This document shows, piece by piece, positions 1 through 64,000 of a DNA stretch of 64,000 nucleotides (positions are counted from its first letter, which is position 1; the number at the start of each line of letters is the position of its first letter). The DNA comes from Alphaproteobacteria bacterium (lineage in GTDB: Bacteria > Pseudomonadota > Alphaproteobacteria > Sphingomonadales > Sphingomonadaceae). Where the stretch lies: positions 1 through 64,000 of the forward strand of contig JAGWWF010000020.1 of the NCBI GenBank assembly GCA_018970445.1. Direction: 5' to 3'. The notes under the pieces were generated by a model, which did no database searches, was not told the DNA's origin, and worked only from the letters and a program-made list of their open reading frames with translations. A program made the translations under genes and the position numbers.

Positions 1-187
1 TGCCGCCGCCCGGCCCGTCGGTGCCAACAAAATCCGTGTCGCAGAATGTGCACACCGCCGTGGCGCGATCCTGTTCGCGCCCGGTCCACAGATTGCAGCC
101 GGCAAAGCGCAGGAACACCGCCCGCCGCCCGGTTTGCGCGCCTTCACCCTGCAGGGTGAGGAACAATTCCTTGACCGCGTAGCTCAT
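1..187 (-). CDS. queE: 7-carboxy-7-deazaguanine synthase QueE (N-terminal part, runs off window edge)
   Basis: Minus-strand translation [61 protein letters not shown]: QueE-type radical SAM start; ATGA overlap with queC. Confidence 0.9.
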
Positions 188-852
188 TGGGCGGGGTCTG
201 CGATTCCGGCTTCGGCAAAGCCCTTGGCGCGCAGGCGGCAGCTGTCGCACAGGCCGCATGGCGTGCCGGCCGGCGTGGGGTCATAGCAGGACCAGGTGAG
301 GTGCAATGGCGCCGCAACGGCCTGTGCAGCGGCAATGATGCCGGCCTTGTCCAGGTGCATCAACGGGGTGTGGACACGGAAGCGCTCGCCCTCCACCCCG
401 GCCTTGGTGGCGGTGTTGGCCATCGCTTCGAAGGCGGTAATGAATTCCGGCCGGCAATCGGGATAGCCGGAAAAATCCAGCGCATTCACCCCGATGAACA
501 GATCGCGCGCGCCCGCCGCTTCGGCCCAGCCCAGCGCGACAGACAGGAAGATCGTGTTGCGCGCCGGCACATAGGTGACCGGGATGCCCGGTTCCACGCC
601 GCCTTTGGGCACATCGATATCGGCGGTGAGCGCCGATCCGCCAAAACCCGTGAGATCAAGCGGCAGCACGATGTGCCGTTCCGCCCCCAAGGCTGCTGCC
701 ACGCGGGCGGCATGATCCAGTTCGATGCGGTGGCGCTGGTTGTAATCGATGGTCAACGCCAGGATGCGCCAGCCTTGCGCGCGCGCGATGGCCGCCACCG
801 TGGTGGAATCCAGCCCGCCCGACAGCAGCACAACGGCAAGCGCGCCATTCAT
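184..852 (-). CDS. queC: 7-cyano-7-deazaguanine synthase QueC
   Basis: [14 protein letters not shown]-loop motif and C-terminal CxxCxxC (CGLCDSC); ATG at 852 overlaps hslO stop. Confidence 0.95.
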
Positions 853-1739
853 GCCGCGATCCCGAACACCCGGCTGCAAAACTGGCAGTCCACCGAAATC
901 AGCCCCTTGTCGTCGCGCATCCCGGCGCGTTCGGCTTCGGGAAAGCGCATCAGCACATCGCGGATATGCGTGGCCGAACAGCGGCAGCCCTTCACCGGGG
1001 TGGGGCCGGGCAGCACCCGCACCTGCTCTTCGTGAAACAGCCGCCACAGCAGTTGTTCGGCTGGCAGATCGGCACTGGCCAGTTCATCGGCACTGGTTGT
1101 CCCCGCCAGCGCGGCAACATGTGCCCAATCGGGGTGCTGTTCGCCGGCATCCAGCCGCTCGCCGCCGATTTCGGCCCGCGCCAGATGCTGCACGATCAGG
1201 CCGCCGGCCAGCCAGCCGGTCGCGGCACTGCCGGCCACGCCGATGCGCATCAGCGTGGGCAATTGTTCCGATTGGCCGAACCAGCCTTCCAGCGCGCCGG
1301 CCAGGCCATGGCCTTCCAGCGGCACGATGCCCTGCCAGCGTTCATCCGATGTGGCCTGATCCACCGTGATCGCCAGATAGCCCTTGCCGAACAGTTCAGG
1401 CAGCGACATGCCATCTGAAACAGGCAGTTGATCGTCAAACTTGATATAGCCGCGCAATTCGCCGGCCCGCCAGTCGCAGGCCAGCAATTCCACCACGCCG
1501 CCCTTGGCCGATGCCTGCACTGTCACCTGGCCATCATCCTGCCGCAGCGTCGCTCCCACCAGCGCCGTCAGGGTGAGGGCTTCGGCCAGCAGCCGGATCA
1601 GCGGTTCGGGATAAGGGTGGGCGGCCAGAATCGCGTTCAGCGTCGCATCCAGCCGCACCAGCTGGCCGCGGGCGTTGCGGGCCGGCACCATGAAACCCAG
1701 CGTGCGATCGGCGGTCGGGGCAATGCCTTCGGCCAGCAT
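849..1739 (-). CDS. hslO: Hsp33-family redox chaperone
   Basis: C-terminal CRCS...CQFC zinc motif and Hsp33-like N-terminus ([24 protein letters not shown]); TGATG overlap with argF. Confidence 0.92.
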
Positions 1740-2665
1740 CAGATGCGCCCCAGACACCACAGCAGGATGGCCTTTTGCACATGCAGGCGATTTTCCGCCT
1801 CGTCCCACACCGCCGAGGCCGGGCCGTCCATCACGCTGTCGGTCACTTCGTCGCCGCGATGGGCGGGCAGGCAATGCAGGAAGATGGCGCCCGGTGCGGC
1901 TCTGGCCATCAGCGCGTCGTTCACCTGGAACGGCTTGCAGGCGGCGATCTTCTCCCTGGCTTCGGCCTGGCCCATCGAAACCCAGGTGTCGGTCACCACC
2001 ACTTCGGCGCCGTCCACGGCTGCTTCGGCGCTGTGCACCAGATCGATGCAGCCACCGCGCGCGCAGGCGGTGGCCATCACGCCCGAATCCGGCTCCAACC
2101 CGCGCGGCACGCCCACCTTCAGATCGAATTTCAACAGGCTGCTGGCTTCGATCAGCGAATTGGTCATGTTGTTGCCGTCGCCAACATAGGCCCACGTGGA
2201 ACCCGTCACCGGCCGCTTGCTGCGTTCTTCAAACGTCATGATGTCGGCCATCACCTGGCAGGGGTGGGACAGATCGGTGAGGCCGTTGATCACCGGAATG
2301 CTGGCCTGTTCGGCTAGCTGTTCCAGCTTTTCATGATTGCCGGTGCGCAGCATCAGCGCATCGACCATGCGGGCCAGCACGCGGGCCGTATCGGCGATCG
2401 TTTCACCGCGCCCCAACTGCATCTCGCCGGCGCTGGAAACGATGGTGGTCGCCCCCAGCTGGCGGGCGGCCATGTCGAAGGAAAAGCGGGTGCGCGTGCT
2501 GGGCTTTTCAAAGATCATGCCCAGCACATGCCCGGCCAGCGGTGCATCGGCATCCACCCGGCCCCTGGGCCAGCCGGCACGCGCCGCCTTGCGGGCGTGG
2601 GCCTCATCAAGAATGGCCCGCAAACCGGCGGGCGTGGCCGTGGCAAGATCAAGGAAATGCGGCAT
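1739..2665 (-). CDS. argF: ornithine carbamoyltransferase
   Basis: FEKPSTRTRFSFD and HCLPAHRGDEV motifs. Confidence 0.95.
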   Translation of the reverse strand: MPHFLDLATATPAGLRAILDEAHARKAARAGWPRGRVDADAPLAGHVLGMIFEKPSTRTRFSFDMAARQLGATTIVSSAGEMQLGRGETIADTARVLARMVDALMLRTGNHEKLEQLAEQASIPVINGLTDLSHPCQVMADIMTFEERSKRPVTGSTWAYVGDGNNMTNSLIEASSLLKFDLKVGVPRGLEPDSGVMATACARGGCIDLVHSAEAAVDGAEVVVTDTWVSMGQAEAREKIAACKPFQVNDALMARAAPGAIFLHCLPAHRGDEVTDSVMDGPASAVWDEAENRLHVQKAILLWCLGRI

Positions 2666-2667
2666 CT

Positions 2668-2782
2668 TTTGCTCTTTTCCCCCCCGCTTGGCGGATGGGG
2701 GCTTGGGGAGGGGAAGGGGACGGGCAGTTCGGGAAAAACACAGCCCCACCCCCGGCCCCTCCTCTGAAGGGATGGAGAATTG
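2668..2782. repeat. G/C-tract intergenic repeat-like sequence (ccccacccccggcccctcctctgaagggatgg)
   Basis: argD-argF intergenic region with strand-asymmetric C/G runs resembling dispersed alphaproteobacterial intergenic elements. Confidence 0.4.
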
Positions 2783-3970
2783 TTATGCAGCTACCGCCGG
2801 CTGGTAACTGCGCGCAGCGGCCGACAGGCGTTCAACACATTGGCTGATCTGCTGTTCGCCAATGGTCAGCGGCGGCAGCAGACGCACGACATTGTCGCCA
2901 GCGGCCACTGCCAACAAACCATGGCTGCGGGCGTGGCCCACAAAGGCGCGGCTGTCGCTCTTCAGCTTCAGACCCAGCATCAGGCCATGGCCGCGGACGC
3001 TTTCGAACAGATCGTCGTGATTGGGGATCATCTGTTCCAGCGCCTGGGTCAGCCGGGCGCCCATCTCGCGCACCTGCGCCAGAAAGGCCGGTTCGGCCAC
3101 GATGTCCAGCACCGCTTCGCACGCTGCCATGGCCAGCGGATTGCCGCCATAGGTGCTGCCGTGGGTGCCAACCACCATGCCGGCGGCGGCGCGTTCGGTC
3201 GCCAGGCACGCCCCCACCGGGAAGCCGCCGCCTATGCCCTTGGCGATCGCCATGATGTCGGGCGTGATGCCATACAGCTCATGCGCGAACAGTGCGCCGG
3301 TGCGGGCGACCCCGCACTGCACCTCGTCCAGGATCAGCAGCAGGCCGTGCTTGTCGGCCAGGGCGCGCAGGCCGTGCAGGAATGCCGGGCTGGCCGGGCG
3401 GATGCCGCCCTCGCCCTGGATCGGTTCCACCATGAAGGCGCCCACCGTGTCGTCGATGGCGGCTTCGGCGGCGGCCAGATCGTCGAAGGGCACCACCTTG
3501 AACCAGTCGGGCAGCGGTTCAAAGCCCTTGCGCAGCTTTTCCTGATCGGTGGCCGAAATCGTCGCCAGGGTGCGGCCGTGGAAGGCGTTGGAAAAGGTGA
3601 TGATGCGATGCTTGTGCGGATTGCCCATGGCATAATGATGGGCAAAGGCGGTTTTGACTGAACATTCAATGGCTTCGGCGCCGCTGTTGGTAAAGAATAC
3701 CGTATCGGCAAAGGTGAGATCGACCAGCCGCTGCGCCAGATGTTCCTGCGCCGGCACCTTGTACAGGTTGCTGGTGTGCATCAGCGTGGCGGCCTGTTTC
3801 TGGATGGCCTGCACCAGATGCGGATGGCCATGGCCCAGGCAGTTGACGGCGATGCCGCTGGCCATGTCCAGCCATTCGCGCCCCTGCGCATCATAAAGAT
3901 AACAGCCGTCACCTCGCACCGGGGCCACCTCGCACCGGCCATAAACGGGCATGAGCGGGCTGATCGTCAT
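2783..3970 (-). CDS. argD: acetylornithine aminotransferase
   Basis: Class III aminotransferase; NSGAEAIECSVKTA, DEVQCGVARTG, Lys in MAIAKGIGGGFP. Confidence 0.93.
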   Translation of the reverse strand: MTISPLMPVYGRCEVAPVRGDGCYLYDAQGREWLDMASGIAVNCLGHGHPHLVQAIQKQAATLMHTSNLYKVPAQEHLAQRLVDLTFADTVFFTNSGAEAIECSVKTAFAHHYAMGNPHKHRIITFSNAFHGRTLATISATDQEKLRKGFEPLPDWFKVVPFDDLAAAEAAIDDTVGAFMVEPIQGEGGIRPASPAFLHGLRALADKHGLLLILDEVQCGVARTGALFAHELYGITPDIMAIAKGIGGGFPVGACLATERAAAGMVVGTHGSTYGGNPLAMAACEAVLDIVAEPAFLAQVREMGARLTQALEQMIPNHDDLFESVRGHGLMLGLKLKSDSRAFVGHARSHGLLAVAAGDNVVRLLPPLTIGEQQISQCVERLSAAARSYQPAVAA

Positions 3971-4030
3971 CGGTTTCTTCCCAGCAAGGCGTCGGGATGC
4001 GGACGCCGGACACGCAATCAGGAACAACGC

Positions 4031-4060
4031 AAAAAGGCGGCCCCCAGGGCAGCCGCCTTT
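4031..4060 (-). terminator. Rho-independent terminator downstream of TonB receptor gene
   Basis: AAAGGCGGC/GCCGCCTTT 9-bp stem followed by T5 on the minus strand. Confidence 0.7.
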
Positions 4061-4092
4061 GTGGCGCGGTATAGCGGCTTCATGCCCACCCC

Positions 4093-6054
4093 TCAACCCC
4101 CAACCATCACGCCGATGCGCAGGGTGCGGCCGGGCAGCGGCAGGCCAAGTTGCGGGGTGATCAGGCCGTTCAGCGCATTGTCCAGCGCCGCCGTGAGCGC
4201 CAGCGCGGCCTTGCCGATATGCGCCACCGGCACCCGCCCGCGCAGGTTGATTTCGGTGCCCGGTGATAGGCGGGCCAGCCGGCCATCGGGGGCCAGATCG
4301 CGCGCCGGGCCCACATGGCGCAGTTCGGCGCGCAGATCGAACCCGGCCGGCGCCTGGGCGTGGTGGGCCCAGTCCACGGCCAGCATCACCTCGTGGGCTG
4401 GCCGCTGCGGCAGCGGCTGGCCGGCGCTGCTGGCATCCACGGCGCTGCCGGTCAATTCCAGCGTCAGCCGGCGGGCGATCTGCCATTGCAGCGCGGCATC
4501 CGCCCCGTAACTGGTGGTGGCGGCCTGGTTGAAGCGCTGGCGCAGGCTGGCGCTGCCCACCCGCACGATACGCTGGCCGATGCTGCCCAGCCCGCGCTGC
4601 CAGAAGGGATTGAGCGTGAGGGTGAGGGGGCCGGTCTGCCACTGCACCTCGGCATCGGCCAGCCAGGCGCGTTCGGGGCGCAGGGCCGGATTGGCCAGAA
4701 ACCGGCCCAGCGCCTCGCCGAACAATTCGCGCGCCGAGGGGAAGCGGTTGCGCCGCCCGCCCGACAGGGTGATCGACAGGCCGGCGGCGGGCATGGTGCG
4801 CAGCGCTGCCGAAAATGTGGCCGCGCCGGTGATCGGCTGCGCCGGCTTGTCGCCCGTGCGCGGATTGGCCGATTGGTCATAACCGGCCCCCAGGGTGAGC
4901 GCGCTGCCGCCGCCCAGCGCCACATCGGCCTCCACCCCGCCCGAAACCAGCGTCTGGCGATACAACAGGGGTGGCGGCACCGTGCCGGGCGGAACGGCGG
5001 TGTCGGTCTGCTGATGGTCGCTCGCCTGACCGGACAGGCTCCAGCGCAGGCGGGCCGGGCCAAGGCCGTGTGCCAGGGTGAGCCGCCCGCCCGCAGTGTC
5101 GTCATCATTGGCCTCGCGGGCGCGCAGGGCGGTGTAGCTGGCATCGCGATGGGCATCGATGCGCTGGCCGAACCATTGCCGCCACAGCGTTGCCCGCGCC
5201 GTCGCGTCACCGCCCAGCGCCAGTTCCAGCGCCAGTTGCGCCTGGGTCAGCCGCCAATCGGGGGTGCGCCAGTATCGCGGCGCGGCCACGGCGGGATCGC
5301 GATCCGATTCGGGCGCAACGCCGCGCCGCGCATCGATGTGCAGCAGGCTGGCCCGCCAATCGATCGCACCGGCACTGCCGCCGATGCCGGCAAACAGGCT
5401 GGTGGCGCCCAGATCGCTGTTGGTGCGCCGGCCGCTGGCATCCTGCGAAAAGGGCAGGGCGCGGCTTCGCGCCACCGGCACTGCGGCTTGCGCCTGGTGG
5501 GCGGCAGCCAGCGTGAGCCGGGTGTGCCCCAATGGCACCACGCCGGCGGCCGAAGCATTGATCAGCCCCAGGCTGCCGGCCTGCGCCTGGCCCACCGCGC
5601 CCTCATCACGGGTGCGCAGATCCAGCACGCCGGCCACGGCATTGGCACCATATTCGATGGCACCCGCGCCCTTGCGCACCGAAAGCGTGCCGATCAGCCC
5701 GGCTGGCACCAGCCCCAGATCGATGCGGCCATCCCAGGGCACGGCCAGCGGTGCGCCATCCAGAAACACCTGGGTCTGGCGTTCCTCGCTGCCGCGAATG
5801 CGCACCACGCTTTCGCCGCGCGAATTGGGCCGGATCGATACGCCGGGCAGGCCGCGCAGCGCATCGGCCATGTTGCGCGGCTGTCGATCCAGCAGCGCCT
5901 CGCCCGAAAGGCCCACACCGGGGCTGAACACCCGGCCCGGTGTGGCCGGTGCCGTCACGGTGATCAGCGCCTCGGCCGGCCCGGCGGCGGGCGTGGCGCG
6001 GGCCGGCGCTGCCGCCGGCCCAGCCAGCAGCAGCGCCGTGATCAGTGCGTTCAC
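4093..6054 (-). CDS. TonB-dependent receptor
   Basis: Plug domain (NMADALRGLPGVSIRPNSRGESVVRIRGSEERQTQVFLDGAPL), beta-barrel-like C-terminus. Confidence 0.9.
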   Translation of the reverse strand: MNALITALLLAGPAAAPARATPAAGPAEALITVTAPATPGRVFSPGVGLSGEALLDRQPRNMADALRGLPGVSIRPNSRGESVVRIRGSEERQTQVFLDGAPLAVPWDGRIDLGLVPAGLIGTLSVRKGAGAIEYGANAVAGVLDLRTRDEGAVGQAQAGSLGLINASAAGVVPLGHTRLTLAAAHQAQAAVPVARSRALPFSQDASGRRTNSDLGATSLFAGIGGSAGAIDWRASLLHIDARRGVAPESDRDPAVAAPRYWRTPDWRLTQAQLALELALGGDATARATLWRQWFGQRIDAHRDASYTALRAREANDDDTAGGRLTLAHGLGPARLRWSLSGQASDHQQTDTAVPPGTVPPPLLYRQTLVSGGVEADVALGGGSALTLGAGYDQSANPRTGDKPAQPITGAATFSAALRTMPAAGLSITLSGGRRNRFPSARELFGEALGRFLANPALRPERAWLADAEVQWQTGPLTLTLNPFWQRGLGSIGQRIVRVGSASLRQRFNQAATTSYGADAALQWQIARRLTLELTGSAVDASSAGQPLPQRPAHEVMLAVDWAHHAQAPAGFDLRAELRHVGPARDLAPDGRLARLSPGTEINLRGRVPVAHIGKAALALTAALDNALNGLITPQLGLPLPGRTLRIGVMVGG

Positions 6055-9000
6055 CGCTTCTTGCGGGGGAAGGCAAGGCTGCGGAAGTCACCGAAGTAAC
6101 GCCCGCCCACCAGGCCGCGGCCCAGCGCCGTCATCTGGCCGCCGGTTGGCACCAGATCCACCGCCACATCCGCCAGGCTGATCGGCGCGATACTGGCACC
6201 GCGCAGATCGGTGTTCAGCGCCGTCGCCGTGCCCGCCTTCAGGGCGGCAAAGGCGTCTTCCACCTCCTTCAGCTCCTTTTCCAGCGCATCCACGCGGGCG
6301 ATGGCATAGGCTGGTGGCCGGCCTTCGGTGCTGATGATCTGGCCATAGGCGCTGTCCATATGCTCGCGCAGCCGCTCCTCGCCGGTGATGGCGCCGCCTT
6401 CGGTGGTGGCCACCACCTGTTTGCGCAGGGCATCGGCTTTGGCCGCCAGGTCCAGCGCGGCCTTCTTCGCGGCCGGCGTGGCTCTGGCATCCGCCGCGGC
6501 CTGTTGGGCACCCTGGCCCATCGCCACCAGCCCGAAGGTAAGGCCGGTCATGCGGCGGAACAGCAATTTCACCCGTTCGGCCGCATCATATTGCGCCTTG
6601 CGATCATCGGCGCTGAACGCGGCGCGGGCATCGCTGGTGATGATCAGCGGCGTCTGCGTCACCTGGCCGGCCTTGGTCAGCCGCACGCTGTAGCTGCCGG
6701 GCAGCACGCGCTGGCCCACCACGCTGTTGCCGGCGATGCTGGCGGCCGGCGGCACCACCGGCGGCCGGGTGCGCATCGACCACACCACCCGGTTCAGCCC
6801 CTTGCGCTTGGCGGTCGGCAGTTCCTCCACCACCGCGCCATCCGGCCCGACGATTTCCAGCTTCATGCGGCCGATCACGTGCCGGGCCTTCTGATAATAG
6901 GTGATCACCGCGCCATCGGCCGGGTTTTCGCCCAGATAAATGGCATCGCCGGCGCTCCAGCCGCCATTGCCCTGGATGCGCTGTTCCACCGGGCCGCTGG
7001 CGATCAGCGTGGCGTTGGCCGCCAGCGTTTCAGGCTTCAGGGCGCGCAGCGGCGACACATCGTCGATCACCCACATGCCGCGGCCATGGGTGGCCAGCAC
7101 CAGATCATCGCCCTTTTTCGATTGGGCGATGTCGCGCACCGCCACCGCCGGGAAATTGCCGGGGCGGAATTCTTCCCAGCTCGCGCCGGCATCGCGGCTG
7201 ATGAACAGGCCGAATTCGGTGCCCAGATACAGGATATTTGGGGAAACCCGGTCTTCCTTGATGACATGGGCATAGCCGCGCACCGCCGCGGTGGCCGGCC
7301 CGGCCAGCCGCGTGAAGCTCTTGCCGCCATCGCGGGTGACGAACAGATGCGGGGCCATGTCGCCCCACATGTGCCGATCCACCGCCACATAGGCGGTGCC
7401 CGCATCATGCTGGCTGGCTTCCACCCAGCTGATCCAGTTGTCCGGCCCCAGCTTCAGCGCCTTGGTCACATTGGTCCAGCTGGTGCCGCCATTGGTCGTC
7501 ACCTGCACATTGCCATCATCGGTGCCCACCCAGATGGTGCCGGCGGCCTTCGGGCTTTCGCTGATCGAATAGATGGTGGTGTGCATTTCGGCGGAGCTGT
7601 TGTCCACCGTGATGCCGCCCGATTTTTCCTGTTGTTGTTTCAACGGGTTGTTGGTGGTCAGATCGGGCGAGATGCGTTCCCATGTCGTGCCATGGTCGCG
7701 CGTCTTGTGCAGATACTGGCTGCCCAGATACAGAACCGATCTGTCGTGCGGGCTCAACGCCATCGGCGTGTTCCAGTTGAAGCGGAACTTCTCCTTGTAG
7801 CCCGGCTTGGGCTGGATCGCCTTCTGTTCCAGCGTCTTGCGGTTGATCCAGGCGATGTTGCCGCCCTGATATTCGGCATAGACATGATCCGGGCTGGTGG
7901 GATCGGGCAGCACCCAGAATCCATCGCCGCCATAAAGATTTTCCCAGCGGCTGTTGCTGATGCCGCCGGGATATTCGCTGTCTCCCACCCAGGATGAATT
8001 GTCCTGCAGGCCGCCATAGACCTGATAGGGATCACGATCATCGATGGCGACATGATAGAATTGGCTGATCGGCAGGTTCATGCCGTGCCACCATTTGCTG
8101 CCGCCGTCATAGCTGATCCACAGGCCGCCATCATCGGCGCCGATCAGGTGGCTGGGGTTTTTCGGGTTCACCCACACATCATGCCAATCGGCATGGCTGC
8201 CGCCGGCGGTATCGGAAAAGCTCTTGCCCGCATTGTCCGACACGATCATGCGCAGGTTCATCTTGAACACGCGATCGGCGTTGGTGGGATCAACCACCAT
8301 CTTGGCGAAATAGAAGGGCCGCCACACCATGTTGCGGCTGCGGTCGCGCTCCGCAAAGGTCAGGCCGCCATCGTCCGACACATACAGCGCCGATTTGGCA
8401 TGTTCGATGAAGGCGTAGACGCGCTTGGGGTTGGATGGCGCGTGCACCACCTCCACCCGGCCCCACGGTCCGGCCGGCAGGCCCTTGGCGCTGGCGGCAT
8501 CCAGTTTCAGCCAGCGCGCGCCGCCGCTGTCGCTGGTCATCAGCGCGCTGCCCGATGGCGCATCCGGGCCGTCGCCGCCGGAACGGAAGGTCCAGCCCTT
8601 GCGACGGAAATCCCACAGGCCCACTATCAGTTCATCGGGATTGGCCGGGTTCAGGCTGATCGACGCGCAGCCGGTGGACAGGTTGGGGGCCTTGAGCACT
8701 TGCACCCAGCTCTTGCCGCCATCCACCGTCTTGTAGACGCCGCGTTCGGCGCTGTCGCTCCACAACGGGCCGGCCACACAGGCATAGACGATGTCGCTGT
8801 TGGTGGGGTGCACCACGATATCGGCGATGCGTTCGGAATTGGGCAGGCCCATGAACGACCAGTTGTCGCCGCCATCGGTGGATTTGTAGATGCCGTTGCC
8901 CACCGACACGCTGTTGCGGGTCCAGGTCTCCCCGGTGCCCACCCACACGATGCGCTTGTTGGATGGATCAAGCGCGATGGCGCCGATGGATTGCACCGGC

Positions 9001-9263
9001 TGGCGATCGAATTTCGGGGTGAAACTGGTGCCGCCGTCTTCGGATTTCCACACCCCGCCGCTGGCCGCGCCAACAAAGATCGTCACCTTGCCGTCATCCT
9101 CGGCGCGCGCCGCGATCGCGGCGATGCGGCCCGACATCTCGGCGGCGCCGATGTTGCGGATGCCCAGGCCGGAAATGCCGGCCGCGGGCGTATCGGCTGC
9201 CACAGCCGGGGCAGCCATGGCCAATGCCAGCGCAGAGCCGGCCAGAAGCGCAAATCTTGTCAT
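6051..9263 (-). CDS. Secreted BNR/VPS10-like beta-propeller protein (about 1070 aa)
   Basis: Signal peptide MTRFALLAGSALALAMAAPAVAA; repeated S.DGG..W blades (KSEDGGTSF, KSTDGGDNWSF, KTVDGGKSWVQ, VSDDGGLTF). Confidence 0.87.
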   Translation of the reverse strand: MTRFALLAGSALALAMAAPAVAADTPAAGISGLGIRNIGAAEMSGRIAAIAARAEDDGKVTIFVGAASGGVWKSEDGGTSFTPKFDRQPVQSIGAIALDPSNKRIVWVGTGETWTRNSVSVGNGIYKSTDGGDNWSFMGLPNSERIADIVVHPTNSDIVYACVAGPLWSDSAERGVYKTVDGGKSWVQVLKAPNLSTGCASISLNPANPDELIVGLWDFRRKGWTFRSGGDGPDAPSGSALMTSDSGGARWLKLDAASAKGLPAGPWGRVEVVHAPSNPKRVYAFIEHAKSALYVSDDGGLTFAERDRSRNMVWRPFYFAKMVVDPTNADRVFKMNLRMIVSDNAGKSFSDTAGGSHADWHDVWVNPKNPSHLIGADDGGLWISYDGGSKWWHGMNLPISQFYHVAIDDRDPYQVYGGLQDNSSWVGDSEYPGGISNSRWENLYGGDGFWVLPDPTSPDHVYAEYQGGNIAWINRKTLEQKAIQPKPGYKEKFRFNWNTPMALSPHDRSVLYLGSQYLHKTRDHGTTWERISPDLTTNNPLKQQQEKSGGITVDNSSAEMHTTIYSISESPKAAGTIWVGTDDGNVQVTTNGGTSWTNVTKALKLGPDNWISWVEASQHDAGTAYVAVDRHMWGDMAPHLFVTRDGGKSFTRLAGPATAAVRGYAHVIKEDRVSPNILYLGTEFGLFISRDAGASWEEFRPGNFPAVAVRDIAQSKKGDDLVLATHGRGMWVIDDVSPLRALKPETLAANATLIASGPVEQRIQGNGGWSAGDAIYLGENPADGAVITYYQKARHVIGRMKLEIVGPDGAVVEELPTAKRKGLNRVVWSMRTRPPVVPPAASIAGNSVVGQRVLPGSYSVRLTKAGQVTQTPLIITSDARAAFSADDRKAQYDAAERVKLLFRRMTGLTFGLVAMGQGAQQAAADARATPAAKKAALDLAAKADALRKQVVATTEGGAITGEERLREHMDSAYGQIISTEGRPPAYAIARVDALEKELKEVEDAFAALKAGTATALNTDLRGASIAPISLADVAVDLVPTGGQMTALGRGLVGGRYFGDFRSLAFPRKKR

Positions 9264-9280
9264 GATCCCGTTCCCCCTGT

Positions 9281-10018
9281 TCACTTGGCCGGCTGCGCAA
9301 ACAGCGCCGGCGGCGCGGCGGCATTGGCCGCTGCCTTCGTGATGATGGTGCGCTGGCGCTGGCTCGCGCCCTGCGGCCCGCTTTCCACCGACATCGGGAA
9401 CATCACCCCGGCCACCGCTTCATAATCGCCCAGTTCGGTCTCGCTCACCTGCACCGCGCCGCGCAGCTTGCGGGTTTCGACAATCTTCACCTCCAGCATC
9501 GAATCGGGATCGATCAGATAGATGAATTCATCGCCGTCCTTCTGGATCACCTTCAGCTTGTAACAATCGGTGCCATCGAAATCCTCGCGGCCCAGCAGGC
9601 TCACGCTGGCCCCGTCGGCCCTTGCGCTCAGCAGCACGCCGGGGATGGTGGCGGCATCGGCCAGGCTGCGCGCTTCGTCGTCGCCCATCTTTTCGGCATC
9701 CTTGCGGCCTTCGAACGGGTTGATGCGCCAGCCGCCGCCCTTGCCGTCATAGGCCTGCACCAGGGTCAGGCCCTGCAGGGTCGCTTCCACCCGCACCGCG
9801 CCGCCGCTGCGCACCTCGTGATAGGTCAGCTCGAAGCCGCCGGGAAACACCAGCTTGCCATCCAGCGTCAGGCTGGTCAGCGCCGCCAATGCCGCCTGGC
9901 CGCCGCGCGCCGCCAGATTCTTCTGCACGATCTCGTCGGCACTGGGCAGGGCGGCCGGCTGGGCCATGGCCGCGGTGGCCAGAAACAGCGCACCCAGGGC
10001 GCCGGCTGTGATTCGCAT
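9281..10018 (-). CDS. Secreted outer-membrane lipoprotein-sorting-like protein
   Basis: Signal peptide; LolA/LppX-like fold suggested by YHEVRSGGAVRVEATLQGLTLVQAYDGKGGGWRINPF and IDPDSMLEVKIVETR. Confidence 0.65.
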   Translation of the reverse strand: MRITAGALGALFLATAAMAQPAALPSADEIVQKNLAARGGQAALAALTSLTLDGKLVFPGGFELTYHEVRSGGAVRVEATLQGLTLVQAYDGKGGGWRINPFEGRKDAEKMGDDEARSLADAATIPGVLLSARADGASVSLLGREDFDGTDCYKLKVIQKDGDEFIYLIDPDSMLEVKIVETRKLRGAVQVSETELGDYEAVAGVMFPMSVESGPQGASQRQRTIITKAAANAAAPPALFAQPAK

Positions 10019-10126
10019 GATATCCCCCAAGGAACGTCGTTCAATCGCGAAAGGCTGCCGCAGCATCACTGTATTGTCAAGGTAACACTCTTGTAAGCCG
10101 ACGAAAAAGCCGGCAAGCACAAGGGC

Positions 10127-10603
10127 ATGGCACACAGTGATGTTCTGGATTGGCTGGCGGCGCACGCGCCCGATGTGCCGGTGATCATTCCCGGCCAGTC
10201 CACCGCCACCGTGGCCGAAGCGGCCGCCGCGCTGGGCGTTGCACCGGCGCGCATCGCAAAATCCCTGGCGATGCGGGTGAATGGCGAGGCGCTGTTGCTG
10301 GTCACCAGCGGCACCGCCCGGCTGGACAATGCCAAATGCCGCGCCGCGCTGGGTGGCAAGCCGCGCATGCTGGATGCCGAAGAAACGCTGGCACTCACCG
10401 GTCATGCGGTGGGCGGCGTCTGCCCGTTCGGCCTGAAAACCCCGTTGCCGGTGTGGCTGGATGTGTCGCTGCTGGCGTTTGAAACCGTGTTTCCCGCTGC
10501 CGGCAGCCGCGAAACCTCGGTGGAAATCGCGCCGCAGCGGCTGGCCGCGTTGCTGGCCAAGGGCTGGGTGGATGCCTGCAGGCTGCCGGATCAATCGGTA
10601 TAG
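10127..10603 (+). CDS. YbaK/EbsC-family aminoacyl-tRNA deacylase-like protein
   Basis: AARIAKSLAMRV...LLLVTSGTARLDNAK...GHAVGGVCPFGL pattern. Confidence 0.88.
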   Translation: MAHSDVLDWLAAHAPDVPVIIPGQSTATVAEAAAALGVAPARIAKSLAMRVNGEALLLVTSGTARLDNAKCRAALGGKPRMLDAEETLALTGHAVGGVCPFGLKTPLPVWLDVSLLAFETVFPAAGSRETSVEIAPQRLAALLAKGWVDACRLPDQSV

Positions 10604-11904
10604 GGCCGCACCAGCGCCGCCACGTCCACCCGCGCCTTCAGCCGCGCGGCCAGCAGATACATGCCGGCAATCTTGCGCTGGATGAACAATATATCGGGCG
10701 GCGGCGCGATGAAATGGTCGCGCTGGCCGATCAGCGTGGTGGATTGCTCCTTCAGATTGCCGGCCAGCCCGGCGGCGCCGAAGTCGAACGGGCCCGCCAG
10801 GCGCAGCGGGGCAAAGCCGTCGCGCGCCATGGCCAGGATCGTGTCGGTCATCGCGGCCGGCGCGTCGGGCGGCAGGATGCCGATATCGGCCATCGCCCGC
10901 AGCAGGGCGGCATCATCGCCGGCCAGGCCGGCGGCCAGCAGCGCGCGATAGCCATCGCTGATTGCAGCCGGCACCGCACGCGCTGCCCCGAAATCCAGCA
11001 GCACCAGCCGGCCGCTGTTCACATCATAACGATAATTGGCGAAATTGGGATCGGTCTGCATCAGCCGCCAATCGAACAGTTCGGCCATCAGGATGCGCAG
11101 CATCAGGGTCATCAACCGGTCGCGTTCGGCCTGGGGCAGGGCGGCGGCCTTGTCGATGGCCACGCCCTTCACATGGCCCATGGCCAGGATTGTCGGGCGG
11201 GACAGATCGGCGGCCAGCGCCGGCACCACCACGTCGGGCCAGCTGGCGGCCAGTTCGCCAAAGCGCGCCAGCATCGCGCCTTCGCGGGCATAATCGGCCT
11301 CCTCGTGCAGCTGGCGCTTGGCCTCGGCCAGCAGCGGTTCCACCGCAAAGCCGGCCGGCAGCAGGCCCGACAGCTTCACCAGCGTGGCGACATTGTCGAC
11401 ATCGGCATCGATGCTGGCGGCCACGCCGGGATATTGCACCTTGATCGCCAGATCGCGCCCGTCCAGCGCCACCGCCCGGTGCACCTGGCCGATGGAGGCA
11501 GCGGCAATCGGCGTGCGGTCAAAGCGCTGGAACATCGCTGGCCAGCCCGGGCCCCAGCCGGCTTCCAGCGCGGCGTTCAGCTGTTTTTCCGGCATCGGAT
11601 CGGCTTCGGCGCGCAGCCGGGCCAGGATGTCGGCCAGTTCGCGCGGCAGCACCTCGCCGCCGTCCATGCTGATCAGCTGGCCCAGCTTCATGGCAGCACC
11701 GCGCAGCCGCGCCAGTTCATCGGCCAGCCGCCGGGCATTGGCCGGGCTCAGCAACAGGCTGGGCAGATCGGGGCGCTGGCCCTTCAGCATCTCACGCGCG
11801 CCGCCGCCGATCACATTGCCGGCAATGCCGCCGGCCAGCCGGCCAAAACCGGCCAGGCGCGACAGGCGGGAGGAGGGGACAGTGCGGGGACGGGCTGGCA
11901 ACAT
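10591..11904 (-). CDS. ABC1/AarF/UbiB-family kinase-like protein
   Basis: LRGAAMKLGQLISMDG, IGQVHRA, LAIKVQYPGV, QTDPNFANYRYD...LLDFGAAR. Confidence 0.92.
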   Translation of the reverse strand: MLPARPRTVPSSRLSRLAGFGRLAGGIAGNVIGGGAREMLKGQRPDLPSLLLSPANARRLADELARLRGAAMKLGQLISMDGGEVLPRELADILARLRAEADPMPEKQLNAALEAGWGPGWPAMFQRFDRTPIAAASIGQVHRAVALDGRDLAIKVQYPGVAASIDADVDNVATLVKLSGLLPAGFAVEPLLAEAKRQLHEEADYAREGAMLARFGELAASWPDVVVPALAADLSRPTILAMGHVKGVAIDKAAALPQAERDRLMTLMLRILMAELFDWRLMQTDPNFANYRYDVNSGRLVLLDFGAARAVPAAISDGYRALLAAGLAGDDAALLRAMADIGILPPDAPAAMTDTILAMARDGFAPLRLAGPFDFGAAGLAGNLKEQSTTLIGQRDHFIAPPPDILFIQRKIAGMYLLAARLKARVDVAALVRPYTD

Positions 11905-11962
11905 GGGGTTGCCTTGCGCTCCCCGTTCTGTCGGCGCCAGTGCGGATGATTGCCGCGCCGGT

Positions 11963-13492
11963 TCAGGCGGCCAGCCCGAACGCCTGTTCCAGCACCAGCA
12001 GTTCCTCTTCCAGCAGATCGGTCAGGGCCTGCACATCGGGCAGGATATTGGCCCCGGCGATCAGGCCGAAATCCAGCTGGTCGCGATAGCCCTGCACGGT
12101 GATGTTCAGCGCCATGCCGTGGGTGACGATGGAGACCGGATACAGGTGCAACAGTTCCGCGCCGGCGGCATAGAGCGTCATGCGCGGGCCGGGCACGTTG
12201 GATATGCACACATTGGTGGCCGGCGGCAGCACATCGGCCAGGCCCGACCGGGAATAGAGCAGCGCCAGCAACTGCGCCGCCACCGGCAGGCCCAGCGCCG
12301 AAGCATTGGTCATCAACGGCACGAACGCCTTGAACGGGTTCACCATGTCCTTGGCCTTGCCGGATTCGGCGATGATCGTGGCCAGCCGCTGTTTTGGATC
12401 GGCGATGTTGGTGGCCAGCGGGCAGATCATGGCAAACACCTGGTTGTTGGCGTTGGCATTGCCTTCGTCGCGCAGCGAAATCGGCACCCCGGCGGTCAGC
12501 GGCTTGTCGGGCACCTCGCCGTGCTGCGCCAGATAGCGCCGCAACATGCCGGCCGAAATCGCCATCACCGCATCGTTCAGCGATCCGCCGGCGGCCTTGC
12601 CCACCGCCTTCACCCGCGGCAGCGACAGGGTGATGCTGCCAAAGGCGCGTTCGGAACTGATCGACTTGTTCAGCACCGTCTTTGGCGCGACCAGATTCTG
12701 CAGATCGGCCAGCCTGGCCGGATCGATGAAGCTGGCCATGCTGCGCGCCGCTGCGCCCGCCATGGCCGGCATCGCGGCGGCCAGTTTCACCCCCAGCTCC
12801 ACCTGGCCGGCAACATGATCGAGCAGCACCGAACCCAGATCGGTCTTGCCGGTGCGCGGCATCGAGAAATTCACCGCTTCGGGCGAAAACGGCGCCTGCC
12901 AGAAGCGCAGATATGATTGCATGGCGTTGTTCGTCGCCTCGGCCAGGCTGGGCTTGTCCTCGGCCGGGGCTTCGGCGGCCGCCGGGCGGGGGCGCGGCCT
13001 GGCATCGGGCACCACATCGTAAATGATCTTGGTCAGCGCCACACCAGCGCCGCCGTCGATCAGCGAATGGTGGATCTTCACATACAGGCCAACCTGGTTG
13101 CCGGGCATATGTTCAAAGACATAGAATTCCCACAACGGCCGGGCACGGTTCAGCAGCTTGGCATGCATCCAGCCCACGGTGCGCCGCAAGGCCGCCATGT
13201 CGCTGGGGGCGGCCAGGCTGGCGCGGAAGATCTGGCGGTTGATGTCGAACTGTTCGTCCTCCACCCAGCTGGGATGGTCGACATCCAGCGCGGTGCGCGC
13301 CAGCTTGCGCTTCAGCATCGGCGCATCGGCAATGCGATCGGCAATCTGCGCCTTGAAGGCTTCGAAGAAATCGCCGTCGTAACCGTCGGGCAGCTGGAAC
13401 ATCGAAAGCGAGCCGACATGCATCGGCATTTCCGGGGTTTCCATGTACAGAAACCCGGCGTCCAGCGTGGACAATTTCACCGCAGCAGCCAT
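11963..13492 (-). CDS. Wax ester synthase/acyl-CoA:diacylglycerol acyltransferase (WS/DGAT)
   Basis: HHSLIDGGAG (HHxxxDG) and SNVPGP motifs. Confidence 0.93.
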   Translation of the reverse strand: MAAAVKLSTLDAGFLYMETPEMPMHVGSLSMFQLPDGYDGDFFEAFKAQIADRIADAPMLKRKLARTALDVDHPSWVEDEQFDINRQIFRASLAAPSDMAALRRTVGWMHAKLLNRARPLWEFYVFEHMPGNQVGLYVKIHHSLIDGGAGVALTKIIYDVVPDARPRPRPAAAEAPAEDKPSLAEATNNAMQSYLRFWQAPFSPEAVNFSMPRTGKTDLGSVLLDHVAGQVELGVKLAAAMPAMAGAAARSMASFIDPARLADLQNLVAPKTVLNKSISSERAFGSITLSLPRVKAVGKAAGGSLNDAVMAISAGMLRRYLAQHGEVPDKPLTAGVPISLRDEGNANANNQVFAMICPLATNIADPKQRLATIIAESGKAKDMVNPFKAFVPLMTNASALGLPVAAQLLALLYSRSGLADVLPPATNVCISNVPGPRMTLYAAGAELLHLYPVSIVTHGMALNITVQGYRDQLDFGLIAGANILPDVQALTDLLEEELLVLEQAFGLAA

Positions 13493-13557
13493 GTGGCGGC
13501 CCCCAATCCCAAAGACAAACCTTGGGGGCGGCGTTAGCCAAATGTCAATCGCCGCGG

Positions 13558-14343
13558 TCAGCGGGCATAGGCAAAGCCGAACGGGCCACCCCGGCGGAAC
13601 GGGCTGAACTGGCCTTCGGGCTGGGCCAGCCGATCGGCCACCGCCCACAGCGCCGCCGGGTTGACGCCGATGCCGACATGGCTGGCCAGGTGCACCTCGA
13701 TATTCTCGGCATTGGCGGCCGGGCGGGCAATGCACGTGCGCCAGTTCACCACGCCATCCAGCCGTGTGTAGATCGACGAATTGGGCACCGGCAGATCGCC
13801 GGCCAGCAGGCTCAGGTCGGCCGGATCGGGATCGCCTTCCTTGGACATATATTCATACAGGCGCTTGGCCTTGGTGGCATTGATGTCGCCGGAAAACGGG
13901 CTGCCCAGGGTGATCACGCTGCGCACCGCATCGGGGTTGGTGAGCGCGAGATAGCGGGAAAACACCCCGCCCAGGCTCCAGCCGACCAGCGAGACCTTGC
14001 GGCCGGTTTCGGCGTGGAGATCGGCCAGCTGCTGCTGCAGATTATCGCGTATCCTGTAGAACCGCCCCAGGTTGCGGCCATTGCCCCAGGGGCGGGCATC
14101 ATGGCCCAGATCGGCCAGATAGCGCCGCAACGGCACGGTGGAGCGATCACTTGCCATGAAACCGGGCAGCACCAGAACGGGGTGGCCATCACCGCGCGGC
14201 GCCATCATCATCGCCGGCCGGGTGGCAACGGCAGCGGCCAGCTCGAACAAGCCCCGCCCTTCGGTAAGGGTCAGCAGCAGCGACGGCGCCCGCAGGCGTG
14301 GCGTTTCTTCGAAAAACGAGGCATTTGCAGTTGCGGTCGACAT
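13558..14343 (-). CDS. alpha/beta-fold hydrolase (lipase-like)
   Basis: PVLVLPGFMASD and VGWSLGG nucleophile elbow, followed by GSPFSGD. Confidence 0.82.
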   Translation of the reverse strand: MSTATANASFFEETPRLRAPSLLLTLTEGRGLFELAAAVATRPAMMMAPRGDGHPVLVLPGFMASDRSTVPLRRYLADLGHDARPWGNGRNLGRFYRIRDNLQQQLADLHAETGRKVSLVGWSLGGVFSRYLALTNPDAVRSVITLGSPFSGDINATKAKRLYEYMSKEGDPDPADLSLLAGDLPVPNSSIYTRLDGVVNWRTCIARPAANAENIEVHLASHVGIGVNPAALWAVADRLAQPEGQFSPFRRGGPFGFAYAR

Positions 14344-14436
14344 GCGGGGCGGGCCTTTTCGGCTGCGATCAAGGCTGCCACCCTGCACCCGCATCGTCGC
14401 AGGCGCAACCCAACTGACTGTAATGTGCTGCAACGC

Positions 14437-14464
14437 AAAAAGGCCGGCGTGAAGCCGGCCTTTT
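14437..14464. terminator. Bidirectional intrinsic terminator
   Basis: AAAAGGCCGGC-gtgaa-GCCGGCCTTTT perfect hairpin. Confidence 0.75.
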
Positions 14465-14469
14465 CAGGA

Positions 14470-14545
14470 TGGTGACCCCTACGGGACTCGAACCCGTGTT
14501 TTCGCCGTGAAAGGGCGACGTCCTAGACCGCTAGACGAAGGGGCC
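14470..14545 (-). tRNA. tRNA-Glu (anticodon TTC)
   Basis: Reverse complement GGCCCCTTCGTCTAGCGGTCTAGGACGTCGCCCTTTCACGGCGAAAACACGGGTTCGAGTCCCGTAGGGGTCACCA; 7-bp acceptor stem, encoded CCA. Confidence 0.96.
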
Positions 14546-14630
14546 AGCAGCGAGAGGCCGCCTGTTATTGGGCCGGGGGCCGCCCGTCAACAGCGATTTT
14601 GCGCCAGGCTGTGGAAAAAACCGTCCCGGC

Positions 14631-16418
14631 TCAACGGCCATCGGCGAAGGCGGCATCATCCAGTTCCAGTTCCACCGCGTTGCCGCCCGTCCATTCATCG
14701 CGCTTCACCCGGCCGGCGATGTGCAGCGGCCGACGGCCGGCGCCTTGCAGCGCTGCGCCCATTTCGCTGTCACCCTGCCGCCAGGCCATCGCCTTGATGC
14801 GGCCGCCATCGGCCCCGGCCAGTTGCAGCCGCAGATGATTGTCGCCCACGATGCGGGCATCGACGATGGTGAAGGGGCCGGCGGCCACCCGCGGTGCCGG
14901 CCAGCCCTGGCCATAGGGGCCGGCGGTTTCCAGCACATCCACCAGCCCGGCGTTCAGCCCGCGCGGTGCCACGGCCACATCGATCGACAGGCTGCGATCG
15001 GCGGTGGCCGCCGCCACGGCAGCGGCCAGCCGGCTGTTCAGAAAGGCGTCGAGTGCGCCGATGCGGTCGGCCGCCACGGTCAAGCCCGCTGCCATGGCGT
15101 GGCCACCGCCGGCAATCAGCAGGCCATGATCGGCCGCCGCCAGCACCGCCGCGCCCAGATCGACGCCAGCGATTGAGCGGCCCGAACCCTTGGCCGTGCC
15201 ATCGTCCTGGATGGCGATCACGATCGCTGGCCGGCCCAGCCGTTCCTTCAGCCGGCTGGCAACAATGCCGATCACGCCGGGGTGCCAGCCGGCACCGGCG
15301 ACCAGCGTGCAGCCCGGCGCATCGCTGCCTGCCGCCATCGCCGTGGCCAGCGCGGCGTCTGTCACGGCCTGTTCGATGGCGCGGCGTTCCTGGTTCAGTG
15401 CATCCAGCCGCGCCGCGATGTCGGCGGCTTCGGCCGCATCATGGGTGGTGAGCAGCCGCACGCCCAGATCGGCCTGGCCCACCCGCCCGCCGGCATTCAC
15501 CCGCGGCCCCAGCGCAAAGCCCAGATCGCGGGCCAGCGGCGCGCGGCTCAGCCGGGCGGCATCGGCCAGCGCGGCCATGCCGATGTTTTCCCGCCGCGCC
15601 ATCATCTTCAGTCCCTGGGTGACAAAGGCGCGGTTGAGCCCGGTGAGCGCCGCGACATCGGCCACCGTGCCCAGCGCCACCAGATCGATCAGGCGCATCA
15701 GATCGGGTTCGGCCCGGTTGGCGAACCAGCCCCGACCGCGCAGCAGGCGATTGAGCGCAACGGCGAGCAGAAAGGCCATGCCCACCGCGGCAAGATGGCC
15801 GAACCGCGCCGCTTCGGGCGCTTCATCCAGCCGGTTGGGGTTCACCAGTGCGATGGCCGGGGGCAGGGCGGTGCCGGCCTTGTGGTGATCCACCACGATC
15901 ACGTCCAGCCCGGCGGCCCGGGCAGCCTCCAGCGCGGCAAAGCCTTGTGTGCCGCAATCAACCGTGACCACCAGATCGGCCCCGGCCTGTTTCAGCGCCA
16001 CCAGCGCATCCGCTGACGGGCCATAGCCTTCCAGCAGCCGATCGGGGATATAATGGCCCACCTTGCCGCCAAGGCTGCGCAGATGCCGGATCAGCACGGC
16101 CGCCGATGTCGCGCCATCCACATCATAATCGCCGTACACAACGATCAGTTCGTCGCGTGCCAGTGCGGCGGCCAGCCGTTCGGCGGCCACATCCATATCG
16201 GCAAAGATCGACGGATCGGGCAGCCAGGCCCGCAGTGTCGGCGCCTTCAGCCGGGGGAAATCCGTGCTGTCGGCGCCGCGGCTGCGGAACAGATGGTGCA
16301 GCAGTTCATCATCACCGCGCCCGTCCAGCCCGTCGCCGGGCGGCAAGCCACCCCGCCAGGCCCAGCGCTGGCCAGACAGCGAGGCGGTGATGCCAAGAAC
16401 GGGGCGCAGATTGTCCAT
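14631..16418 (-). CDS. recJ: Single-stranded-DNA-specific exonuclease RecJ
   Basis: YGDYDVDGATSAA and VVDHHKAG DHH-family motifs, GGHAMAAG DHHA1 motif. Confidence 0.95.
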   Translation of the reverse strand: MDNLRPVLGITASLSGQRWAWRGGLPPGDGLDGRGDDELLHHLFRSRGADSTDFPRLKAPTLRAWLPDPSIFADMDVAAERLAAALARDELIVVYGDYDVDGATSAAVLIRHLRSLGGKVGHYIPDRLLEGYGPSADALVALKQAGADLVVTVDCGTQGFAALEAARAAGLDVIVVDHHKAGTALPPAIALVNPNRLDEAPEAARFGHLAAVGMAFLLAVALNRLLRGRGWFANRAEPDLMRLIDLVALGTVADVAALTGLNRAFVTQGLKMMARRENIGMAALADAARLSRAPLARDLGFALGPRVNAGGRVGQADLGVRLLTTHDAAEAADIAARLDALNQERRAIEQAVTDAALATAMAAGSDAPGCTLVAGAGWHPGVIGIVASRLKERLGRPAIVIAIQDDGTAKGSGRSIAGVDLGAAVLAAADHGLLIAGGGHAMAAGLTVAADRIGALDAFLNSRLAAAVAAATADRSLSIDVAVAPRGLNAGLVDVLETAGPYGQGWPAPRVAAGPFTIVDARIVGDNHLRLQLAGADGGRIKAMAWRQGDSEMGAALQGAGRRPLHIAGRVKRDEWTGGNAVELELDDAAFADGR

Positions 16419-16461
16419 GCCCTGTCATGGGCAGGTGCGGGGATTCGGGCAAGCGCCGGCG

Positions 16462-17442
16462 TCAGCTGTGGCGGGCGGCGCGATGCTCTCCGCTCACCCG
16501 GCGCACGGTGCCGGTGGAGGCGCGCATCACCACGGTTTCGGTGGTGATCATGCCGTCCTTGCGGCGCTTCACCCCTTTCAGCAGCGAACCATCGGTCACG
16601 CCGGTGGCGGCAAAGATGCAATCGCCCTTGGCCATGTCGGTCAGGCCATAGATGCGATCCAGATCGGTGATGCCCCAGCGGCGGGCGCGGCCGCGTTCAT
16701 CGTCGTTGCGGAACAAGAGGCGGCCCTGCATCTGCCCGCCCACGCAGCGCAGCGCAGCGGCAGCCAGCACGCCTTCCGGCGCCCCGCCCGATCCCATGTA
16801 CAGATCGATGCCGGTATCGGGGTTGGTGGTGGCGATCACGCCGGCCACATCGCCATCGGGGATCAGCATGATGCCGCAGCCCAGGGCGCGCAGTTCGGCC
16901 ACCAGCGCCTCGTGGCGCGGCCGGTCGAGCACGCACACGATGATGTCGCCAGGGGCCACGCCCTTGGCAGCCGCCACGGCCGTCACATTCTCGGTTGGCG
17001 TGCGATCCAGGCTGATGATGCCTTCGGGATAGCCGGGGCCAACGGCAATCTTGTCCATATAGACATCCGGCGCGTTCAGCAGGCCGCCTTCTTCGGCAAT
17101 GGCCAGCACGGCCAGGGCGTTGGGCCCGGCCTTGGCGGTGATGGTGGTGCCTTCCAGCGGATCGAGCGCGATATCGATGCGCGGGCCAGTGCCAATCGCC
17201 TTGCCCACCTTTTCACCGATGAACAGCATCGGCGCTTCATCGCGTTCGCCTTCGCCGATCACCACCGTGCCATCAAAATCCAGCTGGTTGAGCGCGTTGC
17301 GCATCGCTTCCACGGCGGCGGCATCGGCGGCCTTTTCATCGCCGCGCCCGATCAGTCTGGATGCGCCGATGGCGGCATATTCGGTGACACGCACCATTTC
17401 GAGCACGAGCACGCGATCAAGCACTTGGCTGGCTGCCGTCAT
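16462..17442 (-). CDS. glpX: Class II fructose-1,6-bisphosphatase
   Basis: VVIGEGERDEAPML, DPLEGT, GSGGAPEGVLAAAALR. Confidence 0.95.
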   Translation of the reverse strand: MTAASQVLDRVLVLEMVRVTEYAAIGASRLIGRGDEKAADAAAVEAMRNALNQLDFDGTVVIGEGERDEAPMLFIGEKVGKAIGTGPRIDIALDPLEGTTITAKAGPNALAVLAIAEEGGLLNAPDVYMDKIAVGPGYPEGIISLDRTPTENVTAVAAAKGVAPGDIIVCVLDRPRHEALVAELRALGCGIMLIPDGDVAGVIATTNPDTGIDLYMGSGGAPEGVLAAAALRCVGGQMQGRLLFRNDDERGRARRWGITDLDRIYGLTDMAKGDCIFAATGVTDGSLLKGVKRRKDGMITTETVVMRASTGTVRRVSGEHRAARHS

Positions 17443-17512
17443 CTGATGTTACCCCTGTTGTATCGAATCAGTGGCGGCTGCCTTACGCCCGCCAGCGCGC
17501 AGGCGAAAGACG

Positions 17513-18805
17513 TCAAAAATCGAGGATGTGCATCATCACCGGTTGCCCGCTCACCGCCGGAGAGGCGGCCATGCGGGCAAGGCTCTCCACCACATCGGCC
17601 TCGCGGGCTTCGTGCGTCACCATCACCACCATGGCATCGCTGCTGCTCGATGTGCCGCGCTGCACCAGGCTTTCGATCGAAACGCCGCAATCCCTGAGCG
17701 CCGCCGTCAGTTCGGCCAGCACCCCGGCCCGATCGGCCACATTCAGCCGCAGATAATAACGCCCGCGCCGGTCTGCCGCCGGTGCGCGGGGCAGGGCGGC
17801 CAGATCAGCCACCGGCATCACGAACGGCGGCCGCACATCGCCGCGGGCAATATCCACCAGATCGGCGACCACGGCGCTGGCCGTTGGCCCTTCACCCGCG
17901 CCGCGCCCCTGGAAAAACAGCCGGCCAACGAAATCACCTTCCACCACCACGGCGTTCAGACTGCCCATGGTCGTGGCAATCGGGTGATCGACGGGAACCA
18001 GCGCCGGGTGCACGCGCTGGAACAGCTTGCCGTCTTCCGCTTCGGCCAGGCCCACCAGCTTGATGCGGAAACCCAGCGCGGCGGCCTGGGCGATATCGGC
18101 GGCGGCCACATTGCGGATGCCGTGGGCCGCGACGCCGGCAAAATCGATGCGTGCCCCAAAGGCCAGCGCGGCCAGGATGGACAATTTGTGGGCGGTATCA
18201 ATGCCATCGATATCGAAACTTGGGTCGGTCTCGGCAAAGCCCAGCGCCTGCGCATCGGCCAGCACTTCGGCAAAGCCCAGGCCTTCGGCCTCCATGCGCG
18301 ACAGGATATAATTGCAGGTGCCGTTCATCAGGCCATAGACGCGGGTGATGCGGTTGGCCGCCGCGCCTTCGGCCAGGCCCTTGATCACCGGAATGCCGCC
18401 GGCCACAGCGGCCTCATATTTCAGCGGCAGGCTGGCTGCTTCGGCCGCTGCCGCCAGTTCCAGGCCATGATGGGCCAGCATGGCCTTGTTGGCCGTCACC
18501 AGCGGCTTGCGCTGCGCCAGCGTGCGCCGCGCCAGGGTGAGCGCCGGGCCGTCGGACCCGCCGATCAGTTCCACCACCACATCCACATCATCGCGGGCGG
18601 CAAGTTCGGTGGCATCATCCACCCAGGCGACGCCGTCAAGGCTGATGCCGCGATCCCGGCTGCGATCGCGCGCCGAAACGGCAGTCACCATGATCGGCCG
18701 CCCCGCCCGCCGCGCCACCAGATCGGCGTTCGCGCTGAGGATCTTCACCACGCCAACGCCAACATTGCCGAGGCCGGCAAGGCCGATACGAAGAGGAGTG
18801 TTCAT
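17513..18805 (-). CDS. hom: Homoserine dehydrogenase
   Basis: IGLAGLGNVGVGVV NAD-binding motif, NGTCNYIL, C-terminal ACT domain. Confidence 0.95.
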   Translation of the reverse strand: MNTPLRIGLAGLGNVGVGVVKILSANADLVARRAGRPIMVTAVSARDRSRDRGISLDGVAWVDDATELAARDDVDVVVELIGGSDGPALTLARRTLAQRKPLVTANKAMLAHHGLELAAAAEAASLPLKYEAAVAGGIPVIKGLAEGAAANRITRVYGLMNGTCNYILSRMEAEGLGFAEVLADAQALGFAETDPSFDIDGIDTAHKLSILAALAFGARIDFAGVAAHGIRNVAAADIAQAAALGFRIKLVGLAEAEDGKLFQRVHPALVPVDHPIATTMGSLNAVVVEGDFVGRLFFQGRGAGEGPTASAVVADLVDIARGDVRPPFVMPVADLAALPRAPAADRRGRYYLRLNVADRAGVLAELTAALRDCGVSIESLVQRGTSSSSDAMVVMVTHEAREADVVESLARMAASPAVSGQPVMMHILDF

Positions 18806-18863
18806 CCGGTTTTTCCCGTTGCGGCAAGAGCTTTTGCCCATGTAGCGATGCCGCTTGCCACCA

Positions 18864-18885
18864 TGCAAGCCGCCTTCGGCTTGCA
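18864..18885. other. Inverted repeat (9-bp stem, 4-nt loop) in the hom/antitoxin divergent intergenic region
   Basis: TGCAAGCCG-CCTT-CGGCTTGCA, perfect arms. Confidence 0.6.
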
Positions 18886-18915
18886 CGTGACAAGGAAAAT
18901 CCTTACTGTTGCGGC

Positions 18916-19146
18916 ATGATCCAGAGCCGTTTGACCGCAAAGGCGCAAACCACCGTGCCGATGGCCGTGCGCCGGGCGCTGGGCCTGAAACCCGGCGATG
19001 CCATCAATTATGAAATCAATGGTGACAAGGTGGTGTGCACCCGCGCCGCCAGCGTGGATGCCGATGGTTTCCTGAACAATGTCATGCTGTTCAGCGAATG
19101 GGCGAGTGACGAGGACAGCGCCTATGACACGCTTGGCCAAGGGTGA
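18916..19146 (+). CDS. AbrB/MazE-like antitoxin
   Basis: MIQSRLTAKAQTTVPMAVRRALGLKPGDAINYEINGDKVVCTRA: SpoVT/AbrB swapped-hairpin pattern. Confidence 0.85.
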   Translation: MIQSRLTAKAQTTVPMAVRRALGLKPGDAINYEINGDKVVCTRAASVDADGFLNNVMLFSEWASDEDSAYDTLGQG

Positions 19147-19456
19147 TGTGATCTGGGTGGCCTTTCCGTTTGTGGAACAGGGCCAGTTGAAATCCCGGCC
19201 AGCGCTGGTGCTCAATTTTGCCGATATTGGCGATGGTCTCTGTTGGGCTGCCATGATCACCGGTGCCGGCAAGGCGGCCTGGCCGGGGGATGTGCCCATC
19301 GCCGATCACCACGCCTGCGGCCTGCCGATCGCCTCCATCATCCGCACGGCCAAGCTCGCGACGCTGAATGCCGCGGCGGCGCAGCGCATCGGTGCAGTGC
19401 CGCCGGCAACGCTGATCGCGGTCGATGCCTGGCTGCGGACAAAGCTGGGCCTGTAA
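19124..19456 (+). CDS. PemK/MazF-like toxin
   Basis: KGDVIWVAFPFVEQGQLKSRPALVL typical PemK/MazF N-terminus; overlaps antitoxin by 23 nt. Confidence 0.82.
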   Translation: MTRLAKGDVIWVAFPFVEQGQLKSRPALVLNFADIGDGLCWAAMITGAGKAAWPGDVPIADHHACGLPIASIIRTAKLATLNAAAAQRIGAVPPATLIAVDAWLRTKLGL

Positions 19457-19480
19457 GCCGCCGCCTCAGCCCTCCACTGA

Positions 19481-20692
19481 TCAGCCCCCAGCCTTCACCG
19501 ACGGCGTGTTCACCCCCATCGATTGCAGATATTTGCGGATGTTGCGCGCGGCCTGGCGCAGGCGCTGTTCATTTTCCACCATGGCGATGCGCACGAAACC
19601 CTCGCCATCCTCGCCATAGCCAACGCCCGGCGCCACCGCGACGCCGGCTTGCGTGAGCAGCTGCTTGGAAAATTCGAGACTCCCAAGATGCGCCAGCGCC
19701 GGCGGCAGCGGGGCCCAGGCGAACATGCTGGCGCGCGGCGGCGGAATATCCCAGCCGGCCCGGCCAAAGCTTTCCACCAGCACGTCGCGGCGGCGGTGAT
19801 ACAGCGCGCGATTCTGCGCCACGATATCCTGCGGGCCGTTCAGCGCCGCCACCGCCGCCGCCTGGATCGGCGTGAACGCACCATAATCCAGATAGGATTT
19901 CACCCGGGTCAGCGCCGAAATCAGCGTCTTGTTGCCCACCGCAAAGCCGATGCGCCAGCCGGCCATGGAGTACGTCTTGCTCATCGAGGTGAATTCGATC
20001 GCCACATCCCTGGCGCCCGGCACCTGCAGGATCGACGGCGTGGGGCAGCCATCAAACCAGATTTCCGAATAGGCCAGATCGGACAGCACCCAGATATTGT
20101 GCTTTTTCGCAAAGGCCACCACCCGTTCATAAAAGGCCAGATCGGCCACTTCGGCGGTGGGGTTGCTGGGGTATCCCATCACCAGCACGCTGGGGCGGGG
20201 CACGGTGAAGCGCACGGCGCGTTCCAGCGCCTCGAAATAGCGTTCGTCCGGCGTGGTCGGCACGCTGCGGATCGTCGCCCCGGCAATGATGAAGCCGAAG
20301 GTGTGGATGGGGTAGGACGGGTTGGGCGCCAGCACCACATCACCGGGCGCGGTGATCGCCTGGGCCAGATTGGCCAGGCCTTCCTTGCTGCCCAGCGTCA
20401 CCACCACTTCGCTGTCGGGATCAAGATCCACGCCAAAGCGCCGCTCGTAATAGGCCGCCTGCGCCTTGCGCAGGCCGGGAATGCCCTTGGACGCGCTGTA
20501 GCCGTGCGCATCCGGCTTGGCCGCCACTTCGGCCAGCTTGGCGATCACGTGGGGCGGCGGCGGCAGATCGGGATTGCCCATGCCCAGATCGATGATGTCG
20601 TCTCCGCGCGCGCGCGCTGCGGCCCGCATGGCGTTCACTTCCGCAATCACATAGGGCGGCAAGCGTTTGATGCGGTAGAATTCGTCCTGCAT
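19481..20692 (-). CDS. alaC: AlaC/LL-DAP-aminotransferase-like PLP aminotransferase (likely glutamate-pyruvate/alanine aminotransferase)
   Basis: Class I/II aminotransferase; DLGMGNPDLPPPPHV, SMSKTYSMAGWRIGFAVGN; close to AlaC-type sequences. Confidence 0.88.
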   Translation of the reverse strand: MQDEFYRIKRLPPYVIAEVNAMRAAARARGDDIIDLGMGNPDLPPPPHVIAKLAEVAAKPDAHGYSASKGIPGLRKAQAAYYERRFGVDLDPDSEVVVTLGSKEGLANLAQAITAPGDVVLAPNPSYPIHTFGFIIAGATIRSVPTTPDERYFEALERAVRFTVPRPSVLVMGYPSNPTAEVADLAFYERVVAFAKKHNIWVLSDLAYSEIWFDGCPTPSILQVPGARDVAIEFTSMSKTYSMAGWRIGFAVGNKTLISALTRVKSYLDYGAFTPIQAAAVAALNGPQDIVAQNRALYHRRRDVLVESFGRAGWDIPPPRASMFAWAPLPPALAHLGSLEFSKQLLTQAGVAVAPGVGYGEDGEGFVRIAMVENEQRLRQAARNIRKYLQSMGVNTPSVKAGG

Positions 20693-20739
20693 GGCCAGTT
20701 CCGTTGGGCTGTTGGGGTTGCCTTAGGCAACGATTGGAC

Positions 20740-20780
20740 AAAAGAAAAGCGGCGGAGGAACCTGTTTGTTCCGCCGCCGC
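20740..20780 (-). terminator. Intrinsic terminator between leader ORF and alaC (region 3:4 of the proposed attenuator)
   Basis: Minus strand GCGGCGGCGGAAC-AAACAG-GTTCCTCCGCCGC-TTTTCTTTT: 12 bp, one mismatch, U-rich tail. Confidence 0.85.
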
Positions 20781-20810
20781 CGGTGAGAGGCTGTGATTGT
20801 TGCGTCAGCC

Positions 20811-20906
20811 TCAGGTCGGTGGCGGCGCAGCGGCCATGGCGGCAGCCGCGGCGGCAGCGGTTGCTGCGCCGGCACTGGTGGCCGCGATGATCGCCTGATG
20901 GCGCAT
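20811..20906 (-). CDS. Putative alanine-rich leader peptide MRHQAIIAATSAGAATAAAAAAAMAAAPPPT (31 aa)
   Basis: ATG at 20906 with upstream GGAG SD (9-nt spacing), TGA at 20813-20811, terminator about 30 nt downstream, then alaC. Confidence 0.7.
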   Translation of the reverse strand: MRHQAIIAATSAGAATAAAAAAAMAAAPPPT

Positions 20907-20943
20907 GCCATGTTTCTCCGCCGGATCGAACCCGGCAGTTCGG

Positions 20944-20972
20944 CGCATAGACCAAAAGGCCGGGCTTGGCAA
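20944..20972 (-). promoter_or_regulatory. Possible sigma70-type promoter for leader/alaC
   Basis: Minus strand TTGCCA-17 nt-TATGCG, about 40 nt upstream of the leader ATG; -10 is weak. Confidence 0.4.
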
Positions 20973-21016
20973 AGGCGAGGCTTCCAGCGCACAACAGGCC
21001 GGCAAGGAGCACCCCC

Positions 21017-22768
21017 ATGACCGAGCCCAAGGACCCCGCCGCACTGGCCCAGGACAATTTCCAGCAGCTCACCGATCTGATGGGCCGGGGGCAGCAGATG
21101 ATGCTGGAATTCTGGACCAAGGAACATGGCGCCGCCCCCATCGTGCCCGATCCGCTGGGCATGATGTCCACCTGGACGCGCGCCTGGTCGGCCATGCTGT
21201 CCGATCCCACCCGCCTGCTCGAACAGCAGCAACGCTACATGACCGATGCGCTGGCGCTGTGGCAGCGCTTCCTCACCCCGGATGCCGAACCGGCGCCCGT
21301 GAAGGACAAGCGCTTTGCCGGCGCAGCCTGGGCGCAGAATCCCGCCTTTGATTTCCTGCGCCAATCCTATCTGCTCACCGCCAGCCATGTGATGCAGGCC
21401 GCCCAGGGCATCGACGGGCTGGACGACGCCGAAAAGGCCAAGGCGCAGTTTCTGATCAAGCAATATGTCGATGCGATGAGCCCGTCCAACTTCATGGCCA
21501 CCAACCCGGATGTGTTGACCATGACGCTGGAAACCGGCGGTGCCAACCTGTTGAAGGGCCTGGAACATCTGCTCGACGATCTGTCGGCCGGCCGGATGCG
21601 GATGACCGATGAAAACGCCTTTGCCGTGGGCCGCAATGTTGCGGTCACCCCGGGCAAGGTGGTGTTCCAGAACCGGCTGTTCCAGCTGATCCATTATGCG
21701 CCGGCCACCGAAACCGTGTTCGCCACGCCCCTGCTGATCTTCCCGCCGTGGATCAACAAATATTATATTCTCGACCTGACGGCGGAAAAAAGCTTCATCC
21801 GCTGGTGCGTGGCGCAGGGGCTCAGCGTGTTTGTCGTCAGCTGGAAAAATGCCGACGACGGCCTGGCCGATGCCACCATCGACACTTATGTCGAGGAAGG
21901 CATGTTCACCGCCATCACGCTGGTGCGGGAGATCTGCGACACGCCGTCGGTGCACACGATCGGCTATTGCGTGGCCGGCACCACATTGGCCGCGGCGCTG
22001 GCCGTGCTGGCGGCGCGCGGGGAGGCGGCACAGGTCGCCACCGCCACCTTCTTCACCGCCCAGGTGGATTTCAGCGATTCCGGCGAACTGAAACTGTTCG
22101 TGGATGATGCCGGGCTGGAGACCATCGCCAAGCTCACCGAAGGCAAGCCGGTGCTGGATGGCCGCTACATGGCAACCAGCTTCAACCTGCTGCGGTCGAA
22201 CGATCTGATCTGGAACTATGTCGTCAACAACTATATGCTGGGCAAGGATTATTTCCCGTTTGACCTGCTGTATTGGAACAGCGATGCCACCAATGTGCCG
22301 GCGCGCTGGCATTTCCAGTATCTGGATCAGATGTATCGCCGCAACCTGCTGATCCAGCCTGGCGGCATGACCGTGTGCGGCACGCCGGTTGATCTGTCGC
22401 TCGTGCACACCCCCAGCTATGTCCAGGGCGGCAAGGAAGACCATATCGCGCCGGCCCGCAGCGCCTTCAAGCTCACCCAGGCCTTTAGCGGCGAAACCCG
22501 CTTCGTGCTGGCTGGCAGCGGCCATATCGCCGGCGTCGTCAACCCGCCATCATCGGGCAAATATCAGCATTGGACCAACGACAGCCCGGCCGCCACGCTG
22601 GACGATTTCATCGCCGGCGCAGCCGAGACCAAGGGCAGCTGGTGGCCGGACTGGCTGGCCTGGCTGGGCCCGCGTTCGGGCGATCAGGTGCCGGCGCGGG
22701 TGCCGGGGCAGGGGCCATTTCCGGCGATCGAGGATGCGCCGGGCAGCTATGTGAAGGAACGCATCTAG
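21017..22768 (+). CDS. phaC: Class I polyhydroxyalkanoate synthase
   Basis: NKYYILDL, GYCVAGTTLA lipase-box-like (G-x-C-x-G), GSGHIAGVVNPP; ATG at 21017 with AAGGAG SD. Confidence 0.93.
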   Translation: MTEPKDPAALAQDNFQQLTDLMGRGQQMMLEFWTKEHGAAPIVPDPLGMMSTWTRAWSAMLSDPTRLLEQQQRYMTDALALWQRFLTPDAEPAPVKDKRFAGAAWAQNPAFDFLRQSYLLTASHVMQAAQGIDGLDDAEKAKAQFLIKQYVDAMSPSNFMATNPDVLTMTLETGGANLLKGLEHLLDDLSAGRMRMTDENAFAVGRNVAVTPGKVVFQNRLFQLIHYAPATETVFATPLLIFPPWINKYYILDLTAEKSFIRWCVAQGLSVFVVSWKNADDGLADATIDTYVEEGMFTAITLVREICDTPSVHTIGYCVAGTTLAAALAVLAARGEAAQVATATFFTAQVDFSDSGELKLFVDDAGLETIAKLTEGKPVLDGRYMATSFNLLRSNDLIWNYVVNNYMLGKDYFPFDLLYWNSDATNVPARWHFQYLDQMYRRNLLIQPGGMTVCGTPVDLSLVHTPSYVQGGKEDHIAPARSAFKLTQAFSGETRFVLAGSGHIAGVVNPPSSGKYQHWTNDSPAATLDDFIAGAAETKGSWWPDWLAWLGPRSGDQVPARVPGQGPFPAIEDAPGSYVKERI

Positions 22769-22853
22769 TGGCAGCATGCCGGCCGGCTGGCGCCTCCCTT
22801 GACGTGGCCACAGTGCTGGTGCAGGGCAATTTTGTTGTTCAAAGAGGGTTGCA

Positions 22854-24572
22854 ATGACAAGATTCGACAAGTCTCGCCTGCCATCCCGCCATGTTTCGGT
22901 CGGGCCGGAACGGGCACCGCACCGCAGCTACTATTATGCGATGGGGCTTTCGGAGGCGGAGATCGCCCGGCCGTTCGTCGGCATCGCCTCGGCCGGGAAC
23001 GACAGCGCGCCGTGCAACACCACGCTCGATGCCCAGGCCGATGCCGCGCGGATCGGCGTGAACGAGGCCGGCGGCATGCCGCGCCGGTTCAACACCATCA
23101 CCGTGACAGACGGCATCGCCATGGGCCACCAAGGCATGAAGGCCAGCCTGGTCAGTCGCGACTGCATTGCCGACAGCGTGGAACTGTCCATGCGCGGCCA
23201 TTGTTATGATGCGCTGATCGGTTTTGCCGGCTGCGACAAGAGCCTGCCCGGCATGATGATGGCCATGCTGCGGCTGAACGTGCCCAGCATCTTCGTCTAT
23301 GGCGGCTCCATCCTGCCCGGCCGCTTTGAAGACAAGGATGTGACGGTGGTGGACGTGTTCGAGGCGGTGGGCGGCCATGCCGCCGGCAACTGCCCGCTGG
23401 CCCGGCTGACCGCGCTGGAAAAGGTGGCTTGCCCCGGCCATGGCGCTTGCGGCGGGCAATATACTGCCAACACCATGGCCTGTGTGGGCGAGGCCATCGG
23501 CCTGTCGCTGCCCAACAGCAACATGGCGCCCGCCCCCTATGGCAGCCGCGGCGACATCGCCATTGCCGCCGGCCGGCAGATCATGACCCTGATCGAACGC
23601 AACCTGCGCCCGCGCGACATATGCACGCGGCAAGCCTTTGAAAACGCAGCCCGCATCGTGGCGGCCACGGGTGGTTCCACCAATGCTGCCCTGCATCTGC
23701 CGGCCATGGCCAACGAATGCGGCGTCAAGTTCGACCTGTTCGACATGGCCGAAATCTTCAAGACCACGCCCTACATCGCCGATCTGAAACCGGGCGGCAA
23801 ATATGTCGCAAAGGACATGTATGATGCCGGCGGCGTCTACATGGTGCTCAAGACACTGTTCGATGCCGGCTTCATCCATGGTGACTGCCTGACGGTGAGC
23901 GGCAAGACCCTGGCCGAGAATATCGAGGAGATCAGCTGGAACCCGGATCAGAAAGTGATCTATCCGGTGGCCAACCCGATCACGCCCACCGGCGGCGTGG
24001 TCGGCCTGAAGGGCAGCCTTGCCCCCGATGGCGCCATCGTCAAGGTGGCCGGCATGCAGAAACTGCAGTTCAGCGGCCCGGCCCGCGTGTTCGACAGCGA
24101 GGAGGCCTGTTTTGCCGTGGTCGAACAGCGCGGCATCGAACCGGGCTGCGTGATCGTCATCCGCTATGAAGGGCCAAAGGGCGGCCCCGGCATGCGTGAA
24201 ATGCTGTCCACCACCGCCGCGCTTTATGGGCAGGGGCTGGGTGCCGAGGTGGCGCTGATCACCGACGGCCGCTTTTCGGGGGCCACCCGCGGCTTCTGCA
24301 TCGGCCATGTCGGGCCGGAAGCCGCCGAAGGTGGCCCCATCGCGCTGGTGGAGGATGGTGACATCATCAGCATCGATGCCGAAGCCGGCACCATCGATCT
24401 GCATGTGGATGATGCCACGCTGGCCGCCCGCCGCGCCGCCTGGCAGCCGCGCAGCACCGATTATCAATCAGGCGCAATCTGGAAATTCGCGCAAACGGTC
24501 GGCCCGGCGCGGCTGGGGGCTGTCACCCACCCCGGCGCCAAGGCTGAAACCCACATGTTTGCCGATATCTAG
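22854..24572 (+). CDS. ilvD: Dihydroxy-acid dehydratase
   Basis: IlvD/Edd family: [49 protein letters not shown]. Confidence 0.92.
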
Positions 24573-25063
24573 AGCTGAAATCGTTTCCGGATCCGGTCCA
24601 CCGGCGTGCCGTCGCGCAACGGCACGCTGGGGATCACATCATGATCCACAAAGCCCATGCGGCTGTAAAAAGTCAGGCCGCCCGCATTGTCGGCCCGGAT
24701 GGTGGCGTTGATCGCGGCCAGCCCCAGCAACCGGGCGGAATCGCAGGTGGCGGCAAACAGCGCGCTGCCCACGCCGGCCTGCGTGCCGCCAATCCGGGTG
24801 AAGGTTGCGATGTCACCGATGCTGGCGGGCAGATCCGGCTGGCGCCCCAGCGTCTGGAAACCGGCCAGCCGGCCATCGGCTTCGGCCACGAAACAGCAGT
24901 GCACGCCTGGCCCGGTGAGATAGGCATCGGCCAGCGCGGCGGGCGTGAAGGCGGTTTCAAGGGCCGTGGTGCCGCCGCCGGCGATGATGGCGTTCAGTAA
25001 TCCGGCCAGTTCGGCAGCATCGCTGCTGGTCACGGGGCGGATGATCAGATCAGATCGGGGCAT
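24569..25063 (-). CDS. GNAT-family N-acetyltransferase
   Basis: [42 protein letters not shown]. Confidence 0.85.
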
Positions 25064-25183
25064 GGCGGGCCTTCCATTTCGAGCGCAACATGGCTTGCCA
25101 CAGGCATGCCATCGCAGCCAGCCTGTCTCATCGGCCGGCGAAATGGCTTGCCTCGCCGGCGACGCTTTGCGAGGACTTGCGCC

Positions 25184-26566
25184 ATGTTCCAGATCGATCC
25201 CGGCCCGCCGTTGGTGACCGTCGCTGCCATGCGGGCGGCCGAAGCCGCGGTGATCGCCAGTGGCGTGCCGGCGCTTGCCCTGATGGAGCGGGCGGCGGCA
25301 GGCGCAGCGCGTGCCATCATGGCACATCTGCCGTCGCGCCGCGCCACCGTGCTGTGCGGCACCGGCAACAATGGCGGCGATGGTTATGGCATTGCCAGCC
25401 ATCTGGCCGCCGCTGGCGTGGCCGTGACGGTGGCCGCCGCCGGCCCGCCCAGGTCGCCGGCTGCGGCCGAAATGGCCAGCCGCTGGCACGGAGCGGCGGT
25501 GCCGCTGGCCGATGCGCCGGCAGCGCCGCTGATCGTTGATGCCCTGTTCGGCATCGGGCTGGATCGGCCGCTGGAAGCCGATCACCAGGCCGTGCTGGAT
25601 CGGCTGCGCGGCCAGGGCCGGGTGGTGGCCATCGACATTGCATCGGGCGTGCACGGAAACAGTGGCGCGGCGCTGGGGCGGCCGCTGGCCGCCGACCTCA
25701 CCATCGCCTTTGGCGCGATCAAGCTGGGGCATGTTCTGGCCGATGGCCCGGTGCTGAGCGGGCGGCTGGCGCTGGTGGATATCGGCGTGCCGGTGCAATC
25801 GGCCCTGGCCATGGTGGCCCCGCCGCGCCTGATCGGGCCACCGCGCACGGCCCACAAATATGATCGCGGCTGGGTGCTGATGGTGGAAGGCGAGGCGGGG
25901 CATGGCGGTGCCGCCGGTCTGGCGGCCCTGGCGGCGCTGCGTTGCGGGGCCGGGCTGGTCACCATCGCCGGCGAAGGCGCGGCCCTGCCGGCACTGGCGT
26001 TGATGCGCCGCAACGATGATGAAACCGCCAATCTGCTCAACGATCCGCGCCTGGGCAGCGTGATCATCGGGCCGGGCATGGCCGCCGATGCGCGGGCGCG
26101 GGGCTGGCTGCGCCGGCTCACCTGGGCGGGCAAGCCGCTGGTGCTGGATGCCGGCGCTCTGCGCCTGCTGGCCGAAGGCCCGGTGGGCGCGCCATCGGTG
26201 CTCACCCCGCACGAAGGCGAATTTGCCCAGATGTTCGGGCCGCCGGGCGATGATCGCATCGGTGCCGTGCAGAAGGCGGCGCGCATCACCGATGCCGTGG
26301 TGCTGCTGAAGGGGCCGGCCACCATCATCGCCGCGCCCGATGGCCGGGTGGTGATCAACACCCACAACGCGCCCTGGCTGGCCACGGCCGGTTCGGGCGA
26401 TGTGCTGGCCGGCATGATTGCCGCCCTGCTGGCGCAGGGCCAGCCGCTGTTCGAAGCCGCCTGCGCCGCCGCCTGGGTGCACGGCGATGCCGGCCTGCGG
26501 CTGGGGCCGGGGCGGATTGCCGATGATCTGGTCGCCAGCCTGCCCGAGGTGCTGGCCAAGCTGTGA
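25184..26566 (+). CDS. nnrD: Bifunctional NAD(P)H-hydrate epimerase/dehydratase
   Basis: N-terminal YjeF domain (CGTGNNGGDGYGIA) plus C-terminal carbohydrate-kinase-like domain (TAGSGDVLAGMIAALLAQG). Confidence 0.92.
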   Translation: MFQIDPGPPLVTVAAMRAAEAAVIASGVPALALMERAAAGAARAIMAHLPSRRATVLCGTGNNGGDGYGIASHLAAAGVAVTVAAAGPPRSPAAAEMASRWHGAAVPLADAPAAPLIVDALFGIGLDRPLEADHQAVLDRLRGQGRVVAIDIASGVHGNSGAALGRPLAADLTIAFGAIKLGHVLADGPVLSGRLALVDIGVPVQSALAMVAPPRLIGPPRTAHKYDRGWVLMVEGEAGHGGAAGLAALAALRCGAGLVTIAGEGAALPALALMRRNDDETANLLNDPRLGSVIIGPGMAADARARGWLRRLTWAGKPLVLDAGALRLLAEGPVGAPSVLTPHEGEFAQMFGPPGDDRIGAVQKAARITDAVVLLKGPATIIAAPDGRVVINTHNAPWLATAGSGDVLAGMIAALLAQGQPLFEAACAAAWVHGDAGLRLGPGRIADDLVASLPEVLAKL

Positions 26567-27768
26567 CCACGGCAGTGCCCATCGTGCGCCTTGCCGCGCG
26601 CGGCGACGGCATCACCGCCGATGGCCGCTTTGTGCCGCTGGCGGCCGTGGGCGATCTGGTGGATTTTGCCAGTGATCCGCCCTTGATCCAGCCCGGCCCG
26701 CTGCATGCAGCGCCCGCCTGTGCCCATTATCCGCAGTGCGGCGGGTGCCAGCTCCAGCATGTGAACGAGGCCGGCTATCGCGATTTCGTGCTGGATCGGC
26801 TGGCCCGTTCGCTGCCGGGCGGGCTGCCCGGCGATGTGCGCCCCGTTGCCCTGTCGCCGCCGCGCAGCCGCCGCCGGGCCAGCCTGAAGGCGTTGAAGCG
26901 CAGCGGCAAGCTCAGCCTGGGCTTTCACAGCGAAGGCACGCACGCGCTGGTGGACATTCAGGATTGCCCGCTGCTGGCACCCGCACTGATGGCGCTGCTG
27001 GCGCCGCTCAAGCTGTTGCTGAAGGCGCAGCTGCGCGACGGGCAGGGGGCGGGCGTGGCGCTCACCCTGTCCGACAGCGGGGTTGATCTGCTGCTCGCCA
27101 ATGTCGCTGCCGAAGGGCTGGCCGCGATCGAGGCGCTGACCGGTTTTGCCGAGGCCCATGATCTGGCCCGCCTGTCGGTCGAAGGGCCCGGCGGCATCGA
27201 CACGCTGGTGGAACGGCGCGCGCCAGTGCTGGCCATGGGCGGGGTGGCGGTGGCGCTGCCGGTCGCGCCCTTCCTGCAGGCAACGCGGGAAGGGGAGGCG
27301 GCGCTGGTCGCCGCCGTGCTGGACGCGGTGGGCAATGCCAGGGCGGTGGCCGATCTGTTCTGCGGGCTGGGCACATTCGCGCTGCCGCTGGCACAGCGGG
27401 CGCGGGTGCTGGCGGTGGATGCCGCCGGCCCGGCGGTGCTGGCGCTGGCCACGGCCGCCCGCCGCGCCCATGTTCCAGTGGATGCGCAGCATCGCGATCT
27501 GTTCCGCCGGCCGCTGGTGGCCCGTGACCTGGCCGGGCTGGATGCCGTGGTGTTCGATCCTCCCCGCGCCGGGGCCGAGGCGCAATCACGGGCACTGGCC
27601 GCCGCTGCCGTGCCGGTGGTGGTGGCCGTTTCCTGCAATCCCAACACATTCGGCCGCGATGCGAAGATCCTGATCGAATCTGGCTATCGCCTCACCACGC
27701 TGTGGCCGGTGGCGCAATTCCGCTGGTCCAGCCACATCGAACTGGTGGCCCGCTTTGAACGCCCCTGA
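26563..27768 (+). CDS. RumA/RlmD-like class I SAM RNA (uracil-C5) methyltransferase
   Basis: GTG start; CAHYPQCGGCQLQH Fe-S Cys motif, FCGLGTFALPLA, DPPRAGAEAQ, VSCNPNTFGRD. Confidence 0.9.
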   Translation: MTTAVPIVRLAARGDGITADGRFVPLAAVGDLVDFASDPPLIQPGPLHAAPACAHYPQCGGCQLQHVNEAGYRDFVLDRLARSLPGGLPGDVRPVALSPPRSRRRASLKALKRSGKLSLGFHSEGTHALVDIQDCPLLAPALMALLAPLKLLLKAQLRDGQGAGVALTLSDSGVDLLLANVAAEGLAAIEALTGFAEAHDLARLSVEGPGGIDTLVERRAPVLAMGGVAVALPVAPFLQATREGEAALVAAVLDAVGNARAVADLFCGLGTFALPLAQRARVLAVDAAGPAVLALATAARRAHVPVDAQHRDLFRRPLVARDLAGLDAVVFDPPRAGAEAQSRALAAAAVPVVVAVSCNPNTFGRDAKILIESGYRLTTLWPVAQFRWSSHIELVARFERP

Positions 27769-28209
27769 TCAGCCCGCGGCAGCCAGCAGGCCGATGATCA
27801 CCAGCCCCACCAGGCACAGCGAGGCCAGCGCAAACACGGCAAAGCGCACCAGCACCCGGTTCGAAAGGATCTGCACCAGGCTGTGGACCACCCGCAGGCC
27901 GGCATAGGCCCAGGCCAGAATGACCGCCAGGCTGCCAGCTTCGCCCAGCAGCGCCAGCGCCAGCGCGGTGGCATAGAAGATCGTCGGCTGTTCCATCAGA
28001 TGGTTGTAATTGTCGGCGACCCAGCTGGCGCGCTCCTCGCCACTGGCCATGAGCTTGTCGCGCAGGGATGTGCCGGTGCCACCGATGATCTTGGTGCCGT
28101 CGATGCCGGCGCGGGCCATGGCCGGCAGGCGGGTGGCATACATCCAGGCCCACACGATCATCGTCCAGCCGGCCAGCACCAGCATCGGCAGCAAGATTGG
28201 CTTGTCCAT
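27769..28209 (-). CDS. MAPEG-family membrane protein
   Basis: Four hydrophobic segments; VADNYNHLMEQPTIFYATALALA and AWAYAGLRVVHSLVQ. Confidence 0.85.
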   Translation of the reverse strand: MDKPILLPMLVLAGWTMIVWAWMYATRLPAMARAGIDGTKIIGGTGTSLRDKLMASGEERASWVADNYNHLMEQPTIFYATALALALLGEAGSLAVILAWAYAGLRVVHSLVQILSNRVLVRFAVFALASLCLVGLVIIGLLAAAG

Positions 28210-28268
28210 GAAAAAAACCTCCCCGTTTGTGGCGGGCAGGGTTCTATCTTTTTGGTGTGAAGTCAAAT

Positions 28269-28401
28269 CACCTCTCCCCGCCGGGGAGAGGTCGAGAGAC
28301 GCCGGCAGGGCGGCCCGGGAGAGGGGCTCTCGCACCTGCGTCCCAGGCCCCTCTCCCGCCGCGCTTCGCGCGAGTCGACCTCTCCCCGGCGGGGAGAGGT
28401 G
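28269..28401. repeat. MITE/REP-like nested palindromic intergenic repeat
   Basis: Perfect 27-bp terminal inverted repeats (28269-28295 vs 28375-28401), each arm itself palindromic; inner GGGAGAGGGGC/GCCCCTCTCCC. Confidence 0.85.
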
Positions 28402-28436
28402 AGGGGGTTACGCGAATAGCTTCCCCCTGTTCGCCG

Positions 28437-29519
28437 TCAGGCGAACAGCTTTCCCCACGCGCGCTTGGCGCGGGTTTTCCAGAAGCCGCGGTGCCAGGCG
28501 TCGCTGGCCAGCAGCGGCATGACCGAGCCGGCTTCGGCAAACACCATCTGTTCGATGCCGGTGTTGACCTTGCCCCATGAGGCGGCTTCCTGAAGGGTGG
28601 AGGAGGAGCAGGCACCATCGCGCACATCGGCCACGGTGATCTGCACGGCATATTTGTGCACTTCCACATCATGGTGGCCCAGGATTTCGGCGCAGACCAC
28701 CGTGTCCTGGATGAAGTTCTTCGGCACGCCGCCGCCGATCATCAACAGGCCGGTGGTGCCGGCCTTGATCTTGATGTCGGTCAGCTCGCGGAAATCGGCG
28801 ATGGCATCCAGCATCATGTAGGGCTGGCCGGCCTTGGCGCGATCCACCTGATGCTTGACGAGGCCGAAGCCGGCCGAGGAATCGACAAACGCCGGGCAGA
28901 AGATCGGCACATCATGCTCATAGGCAAGCTTGACCAGGCTGTTGTCCTTCTTGCCATGTTCGGCCAGATACCTGCCCATCTCGCGGATGAAGGCCCGGCT
29001 GGAATAGCCGCGCGGTTCCAGCGTGTTGGCGATCTCGTAGATGGTGTGGTCGCAATCCTGCAGCGCTTCCTCGTCGATGTAGGTGTCGTAGATGCGGTCG
29101 ATCAGCAGCGAGCGCAGCGTGTCGTCATCCGGCACTTCCAGGGCCTGATAATGTTTGTGGCCCAGGCCCTCGAAGAAATCCATGTCGACAATGCTGGCAC
29201 CGGTGGCAACGATGCCATCGACCATGTTGCTCTTCACCAGTTCGGCATAAAGATCCATGCAGCCGCCGGCCGAGGTGGAGCCGGCGATGACCAGGAAGAT
29301 GGTGCAATCGGGATCGGCCAGCATCTGGTTGTAGATGGCGGTGGCGCGGGCCAGATCGCGGCTGGTGAAGCTCATCTTGGCCATGCCGTCCACGATCGGG
29401 CGGGCATCAAAGCTGGTGATGTCGATATGTTCAACGAGCGTGGACAGCAGCTCGGCCTTGCGCTGGCGCTGGGCGGGGGTGAGCTCGGTGACAACGGCAT
29501 TCAGGGTTTCAGCGGACAT
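28437..29519 (-). CDS. Deoxyhypusine synthase-like protein
   Basis: GSTSAGGCMDLYAELVKSNMVDGIVATGASIVDMDFFE, IGGGVPKNFIQDTV; DHS family in a bacterium. Confidence 0.85.
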   Translation of the reverse strand: MSAETLNAVVTELTPAQRQRKAELLSTLVEHIDITSFDARPIVDGMAKMSFTSRDLARATAIYNQMLADPDCTIFLVIAGSTSAGGCMDLYAELVKSNMVDGIVATGASIVDMDFFEGLGHKHYQALEVPDDDTLRSLLIDRIYDTYIDEEALQDCDHTIYEIANTLEPRGYSSRAFIREMGRYLAEHGKKDNSLVKLAYEHDVPIFCPAFVDSSAGFGLVKHQVDRAKAGQPYMMLDAIADFRELTDIKIKAGTTGLLMIGGGVPKNFIQDTVVCAEILGHHDVEVHKYAVQITVADVRDGACSSSTLQEAASWGKVNTGIEQMVFAEAGSVMPLLASDAWHRGFWKTRAKRAWGKLFA

Positions 29520-29645
29520 GGATTGCTCCCGGGTATCAGGGGGTGGCCCGGCATTTCCCAACGGAAAATGCCGCCCGCGGCCGGGGGAGTCCGGCGCCGA
29601 GCGGGGGAAACCGCCCCCGCCGGCACGCGGCGGGGGCAGGCAAGC

Positions 29646-30947
29646 TTAGTTCTTGCGCAGCTGGATAATCTTTTCCGGCGACTCTTCCGTGACAGCATAA
29701 AGCGTGTCCATCGGCTCGTCGGAAACGATCACCGTCTCGCCGGCGGTGAAGCCGTTGAAGCCGGTGCGCATGGCCGAACCATAGGCACCCAGCATGCCGA
29801 TCTCGACATAGTCGCCAGCCTCTATGTCGGCCGGCAGCGCGAACGGGCCACGCATATAGTCCATGTCATCGCAGGTCGGGCCCCAGAAGCTGAACTCGAC
29901 GGTGCGGGTGCGGGAGGATTGCGCCCGCAACATCTCCACCGGAAAGCGCCAGTCGATATGCGCGGCATCGAACAGGGCACCATAGGCACCATCGTTGATG
30001 TAGAGCACATCGCCCTTTCGCGCTTCCACCCGCACCAGCACCGATGCATATTCGGCACTCAGCGCGCGGCCGGGTTCGCACCACAGCTCGGCGGAATAGG
30101 AAATCGGCAGCGCTTCGAAGGCGCGGTGGATCACCTCGAAATAGGCTTCCAGCCGGCCGGGTTCCATGCCGGGGTAGACGGACGGGAAACCGCCGCCGAC
30201 ATCGACAATGTCAACCGTCACGCCCGCCGAAACGATGGCGGCGCGCACCTGGGCCATGGCATCGCCATAGGCCTGCGGGCTCATCGCCTGGCTGCCGACA
30301 TGGAAGCAGATGCCCAGCGCATCGGCGACCTGGCGGGCCGCCATCAGCACGGGCGCGGCTTGATCGGCCGGCACGCCGAACTTGGAGGCCAGCGACAGCT
30401 TGGAATGGGACGACGACACCCGCAGCCGCACGCACAGCGTGAGATCGCTGGCCGGCACGCCATCACGGGCGGTCGCGGCCACGATCTTGTCCAGTTCCTC
30501 GATGGAATCGAGGCTGAACACGCGCACGCCATGGCTGTGATAGGCCTCGGCAATGGCTTCGGGGGCCTTGACCGGATGCATGAAGCAGAGCGTGGCGTTG
30601 GGTGCCACGTCCCGCACCAGGCGCACCTCGGCGATGGAGGCGACGTCAAAATGCGTCAGCCCCGCATCCCACAGGGTGCGGATCAGATCCGGCGACGGAT
30701 TGGCCTTCACGGCGTACATCGAGATACCCGGAAACTTCGACAGGAAGAATCGGGCAGCGCGGCGAGCGGCGTGCGGGCGAACGAGGGTAACTGGCTGCGT
30801 TGGACGCAGAGACAGCGCTACCCCCAGCGCGTTATGGTGCTTGAGCAACTCAAGGGACCTCCGGGTGGGCAAAGCATGTCGCAGCTGCGCGCTTGAACGG
30901 ATGGAGCCCGAAAACCCCGCCCGGTCGATCGCCGGCATTGACACCAA
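29646..30947 (-). CDS. Type III-fold ornithine/lysine decarboxylase (start uncertain)
   Basis: MYAVKANPSPDLIRTL (PLP Lys), HVGSQ, DVGGGFPSVYPG, GPTCDDMD. Confidence 0.9.
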   Translation of the reverse strand: MVSMPAIDRAGFSGSIRSSAQLRHALPTRRSLELLKHHNALGVALSLRPTQPVTLVRPHAARRAARFFLSKFPGISMYAVKANPSPDLIRTLWDAGLTHFDVASIAEVRLVRDVAPNATLCFMHPVKAPEAIAEAYHSHGVRVFSLDSIEELDKIVAATARDGVPASDLTLCVRLRVSSSHSKLSLASKFGVPADQAAPVLMAARQVADALGICFHVGSQAMSPQAYGDAMAQVRAAIVSAGVTVDIVDVGGGFPSVYPGMEPGRLEAYFEVIHRAFEALPISYSAELWCEPGRALSAEYASVLVRVEARKGDVLYINDGAYGALFDAAHIDWRFPVEMLRAQSSRTRTVEFSFWGPTCDDMDYMRGPFALPADIEAGDYVEIGMLGAYGSAMRTGFNGFTAGETVIVSDEPMDTLYAVTEESPEKIIQLRKN

Positions 30948-31013
30948 AGCTGCCTTGCGGTGGAAGTCCCATGGGGCAGCGCCAGGTTTGTTATGGAAGC
31001 ATGACGCCGGTGT

Positions 31014-31059
31014 AAAGCGGTTTTTTGTTACAATGGCACTGCTGGAAAAAATCCGCTTT
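31014..31059. other. Long inverted repeat in the intergenic region upstream of the dehydratase
   Basis: AAAGCGGTTTTTT ... AAAAAATCCGCTTT, 13 complementary positions with a single bulge, 19-nt spacer. Confidence 0.7.
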
Positions 31060-31120
31060 TGCGTTGGGCTTTCAAGGGCTTGCCTTGCTTATGACAAATT
31101 TGTGAAAGGACGTTTTTTCA

Positions 31121-32095
31121 ATGACTTCGCCGGTTCTGCATGACGACGTCGCAATTGCCGCAGCCCGGCTTGGCCACTGGCCGGTGCGCACCCCGCTGCT
31201 CAATTCGCCGGCGCTGGATGCTCTGTGCGGCGGCCGCATCTGGCTGAAGCCGGAGAATCTGCAACACACCGGCAGCTTCAAGTTTCGCGGCGCGATGAAC
31301 CGGCTGCTGGCGATCCCGGCCGAAGCGCGCGGTGGCGGCGTGGTCGCCTATTCATCGGGCAACCATGCGCAAGGCGTGGCGCGGGCCGCCCGGCTGCTCG
31401 GCATGGCGGCCACCATCGTGATGCCGGCCGATGCGCCGAAGCTGAAGGTGGAACGCACCCGCGCCGACGGGGCCGAGGTGGTGTTCTACGACCGGCTCAC
31501 CGAAAGCCGCGAGACGATTGCGGCCAGCATCGCCGAGGCCAGGGGCGCGCTGATCGTGCCGCCCTTTGCCGATCCGCTGATCATCGCCGGCCAAGGCACC
31601 GCCGGGCTGGAGGCAGTGGCCGATCTGGCCGCGATGGGCGAAACCGCCGATCTGGCGCTGGTGTGCTGCGGCGGCGGCGGCCTGGCCGGCGGGTTTGCGG
31701 CCGGCAGCCAATTGCCCACGGTCATCGTTGAACCCGAAGGCTATGACGATGTCTGCCGCAGCCTGGCCGCCGGCCATATCCTGCCGGTGGAAAACCCCGG
31801 CCCCACCCGCTGCGACGCGCTGCAAACATTGCGCATGGCCGAAATCACCTTTGCCACGCTGCGCCACCACGGCGCCACCGGCGTGGCAGTGAGCGAGGCC
31901 GAGGTGGCGCGCGCCGTCGCCTTCGCCGTTCGCGAATTGAAGCTGGTGGTGGAGCCCGGCGGCGCCGTCACGTTGGCGGCGCTGCTGGCCGGCCGGGTTG
32001 ACGTGGCCGGCAGATGCGTGATCGCCACCCTGTCGGGCGGCAATATCGATGCCGCCGTGCTGCTGGACTGTCTGCGCGAGGCCGGTGCGCTTTAG
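31121..32095 (+). CDS. Threonine/serine dehydratase-like PLP enzyme
   Basis: LKPENLQHTGSFKFRGA, SSGNHAQGVA, CCGGGGLAGG. Confidence 0.9.
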   Translation: MTSPVLHDDVAIAAARLGHWPVRTPLLNSPALDALCGGRIWLKPENLQHTGSFKFRGAMNRLLAIPAEARGGGVVAYSSGNHAQGVARAARLLGMAATIVMPADAPKLKVERTRADGAEVVFYDRLTESRETIAASIAEARGALIVPPFADPLIIAGQGTAGLEAVADLAAMGETADLALVCCGGGGLAGGFAAGSQLPTVIVEPEGYDDVCRSLAAGHILPVENPGPTRCDALQTLRMAEITFATLRHHGATGVAVSEAEVARAVAFAVRELKLVVEPGGAVTLAALLAGRVDVAGRCVIATLSGGNIDAAVLLDCLREAGAL

Positions 32096-32871
32096 GAAAC
32101 GATGCGGCGATACAGGTGCCAGGTGGCGTGGCCCAGCACGGGCAGCACCACCAGCAGGCCCAGAAAGGCCGGCAGCATGGCCATGAACAGGCTGCCCGCG
32201 ATCAGCACCGCCCAGATCAGCAGCATGTGGCCATTGGCGCGCATGGCCGACAGGCTGGTGATGATCGCCGTCATGAAATCAACGTCGCGATCCACCAGCA
32301 TCGGCAGGCTGACCACGGTGACCGCATAGAAAGCCAGTGCCATCGCCGCGCCCACCGCGCTGCCCACGGCCAGCATGATCAGGCCGGTGCTGGAGAGCAG
32401 GAAGGCGAAGCTGTCGGTTCCGCTGCCGGACTGGAAGATGGTGAAGATGGCATGGGCGATCATCAGCCAGAAGCCGAAGGCGACGAAGATGATCACCCCC
32501 ATGGAGAGGATCTGTTCGTCGCCGCGCCCCTTCAGCGCTGCCAGCACCGCAAGCCAGCGCAGCGGCAGGCCGGCCTCCCGCCGGCGGCTGACATCGTAAA
32601 GGCCAACCGCGCAGAACGGGGCCAGCAGGGGAAACCCCGCGGCGGCCGGCACCAGCCAGGCCACGGCAGACTGGTTCGCCAGCGCCCAGGCCAGCGCCAG
32701 CCCGGCGGCGACATAGATGCCGGCAAAGAACAGCCCGAATTGTGGCGCGGCCCGATAATCGGCCCAGCCGGCGGCCAGCGCCGCCTTCAGATCGGCCCAG
32801 GCCAGGCTGCGGCTGACATGGATCGCAACGGCGCCCGGCGGTTTGCGTCCGGTCTGTTCGGCCACCGCCAT
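32092..32871 (-). CDS. DUF2189-like integral membrane protein
   Basis: Multiple TM helices; PLLAPFCAVGLYDVSRRRE, ISMRANGH-like SLSAMRANGHMLLIW. Confidence 0.75.
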   Translation of the reverse strand: MAVAEQTGRKPPGAVAIHVSRSLAWADLKAALAAGWADYRAAPQFGLFFAGIYVAAGLALAWALANQSAVAWLVPAAAGFPLLAPFCAVGLYDVSRRREAGLPLRWLAVLAALKGRGDEQILSMGVIIFVAFGFWLMIAHAIFTIFQSGSGTDSFAFLLSSTGLIMLAVGSAVGAAMALAFYAVTVVSLPMLVDRDVDFMTAIITSLSAMRANGHMLLIWAVLIAGSLFMAMLPAFLGLLVVLPVLGHATWHLYRRIVS

Positions 32872-32974
32872 CGCCTGTGTCCCCCGCCATGCCGGCGCTG
32901 CACCGGTCGTTGCCGCGCATGATGCCAAACCGCGCCCGGCAACGGCCATAGGGATGAATGCGGATCGGGCCCGA

Positions 32975-34498
32975 TCAGGCGATGCCGGGCCGGGCAAAGC
33001 GGTGACCGGCGGGGATCTCGGCTGCCGCGGCCGGTTCCTCGCCAAACCAGCGCGCCACTTCACCTTGCGCCGCCGCGTCCAGATGCAGGCCCAGCTTGGT
33101 GCGCCGCCACAGCACGTCGGCGCTGCTGACTGCCCATTCCTCGCGCCGGAAATAGTCCAGCTCGGCTTCGAACACGCCGCCCAGATTGCGGCCCAGGCCG
33201 CCGGCCAGCAAGGTTTGCGTGGGCGCGCCGATCGTCATGGCCAGCCGCTTGATCAGCTTGGGATCATAATCGGCCTCGCGCCGTTGCAGATCCTCCAGCC
33301 AGCGCTTGAAGGCGGCCTGGCCATGTTCGCCGCGCCGCCGTTCGATGGCGCCGCCGGGCAGGGGGGCGCTGCCGGTCCAGCCCTTGCAGCGCGGCGCGAT
33401 GCGGGCCATCACATCCTCGGCCAGCACGCGATAGGTGGTGATCTTGCCGCCCACCACGGTCATCGCGTCCTGCCCGGCATGCTCCACCAGCCGATAATCG
33501 CGGGTGGTCTCCTTGTCGGCTTTGCCGGTTTCCAGGATCAGCGGCCGCACGCCCACGAACCGGTGCACCACATCATCGGGCGTCAACGGCCGCGCCAGAT
33601 AGCGGTTGGCGGCGGCCAGCAGATAGCTCACCTCGGCATCGCTCACGGTCGCGTCTTCCGGGCGCTGCACATCGCCTTCGGTGGTGCCGATCAGCGAATA
33701 ATCCCGTTCATAGGGGATGATGAAGATGATGCGGCCATCGGGCTGTTGCAGCATGAAGGCATCGCGCCCCAGATGCACGCGCCGGGTCACGATATGGCTG
33801 CCCTGCACCAGCCGCAGCGGCGGCGCATCGTTCAGGCCCATCACCCGCCGCGCCACATCTTCGGCCCAGGGGCCGGCAGCGTTGATCAGGCGGCGGGCGC
33901 GCAGGGTGCGGCCGTCGGCCAGCGCCAGTTCCCACACATCGCCCACGCGCGCGGCGCGGGCCACCGGCGTGCGTGGCAGCACCAGCGCGCCCCGCTCACG
34001 CGCGTCCTTCAGATTGTCCACCACCAGCCGGGCATCATCCACCCAGCCATCCCAATAACGCATGGCGCTGCGATAATCGCTGGCCAGCGCCCGGCCGGCC
34101 CGTTCGCTGCGCAGATCGATCCTGGCCGATCCCGGCACCACCTGGCGGCGGGCCAGATTGTCATACAGGAAGGTGCCCAGCCGCAGCAGCCATTCCGGCC
34201 GCATGCCCGGCGCGTGCGGCAGCACGAACGGCTGCGGCCAGGTGATGTGCGGCGCGATGTCAAGCAGCACCTCGCGCTCGGCCAGCGCCTTCCTGACCAG
34301 GCCAAAGGCATAATATTCCAGATAACGCAGGCCGCCATGGATCAATTTGGTGGAGGCCGACGAGGTGGCACCGCCCACATCGCCGGAATCGACGATGGCC
34401 ACCGACAGGCCGCGGCCGGCCGCATCACGGGCGATGCCGGCCCCGTTGATGCCCGCGCCGATGATGGCCAGATCGAAAAGTGAATTGATGTCGCTCAC
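32975..34498 (-). CDS. glpD: Glycerol-3-phosphate dehydrogenase
   Basis: LAIIGAGINGAGIARDAAGRGLSV FAD motif, STKLIHGGLRYLE. Confidence 0.95.
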   Translation of the reverse strand: MSDINSLFDLAIIGAGINGAGIARDAAGRGLSVAIVDSGDVGGATSSASTKLIHGGLRYLEYYAFGLVRKALAEREVLLDIAPHITWPQPFVLPHAPGMRPEWLLRLGTFLYDNLARRQVVPGSARIDLRSERAGRALASDYRSAMRYWDGWVDDARLVVDNLKDARERGALVLPRTPVARAARVGDVWELALADGRTLRARRLINAAGPWAEDVARRVMGLNDAPPLRLVQGSHIVTRRVHLGRDAFMLQQPDGRIIFIIPYERDYSLIGTTEGDVQRPEDATVSDAEVSYLLAAANRYLARPLTPDDVVHRFVGVRPLILETGKADKETTRDYRLVEHAGQDAMTVVGGKITTYRVLAEDVMARIAPRCKGWTGSAPLPGGAIERRRGEHGQAAFKRWLEDLQRREADYDPKLIKRLAMTIGAPTQTLLAGGLGRNLGGVFEAELDYFRREEWAVSSADVLWRRTKLGLHLDAAAQGEVARWFGEEPAAAAEIPAGHRFARPGIA

Positions 34499-34539
34499 GC
34501 GCCTTCCCTAACGGCGTTTGCCACCATAGAAAAGGCGAC

Positions 34540-36033
34540 ATGAACGACCAGCCCATGCCAGACCAGCTCATCCTCGTGCTCGATGCGGGCACCACCTCCA
34601 CCCGCGCCATCGCCTTCACGGCAACCGGCGCCATCGTCGCCAGCGCCGGCCGGCCGATGACGCAACATTATCCGGCCAGCGGCTGGGTGGAACATGACGC
34701 GGCGGAAATCTGGGCGCTGTCCATCGCCTGCCTGGAAGAGGTGGCAGCAGCGGTGGGCATTGATCGCATCGCTGCCATCGGCATCACCAACCAGCGCGAA
34801 ACCATCTGCTTCTGGGATCGCAGCACCGGCGAACCCCTGGCCCGCGCCATCGTCTGGCAGGATCGCCGCACCGCCGATCATTGTGCCCAGTTGAAAGCCG
34901 CCGATCCCGGCCTGGAAGCCCGTGTGCAGGCCAGGACCGGCCTGCTGCTCGATCCCTATTTTTCGGGCACCAAATTCCGCTGGGCGCTGGACAATTGGCC
35001 GATGGTGGCCGACGCCGCCAAGGATGGCCGGCTGGCAGTGGGCACGGTGGAAAGCTGGCTGATCTGGAAATTGAGCGGCGGCACCACGCATGTCACCGAC
35101 GCCACCAACGCCAGCCGCACGCTGCTGATGGATCTGGCGTCGTGCGAATGGGATGATGATCTGATCGCCCTGCTGGGCGTGCCGCGCGCCGCGCTGCCGG
35201 CCATTGTCGATTGCGCCGGGCCGCTGGCGCACGCCAGCCTGTTGGGCCGCACCATTGCGATCACCGGGGCCGCCGGCGATCAACAGGCTGCCGCCATCGG
35301 CCAGGGCTGCCTGACGGCGGGCGCGCTGAAGGCCACCTATGGCACCGGCTGTTTCCTGTTGGCCCATGCCGGTGCGAAGGCCCCGGTGTCGACCAATCGC
35401 CTGCTGTCCACCGTGGCGTGGCGGCTGGGCGGCAAGGCTGCCTATGCGCTGGAGGGCGCGATTTTCGTGGCCGGCTCGGCGGTGCAATGGCTGCGCGACG
35501 GGCTGGGAATCATTGCCACCAGCGCCGAATCCGAAGCGCTGGCGCAAAGCGTGCCCGACAATGGCGGCGTGACATTCGTGCCCGCGCTGGCCGGGCTGGG
35601 GGCGCCCTATTGGAACCCGGATGCGCGCGGCCTGATCTGTGGCCTGTCGGGCGGCACCACCCGCGCCCACATCGTGCGCGCCGCGCTGGAAGCGCAAGGC
35701 CAGCAGACCGCCGATCTGGTTGATGCGCTGGCCGCCGATGGCGTGGCCGCCGCCCGGCTGCGGGTGGATGGCGGCATGGTGGCCAACAACTGGCTGTGCC
35801 AGGATCTGGCCGACAGCTTGGGGATCGTGGTGGAACGGCCGCGCGTCATCGAAACCACCGCCATGGGCGCGGCCATGCTGGCCGGCGTGGGCGCCGGCCT
35901 GTTTGCCGATCTGGAAAGCGCCGCTGCCGCCATGGCCGCGGCCGATCGTAGCTTCCACCCCGCCATCGATGCCGCTGCCCGCGATGGGCGCCGGGCGCAG
36001 TGGCAGGCCGCCGTCGCCCGCGTGCTGGCCTGA
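34540..36033 (+). CDS. glpK: Glycerol kinase
   Basis: LVLDAGTTSTRAIAF, GWVEHDAAEIW, GITNQRET, FVPALAGLGAPYW. Confidence 0.96.
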   Translation: MNDQPMPDQLILVLDAGTTSTRAIAFTATGAIVASAGRPMTQHYPASGWVEHDAAEIWALSIACLEEVAAAVGIDRIAAIGITNQRETICFWDRSTGEPLARAIVWQDRRTADHCAQLKAADPGLEARVQARTGLLLDPYFSGTKFRWALDNWPMVADAAKDGRLAVGTVESWLIWKLSGGTTHVTDATNASRTLLMDLASCEWDDDLIALLGVPRAALPAIVDCAGPLAHASLLGRTIAITGAAGDQQAAAIGQGCLTAGALKATYGTGCFLLAHAGAKAPVSTNRLLSTVAWRLGGKAAYALEGAIFVAGSAVQWLRDGLGIIATSAESEALAQSVPDNGGVTFVPALAGLGAPYWNPDARGLICGLSGGTTRAHIVRAALEAQGQQTADLVDALAADGVAAARLRVDGGMVANNWLCQDLADSLGIVVERPRVIETTAMGAAMLAGVGAGLFADLESAAAAMAAADRSFHPAIDAAARDGRRAQWQAAVARVLA

Positions 36034-36215
36034 TGCCGGCGCAGATCACCCCGATCACCGGCCTGGCGCTGGTGGCGGCGCTGGCGCTGCTGGCGGGCGG
36101 CGTCTGGCTGCTGGGCCAGCCCGGCGCAAACCGCACCAAGGCGGTGCTGATGATGGTGGCCGGGCTGGTGGTGGCGTTCAACGCCTGGGTGAACAGCCTG
36201 CCGCTGCCGGCCTGA
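36033..36215 (+). CDS. Small (60 aa) two-TM membrane protein
   Basis: MPAQITPITGLALVAALALLAGGVWLLGQPGANRTKAVLMMVAGLVVAFNAWVNSLPLPA; start overlaps glpK stop. Confidence 0.6.
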   Translation: MPAQITPITGLALVAALALLAGGVWLLGQPGANRTKAVLMMVAGLVVAFNAWVNSLPLPA

Positions 36216-36240
36216 ACCGCTGCACCGCCATTCCGGCCAG

Positions 36241-36256
36241 TGTCGCACCTGCGACA
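36241..36256. promoter_or_regulatory. Palindrome, possible operator of the PQQ dehydrogenase gene
   Basis: TGTCGCA-CC-TGCGACA, perfect 7-bp arms, about 60 nt upstream of ATG at 36319. Confidence 0.45.
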
Positions 36257-36318
36257 AGCGCTGGTATCGCCGCGCCGGGGCTTGCCATAATCTTCGCCCA
36301 CATTCTGGGGAGGATGGC

Positions 36319-38448
36319 ATGATGCGGACAGGGATGGCAGCGACGCTGCTGATGGGATCGATGCTGGCCGCCGGGCTGGCGGTGTCGGGCGGGCCTGGCA
36401 GCGGCGTGCGCGGCGTGGATGCCCAGCGGCTGGCCAATGCCGGCGGTGAACCGGGCAACTGGATGACGCACGGCGGCACCTATGCCGAACAGCGCTTTGC
36501 CGATCTCACCCAGATCAACGCCGATAACGTGAAGCAGCTGGGCCTGGCCTGGTTTGCCGATCTGCCCACCAATCGCGGCCAGGAAGCCACGCCGATTGTG
36601 GTGGATGGCACGATCTACACCAGCACCAGCTGGTCCACGGTAATGGCGCTGGATGCCGAAACGGGCAAGGTGAAGTGGCGGTTTGACCCACGCGTGGACA
36701 AGGCGCGCGGCCACAGCGCCTGCTGCGATGTCGTCAATCGCGGCGTGGCGGTGTGGAACGGGCTGGTGTTCGTGGCCGCGCTCGATGGCCGGCTGATCGC
36801 GCTGGATGCGGGCACCGGCCGCGTGAAATGGTCAACGCAGACCTTCACCGATACGGCCAAGCCCTACACCATCACCGGCGCGCCGCGGGTGATGAAGGGG
36901 CTGGTGGTGATCGGCAACGGCGGCGGCGAACTGGGCGTGCGCGGTTATGTGACGGCCTATGACGCGATGACCGGCCAGAAGAAATGGCGCTTCTTCACGG
37001 TGCCGGGCAACCCGGCCAATGGGCCGGATGGCGAAGTGTCGGACAATGTGCTGGCCGGCAAGGCCGCCCCCACCTGGTTTGGCGAATATTGGAAGGGCGG
37101 CGGCGGCGGCACCGCCTGGGATGCCATCGTTTACGATTCCGAGCTGGATCAGCTCTATATCGGCGTTGGCAACGGATCCCCCTGGAACCACATGATCCGT
37201 TCGGACGGGAAGGGCGACAATCTGTTCCTGTCCTCCGTGCTGGCGCTCAAGCCCGATACCGGCGAATATCTCTGGCATTATCAGGGCACACCCGGCGAGA
37301 CGTGGGACTATACCGCGACCCAGCCGATCATGCTTGCAACGCTGCTGATCGACGGGCGCCCACGCAAGGTGCTGATGCAGGCGCCGAAGAATGGCTTTTT
37401 CTATGTGATCGACAGGGCCAATGGCCAGCTGATCTCGGCCAAGGGCTTTGCCACCCAGACCTGGGCGACCGGGGTTGACATGAAGACCGGCCGCCCGATC
37501 GAAGTGCCGGAAGCCCGCTATCGCACGGCCGGCGCGCTGGTGTTCCCCTCACCGCTGGGCGCGCACAACTGGCACCCGATGAGCTACAGCCCGCGCACCG
37601 GCCTGGTCTATCTGCCCGCGCAGGAAATCCCGCAGATGTACATGGCCCAGGCCGGCTTCGAACGCCGCGAAGGCGCGTGGAACCTGGGCATCAACATCGA
37701 TCCCGGATCGGTGCCGGATGACCGGGCGCAGTTCAAGGCGATCAAGGCCTCGCTCAAGGGCCGGCTGATCGCCTGGGACCCGGTGGCGCAAAAGCCGGCC
37801 TGGGAAATCGGCTATGATGGGCCGTGGAACGGCGGCACGCTGGCCACCGCCGGCAATCTGGTGTTCCAGGGCAATGGCGCGGGCGATTTCCAGGCCTTCA
37901 ATGCCAGCACCGGCAGCAAATTGTGGAACTTCAAGGCCCAGACCGGCATTGTTGCGCCGCCCGTCAGCTACAGCGTGAAGGGCCGGCAATATGTGGCGAT
38001 CATGGTCGGCTATGGCGGGGCCTATCCCCTGACCAGTGCCTTTGAAGACCCGCGCGAAGCCCGCAACGGCCGCCTGCTGGTGTTCAAACTGGGCGGCAAG
38101 GCGGCCCTGCCCAAGGCAACCGAACCGGTGTTCGCCGCGGCCAATCCCCCCAAGGACATGTTCACCCCGGCGCAGGTGAGCGAAGGCGCGGCGATCTATG
38201 CCGCAAACTGCGCCTTCTGCCACGGCCCGGATGCTCATGCATCGGGCATCGTGCCCGATCTGCGCCGCTCTGCCGTGCTCAGCGATGCCGAGGCGTGGAA
38301 GGCCATTGTCCATGATGGCGCGCTGAAGGCCAACGGCATGATCGCCTTCAGCCGCTGGTACAATCCGGCCCAGGTGGAAGCCGTGCGCGCCTATGTTGGC
38401 CAGCAGGCGAGGAAATTGCAGGCGCTGGAAGCCGGCGGCGGCAAATAG
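36319..38448 (+). CDS. PQQ-dependent quinohemoprotein alcohol dehydrogenase
   Basis: Repeated W-motif propeller blades, SACCD vicinal disulfide, C-terminal cytochrome c motif CAFCH. Confidence 0.93.
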   Translation: MMRTGMAATLLMGSMLAAGLAVSGGPGSGVRGVDAQRLANAGGEPGNWMTHGGTYAEQRFADLTQINADNVKQLGLAWFADLPTNRGQEATPIVVDGTIYTSTSWSTVMALDAETGKVKWRFDPRVDKARGHSACCDVVNRGVAVWNGLVFVAALDGRLIALDAGTGRVKWSTQTFTDTAKPYTITGAPRVMKGLVVIGNGGGELGVRGYVTAYDAMTGQKKWRFFTVPGNPANGPDGEVSDNVLAGKAAPTWFGEYWKGGGGGTAWDAIVYDSELDQLYIGVGNGSPWNHMIRSDGKGDNLFLSSVLALKPDTGEYLWHYQGTPGETWDYTATQPIMLATLLIDGRPRKVLMQAPKNGFFYVIDRANGQLISAKGFATQTWATGVDMKTGRPIEVPEARYRTAGALVFPSPLGAHNWHPMSYSPRTGLVYLPAQEIPQMYMAQAGFERREGAWNLGINIDPGSVPDDRAQFKAIKASLKGRLIAWDPVAQKPAWEIGYDGPWNGGTLATAGNLVFQGNGAGDFQAFNASTGSKLWNFKAQTGIVAPPVSYSVKGRQYVAIMVGYGGAYPLTSAFEDPREARNGRLLVFKLGGKAALPKATEPVFAAANPPKDMFTPAQVSEGAAIYAANCAFCHGPDAHASGIVPDLRRSAVLSDAEAWKAIVHDGALKANGMIAFSRWYNPAQVEAVRAYVGQQARKLQALEAGGGK

Positions 38449-38458
38449 GCTGGTCGGC

Positions 38459-39232
38459 TCAGCGGTTTGACTGGCCGTCGTCGATCTTGATGATCGTGCC
38501 GGTCACCGCTTCGGCCGCCGGGCTGACCAGATAGAGCAGGGTGGAATCCATCATCGCCGGATCGCCCAGCCGCTTGCGGCGGAAATGCTGCGTGATGTCG
38601 CCCATGCGGCTCATCATGCCGTCCATCATCTCGCTGGCAAAGGCGCCCGGCGCGATGGCGTTGACGTTGATCGCAAAGCGCGCCCACTCCACCGCCAGCA
38701 CCTCCGTCATCCGCACCACGGCGGCCTTGGTCATGCTGTACAGCGCTGCGCCATGGCCGTTGTATTCGAACGCCGCCATGGATGCGATGTTGACGATGCG
38801 CAAGGGCCGGCCATCGGCAATGCGGCGGGCGGCCAGGCTGGTGGAAAGCAGCCAGGGCGCATTGACGTTCACCGCCATCACCTGGTTGTAGAGGTCGGGG
38901 CTGACCTTGTGGGCGCGGGCGGCATCGGGAATGCCGGCATTGTTGATCAGGATCGAAACCGGGCCGATCGCGGCCTCCACCCGTTCGGCCAGGGCCAGGC
39001 ATTGCGCCTGATCGGCGACATCGATCGCAAAGGCCCGGCACTGGCCACCTGCGGCGGTGATTTCGGCCACCAGTGCCTCCAATTTGTCCACGCGGCGCGC
39101 GCAAACCGCCACGGTGGCGCCCGCTGCGGCCAGCACCCGGGCAAATCGGGCCCCCAGTCCCGATGAAGCCCCGGTGACGATGGCAATCTGGCCCGACAGA
39201 TCATGGCCAGCGTTGGGCAGGGGATAGGTCAT
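38459..39232 (-). CDS. SDR-family oxidoreductase
   Basis: TGASSGLG, NNAG, YSMTKAAV. Confidence 0.92.
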   Translation of the reverse strand: MTYPLPNAGHDLSGQIAIVTGASSGLGARFARVLAAAGATVAVCARRVDKLEALVAEITAAGGQCRAFAIDVADQAQCLALAERVEAAIGPVSILINNAGIPDAARAHKVSPDLYNQVMAVNVNAPWLLSTSLAARRIADGRPLRIVNIASMAAFEYNGHGAALYSMTKAAVVRMTEVLAVEWARFAINVNAIAPGAFASEMMDGMMSRMGDITQHFRRKRLGDPAMMDSTLLYLVSPAAEAVTGTIIKIDDGQSNR

Positions 39233-39266
39233 GCGCAATATCCTTTCGCGGCCAAGGCCAGCCGGT

Positions 39267-40643
39267 TCAGGCGGCGCAGGCGCTGGCGATGGCATCGCGT
39301 TCGGCCTTCAGGGCCTCGGCGATCAGAAAGGCCATTTCCAGGCTCTGGCTGGCGTTCAGCCGCGGGTCGCACTGCGTCTGATAGCGGCTGGCCAGGCCTT
39401 CATCGGAAATGGCAACGGCGCCGCCGGTGCATTCGGTCACGTCCTGTCCGGTCATTTCCAGATGGATGCCGCCGGCATGGCTGCCCTCGGCCCGGTGGAT
39501 GGCGAAAAAGCCCTTTACTTCCGAAAGGATACGGTCGAATGGCCGGGTCTTCAGGCCGCCAGCCGCCTTGATCGTGTTGCCGTGCATCGGGTCACAGCTC
39601 CACACCACATACCGGCCTTCGCGCTGCACGGCGCGGATCAGGCGGGGCAGATGCTGATCGACCTTGTCGTGGCCAAAACGGGTGATCAGCGTGAGCCGGC
39701 CGGGCACATTGCCGGGATTGAGCGTGTCGATCAGGCGCAACAGATCGTCGGCCTCCAGGCTGGGCCCGCACTTCAGGCCCAGCGGATTGCCAACGCCGCG
39801 CAGGAATTCGACATGGGCGCTGCCGGCAAAGCGGGTGCGATCGCCGATCCAAAGCATATGGGCCGAAGTGTCATACCAGTCACCGGTCAGGCTGTCCTGC
39901 CGGGTCATCGCCTCTTCAAAGCCCAGCAGCAGCGCCTCGTGGCTGGTGAAGAAGCTGGTGGCCTTCAACTGCGGCACCGTATCGGGCGACAGGCCAATGG
40001 CGGCCATGAAATCAAGGGCTTCCCCGATGCGATCGGCCAGCAGGGCATATTGATCGGCCCAGGGGCTGCGCGCGGCGAAATCCAGGTTCCATTTGTGCAC
40101 CTGGTGCAGATTGGCATAGCCACCGCTGGCAAAGGCGCGCAGCAGGTTCAGGGTTGCGGCCATCTGCAGATAGCCGCGCACCATGCGCTGCGGATCTGGT
40201 GTGCGCGCCGTGGCGGTGAATTCGATATCGTTCACATTGTCGCCACGATAGCTGGGCAGCGACACGCCATCGATCTCTTCGAAATCGCCGGAGCGCGGCT
40301 TGGCGAACTGCCCGGCCATGCGGCCCACCTTCACCACCGGCATCTTGCTGGCAAAGGTGAGGGTGACCGCCATCTGCAACAGCACGCGGAAGGTGTCGCG
40401 GATGGTGTTGGGATGAAATTCGGCAAAGCTTTCCGCGCAATCGCCGCCCTGCAACAAAAAGGCATTTCCGGCGGCTACGCTAGCCAGCCGTTCGGTCAGG
40501 TCGCGCGCTTCGCCGGCAAACACCAGCGGCGGATAGGAACGCAGTTGGGATTCCACCGCCGCCAGCGCTGACGCATCGGGATAGGCGGGCAATTGCCGGG
40601 CTTCGCAAGCGCGCCAGCTGTCGGGTGTCCAGTTTTTCGTCAT
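39267..40643 (-). CDS. Class II 3-deoxy-7-phosphoheptulonate (DAHP) synthase
   Basis: [47 protein letters not shown]. Confidence 0.95.
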
Positions 40644-40717
40644 GACCAAGTTGCTTTGCGGCATTTCAAGGGAGGCTGCAAGGTTGCTGCGCCCACGGCA
40701 AGCGGGAGCGCCGACGA

Positions 40718-42058
40718 TCAGCGCATCAGCACCAGTTCCTCGCTCATCGTCGGGTGCAAGGCCATGGTGTCGTCAAAGTGCGCCTTGGTCAGGCCTGCCT
40801 TCACGGCGATGGCCACTGCCTGCAATATTTCCGGCGCATCCGGCCCGATCATGTGGGCACCAACCACCCGATCGGTGCTGGCATCGACCACCAGCTTGTA
40901 CAGCGCGCGTTCATTGCGCCCGGCCAGCACATTCTTCATCGGCCGGAAATCGGAGGTGAACACGCGCACCTGGCCATAGGCGTTGCGCGCTTCGGCTTCC
41001 GTCATCCCCACGCTGCCCAGCGGCGGGTTGCTGAACACCGCCGACGGGATGGCGCGGTAGTCCACCGTCCACGGCTTGTTGCCAAACTGCGTGTCGGCAA
41101 AGGCATGGCCCTCGCGGATCGCTACCGGCGTAAGTTGCACGCGGTCGGTCACGTCGCCCACGGCGAAGATGCTGGGCACATTGGTACGGTTCTCGCCGTC
41201 CACCGCGATGGCGCCCTTCTCATTGAGCGCCACGCCGGCCGCATCCAGCCCCAGGCCCTCGATGTTGGGCACGCGGCCCAGCGCCCACATCAGCACATCG
41301 GTTTCGATGGTCTTGCCATCCACGAAATGCAGCACCAGGCCCGCATCCGTCTGTTCCACCCGTTCCAGCTTGCAGTTCAGCTTGAAGCTGATGCCCTTGG
41401 CGGTGGAGATGGTGAGCAGCCGGTCGGCCAGCGCCGGTTCCCAGCCGCGCAGGATGGTGTCGCTGCGGTTGATCAGTGTCACATCCGTGCCCAGTTCGTG
41501 GAACACACCGGCAAATTCGGTGGCAATATAGCCGGCGCCGGCGATCACCATGCGGCGCGGCAGTTCGGGCAGATGGAACACCTCGTTCGAGGTGATGCCA
41601 TGTTCGGCGCCGGGCACATCGGGCACGAACGGGCGGGCGCCGGTAGCGATCAATATGGTGCGCGCGCTGTAGCGCGTGCCGTCCACCTCCACATGGTGCG
41701 CATCCAGCAGCCTTGCGTGGCCCAGCAGGGTCGTCACCTTGTTGTTGTCGAGCGTGGTCTGGTAGAGGCCGTTCAGCCGGTCCACCTCGGCCAGCACATT
41801 GTCGCGCAGGGTGGCCCAATCAAAGCGGCGGCCTTCCAGCGTCCAGCCAAAGCGGCGGGCGTCGTCCAGATCCTCGGCAAAATGCGCGCCGTAAACCAAC
41901 AGCTTCTTGGGCACGCAGCCGCGGATCACGCAGGTGCCGCCCACGCGATATTCTTCCGCCACCGCCACGCGGGCACCGTGGCCAGCCGCGATCCGGCTGG
42001 CGCGCACCCCGCCGGAACCGGCACCGATCACGAACAGATCGAAATCATATTTGGTCAT
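40718..42058 (-). CDS. gor: Glutathione-disulfide reductase
   Basis: [26 protein letters not shown] redox-active disulfide, HPTMSEE C-terminus. Confidence 0.95.
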
Positions 42059-42157
42059 CTGGGCATCCTGCAGCTTTGGCGTGCGGGATAATCGCTGGGC
42101 TGGCCAGGCGCCAATTATTTCGCCTGTTCAGCCTGAAAGGCAAAATCGATGATGGGC

Positions 42158-42958
42158 TCAGCCGGTGAGCCACCAGTAGAGCCCGCCGATCAGCAGCCCG
42201 ATCTGCAAGCCGGTGATCAGCAGCAGGCGCTGCTTGAAGCTGTCCTTGGCGCTCTTGTGGCGCAAGCGATTGATCGCATACCAGGCCGCCGGGCTGCCGC
42301 CGATCAGCGCCAGGTTGAGCAACGTGCGTTCCGGAATGCGGTTGCGTGTGTTGAAGTTGCGCGCGCGGCGCTTGTCGATGGCAAAGGCGGCAAAGCAGGC
42401 CGCGTTGATCGCGGCCAATGCTGCCAGCACGATCAGCAGCCAGCGCGAGGGAAAGGGCTGCGGGTCGCTGTGTGCGGTGGCCATGATCGCGGGGCTGGCG
42501 ATCACCGGCGGCGGCTCGGCGGGGCGCGCACGCGGCGGGTCCACAGGCGCGGCGCGCGGCGCGGCTTCGGCCATCACTGGCGGCGCTGCACTGCCGCTGC
42601 AATCTAGCGGCGCATAGCGCGGCACGGCATGGCCGCTGGCGATCATCGCGCAGCTGATGTTCACGCCATCGGCCGTGCAGTTGACGATGCGGCGGCCGTA
42701 GCTGTCGGTATCTTCCAGCACGCACTGCAGCGCCTTGCCGGCAGTGATGCTGCGCAGCTGGTCGCGCGCGGCAAAGGGATCGCCGGGCGTGCAGCGCCGC
42801 CCCGGCCGGCAGGCGCCGGGCATTTCCGGCGCATCGATGCCGTTCAACCGCATCGCACCATCCACGTTGGAACAGCGCAGATTGTCCCCATCATGGTGGG
42901 TGGGATTGAGGCAGGTGAAGCTGGCGGCCGCGGCAAGGGCCAGCATTGCAGTGCTCAT
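42158..42958 (-). CDS. Thermonuclease-like (SNase) domain fused to DUF1294 membrane domain
   Basis: N-term MRLNGIDAPEMPG...GRRIVNC; C-term FAIDKRRARNFNTRNRIPERTLLNLALIGGSPAAWYAINRLRHKSAKDSF (DUF1294). Confidence 0.8.
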   Translation of the reverse strand: MSTAMLALAAAASFTCLNPTHHDGDNLRCSNVDGAMRLNGIDAPEMPGACRPGRRCTPGDPFAARDQLRSITAGKALQCVLEDTDSYGRRIVNCTADGVNISCAMIASGHAVPRYAPLDCSGSAAPPVMAEAAPRAAPVDPPRARPAEPPPVIASPAIMATAHSDPQPFPSRWLLIVLAALAAINAACFAAFAIDKRRARNFNTRNRIPERTLLNLALIGGSPAAWYAINRLRHKSAKDSFKQRLLLITGLQIGLLIGGLYWWLTG

Positions 42959-42959
42959 C

Positions 42960-44690
42960 TCAGCGTTCCGGCGGTGCCATGGCCACCGGCTCGCCATCGA
43001 TCACCAGCTGCTCGGCCTCCACCGTGCGGATGGTGGCGCGGCCGGCCAGGATCGCCGCCCGCAGCGCCTTGATCTTGTCGCCACCGATGGCCCGCGCGCC
43101 AAGGGCGGCCTGATCGTCCGGGTTGCTGGCCATCCAGCTGTTCCCAATGCGGCGGAAGCGCACCACGCTGGCCGCCGTCATCACCGTATCGATATTGACA
43201 TAAAGCGTGGCCGTGTCAGCCCCCGGCGGCAGGTGCAGCACGCACAGCGACCAGTCATCATCGCACAGCCGCAGCGGCTTCAGCACATCCGCGATGCCGG
43301 GCGGCACCGTGCGCGGCCCGCCGGCCGGATCGCGCGGGATCACCAGGATCGCCTCGACAGCGGCGGCTTCCTCGATCTTTTCCGCCAGTTGCCAGAGCGT
43401 CTGGGCTTTCAGCGCGGCCTTGGCCTGCTGGCCGGTTGCGCCCGGTGCCGCGGCCAGCCGGCGCACGGCGGCTTCACCGCTCGGCCCGAAATCAAAGCGC
43501 AGCGCCGCCCAATCGAATTTGTCCGGCCGCACCTGGCCGCTTTCCAGCCTGGCCAGCTGGCTGCGGGTGGAAATGGCGCCAAAATCCATCAGTGGCGTCG
43601 CCAGCAGCAGCGCCACGCCGCACAGCAGGAAGGCCATCACCAGATTGCCGCGCCGCACCCGCGCCATCCATGCCGATCGCCGCAGCAGCGCCCACAGGCC
43701 CGCGATGCCATAGGCCAGCGCCACCGCCACCACCACGCTTGCCCACAGCCGGTCCGGCGTCCAGCCATGCTGCCCGATGCGCTGGCCAAGCGACACCGAA
43801 GCCAGCACCGCCAGGGGCAGCAGCGCGCCCACCAGCACCCCGGCGCTCAGGCGCAGCAGCCGGCGCCGGCTTTCATCCTCGGGCGCATCGGCAATCACCG
43901 CATTGGCCAGCACCAGGCCAGAGGCGATGCAGAACAGCAGGATCGGCGTGGTGCTCTTGGTCGCCTCCCACAATGGCGCCAGGCCGGTGAACGGCAGCGC
44001 CAGCAGAAACAGCGCCAGGCCCACCGCCAGCACCGGGGTGAGCGCCGAGAGCACAAAGCGCAGCACGCGCTGCAGGGTGGAGAGGATGCCGGCCGAATCG
44101 CGGGCCAGCGCGCCGCCGCCGCCAAAGGCCGCGCCCAGTAGCGCGCATGCCACCCGGCTCTCGCCCAGCATCCGTTCCAGCTCGCCAAAGCCGATCAGCT
44201 TGAACAGGCTGGCCAGCATCCAGGCCAGCAGCCAGCTGACCAGCGTGAAGCCGAGCGCAGCGGCCACCGTGACGAGATCGGTCCACGCCCGGTCATGCGC
44301 GCGGGCATAGGGCAGGCCAGCCCCGCCAGCGCTGCGGGCATCATGCCAGGCCTGGAACAGCGGCACCGCCACCGCGATGGCGATCACCGCGCTCGGCAGG
44401 CGCAGCAGATCCGGGCCGCTGCCGTTGGCGCTGATGCCAGACCACCAGCCGGCCGCTGCCGCCACCAATGCGGCCAGCACAGCAAAGCCGGCCGCCGGCA
44501 CCAGCCGCCCGCGATCCCAGAGCAGCCCGAAGGCCACGCCAAACACGATCAGGCCGGTGATGATCGCGCTATCGGCTGGGGTGACTGCCCCGTCCGAAAT
44601 ATCGGCCACCAGCCAGCCGAGAACCAGGCCCAGCACGGCGAGCAGGCCGGCGCGCTGCGGCCAGGGGGCGGCGGTTTCGGAAAGCGTCAC
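42960..44690 (-). CDS. DUF4153-like multi-TM membrane protein
   Basis: About 10 hydrophobic segments then a soluble C-terminal domain. Confidence 0.7.
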   Translation of the reverse strand: MTLSETAAPWPQRAGLLAVLGLVLGWLVADISDGAVTPADSAIITGLIVFGVAFGLLWDRGRLVPAAGFAVLAALVAAAAGWWSGISANGSGPDLLRLPSAVIAIAVAVPLFQAWHDARSAGGAGLPYARAHDRAWTDLVTVAAALGFTLVSWLLAWMLASLFKLIGFGELERMLGESRVACALLGAAFGGGGALARDSAGILSTLQRVLRFVLSALTPVLAVGLALFLLALPFTGLAPLWEATKSTTPILLFCIASGLVLANAVIADAPEDESRRRLLRLSAGVLVGALLPLAVLASVSLGQRIGQHGWTPDRLWASVVVAVALAYGIAGLWALLRRSAWMARVRRGNLVMAFLLCGVALLLATPLMDFGAISTRSQLARLESGQVRPDKFDWAALRFDFGPSGEAAVRRLAAAPGATGQQAKAALKAQTLWQLAEKIEEAAAVEAILVIPRDPAGGPRTVPPGIADVLKPLRLCDDDWSLCVLHLPPGADTATLYVNIDTVMTAASVVRFRRIGNSWMASNPDDQAALGARAIGGDKIKALRAAILAGRATIRTVEAEQLVIDGEPVAMAPPER

Positions 44691-44730
44691 GCCACAAGCA
44701 GCACAGATTTTTCGGCTTTTCGCAAGCCCC

Positions 44731-46020
44731 TCAGTCGCGGAAGGGGTCGCGCACTAGGATCGTGTCCTCGCGTTCCGGGGAGGTGCTGACCAGCGCCACC
44801 GGGCATTCGGTCAGTTCCTCGATGCGGCGGATATATTTGATCGCCTGGGCCGGCAGATCGGCCCAGCTGCGCGCGCCGGCGGTTGATTGGCTCCAGCCTT
44901 CGAACCGTTCGTACACCGGCTCCACCCGGGCCTGGTCGGCGGGGTGAGCGGGCAGGTGATCCAGCAGCGCGCCATCCAGCCGATAGCCGGTGCAGATCAT
45001 CAGCGCGTCAAACCCATCCAGCACATCCAGCTTGGTCAGCGCCATGCCGCTGATGCCCGAAATGGCGGCAGACTGGCGCACCAGCACCGCATCGAACCAG
45101 CCGCAGCGGCGCTTGCGCCCCGTCACGGTGCCGAATTCGCGGCCGCGCGTGCCCAGCGCCTCGCCGGTGGCGTTGTCCTGCTCGGTGGGGAAGGGCCCGC
45201 TGCCCACGCGGGTGGTGTAGGCCTTCACGATGCCCAGCACATAGCCGGTGGCGCCCGGCCCCATGCCCGAACCGGCCGCCGCCTGGCCGGCCACCACGTT
45301 GGACGAGGTGACAAAGGGCCAAGTGCCATGATCGACATCGAGCAGCACGCCCTGCGCGCCTTCGAACAGGATGCGATCGCGCCGTGCCCGCGCATCCTGC
45401 AGCCGTTTCCACACCGGCTGGATATAGGGCAGCACCGCCGGTGCGACATCGGCCAGCTGGGTCTTCAGCTCATCCGCATCGACCGGGGCCACGCCAAAGC
45501 CGGCGCGCAGGGCATTGTGATGCGCCAGCAGCCGCTCCAGCTGCGGCGCGATCGCATCCAGATGTGCCAGATCGATCACCCGCAGCGCGCGGCGGCCCAC
45601 CTTGTCTTCATAGGCCGGGCCAATGCCGCGGCGGGTGGTGCCGATCTTGCCGGCACCCATCGCATCTTCGCGCAGCGCATCCAGATCGCGATGCAGCGGC
45701 AGGATCAGCGGCGCGGTTTCCGAAACGGCCAGGTTGTCGGGCGTGATGGTCACCCCCATCGCCGAAATGCGCGCCACCTCGTCGCGAAAATGCCAGGGAT
45801 CGAACACCACGCCATTGCCGATCACGCTCAACGTGCCGCGCACGATGCCCGATGGCAGCAGCGACAATTTGTAGGTGTGGTTGCCCACCACCAGCGTGTG
45901 GCCGGCATTGTGGCCGCCCTGGAAGCGCACCACCACATCGGCCCGGGCCGACAGCCAGTCGACAATCTTGCCCTTGCCCTCATCGCCCCACTGGGCGCCC
46001 ACAACCGTGACGTTCGGCAT
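44731..46020 (-). CDS. purA: Adenylosuccinate synthetase
   Basis: [30 protein letters not shown]. Confidence 0.97.
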
Positions 46021-46034
46021 GTCAGTCCTTCTTG

Positions 46035-46736
46035 TCAGCGCACATAGGAAGCGCCGTTGATATCGATGGTGGCCCCGGTGAGCGAGGCCGGGGCGGTGGT
46101 GGCCAGCCAGCGGATGGTTTCGGCCACTTCCTGCGGACTGGCAACCCGGCCCAGCGGGATGTCGGCCAGCAACTTGTCGCCGCCGCGGCTGGCCAGATAT
46201 TCTTCGGCCATGCCGGTCATGGTAAATCCCGGCGTGATGGCAAAGGCCAAAATCCCTTGCGCGGCATAGGCGCGGGCGATGCTTTTCGTCATCGCCAGCA
46301 TGCCGCCCTTGGCCGCCGCATAATGCCAGTGATTGGGCGAATCGCCGCGATGGCCGGCGCGGCTGGCGACATTGATGATGCGGCCGCCACCATGTTGCTG
46401 GAAATGCAGAACGGCGTGGCGGCACAGATCGGCGGCCGATTGCAGGTTGATCGCCAGGCTGCGTGCCCAGGCGGTCGCAAAGCCGTCTGCATCATCGATG
46501 CTGGCCGCTTCGAACACGCCGGCGTTGTTCACCACCACGTCGATGCGGCCATTGGCCCGCGCCAGCGCCTGTTCCCACAGCGCGTCGGCCGCACGCTGCG
46601 CGGCAAGATCAGCCGCGATCAGGCCGTCGCCGCCGGTGGTGGACTGGCCGATCACGGTGCAGCCGGCGGCCTTCAACGCGGTGTGCGCGGCCGCACCGAT
46701 GCCGCGTGATGCGCCGGTGATCAGGATGCTGGTCAT
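46035..46736 (-). CDS. SDR-family oxidoreductase
   Basis: [25 protein letters not shown]. Confidence 0.9.
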
Positions 46737-47266
46737 GTCAGGGCCTCTCCTGGGGCATGGGTGCTGCGGATGGCGGCTTCGGCCTGGGCCCGCCGCTGAA
46801 CCCAGTTGCCGGAAATCGGCACGGGTGCAATGCCGCGCTGTGCCAGTTCATCGTTGATCACCTGGTGGAACCGCAGGCGTTCGCTGCCCAGGAACTGGCG
46901 GGTGCCATCGGCCACCCACGGCGTGTCGGGCGCGAACAGCAGGTGACGATGGGCCAGCGACGGCGTGGCTGACAATTCAGCATCGCGGTGCCCGTGCAGC
47001 ATGCGGAACCAGGCAGCGGTGGTGACAATGTCGGTATCCTCGATCAGCAGGGCCGGGCCGGCTGCGATCAGCGCCCGGCAGCGGCGGGCATGTTCGCGGG
47101 CGATGGCACGCAGGGCATCGGGGGTGAAATCGGTGCTGATGGTTTCGGCAAACTCGCGTCCATATTCGGGCATCAGCCTGGCACCAGGCGTGGCGCACAA
47201 CTGCTGTGCCAGGGTGGATTTGCCGGTGGATTCCACCCCGGTGAAACAGATGTGCCGCATGGCCAT
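46733..47266 (-). CDS. NadR-like AAA/P-loop ATPase (ribosylnicotinamide kinase-like)
   Basis: CFTGVESTGKSTLAQQL P-loop, PEYGREF, DTDIVTTAAWFRMLHG. Confidence 0.88.
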   Translation of the reverse strand: MAMRHICFTGVESTGKSTLAQQLCATPGARLMPEYGREFAETISTDFTPDALRAIAREHARRCRALIAAGPALLIEDTDIVTTAAWFRMLHGHRDAELSATPSLAHRHLLFAPDTPWVADGTRQFLGSERLRFHQVINDELAQRGIAPVPISGNWVQRRAQAEAAIRSTHAPGEALT

Positions 47267-47814
47267 CACGCCGCCGCCTGCCAGCGCCGCCAGCTGTAGA
47301 GCGCGATGGCCAGAAAGGCGACATACAGCCCGGCGGTGATCCACAATGCCTGGCTGGCATAAAGCCCGATCGACAGGATATTCACCCCCACCCACAGCGG
47401 CCAGCCTTGCAGATAACGGCCGTTGGTGAGCAGTTGCGCCACCAGCGACCAGCCCGCCACCGCGCCATCGGCCAGCGGGGCTGCTGCATCGGTTTCGCGC
47501 AGCAGCAGCGCCAGCAGGCCCGAAGCAGCTACCCCGGCACCGATCACCGCCGGCCAACCCCGGCGCGGCATGTGCCGCACCGCCACCGCGCCATTGCTGG
47601 CCGGGGCCTTGATCCAAGCCCACAGCCCCTGTGCCTGCGCCACCAGGAAAAAGATCTGCAAGCCGGCCACGGCATAGAGCCGGCCTTGCCAGAACACGCC
47701 GGCCAATATCAGCACCATCGCCATGCCAGCCGGGAAATTCCACACCGACCGCCGCGCCAGCAGCAGCATGTTGGCCAGCCCAAAGCCTGCCGCCAGAATT
47801 TCCCACGGGTTCAC
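47266..47814 (-). CDS. pnuC: PnuC-family nicotinamide riboside transporter
   Basis: GTG start; RRSVWNFPAGM, LQIFFLVAQAQGLWAW, GRYLQGWPLWVGVNILSIGLY. Confidence 0.88.
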   Translation of the reverse strand: MNPWEILAAGFGLANMLLLARRSVWNFPAGMAMVLILAGVFWQGRLYAVAGLQIFFLVAQAQGLWAWIKAPASNGAVAVRHMPRRGWPAVIGAGVAASGLLALLLRETDAAAPLADGAVAGWSLVAQLLTNGRYLQGWPLWVGVNILSIGLYASQALWITAGLYVAFLAIALYSWRRWQAAA

Positions 47815-47851
47815 GCCGCGCCTTAAGCCCGGCAGCACGGCATTTTGCAAG

Positions 47852-47889
47852 AAAAAGGGGGCGCACCGTTGCTGGCGCGCCCCCATTTT
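47852..47889 (-). terminator. Intrinsic terminator between TonB receptor and pnuC
   Basis: GGGGGCGC...GCGCCCCC stem, T5 on minus strand. Confidence 0.7.
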
Positions 47890-47908
47890 CAGCGATGTTC
47901 CGCCGCGA

Positions 47909-50425
47909 TCAGAAGCGATAGCGCACCAGACCACCGAAGGTGCGCGGCTGGTTGCGATAGCCCGACAGCGTGCCGGCCTGGGCAACACCGGGGAAGATGG
48001 TGGTGATCCAGGCTTCATCGGTGAGGTTCCGGGCCCAGATCGACAGGTCCAGCTTGTCGTTCAGCACCAGAGTCGCCGAGGTGTTGAGGTTGTTCACCTC
48101 GCGCACCAGGCTCACCGTGCCCTGGGCGATCTGCGTCGGGGCTTCGTGCTGATAATCAACGTGGAACAGCAGCTTGGCCTTGTCGTTCAGGCGGGCGGTG
48201 TAATCCGCGCCCAGCGACACCGCGAATTCCGGCGTGCCGGCCACGCGCTGGCCGGTCAGATCAACCGGCACGGTGGAAAAGCTGCCGGCCACCAGCGCAG
48301 CGCCGCCCGGGAAGCGATCGAACTTCGCATCCAGGAAGGTCATGCTGGCGGTGAAGCGCAGATCGCGGGTGGGCGACAGCGAGCTGTCGATTTCCAGACC
48401 GCGCACCGATTGCTGATCGGCGTTGGCCAGGATGAAGCCGGTGCCGGAGAACACGTTGCTCTGGAAGCCGCGCAGCGTTTGCTCGAACAGGGCGACGTTG
48501 ACGGCAAAGCCTTCCCACTGGCCCTTCACGCCGATTTCGTAGACGGATGCATGTTCCGGATTGGCAAAGCGCGAACCGGTGGTGAGGTTCACCGGCAGGT
48601 TGGCGCCCAGCGCCGTGCGGATCGGCGATGCGGCCGGGGCCGGGGACTGCGCCGTCGAACCCGGAATGAACTGGGAAGCGAACGGACGCGAATCAGCTGA
48701 CAGGTTGAACGAGCTGGCCTTGAAGCCGGTCGCATGGGTGGCATACATGTTGATGTTGTCGCTCAGCTTGTACGACAGCCGCAGCGTGTAGGCGAAATCG
48801 GTATCAGAGGTGCGACCATCTTCCACCGCGTTGGGGAAGTTCAGGAACGGCGGCAGGAACTGCAGCGCGCGCAGGCCCAGGAAGGGGTTGGCGCTGGTTG
48901 CAGCAACCGAAGCCGGCACCCCGGCGTTCACACCGGCACGCACCAGATCGAGACCGGAGAAGACATCGGTGCTGGTCACATTGGTCGTCACGTTCTTGCG
49001 GTCACTCGTATAATTGCCGCCGGCGGTGAAGATCAGGCCGTCAACGATTTCCCAATCAGCGGTACCGAAGATCGAGATGGCGCGGTTGCGATAATCATAA
49101 TCCTCGAACCGGCCCTGGCCCTGGCCGCCAAACGCGCCAGCGGGCGTGCCCGGCAGCAGCGCGCGCAGCGTCGGTTCCAGACTGGTATAGGCCCCGCCCG
49201 ACAGGGCGCTGGCATAGCCCCGGAAATCGCGGCCGAAGGTGAGCGCCGCCTGGGCATCGATGTTTTCGTGGAAATAGAAGGCGCCGAGCAGGAAGTTGAT
49301 CGGACCATCGAAATTCGAGGCAATGCGGAATTCCGCCGTGTAGGTGTCGATGGCGTTGCGACCACGGTTGGCACCGATGATGTCGGCACTGGTGAAATCG
49401 CTGTCGGCATTGGTGTTCAGCCGCACGCCGCGATAGGCGCCGATGAAGGTCAGATCAAACTGGCCGACATTGTAATCGGCCTGAGCCGACACGCCGAAAT
49501 TGTCGATCTTGTTTTCAGAAGCAAAGTTGGTTGCCGATTCCAGCGCCAGCGGCTGGTTGGAAATGATCCGGCCACCCAGGGCGCGCACCGCGTTGCCCGT
49601 CGGGCCATCGACGATGTTGACCACTGAGCAGCAGACTTCGTCGATCGTGTCATAATCGGCGATCAGGCGCAGCTTGAAATCGTCCGACGGCTTGAACAGC
49701 AGCTGGCCGCGCACGCCGCCACGGTTGCGTTCATTGTCGTTGCGGTTCAGCGTGACGTTGCGGACATAGCCGTCGCGGCGGTTGAAGTTGCCGGCCAGGC
49801 TGAAGGCGACGGTGTCGCTGATCGGGCCGGTGATTTCGGCGCGGGCAACCACCGCATTGTAATTGCCATAGGACAGTTCGGCAGCGCCGCCGAATTCGAA
49901 CTTGGGCTCGGCGGTGACGACCGAGATGATGCCGGCCGACGCGTTCTTGCCGAAAAGCGTCGATTGCGGGCCGCGCAGCACTTCCACCCGCTCCAGGCTG
50001 GGCAGATCGCCGATGGCGGCGGCCGAACGGCTGCGATAGACGCCGTCGATGAACACGCCCACGCTGGGTTCGATGCCGGCGTTGTTGGCACCGTTGCCGA
50101 AACCGCGGATGATGAAGTTGGTGTTGGCCGACGACTGCAGCTGCGACACGCGCAAGCTGGGCACCAGCGTCTGCAGATCAAGCGCGTCGCGGATCTGCGC
50201 CACTTCCAGCGTCGCCTTGCTGGCCACCGAAACGGCGATCGCGGTGTCCTGCAGGGTCTTGGCCTGCTTGGATGCGGTGACGATGATGATGTCGTCTTCC
50301 GCTTCTTCGGCAGCGGCCGTGGCGGGCGCGGCGGTCTGGGCCAGGGCCGGAGCGGTCAACGCAGTTGCGCCCAGCAGGACCAGCGCACGCAAGGCGGCGT
50401 GGCGCGAGAATTCGTTCAGTCGCAT
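47909..50425 (-). CDS. TonB-dependent receptor
   Basis: Signal peptide, TonB box-like DDIIIVTASKQAK, plug VEVLRGPQSTLFGKNASAGIISVVTAEP, C-terminal F (VRYRF). Confidence 0.94.
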   Translation of the reverse strand: MRLNEFSRHAALRALVLLGATALTAPALAQTAAPATAAAEEAEDDIIIVTASKQAKTLQDTAIAVSVASKATLEVAQIRDALDLQTLVPSLRVSQLQSSANTNFIIRGFGNGANNAGIEPSVGVFIDGVYRSRSAAAIGDLPSLERVEVLRGPQSTLFGKNASAGIISVVTAEPKFEFGGAAELSYGNYNAVVARAEITGPISDTVAFSLAGNFNRRDGYVRNVTLNRNDNERNRGGVRGQLLFKPSDDFKLRLIADYDTIDEVCCSVVNIVDGPTGNAVRALGGRIISNQPLALESATNFASENKIDNFGVSAQADYNVGQFDLTFIGAYRGVRLNTNADSDFTSADIIGANRGRNAIDTYTAEFRIASNFDGPINFLLGAFYFHENIDAQAALTFGRDFRGYASALSGGAYTSLEPTLRALLPGTPAGAFGGQGQGRFEDYDYRNRAISIFGTADWEIVDGLIFTAGGNYTSDRKNVTTNVTSTDVFSGLDLVRAGVNAGVPASVAATSANPFLGLRALQFLPPFLNFPNAVEDGRTSDTDFAYTLRLSYKLSDNINMYATHATGFKASSFNLSADSRPFASQFIPGSTAQSPAPAASPIRTALGANLPVNLTTGSRFANPEHASVYEIGVKGQWEGFAVNVALFEQTLRGFQSNVFSGTGFILANADQQSVRGLEIDSSLSPTRDLRFTASMTFLDAKFDRFPGGAALVAGSFSTVPVDLTGQRVAGTPEFAVSLGADYTARLNDKAKLLFHVDYQHEAPTQIAQGTVSLVREVNNLNTSATLVLNDKLDLSIWARNLTDEAWITTIFPGVAQAGTLSGYRNQPRTFGGLVRYRF

Positions 50426-50438
50426 GTCAATCCTTCCC

Positions 50439-50470
50439 AAAAAGCGGGGCCCATGCAGGGGGCGGCCCCG
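50439..50470 (-). terminator. Terminator-like hairpin in the 5' leader of the TonB receptor gene
   Basis: Minus strand CGGGGCC-12 nt-GGCCCCG-C-TTTTT, about 14 nt before the receptor ATG. Confidence 0.5.
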
Positions 50471-50623
50471 TTCGTGCCCGTTGGCCGGGCGACGCGTCCC
50501 GGATTACAGGGCGGAAAGCATTTTGCAAGCCGGGGGGGCACAAGGCCGGTCCACTGTTGCCGCCATGCAACGAAACTGCAAAATAGGCCCGCCAGACGCA
50601 GCCACAAGGAGCGCACGCACGTC

Positions 50624-51142
50624 ATGTCGGATTGGGAACTCAGCACCGATCGCCTGTTCATCCGCCCGATGCGGGTGGCCGATGCGCGCGAATGGCATGT
50701 GATCCGCGCCAGTGCGCCCTATGATCCCGTTACCCGCAGCATGGACGAAAGCGTGGCGATGATTGCGGCCATGCAGGCGCGCGCGGCTCCCGATTCCGAT
50801 GGCTCGCAGCAATTCAGCATCCTCGGCAAGGATGATCGCATGCTGGGCGATCTGGGCATACGATTCTCGCCGCCGTTCAATGCCACGGCGGAAATCGGCT
50901 TTGCCATTGATGCCGCCGAACGCGGCAAGGGCCTGGCCAGCGAGGCGGTGGCCGCGATGGTGCGGCTGCTGTTCCATCGCGGCCGCCGTCGGCTGATGGC
51001 GGTCACCGACGTGCGCAACCGCGCCGCCCAGCGTGTGCTGGAACGCAACTGGTTTCGCCTGGAAGGCCGCTTTGTCGAAAGCTGGCGCGAAGGTGATCTT
51101 TGGTTCGATGAACTGTCCTATGCCCGGTTGGTGAGCGATTGA
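50624..51142 (+). CDS. RimJ/RimL-type GNAT N-acetyltransferase
   Basis: TDRLFIRPMRVADA, EIGFAIDAAERGKGLASEAV, VRNRAAQRVLERNWF. Confidence 0.88.
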   Translation: MSDWELSTDRLFIRPMRVADAREWHVIRASAPYDPVTRSMDESVAMIAAMQARAAPDSDGSQQFSILGKDDRMLGDLGIRFSPPFNATAEIGFAIDAAERGKGLASEAVAAMVRLLFHRGRRRLMAVTDVRNRAAQRVLERNWFRLEGRFVESWREGDLWFDELSYARLVSD

Positions 51143-52122
51143 TGGCCATTCCCACAAGGGATCAGGTTGAGGCGCTGATCGCGGCGCCGGTCACGGCCAT
51201 CGAGCCGCTGTCGGGCGGCGCCTCGTCGGCCACCTATGCCGTGGATGCGCAGCGCGGCGACGGCACGCCATGGCCGCTGATCCTGCAATGCGCCGCCACT
51301 GGCAGCGTGCCCGAAGGCGGTCTGCCGCGCGCCGATCAGGCCCGCCTGCAACAGATCGCCTTTCAGGCTGGCCTGCCCGTGGCCGAAGTGGTGCGCGTGC
51401 TCACCCCTGAAGATGGCCTTGGTGAAGGCTTCATCATGGCCCGCCTGCCTGGCGAGGCGTTGGCGCCCAAATGGCTGAAACTGCCGGACTATGCCCTCGC
51501 CCGGGCCGGTCTCACCAGCCAGTGCGCCGCCGTTCTGGCGCACTTGCACCGGTTGCCGTTGGCCGATGCTGCGGGGCTGAAACTGCCGCGGGGCAGCACG
51601 GCCGAAGCATTGGCACGCATGTTTGCCAATTATCGCCGCTTTGGCGTGGATTCGCCGGTGTTCGATCTGGCCTTTGCCTGGCTGCAGGCGCGGCTGGAGA
51701 ATCGGCCGGCAACCACGATCGTGCATGGCGATTTCCGTTCCGGCAACTTCCTGGTGGCCCCCGACGGGCTGGTGGCGGTGCTGGACTGGGAACTGGCGCA
51801 CCTGGGTGATGGCCACGAGGATCTGGGCTGGCTGTGCTGCAACGCCTGGCGCTTTGGGCTGTGGGATCGACCGGTGGGCGGCTTTGGCCAGCGTGAAGAG
51901 CTTTATGCTGCCTATGAAGCTGCCGGCGGCGCCCCGGTGAACCGTGACCGGGCCGCCTGGTGGGAGATGTTCGGCACGCTGAAATGGGGAATCGCCTGTC
52001 TGCAACTGGGCGATGACCATGTGTCGGGGCGGTTGCGAACCGTGGAACGCGCTGCCATTGGCCGGCGGGTGTCCGAAGTGGAACTGGACCTGATGCACCT
52101 GCTGAAATTCGGGAGCCTGTGA
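51142..52122 (+). CDS. Phosphotransferase-family (APH-like) protein
   Basis: TIVHGDFRSGNFLV...AVLDWELAHLGDGHEDLGWL. Confidence 0.9.
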   Translation: MAIPTRDQVEALIAAPVTAIEPLSGGASSATYAVDAQRGDGTPWPLILQCAATGSVPEGGLPRADQARLQQIAFQAGLPVAEVVRVLTPEDGLGEGFIMARLPGEALAPKWLKLPDYALARAGLTSQCAAVLAHLHRLPLADAAGLKLPRGSTAEALARMFANYRRFGVDSPVFDLAFAWLQARLENRPATTIVHGDFRSGNFLVAPDGLVAVLDWELAHLGDGHEDLGWLCCNAWRFGLWDRPVGGFGQREELYAAYEAAGGAPVNRDRAAWWEMFGTLKWGIACLQLGDDHVSGRLRTVERAAIGRRVSEVELDLMHLLKFGSL

Positions 52123-52481
52123 TGGCCGAACAGATCGAAGCCACCACGCTGATCGAAGCGGTGCAGCTGTTCCTTGCCGAACTGGAGCCCGAATTGAAAG
52201 GCCGCCGCGCCTTTCATGCCAAGGTGGCGCAAAACGCCCTGGCCATCGTGGCGCGCGAACTGGCACAAAACCCGCAGGCGACCGAACAGACGCTGCTGGC
52301 TGGCGTGATCGGCCATGCAGCGCCGCTTGACGATCTGCGCGCCGATCTGTGCCACCAACTGCGCGTCGGCACGATGGGCGAGGCAGCACCCGGCCTGATC
52401 GATGCGCTGCTTGGCGTTGCGCTGGCCAAATGCGGCGTGGACAACCCGCGCTATTCCACCTTCAAGCGGCTGGCGGGCTGA
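52122..52481 (+). CDS. DUF6285-like protein
   Basis: RRAFHAKVAQNALAIVARELA...NPRYSTFKR; coupled to the APH-like gene. Confidence 0.7.
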   Translation: MAEQIEATTLIEAVQLFLAELEPELKGRRAFHAKVAQNALAIVARELAQNPQATEQTLLAGVIGHAAPLDDLRADLCHQLRVGTMGEAAPGLIDALLGVALAKCGVDNPRYSTFKRLAG

Positions 52482-52499
52482 ACCCGCCGCCCACCCGGA

Positions 52500-53489
52500 T
52501 CACCCATCCATCCGGTCCAGCCACGGCCGCAGCAGCGCCAGATAAGCCGCTGGATTGTCCAGCATGATGCTGTGGGCAGCGCCGGGAATTTCGGCAAAGG
52601 GCGCGCTTGCCCGCTCGGCAAAGCCGGCGACCGTTGCCGGCCGCGCCTCGTCATCATGGCCGGCCACGAACAGGCTGCGCCCGCCGTCCAGACGGGCCAG
52701 CAAAGGTCGGCCATCATAGGGTTTCAGCGTGCCGGTGCAGGTGAATTCGGCGCGGCCCCACATGTGGTTATAGAGCGCCGGCGCGAACGGTGCGGGCAAG
52801 GCATCGCGATAGGCGGCAATCGCCGGCGGCGGCTGCACCTGCCGCACATGTGCGGCATAGAATTCGTCGGTGGCGGCCTGGCAGGCGGCTGCCGGCGCGG
52901 CCCCCGGCGTGTCGCAGGTATCCAGCAGGCTGCGCACATCAGCCGGCATCCCGGCCTTCAGCAGCGCCGCATCCTGCAGCCAGACCGATGTGGCGACCAG
53001 CGGTGATTGCAGCACCAGGCTGGCCAGTGCCGCAGGCCGGCGTGCGCCATATTCCAGCGCCAGCGTGCCGCCCCAGCTGCCACCCAGCACATGCCAGCGC
53101 GGGATTGCGAAATGGGCCCGGATCGCCTCGATCTCGGCCAGAAAGCGTGGCACCGTCCAGTTGGCCGGATCGCCCGGCCGGTCGGACCGGCCGCAATCCA
53201 GCTGGTCATACAGGATCACCGCCCGTTCATCGGCCATGGACGTGGCGTTGAGCCAGCCCCAATGTGATCCGCCCGGCCCGCCATGGATGAACAGGATTGG
53301 CGGCTTGCCGTTCAGCGCGCCATTGATGCGCACATAGATACGGCCGCCTGGCACCGCCACCATGGCTTCGCGATCCGGTGCGATGCGGATGCCGGGCGCG
53401 GTCGCGCCCTGCCGCAATGGCCGGGCCGCCAGCCGGGCCGGCAGCAGGCTGGCCAGGCCCGCGGCCAGAAGGGTGCGCCGCGCCATCAT
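52500..53489 (-). CDS. alpha/beta hydrolase (proline iminopeptidase-like), secreted
   Basis: FIHGGPGGSH, GGSWGGTLALEYG, Tat/Sec-like N-terminus MMARRTLLAAGLASLLPARLAA. Confidence 0.87.
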   Translation of the reverse strand: MMARRTLLAAGLASLLPARLAARPLRQGATAPGIRIAPDREAMVAVPGGRIYVRINGALNGKPPILFIHGGPGGSHWGWLNATSMADERAVILYDQLDCGRSDRPGDPANWTVPRFLAEIEAIRAHFAIPRWHVLGGSWGGTLALEYGARRPAALASLVLQSPLVATSVWLQDAALLKAGMPADVRSLLDTCDTPGAAPAAACQAATDEFYAAHVRQVQPPPAIAAYRDALPAPFAPALYNHMWGRAEFTCTGTLKPYDGRPLLARLDGGRSLFVAGHDDEARPATVAGFAERASAPFAEIPGAAHSIMLDNPAAYLALLRPWLDRMDG

Positions 53490-53923
53490 GATTTGCGACG
53501 GAAGCCGGTGGGATCAAGGTGCATGTCGATATCCGGATAATGGCATTCATCCACATCGGGCCGGTCGGTGCCGATGGCCAGGAAGCGGCAGGGCCGGGCG
53601 CTGCGGTTCTGCAGATGATGGCCGTTGGCCGCGCCGGCCGGGAAGCAGGCGATGTCGCCGCGCTGCAGCCGGGTTTCGCCGCCATCCTCCACCAGCACGG
53701 CCTCGCCATCCAGCATCACCAGCATTTCGTCTTCATGGCTGTGCCAATGGCGCTGGCTGGACCAGGCACCCGGTGCCAGCGTGACGAGATTGGCGCCAAA
53801 CTGGGTCAATCCGCCGGCCGCCGCCACCGCCTGCCAGCTGCGCCCCGCCACGTCCCGCTGATAGGGCGTAAGATAGCCGGATCGGGCGATGACGGGCAGG
53901 GTGGCGGGATCAATCCTGGGCAC
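53486..53923 (-). CDS. Cupin-domain protein
   Basis: SSQRHWHSHEDEMLVMLDGEAVLVEDGGETRLQRGD. Confidence 0.87.
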   Translation of the reverse strand: MPRIDPATLPVIARSGYLTPYQRDVAGRSWQAVAAAGGLTQFGANLVTLAPGAWSSQRHWHSHEDEMLVMLDGEAVLVEDGGETRLQRGDIACFPAGAANGHHLQNRSARPCRFLAIGTDRPDVDECHYPDIDMHLDPTGFRRKS

Positions 53924-53932
53924 GGGTGGCGA

Positions 53933-55171
53933 TCAGTGGCGTTCGATGGTGACCGGCAGGTTGGTATAGCCATGCACGAAACATTGCACGACATGTTCGG
54001 GCTGGCCGGTCACCCGCACCGTCATGCGGCGTTCCAGCATCTGTTCCAGCAGGATCTGGATCTGCAGTTCGGCAAGGCGGGCCCCCACGCAGCGATGTAC
54101 GCCAAAACCGAACGACAGATGGCGCCGGGCGTTGGCGCGTTCGATGTCGAACCGTTCGGCATCGGGAAACACGCTCTCATCGCGGTTGCCGGAAATATAC
54201 CACATGACGATCTTGTCCCCGGCCTTCACCGGCACCCCGGCGATTTCGCTGTCGGCCACGCAGGTGCGGCGCATATGGGCCAGCGGGGTTTGCCAGCGGA
54301 TGATTTCGGGCACCGCGCCGGCGATCTTGGCCGGTTCGGTAATCAGCTTGCGCCATTGTTCGGGGTAACGATCAAAGGCCGCCACCATGCCCGACATGCT
54401 GTTGCGGGTGGTGTCATTGCCGCCCACGATCAACAGGATCAGATTTCCGATCCGTTCCTGATCGGGCATGTTGCCCATCGATTCCGAATGGACCATCATG
54501 GAAATCAGATCGTTGGTTGGCGGCAACGCCTTGCGCTGCGCAAACAGCCGATCGAAATAGGCCAGCATTTCGCGGCCGTGCTGCACGGATTTGGCGGCAG
54601 TTTCCGGATTGAGCGCCATTTCGATGTCGCCGGCAATATCGGACCAGAAGGTCAGCAGGTGGCGATCCGCCCAGGGAAAATCGAACAGGATCGCCAGCAT
54701 GTCGGTGGTGAGCGGGATGGACACACGCTGCACCCAATTGAATTCCTCGCCAAAGGGCAGGCCATCCAGCAGTTCGGCGGTGCGCAGCCGGATGGATTGC
54801 GCCATTTTCGCCATTTCGCCGGGCCCAAAGGCCGGTGCAATCACCCGGCGCTGCTCGCCATGATAGGGCCGGTCGGCGGCGATGAATTGCGGTCGGTTGA
54901 TCTCCCCCACCTGGTCGAGCACGGTGATGCCGCCATATTTCATGTCGGATGAAAAAATGTCGGGCCGGGCCTCCACCGCCTGGATATCGGCATGGCGTGT
55001 CACCGACCAGAAGGGGCCGAACGGGCTGTTGGGCTGAAAATGCACCGGGGCTTCTTGGCGCAGCCGGGCAAACACCGGCCGCCAGCTGTCGGTGGCGTAA
55101 AACAGGGCGTCGGAAACATCGATTGCTTCAAGCGGGACATTCGTGTCGGCGGCTGGTGCAAGCGTGGCCAT
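53933..55171 (-). CDS. Cytochrome P450, CYP153-like alkane/fatty-acid hydroxylase
   Basis: PVHFQPNSPFGPFWSVTRHADI, LLIVGGNDTTRNSMSG, WQTPLAHMRRT, FGFGVHRCVGARLAELQ. Confidence 0.92.
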   Translation of the reverse strand: MATLAPAADTNVPLEAIDVSDALFYATDSWRPVFARLRQEAPVHFQPNSPFGPFWSVTRHADIQAVEARPDIFSSDMKYGGITVLDQVGEINRPQFIAADRPYHGEQRRVIAPAFGPGEMAKMAQSIRLRTAELLDGLPFGEEFNWVQRVSIPLTTDMLAILFDFPWADRHLLTFWSDIAGDIEMALNPETAAKSVQHGREMLAYFDRLFAQRKALPPTNDLISMMVHSESMGNMPDQERIGNLILLIVGGNDTTRNSMSGMVAAFDRYPEQWRKLITEPAKIAGAVPEIIRWQTPLAHMRRTCVADSEIAGVPVKAGDKIVMWYISGNRDESVFPDAERFDIERANARRHLSFGFGVHRCVGARLAELQIQILLEQMLERRMTVRVTGQPEHVVQCFVHGYTNLPVTIERH

Positions 55172-55258
55172 GAAATCCTCCCCATTTTGTGCGCCGCGTT
55201 CTGGCGGTCTGCGGTGCGATGTTATCCCTTAATGTCAGCAACCGCGAGTCCCTGTGCA

Positions 55259-55693
55259 ATGGCCGTGCCCTCTCATATCAATCTGGATGCCAGCATCGAT
55301 CCCACGCGCGATCAGGTGCGCAGGCTCAGGGATCATGGCCGCGACGGGCCGGTGGTGATGATGAACCTGCTCAAGTTCCGCACGGCTGCCGCCTATCCCC
55401 CCGAAGCTGGCATGGAACCCTGTTCCGGCAAGGCAGCTTATGATCGCTATCAGCACGCCTTCACCGTGGCGGTGGGCGCGATTTCCCAGGCCGAGGTGAT
55501 TTATGACGGGCCGTGTGAACAGGTCTTCATCGGTCAGCCCGGCACCGATGCGAGCGACTGGGACAAACTGCTGCTCGTGCGCTATCCCAGCCGGCGGCAT
55601 TTCCTCGCCATGATGGCCGATGACGGCTATCGTGACGCGTTGGTGCACCGCTATGCCGGGCTGGAACGCACGCTGCTGATCCAGTGCGGCTGA
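55259..55693 (+). CDS. DUF1330-like protein
   Basis: GPVVMMNLLKFR...YPSRRHFLAMMADDGYRDALVHRYAGLERT. Confidence 0.75.
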   Translation: MAVPSHINLDASIDPTRDQVRRLRDHGRDGPVVMMNLLKFRTAAAYPPEAGMEPCSGKAAYDRYQHAFTVAVGAISQAEVIYDGPCEQVFIGQPGTDASDWDKLLLVRYPSRRHFLAMMADDGYRDALVHRYAGLERTLLIQCG

Positions 55694-55808
55694 TGGTGCC
55701 GGGCGGTTCGCTGTTGCACCGCAGCGCCACCGCGTTATGAATATGCGGGTGACAAGATGATCGCGTCCGCGCCGGCGCCATGCCGGCACGAACGCCAAAG
55801 GGGGATCA

Positions 55809-56219
55809 ATGGCTTCTCGTCCAACTGCGCCGGCTCCCAGGCCGCTCAGCCCACACCTCACCATCTGGAAATGGCGGGTGCACATGGCGGTTTCGATCCT
55901 GCACCGTGTGACGGGCCATGCCCTGGCCCTTGGCGCGGTGGTGATCTTTGCCTGGTGGCTGGCGGCGCTGGCCAGCGGGCCGGATTATTATCGCTTCTTC
56001 CAGGATATTGTCTTCTCGCCGGTGGGCGTGATCGTTGGCATCGGCCTCACCTGGGCGATGTTCCAGCACATGGGCAGCGGCCTGCGCCATTTCATCATGG
56101 ATACTGGCGAAGGCTATGATCTGGTCACCTCGCGCCGGCTGGCGCAGGCGACGATGCTGTTTTCGGTGCTGGCCACCCTGGCCTTCTGGGCCTTCATCCT
56201 GCTGGGCAAGGGGATCTGA
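55809..56219 (+). CDS. sdhC: Succinate dehydrogenase cytochrome b556 subunit
   Basis: RPLSPHLTIWKWRVHMAVSILHRVTGHALA. Confidence 0.95.
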   Translation: MASRPTAPAPRPLSPHLTIWKWRVHMAVSILHRVTGHALALGAVVIFAWWLAALASGPDYYRFFQDIVFSPVGVIVGIGLTWAMFQHMGSGLRHFIMDTGEGYDLVTSRRLAQATMLFSVLATLAFWAFILLGKGI

Positions 56220-56221
56220 CC

Positions 56222-56605
56222 ATGGGCAATGGAACCCAATTGGGCCGGGTGCGCGGGCTGGGTGCCGGCGGCGGCGGCGTGGTGCATCACTGGTGGCTGC
56301 AACGGGTGACGGCGGTGGCCAGCCTGTTCCTGGTGCTGTGGTTCGTCTTCAGTCTGGCGCGCCTGCCCAGCCTGGATTATGCCAGCACGCGCCTGTGGCT
56401 GGCCCAACCGATCGTGGCCGTGCCGATGTGCCTACTGATCGTCGGCGTTTTCTGGCACTTCCGCCTGGGTGTGCAGGTTATGCTGGAAGATTATCTGCAT
56501 GGGGCAAAGCGCGTCATCGCCATGCTGGCCCTGAATTTCTACACCTGTGCCATGGCCGCCTTCGCACTGTTTTCGGTGCTGAAGGTGGCGCTGGTTGCCG
56601 CCTGA
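56222..56605 (+). CDS. sdhD: Succinate dehydrogenase membrane anchor subunit
   Basis: [36 protein letters not shown]. Confidence 0.93.
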
Positions 56606-56615
56606 GGATTGCCCC

Positions 56616-58403
56616 GTGCCCGAAGCCTATCAGATCATCGATCATGTCTATGATGCCGTCGTGGTGGGGGCCGGCGGCTCCGGCCTGCGCGCGGCGATGG
56701 GCATTGCCGAAGCCGGGCTGAAAACCGCCTGCATCACCAAGGTGTTCCCCACCCGCAGCCACACCGTGGCCGCCCAGGGCGGCATTGCCGCGGCGCTGGG
56801 CAACATGGGCCCGGATCACTGGACCTGGCACATGTATGACACGGTGAAGGGTTCGGACTGGCTGGGCGATCAGGACGCGATCGAATATCTGTGCAAGGAA
56901 GCCCCGGCCGCCGTTTACGAGCTGGAACATTTCGGCGTGCCGTTCAGCCGCACCGAAGCCGGGCGCATCTATCAGCGGCCGTTCGGCGGCATGATGCAGA
57001 ACATGGGCGCCGGCCCGCCGGCCCAGCGCACCTGCGCGGCGGCCGATCGCACCGGCCATGCCATGCTGCACGCGCTGTATCAGCAGAGCCTGAAATACAG
57101 CACCGATTTCTACATCGAATATTTCGCCATCGATCTGATCATGGTGAACGGCGAATGCCGCGGCGTGATCGCGCTCAACATGGAAGATGGCAGCATCCAC
57201 CGTTTCCGTTCGCACCAAACCGTGCTGGCCACCGGCGGCTATGGCCGCTGCTATTTCTCGGCCACGTCTGCGCACACATCGACGGGTGATGGCGGCGGCA
57301 TGGCGATCCGCGCCGGCGTTGCCATGCAGGACATGGAATTCGTGCAGTTCCACCCCACCGGCATCTATGGCGCCGGCGTGCTGATCACCGAGGGCGCACG
57401 CGGGGAGGGCGGCTATCTCACCAATTCGAAGGGCGAACGCTTCATGGAGCGTTACGCCCCGTCGGCCAAGGATCTGGCCAGCCGCGACGTTGTCAGCCGT
57501 TCGATGGCCATGGAAATCCGCGAAGGCCGCGGCGTGGGCGCCGAAGGTGATCATATCCACCTGCACTTGAACCACATCGATTCCGCCGTGCTGGCCCAGC
57601 GCCTGCCGGGGATTTCCGAAACCGCCAAGGTGTTCGCCGGGGTGGACGTCACCAAGGCGCCGATCCCGGTGGTGCCGACCGTCCACTACAACATGGGCGG
57701 CATCCCGACCAATTATCACGGCGAAGTCGTGACGCTGAAGGATGGCAATCCGGACAGCGTGGTGCCCGGCCTGTTTGCGGTGGGTGAAGCCGCCTGCGTG
57801 TCCGTGCACGGGGCCAATCGCCTGGGCTCCAACAGCCTGATCGATCTGGTGGTGTTCGGCCGCGCCACCGCCCACCGGGTTGCCGCCATCCAGAAGGCCA
57901 ACGCCGGCCACGCCGCCCTGCCGAAGGACAGCGCCGATTTCGCGCTGGGCCGATTGGACGGCTTCCGCCATGCCAAGGGCGGTTCCACCACCGCCGAAGT
58001 GCGTCTGGCCATGCAGAAGACGATGCAGGCCAATGCCGGCGTGTTTCGCACCAGCGAAATCCTGGATGAAGGCGTGCGCAAGATCGACGCCGTCTATCAG
58101 CGCATGGCCGATATCGGCACCACCGACCGTTCGATGGTGTTCAACACCGATCTGATCGAGACGCTGGAGCTGGACAACATGATCGGCCAGGCGGTTTTGA
58201 CCATGCACATGGCCCAGTCCCGCCACGAAAGCCGCGGCGCCCACATGCACGAGGATTTCCCGGCCCGCGACGATGATCAGTGGATGGTGCACAGCCTCGG
58301 CTGGTTCCGTGATGGCAGCGTGGACCTCGCCAAGCGCCCGGTGCACACCTACACGCTGACCGACGATATCGAGTATATCAAGCCCAAGGCGCGGACCTAT
58401 TGA
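56616..58403 (+). CDS. sdhA: Succinate dehydrogenase flavoprotein subunit (GTG start)
   Basis: [52 protein letters not shown]. Confidence 0.97.
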
Positions 58404-58420
58404 TCAGGCGGTTATGGACA

Positions 58421-59206
58421 ATGGCTGAATTTTCTCTCCCCCCCAACAGCGTCATCAAGGCGACGGGCAAATCCTACCCGGCGCCGGCCGGTTCCTCGCG
58501 CACCAAGAATTTCAAGATTTATCGCTGGAACCCGGACGACAGGCAGAACCCGCGCTATGACACCTATGCGCTCGATCTCGATGCCACCGGGCCGATGGTG
58601 CTGGATGCGCTGATCAAGATCAAGAACGAGGTCGATCCCACGCTCACCTTCCGCCGGTCGTGCCGGGAAGGGATTTGCGGGTCGTGCTCGATGAACATCG
58701 ATGGCAGCAACACGCTGGCCTGCACCAAGCCGATCGACGAGGTGAAGGGCGAGGTGGTGATCACGCCGCTGCCGCACATGGAGGTGATCAAGGACCTTGT
58801 CCCTGATTTCAAGCATTTCTATGCGCAATATGCCAGCATCAAGCCCTGGCTGCAGACCGTCACCGCCGCCCCGTCGGGTGAGGAGCGCTTGCAGTCCCCG
58901 GAACAGCGCGAAGAGCTTGACGGCCTCTATGAGTGCATATTGTGCGCCTGCTGCTCCACCGCCTGCCCGTCCTATTGGTGGAACAGCGACAAGTTCCTTG
59001 GCCCGGCCATATTGCTGCAAGCCTATCGCTGGCTGGCCGACAGCCGCGACGAGATGACCGGTGAACGGCTGGATGCGCTGGAAGATCCGTTCCGCGTCTA
59101 TCGCTGCCACACCATCATGAACTGTGCCAATGTCTGCCCCAAGGGCCTGAATCCGGCCAAGGCCATCGCCGAAATCAAGCTGATGATGCTGGAACGCGCC
59201 GGCTGA
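58421..59206 (+). CDS. sdhB: Succinate dehydrogenase iron-sulfur subunit
   Basis: [43 protein letters not shown]. Confidence 0.97.
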
Positions 59207-59292
59207 GGGGGGCGGCTGCCCACCTTGCGGTGCAGCATGGGGGATGGTATCGGGCAACTTGTGCAGCTTGCAGCCGTATGAAGAGCGGGAGA

Positions 59293-59317
59293 GGTGCCAT
59301 CTGCAACGGGTGGCACC
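59293..59317. other. Inverted repeat between sdhB and O-antigen ligase-like gene
   Basis: GGTGCCA-11 nt-TGGCACC, perfect 7-bp arms. Confidence 0.5.
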
Positions 59318-59338
59318 GCAACAGGATGGGGTGACCGG

Positions 59339-60985
59339 GTGAGCGTGGCGTTGGCAAGCCGAACGGCCTTGGTGCGGCGATCAAGCCGCATCGTCGCGCC
59401 CTATCATCGCCTTGAGTACAGGCCGTGGTTTCCCTGGTTGCGCGCCGGCCTGATGGTGCTGATGGCCGCCACGGTGATTTTTGCAACGCTGCTCACCTCC
59501 ATGGCCGGCACGCGGCTGCTCAAGGTGGCGGTGCTGCCAATCGGCGCGATCCTGCTCACCGTGATGTGGATGCTGCCTGATGCGGATCGCCATCGCGCCG
59601 AAACAAAGGTGCCAGCGGGATTTGTACCGGTGCTGCTCACCTTCCTTGCCGGCATGGTGGTGTGGCCCAGCTATATCGCCATCGTTCTGCCCGGTCTGCC
59701 GTGGCTCACCCCGCCGCGCATGATCCTGGCGGTCATGCTGGCCTTGATGCTGGTGCATTATTCGCAGCATCGCAACAGCCGTGGCACGCTGATCGAGGTG
59801 CTGGGTTACGACCGGGTCGCGCTCACGCTGTTCGGCATGTATGAGGCGCTGAACTTCATGGTGCTGCCTCTGGCCCCGGGCATTGGCGACACCATCTCCT
59901 ATCTGTTCCTGCAGCAGGTCATGGCGCTGTCCACCGTGTTGATGGCGGCGGTGATGATGACCAATCCCGATCTGATGGGGCGCATCTATCGCACCATCCT
60001 GTTGGGCATGATCTTCACCATGCTGGTCGGCCTGCTTGAAAACTACATGCAAAGCCCGCCCTGGGCCAATTATATCCCCAGCTTCATGCAGATCGACGAG
60101 GCGTTCCTCACCTCGTTCCTGTCACCGCAATCGCGCATTGGCGACAATCGCTATCGCATCCGCACCACCTTCCCGGTCGTGCTCTATTACACCCAATATC
60201 TCTGCCTGGTGCTGCCGATGCTGCTGCACGCAATCTGGCGCACCAAGGGCCGGCAGGTGCTTGCCGGCGTGGCACTGGTGCCGCTGATCCTGCACACCGT
60301 CTGGTATTGCAACGCCCGCACCGCGGTTCTGGCCCTGCTGATCCCGTTGTTCAGCTTTGGGGCACTGGCCCTTGTCAAGCAGTTGCGCGACAACCGCCAG
60401 CGGGACATGCTGAAACCCGGCGTTGCCATGGCGGTCGTGCTGTTGCTGGTGGGCATGCTGGGCGGGCTGCTCGCCACCAGCCACCGCGCGCAGATGTACA
60501 CATTCGGCGGCAGCCAGCACAATGCCAGCGATGAAACCCGCGATCAGCAGTGGGCCAATGCCTGGCGGCAATTGCGCAAGAATCCGATCGGCATTGGTGC
60601 CGGCAATTCGGTGAATGCAGTCGGCGTGCCCAAGCCGGGCAAGGACAATCTGATTGTCGACAGCCTGTACATCAACGTGCTGGTCGATGTTGGCTATCTT
60701 GGATTCGCCTGTTTCTTTGGCCTGTTCGTGTGGGTGGGTATCCGCGGCTTCCAGGTGTTCCTGCGGGCCGGCACCGTGCTGGAGGAACAGGCAGGGGCGG
60801 CCGCCATCGGTCTCATCTCCTATGTCATCGCCTGTTACGTGATCAGCAACACCGATGTGAATTATCTGGCGTTCCTGTTCTCCGGTATGGTCATTGCCAC
60901 CAAGCGGCTTCAGGATCAGCGGCTGGCAGCCGAAGCGGCGGCGGTCCGGGTGCCATCAACGGATCTGGCCCCCCGCCGGGCGTGA
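59339..60985 (+). CDS. O-antigen ligase/Wzy-like multi-TM protein (start uncertain: 59294 ATG or 59339 GTG)
   Basis: About 10 or more TM segments; NARTAVLALLI and RKNPIGIGAGNSVN (Wzy_C-like). Confidence 0.8.
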   Translation: MSVALASRTALVRRSSRIVAPYHRLEYRPWFPWLRAGLMVLMAATVIFATLLTSMAGTRLLKVAVLPIGAILLTVMWMLPDADRHRAETKVPAGFVPVLLTFLAGMVVWPSYIAIVLPGLPWLTPPRMILAVMLALMLVHYSQHRNSRGTLIEVLGYDRVALTLFGMYEALNFMVLPLAPGIGDTISYLFLQQVMALSTVLMAAVMMTNPDLMGRIYRTILLGMIFTMLVGLLENYMQSPPWANYIPSFMQIDEAFLTSFLSPQSRIGDNRYRIRTTFPVVLYYTQYLCLVLPMLLHAIWRTKGRQVLAGVALVPLILHTVWYCNARTAVLALLIPLFSFGALALVKQLRDNRQRDMLKPGVAMAVVLLLVGMLGGLLATSHRAQMYTFGGSQHNASDETRDQQWANAWRQLRKNPIGIGAGNSVNAVGVPKPGKDNLIVDSLYINVLVDVGYLGFACFFGLFVWVGIRGFQVFLRAGTVLEEQAGAAAIGLISYVIACYVISNTDVNYLAFLFSGMVIATKRLQDQRLAAEAAAVRVPSTDLAPRRA

Positions 60986-61045
60986 CCGGCCACCGGCTGC
61001 GCTTGAGGCTGGACGTGTTTGCTGCGTGCAGCTAACCCGGCAGCC

Positions 61046-61531
61046 ATGTCACGCGAAACAATCACCGAAGGCCCCAACGCGGGCTGGACCGTCTGGCGCC
61101 GGGATCCGGATGGCCGTTTTGCCTCCATGCTGGGCGATTTCTATTTCCGTGCCGGCGCACGCGGCGTGGAATGCCGCATGGAAACGGCGCGCAAGCATTC
61201 GAACGGCCTGGGTTATCTGCACGGCGGCTTCATCATGTCGTTCATCGACATGGCGATGTTCGCCTTCATCTTCCGCCAGCTGGAAAACAGCGCCGCCGTT
61301 ACCCTGTCGTGCGCCACCGATTTCCTGTCGGCCGGGATCGTCGGCAAGCCGATCGAAGCGCACGGCGAGATATTGAAGGAAACCGGCAAGATGCTGTTCG
61401 TGCGCGGGCTGGTGACTCAGGATGGCGTGAACCTGGCCAGCTTCACCGGCACGATGCGCAAGATTCCGCGCGCCGCCCGCCCCACCGGCGAAGGTCACGC
61501 GACAAGGCCGGGCGAAACTCAGGTTGACTGA
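61046..61531 (+). CDS. PaaI-family hotdog thioesterase
   Basis: NGLGYLHGGFIMSFIDMAMF. Confidence 0.85.
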   Translation: MSRETITEGPNAGWTVWRRDPDGRFASMLGDFYFRAGARGVECRMETARKHSNGLGYLHGGFIMSFIDMAMFAFIFRQLENSAAVTLSCATDFLSAGIVGKPIEAHGEILKETGKMLFVRGLVTQDGVNLASFTGTMRKIPRAARPTGEGHATRPGETQVD

Positions 61532-62636
61532 TCTGATCGCCCGTTATCGGCAATTGCTGGCAGCGGGCGAATTGATGCCCGATAGCGCCCAGGCCAGCGT
61601 TGCCGAGCACCTGGCAGCCCTGGAAGCCGAACTGCGCAGCCCTGCGAGCGCGCCCGGCCTGTTCAGCCGGCTGTTGGGAAAGCCCGCAGCGCCAGGCCCG
61701 AAGGGCATGTATGTCTGGGGAGGGGTGGGGCGTGGCAAGTCCATGCTGATGGACCTGTTCTTTGCCGCGTCAGCCGTCACACCCAAGCGCCGGGCCCATT
61801 TCCATGAATTCATGGCCGAAGTGCATGGCCGCATCCACGCTGCCCGCACGGCCGGAGCGGCTGATCCGTTGATCAGCGTGGCCACCGCCATCGCTGCCGA
61901 GGCGCGGCTTTTGTGTTTTGACGAAATGCAGGTGAAGGATATTGCCGATGCGGCGATCCTGTCCCGCCTGTTCACCGCCCTGATGGCCGCGGGCACCACC
62001 ATCGTCACCACCAGCAACCGGCCGCCGCAGGATCTGTATCTCAACGGCCTCAACCGCCACCTGTTCCTGCCCTTCATCGATCTGATTGGCCAGCGCATGG
62101 ACGTGGTGACGCTGGATGGCCCCACCGATTACCGGCTGCAACGCCTGGGTGGCGCGCCCACCTGGCACGTGCCCAACGGGCCGGACGCGACCGCCGCCTG
62201 TGCCGCGGCCTTCTTTCGGCTGACCGATTATCCGCCCGAAGACCGGGCCAATGTGCCCGGCGCCGACCTGCCATTGCCAGGTGGACGCAGCCTGCACGTG
62301 CCCAAATCGCTGAAGGGCGTGGCGGTGTTCAGCTTTGCCCGCCTGTGCCGGCAGCCGCTGGGCGCCGCCGATTACCTGGCGATTGCCCGGCAATATCACA
62401 CGCTGATCATCGTTGGCATCCCGCGCCTCAACCCGGAACAACGCAACGAGGCGATCCGTTTCATCCACCTGATCGATGCGCTGTATGAACGGCGGGTCAA
62501 GCTGATCGCCAGTGCCGATGCCGAACCGGCTGCGCTCTATCCGGCCGGCGATTCCAGCTTTGAATTTGAACGCACCGCCAGCCGGTTGATGGAAATGCAG
62601 TCGGCCGCCTATCTGGCCCTGGGGCATGGCGGCTGA
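61524..62636 (+). CDS. zapE: Cell division protein ZapE/AFG1-like ATPase (TTG start)
   Basis: KGMYVWGGVGRGKSMLMDLFF, HFHEFM, LLCFDEMQVKDIADA. Confidence 0.93.
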   Translation: MTDLIARYRQLLAAGELMPDSAQASVAEHLAALEAELRSPASAPGLFSRLLGKPAAPGPKGMYVWGGVGRGKSMLMDLFFAASAVTPKRRAHFHEFMAEVHGRIHAARTAGAADPLISVATAIAAEARLLCFDEMQVKDIADAAILSRLFTALMAAGTTIVTTSNRPPQDLYLNGLNRHLFLPFIDLIGQRMDVVTLDGPTDYRLQRLGGAPTWHVPNGPDATAACAAAFFRLTDYPPEDRANVPGADLPLPGGRSLHVPKSLKGVAVFSFARLCRQPLGAADYLAIARQYHTLIIVGIPRLNPEQRNEAIRFIHLIDALYERRVKLIASADAEPAALYPAGDSSFEFERTASRLMEMQSAAYLALGHGG

Positions 62637-63700
<1,064 letters not shown>

Positions 63701-63701
<1 letters not shown>

Positions 63702-64000
63702 TGCGCCGGCCGCTTCTGCTGGCGGCGGCTCTGCTGGCGGTGGCACCGCCGCCGGCGTTGGCGCAGATCGCCTTTGCCGATCCGGATGGTCGCTATACCG
63801 AATTGACCGGCCCTGGCGTTGTGCAACTGCCATTGGGCGTGAGTGGCATGGCCCCGGCCGATTTCGTCCGCCGGTTCCAGGCCCTGTGCCTTTCCGGCAG
63901 TCTGGAGCCGGCGCGCATCACGGCCGCGGCGGCCGCATCGGGCTGGGCGGCCACGCCGGATCAGTATCGCATCCCCTTCACCGGGCCGCTGTATGATGAA
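63701..64000 (+). CDS. Secreted hypothetical protein (truncated by window end)
   Basis: Signal peptide MRRPLLLAAALLAVAPPPALAQ; TGATG overlap with mdh stop. Confidence 0.6.

Follow-up and report, generated by a model that had tools for sequence, protein, structure and literature searches.

A probable alanine-responsive leader-peptide attenuator upstream of alaC in one clade of Sandarakinorhabdus

The alaC-type aminotransferase gene in the window (the whole stretch of 64,000 nucleotides that was analyzed) is preceded on the minus strand by a leader that, from sequence comparison of 12 genomes and modeled folding states, is very probably a ribosome-mediated transcription attenuator through which the supply of charged Ala-tRNA sets the level of alaC expression. 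It is probably also the first attenuator of this type to sense alanine, with a single origin in Sandarakinorhabdus, an antiterminator tipped by a stop-codon hairpin, and readthrough as the default state of the untranslated RNA. The original prediction had placed the promoter, the GGAG, the 31-codon open reading frame (ORF), the terminator and alaC at the right coordinates, as read directly, and all the complementarities it described exist in the window sequence. The leader runs from the promoter (20972-20944) through the ORF (20906-20811) and the terminator (20781-20740) to the alaC ATG at 20692, and the features of the locus are as follows:

20944-20972, minus strand: candidate promoter TTGCCA-17-TATGCG, read directly
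20920-20936, minus strand: 5' UTR hairpin GCCGG..CCGGC (GCCGGGTTCGATCCGGC), immediately 5' of the Shine-Dalgarno sequence, from alignment by eye
20916-20919, minus strand: Shine-Dalgarno sequence GGAG, with the start codon 9 nt downstream, read directly
20811-20906, minus strand: leader peptide ORF of 31 codons with 16 Ala, MRHQAIIAATSAGAATAAAAAAAMAAAPPPT, read directly and with in-frame homologues in 12 genomes
20849-20871, minus strand: P1 hairpin within the Ala run, codons 12 to 20, GGCGCAGC..GCUGCCGCC, conserved in 11 of 12 leaders with covarying pairs
20817-20827, minus strand: region 2, the 5' arm of the antiterminator, CGCCGCCACCG, coding for the Pro run and pairing with region 3 in 12 of 12 leaders
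20787-20812, minus strand: stop-codon hairpin GAGGCUG..CAGCCUC, the tip of the antiterminator, which folds in 12 of 12 leaders
20772-20782, minus strand: region 3, CGGCGGCGGCG, common to antiterminator and terminator and near-invariant in 12 leaders
20740-20781, minus strand: intrinsic terminator, a region 3:4 stem followed by TTTTCTTTT, with 13 pairs, 100% paired in all leaders
19481-20692, minus strand: alaC-type aminotransferase gene, the proposed regulated gene, with 2x5d as best PDB match
17513-18805, minus strand: hom, homoserine dehydrogenase gene with an estimated start codon, the next operon gene in relatives

The promoter boxes TTGCCA (20972-20967) and TATGCG (20949-20944) are separated by a 17-nt spacer, and in the alignment the letters CTTTGCCAA..YTATG are retained in most of the 12 leaders, with S. 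rubra (L043) departing. At the place of the 5' UTR hairpin, an inverted repeat with other letters was recognized by eye in 11 of the 12 aligned leaders, and the hairpin is absent from some of the single-sequence folds. Most relatives have a purine-rich GGAG or AAGGA at the Shine-Dalgarno position. The ORF starts with the ATG at 20906 and ends with a TGA stop codon (20813-20811). A scanner for sigma-70 promoters and terminators flagged neither the promoter nor the terminator of the leader; it works with strict consensus rules that apparently disallow a mismatched stem. Between the terminator and alaC there is also a dyad, GTTGCC-TAA-GGCAAC (20731-20717, minus strand), which in relatives reads TTGCCTAAGGCAA or CTGCCTAAGGCAG, a paired change, and is absent from the limnophila group, where AAGGA may act as the alaC Shine-Dalgarno sequence.

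A run of codons for the presumed end product thus stands before an AlaC-type enzyme, whose activity is taken from homology: 16 of the 31 codons are Ala (GCC 7, GCG 4, GCT 3, and GCA 2), including 10 of the 11 codons from 17 to 27. Among the frames ending near strong intrinsic terminators in 464 kb of the same genome (approximately 15% of it, both strands, 28 such terminators), the leader ORF has the highest single-residue density with 10/11; the runners-up reach 8/11, and the Ala-rich one among them is apparently the tail of a longer protein. GCA and GCT account for 26% and 17% of the Ala codons in the 12 leaders versus 5% and 4% in five genes of the window, so the Ala run is not merely a reflection of the GC-rich background. 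In theory, the sensitivity of an attenuator is tuned by codon choice (PMC1183508).

The Ala-rich leader ORF of the original prediction has in-frame counterparts in all 12 carriers, with 25 to 33 codons, an ATG or GTG start and 12 to 17 Ala. Synonymous variation, already apparent as change between Ala codons, occurs in 14 of 15 Ala-majority columns; the third codon position varies in 27 of 31 ORF columns versus 20 and 19 for the other positions, and gaps are multiples of three within the aligned ORF and not past the stop. Such comparisons indicate that selection maintains the leader ORF as a reading frame. With its conserved start and Shine-Dalgarno-like site upstream of a biosynthetic gene in 12 genomes, the ORF is predicted to be translatable.

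The 2:3 antiterminator was borne out by folding and covariation. Region 2, the stop-codon hairpin and region 3 form one long hairpin in 12 of 12 leaders (-23.7 to -34.3 kcal/mol), mutually exclusive with the terminator. Its covariation, 12 double-change cells versus 5.0 in shuffled controls (none of 500 shuffles reaching it) and at most 6 in slid controls, comes from a structure-guided alignment that leans towards the structure, and here as in the counts below the shuffled controls overstate significance, since all leader carriers are related. The hairpin at the antiterminator tip, whose 5' arm begins inside the stop codon, had been overlooked. Its letters shift and its pairing stays (GAGGCUG..CAGCCUC, GAGGG..CCCUC, and GAGAGUU..AACUCUC), with covarying columns 24-46 (GC/AU) and 25-45 (GC/CG/AU), and it folds better than shuffles with a combined P of 2.5e-8 over sequences that are not independent. 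An intrinsic terminator is predicted between the leader ORF and the gene (approximately -23 to -25 kcal/mol in predicted folds), and its region 3:4 stem, also proposed originally, is kept in all 12 leaders; 4 genomes show a double change there from G-C to A-U (4 double-change cells versus 1.5 in shuffled controls, 2 of 500). A conserved C-U or C-C mismatch lies within the terminator stem, presumably left unrepaired because that base pairs in the antiterminator.

Compensatory changes, expected in the 1:2, 2:3 and 3:4 pairings alike, were found in the antiterminator and 3:4; the 1:2 pairing is not conserved. The 9-bp match between regions 1 and 2 is real in the window genome, the only member of the leader family that has it. 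Among the relatives, region 2 lacks any consistent partner on its upstream side, and the untranslated RNA, before region 4 exists, is predicted to pair 2:3 rather than 1:2. The role given to region 1 as protector, which in the textbook trp and his case blocks region 2 without translation, was therefore not upheld; such a protector belongs to the textbook form and is not required for leader-peptide attenuation. Instead, region 1 and the codons just 3' of it form P1 locally, gapless and 100% paired in 11 leaders, with two covarying pairs (A-U/U-A and C-G/U-A), the C-G to U-A double change costing an Ala to Thr replacement in L039. P1 has 4 double-change cells versus 1.3 in shuffled controls (1 of 500) and 0 in slid controls. 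Its fold energy alone does not differ significantly from synonymous-codon shuffles (P of approximately 0.1 to 0.2 each), so the compensatory changes alone count for P1. P1 probably serves for pausing or pacing, like the first hairpin of the trp and his leaders.

Leader states were simulated with free-energy models and an assumed ribosome footprint. When the simulated ribosome was stalled within the Ala codons, its A site at codons 16 to 22, 2:3 formed ahead of region 4 synthesis in almost all cases; when it was placed on the stop codon, 3:4 was the only one of the two pairings able to form, in 12 of 12 leaders. Equilibrium folds of the full-length leader mix 2:3 and 3:4, so the outcome depends on timing. 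In the proposed mechanism, a shortage of charged Ala-tRNA would stall the ribosome in the Ala run with its A site up to approximately codon 22, leaving region 2 (20827-20817) free to form the antiterminator before region 4 is made, and the polymerase would read on into alaC. With Ala-tRNA plentiful, the ribosome would reach the stop codon (20813-20811) and cover region 2 and the 5' arm of the stop-codon hairpin, so that region 3 would pair with region 4 and transcription would end. From this leader sequence, we infer that alaC responds to alanine. Since P1 does not protect region 2, the switch without a ribosome should lean to readthrough. After loss of the start codon, readthrough is thus predicted to tend upwards, contrary to the trp case of the textbooks, whereas the original 1:2 model predicts a decrease.

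Three other readings of the locus were weighed. An ordinary small protein gene, or its remnant, ending in its own terminator, with alaC expressed from its own promoter or by leaky readthrough, is improbable: several leaderless sister species do hold a small protein gene (at least approximately 80 amino acids) and a terminator at the same site between phaC and alaC, and the leader terminator could be an inheritance from such a gene, but the leader peptide is near-homopolymeric, the stop codon was relocated in two species (L035 and L055) with antiterminator and terminator unchanged in place, and the covariation of the antiterminator and P1 is unnecessary for a plain terminator. Somewhat less probable still is a sensor of the nascent peptide or of translation stress, in which the Ala/Pro-rich peptide or its PPP end would stall the ribosome on a signal other than alanine and operate the same RNA switch. 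Polyproline is able to pause ribosomes, Pro-Pro stands before the stop in 12 of 12 leaders, and most also carry A-(I/T)-I close to the start, which speaks for such a sensor. The Pro codons, however, fall within region 2, and the pairing of that region accounts for their conservation; peptide identity is loose outside Ala, with several Ala positions holding T, S, I, M or G in relatives, unlike a fixed arrest peptide.

That a GC-rich genome produced the Ala-rich frame and a CGG/CCG repeat stem by chance is hardly credible and already disfavoured by the comparative data. The GC content is high, and any GCC repeat can by nature pair with a GGC repeat, but the leader is the top case of the 464 kb, persists in 12 species through codon-level and compensatory changes, and is enriched in rare Ala codons.

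Ribosome-mediated attenuation by alanine, the favoured reading, was compared with known systems. Rfam at the gathering score returned tRNA only in the 64-kb window, with no leader, riboswitch or T-box family, and a relaxed search of the leader region gave chance-level matches to unrelated families. The literature search for an existing alanine leader or attenuator found no paper, in keeping with the original prediction, and its coverage of subscription papers is thin, so this absence is not proof. The ribosome-mediated attenuators listed in PMC1183508 are those of the proteobacterial his, trp, thr, leu, ilv and pheA operons. Shared with them are a leader ORF rich in the pathway amino acid, a stop codon before the alternative hairpins, an antiterminator and terminator with a common arm, and an intrinsic terminator before the first gene; the alaC leader differs in its use of alanine, in having no conserved 1:2 protector and in the stop-codon hairpin that caps its antiterminator, and its sequence is unrelated to all Rfam leader families. 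In the ilvB1 upstream ORF of Mycobacterium tuberculosis, too, a ribosome at the stop masks the antiterminator arm and a stall frees it (PMC13236596), although that ORF has branched-chain codons and belongs to another phylum, with no sequence relation expected.

If the alanine reading is true, a very common amino acid is sensed by attenuation despite a GC-rich genome full of Ala codons, and leader-peptide switches can arise within one genus. The 12 leaders would then provide clean natural variation with which the role of codon choice in attenuators could be tested. In E. coli, alaC and alaA are probably controlled by DNA-binding regulators and not by a leader peptide. The E. coli enzyme, AlaC, is of the same type as here (PMC4094517).

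The downstream enzyme had been called AlaC-type, and its best PDB match is indeed 2x5d (497 bits, residues 4-400), the structure named PaAlaC (PMC4094517); matches to LL-diaminopimelate (LL-DAP) aminotransferases score approximately 104 bits or less. The closest characterised relative is thus AlaC and not LL-DAP aminotransferase, and alanine activity is predicted by homology. The NCBIfam equivalog NF006604 labels the enzyme LL-diaminopimelate aminotransferase, and the AlaC model NF006033 falls below its cutoff; the name of NF006604 is possibly a misannotation of the family. The leader would add functional evidence that the family so annotated makes alanine in these bacteria. In relatives, alaC, hom, and glpX are consecutive, with hom directly after alaC in L062-L064, and the presence in the operon of hom and glpX, which are not alanine genes, counts against the alanine reading. 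In the window, a toxin-antitoxin pair separates alaC from hom. It consists of PrlF/MazE-like antitoxin and PemK/MazF-like toxin genes (18916-19456, plus strand), on the strand opposite alaC and hom.

Orthologues of alaC were compared in 151 genomes of the family, 24 genomes of the genus and 80 named loci. The source genome was placed in Sandarakinorhabdus, with upstream regions of same-genus loci identical to those of S. limnophila DSM 17366 and S. rubra MO-4. A comparison of alaC upstream regions, which had been suggested across Sphingomonadales, confirmed conservation in 12 of the 24 Sandarakinorhabdus genomes and confined it to a single clade with 100/100 support in the alaC tree. No such leader was found in approximately 200 other Sphingomonadaceae alaC orthologues (219 distinct upstream regions scanned from the family and the named loci), and no comparable Ala-rich leader in 44 upstream regions from other alphaproteobacterial families. 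An RNA model recovered a single leader per carrier genome, always before alaC (77.9 to 112.8 bits), with next-best matches of at most 26.7 bits in the genus and at most 31.4 bits in 401 genomes of the order. Several of the weak matches inspected in the 401 genomes were terminators of ordinary genes (pilin-like), and none of those inspected had a short Ala-rich ORF like that of the leader beside it. In S. rubra, the sequence directly upstream of the promoter has been replaced and the leader is still with alaC. The leader arose once within the Sandarakinorhabdus clade, and it may have grown from a small gene or ORF plus terminator like those of sister species.

The interval between phaC and alaC holds a small protein gene and a terminator in L044, L045, L047-L050, L052, L054, L018, and L019. 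These proteins often have approximately 80 amino acids, a signal-peptide-like start and Cys residues, and a Pfam scan of two of them gave nothing above the cutoff. In L051 and L053, which the RNA model does not match, different short Ala-rich ORFs (15/30 and 22/37 Ala) are located upstream of alaC and followed by a GC-rich terminator, with a possible antiterminator pairing.
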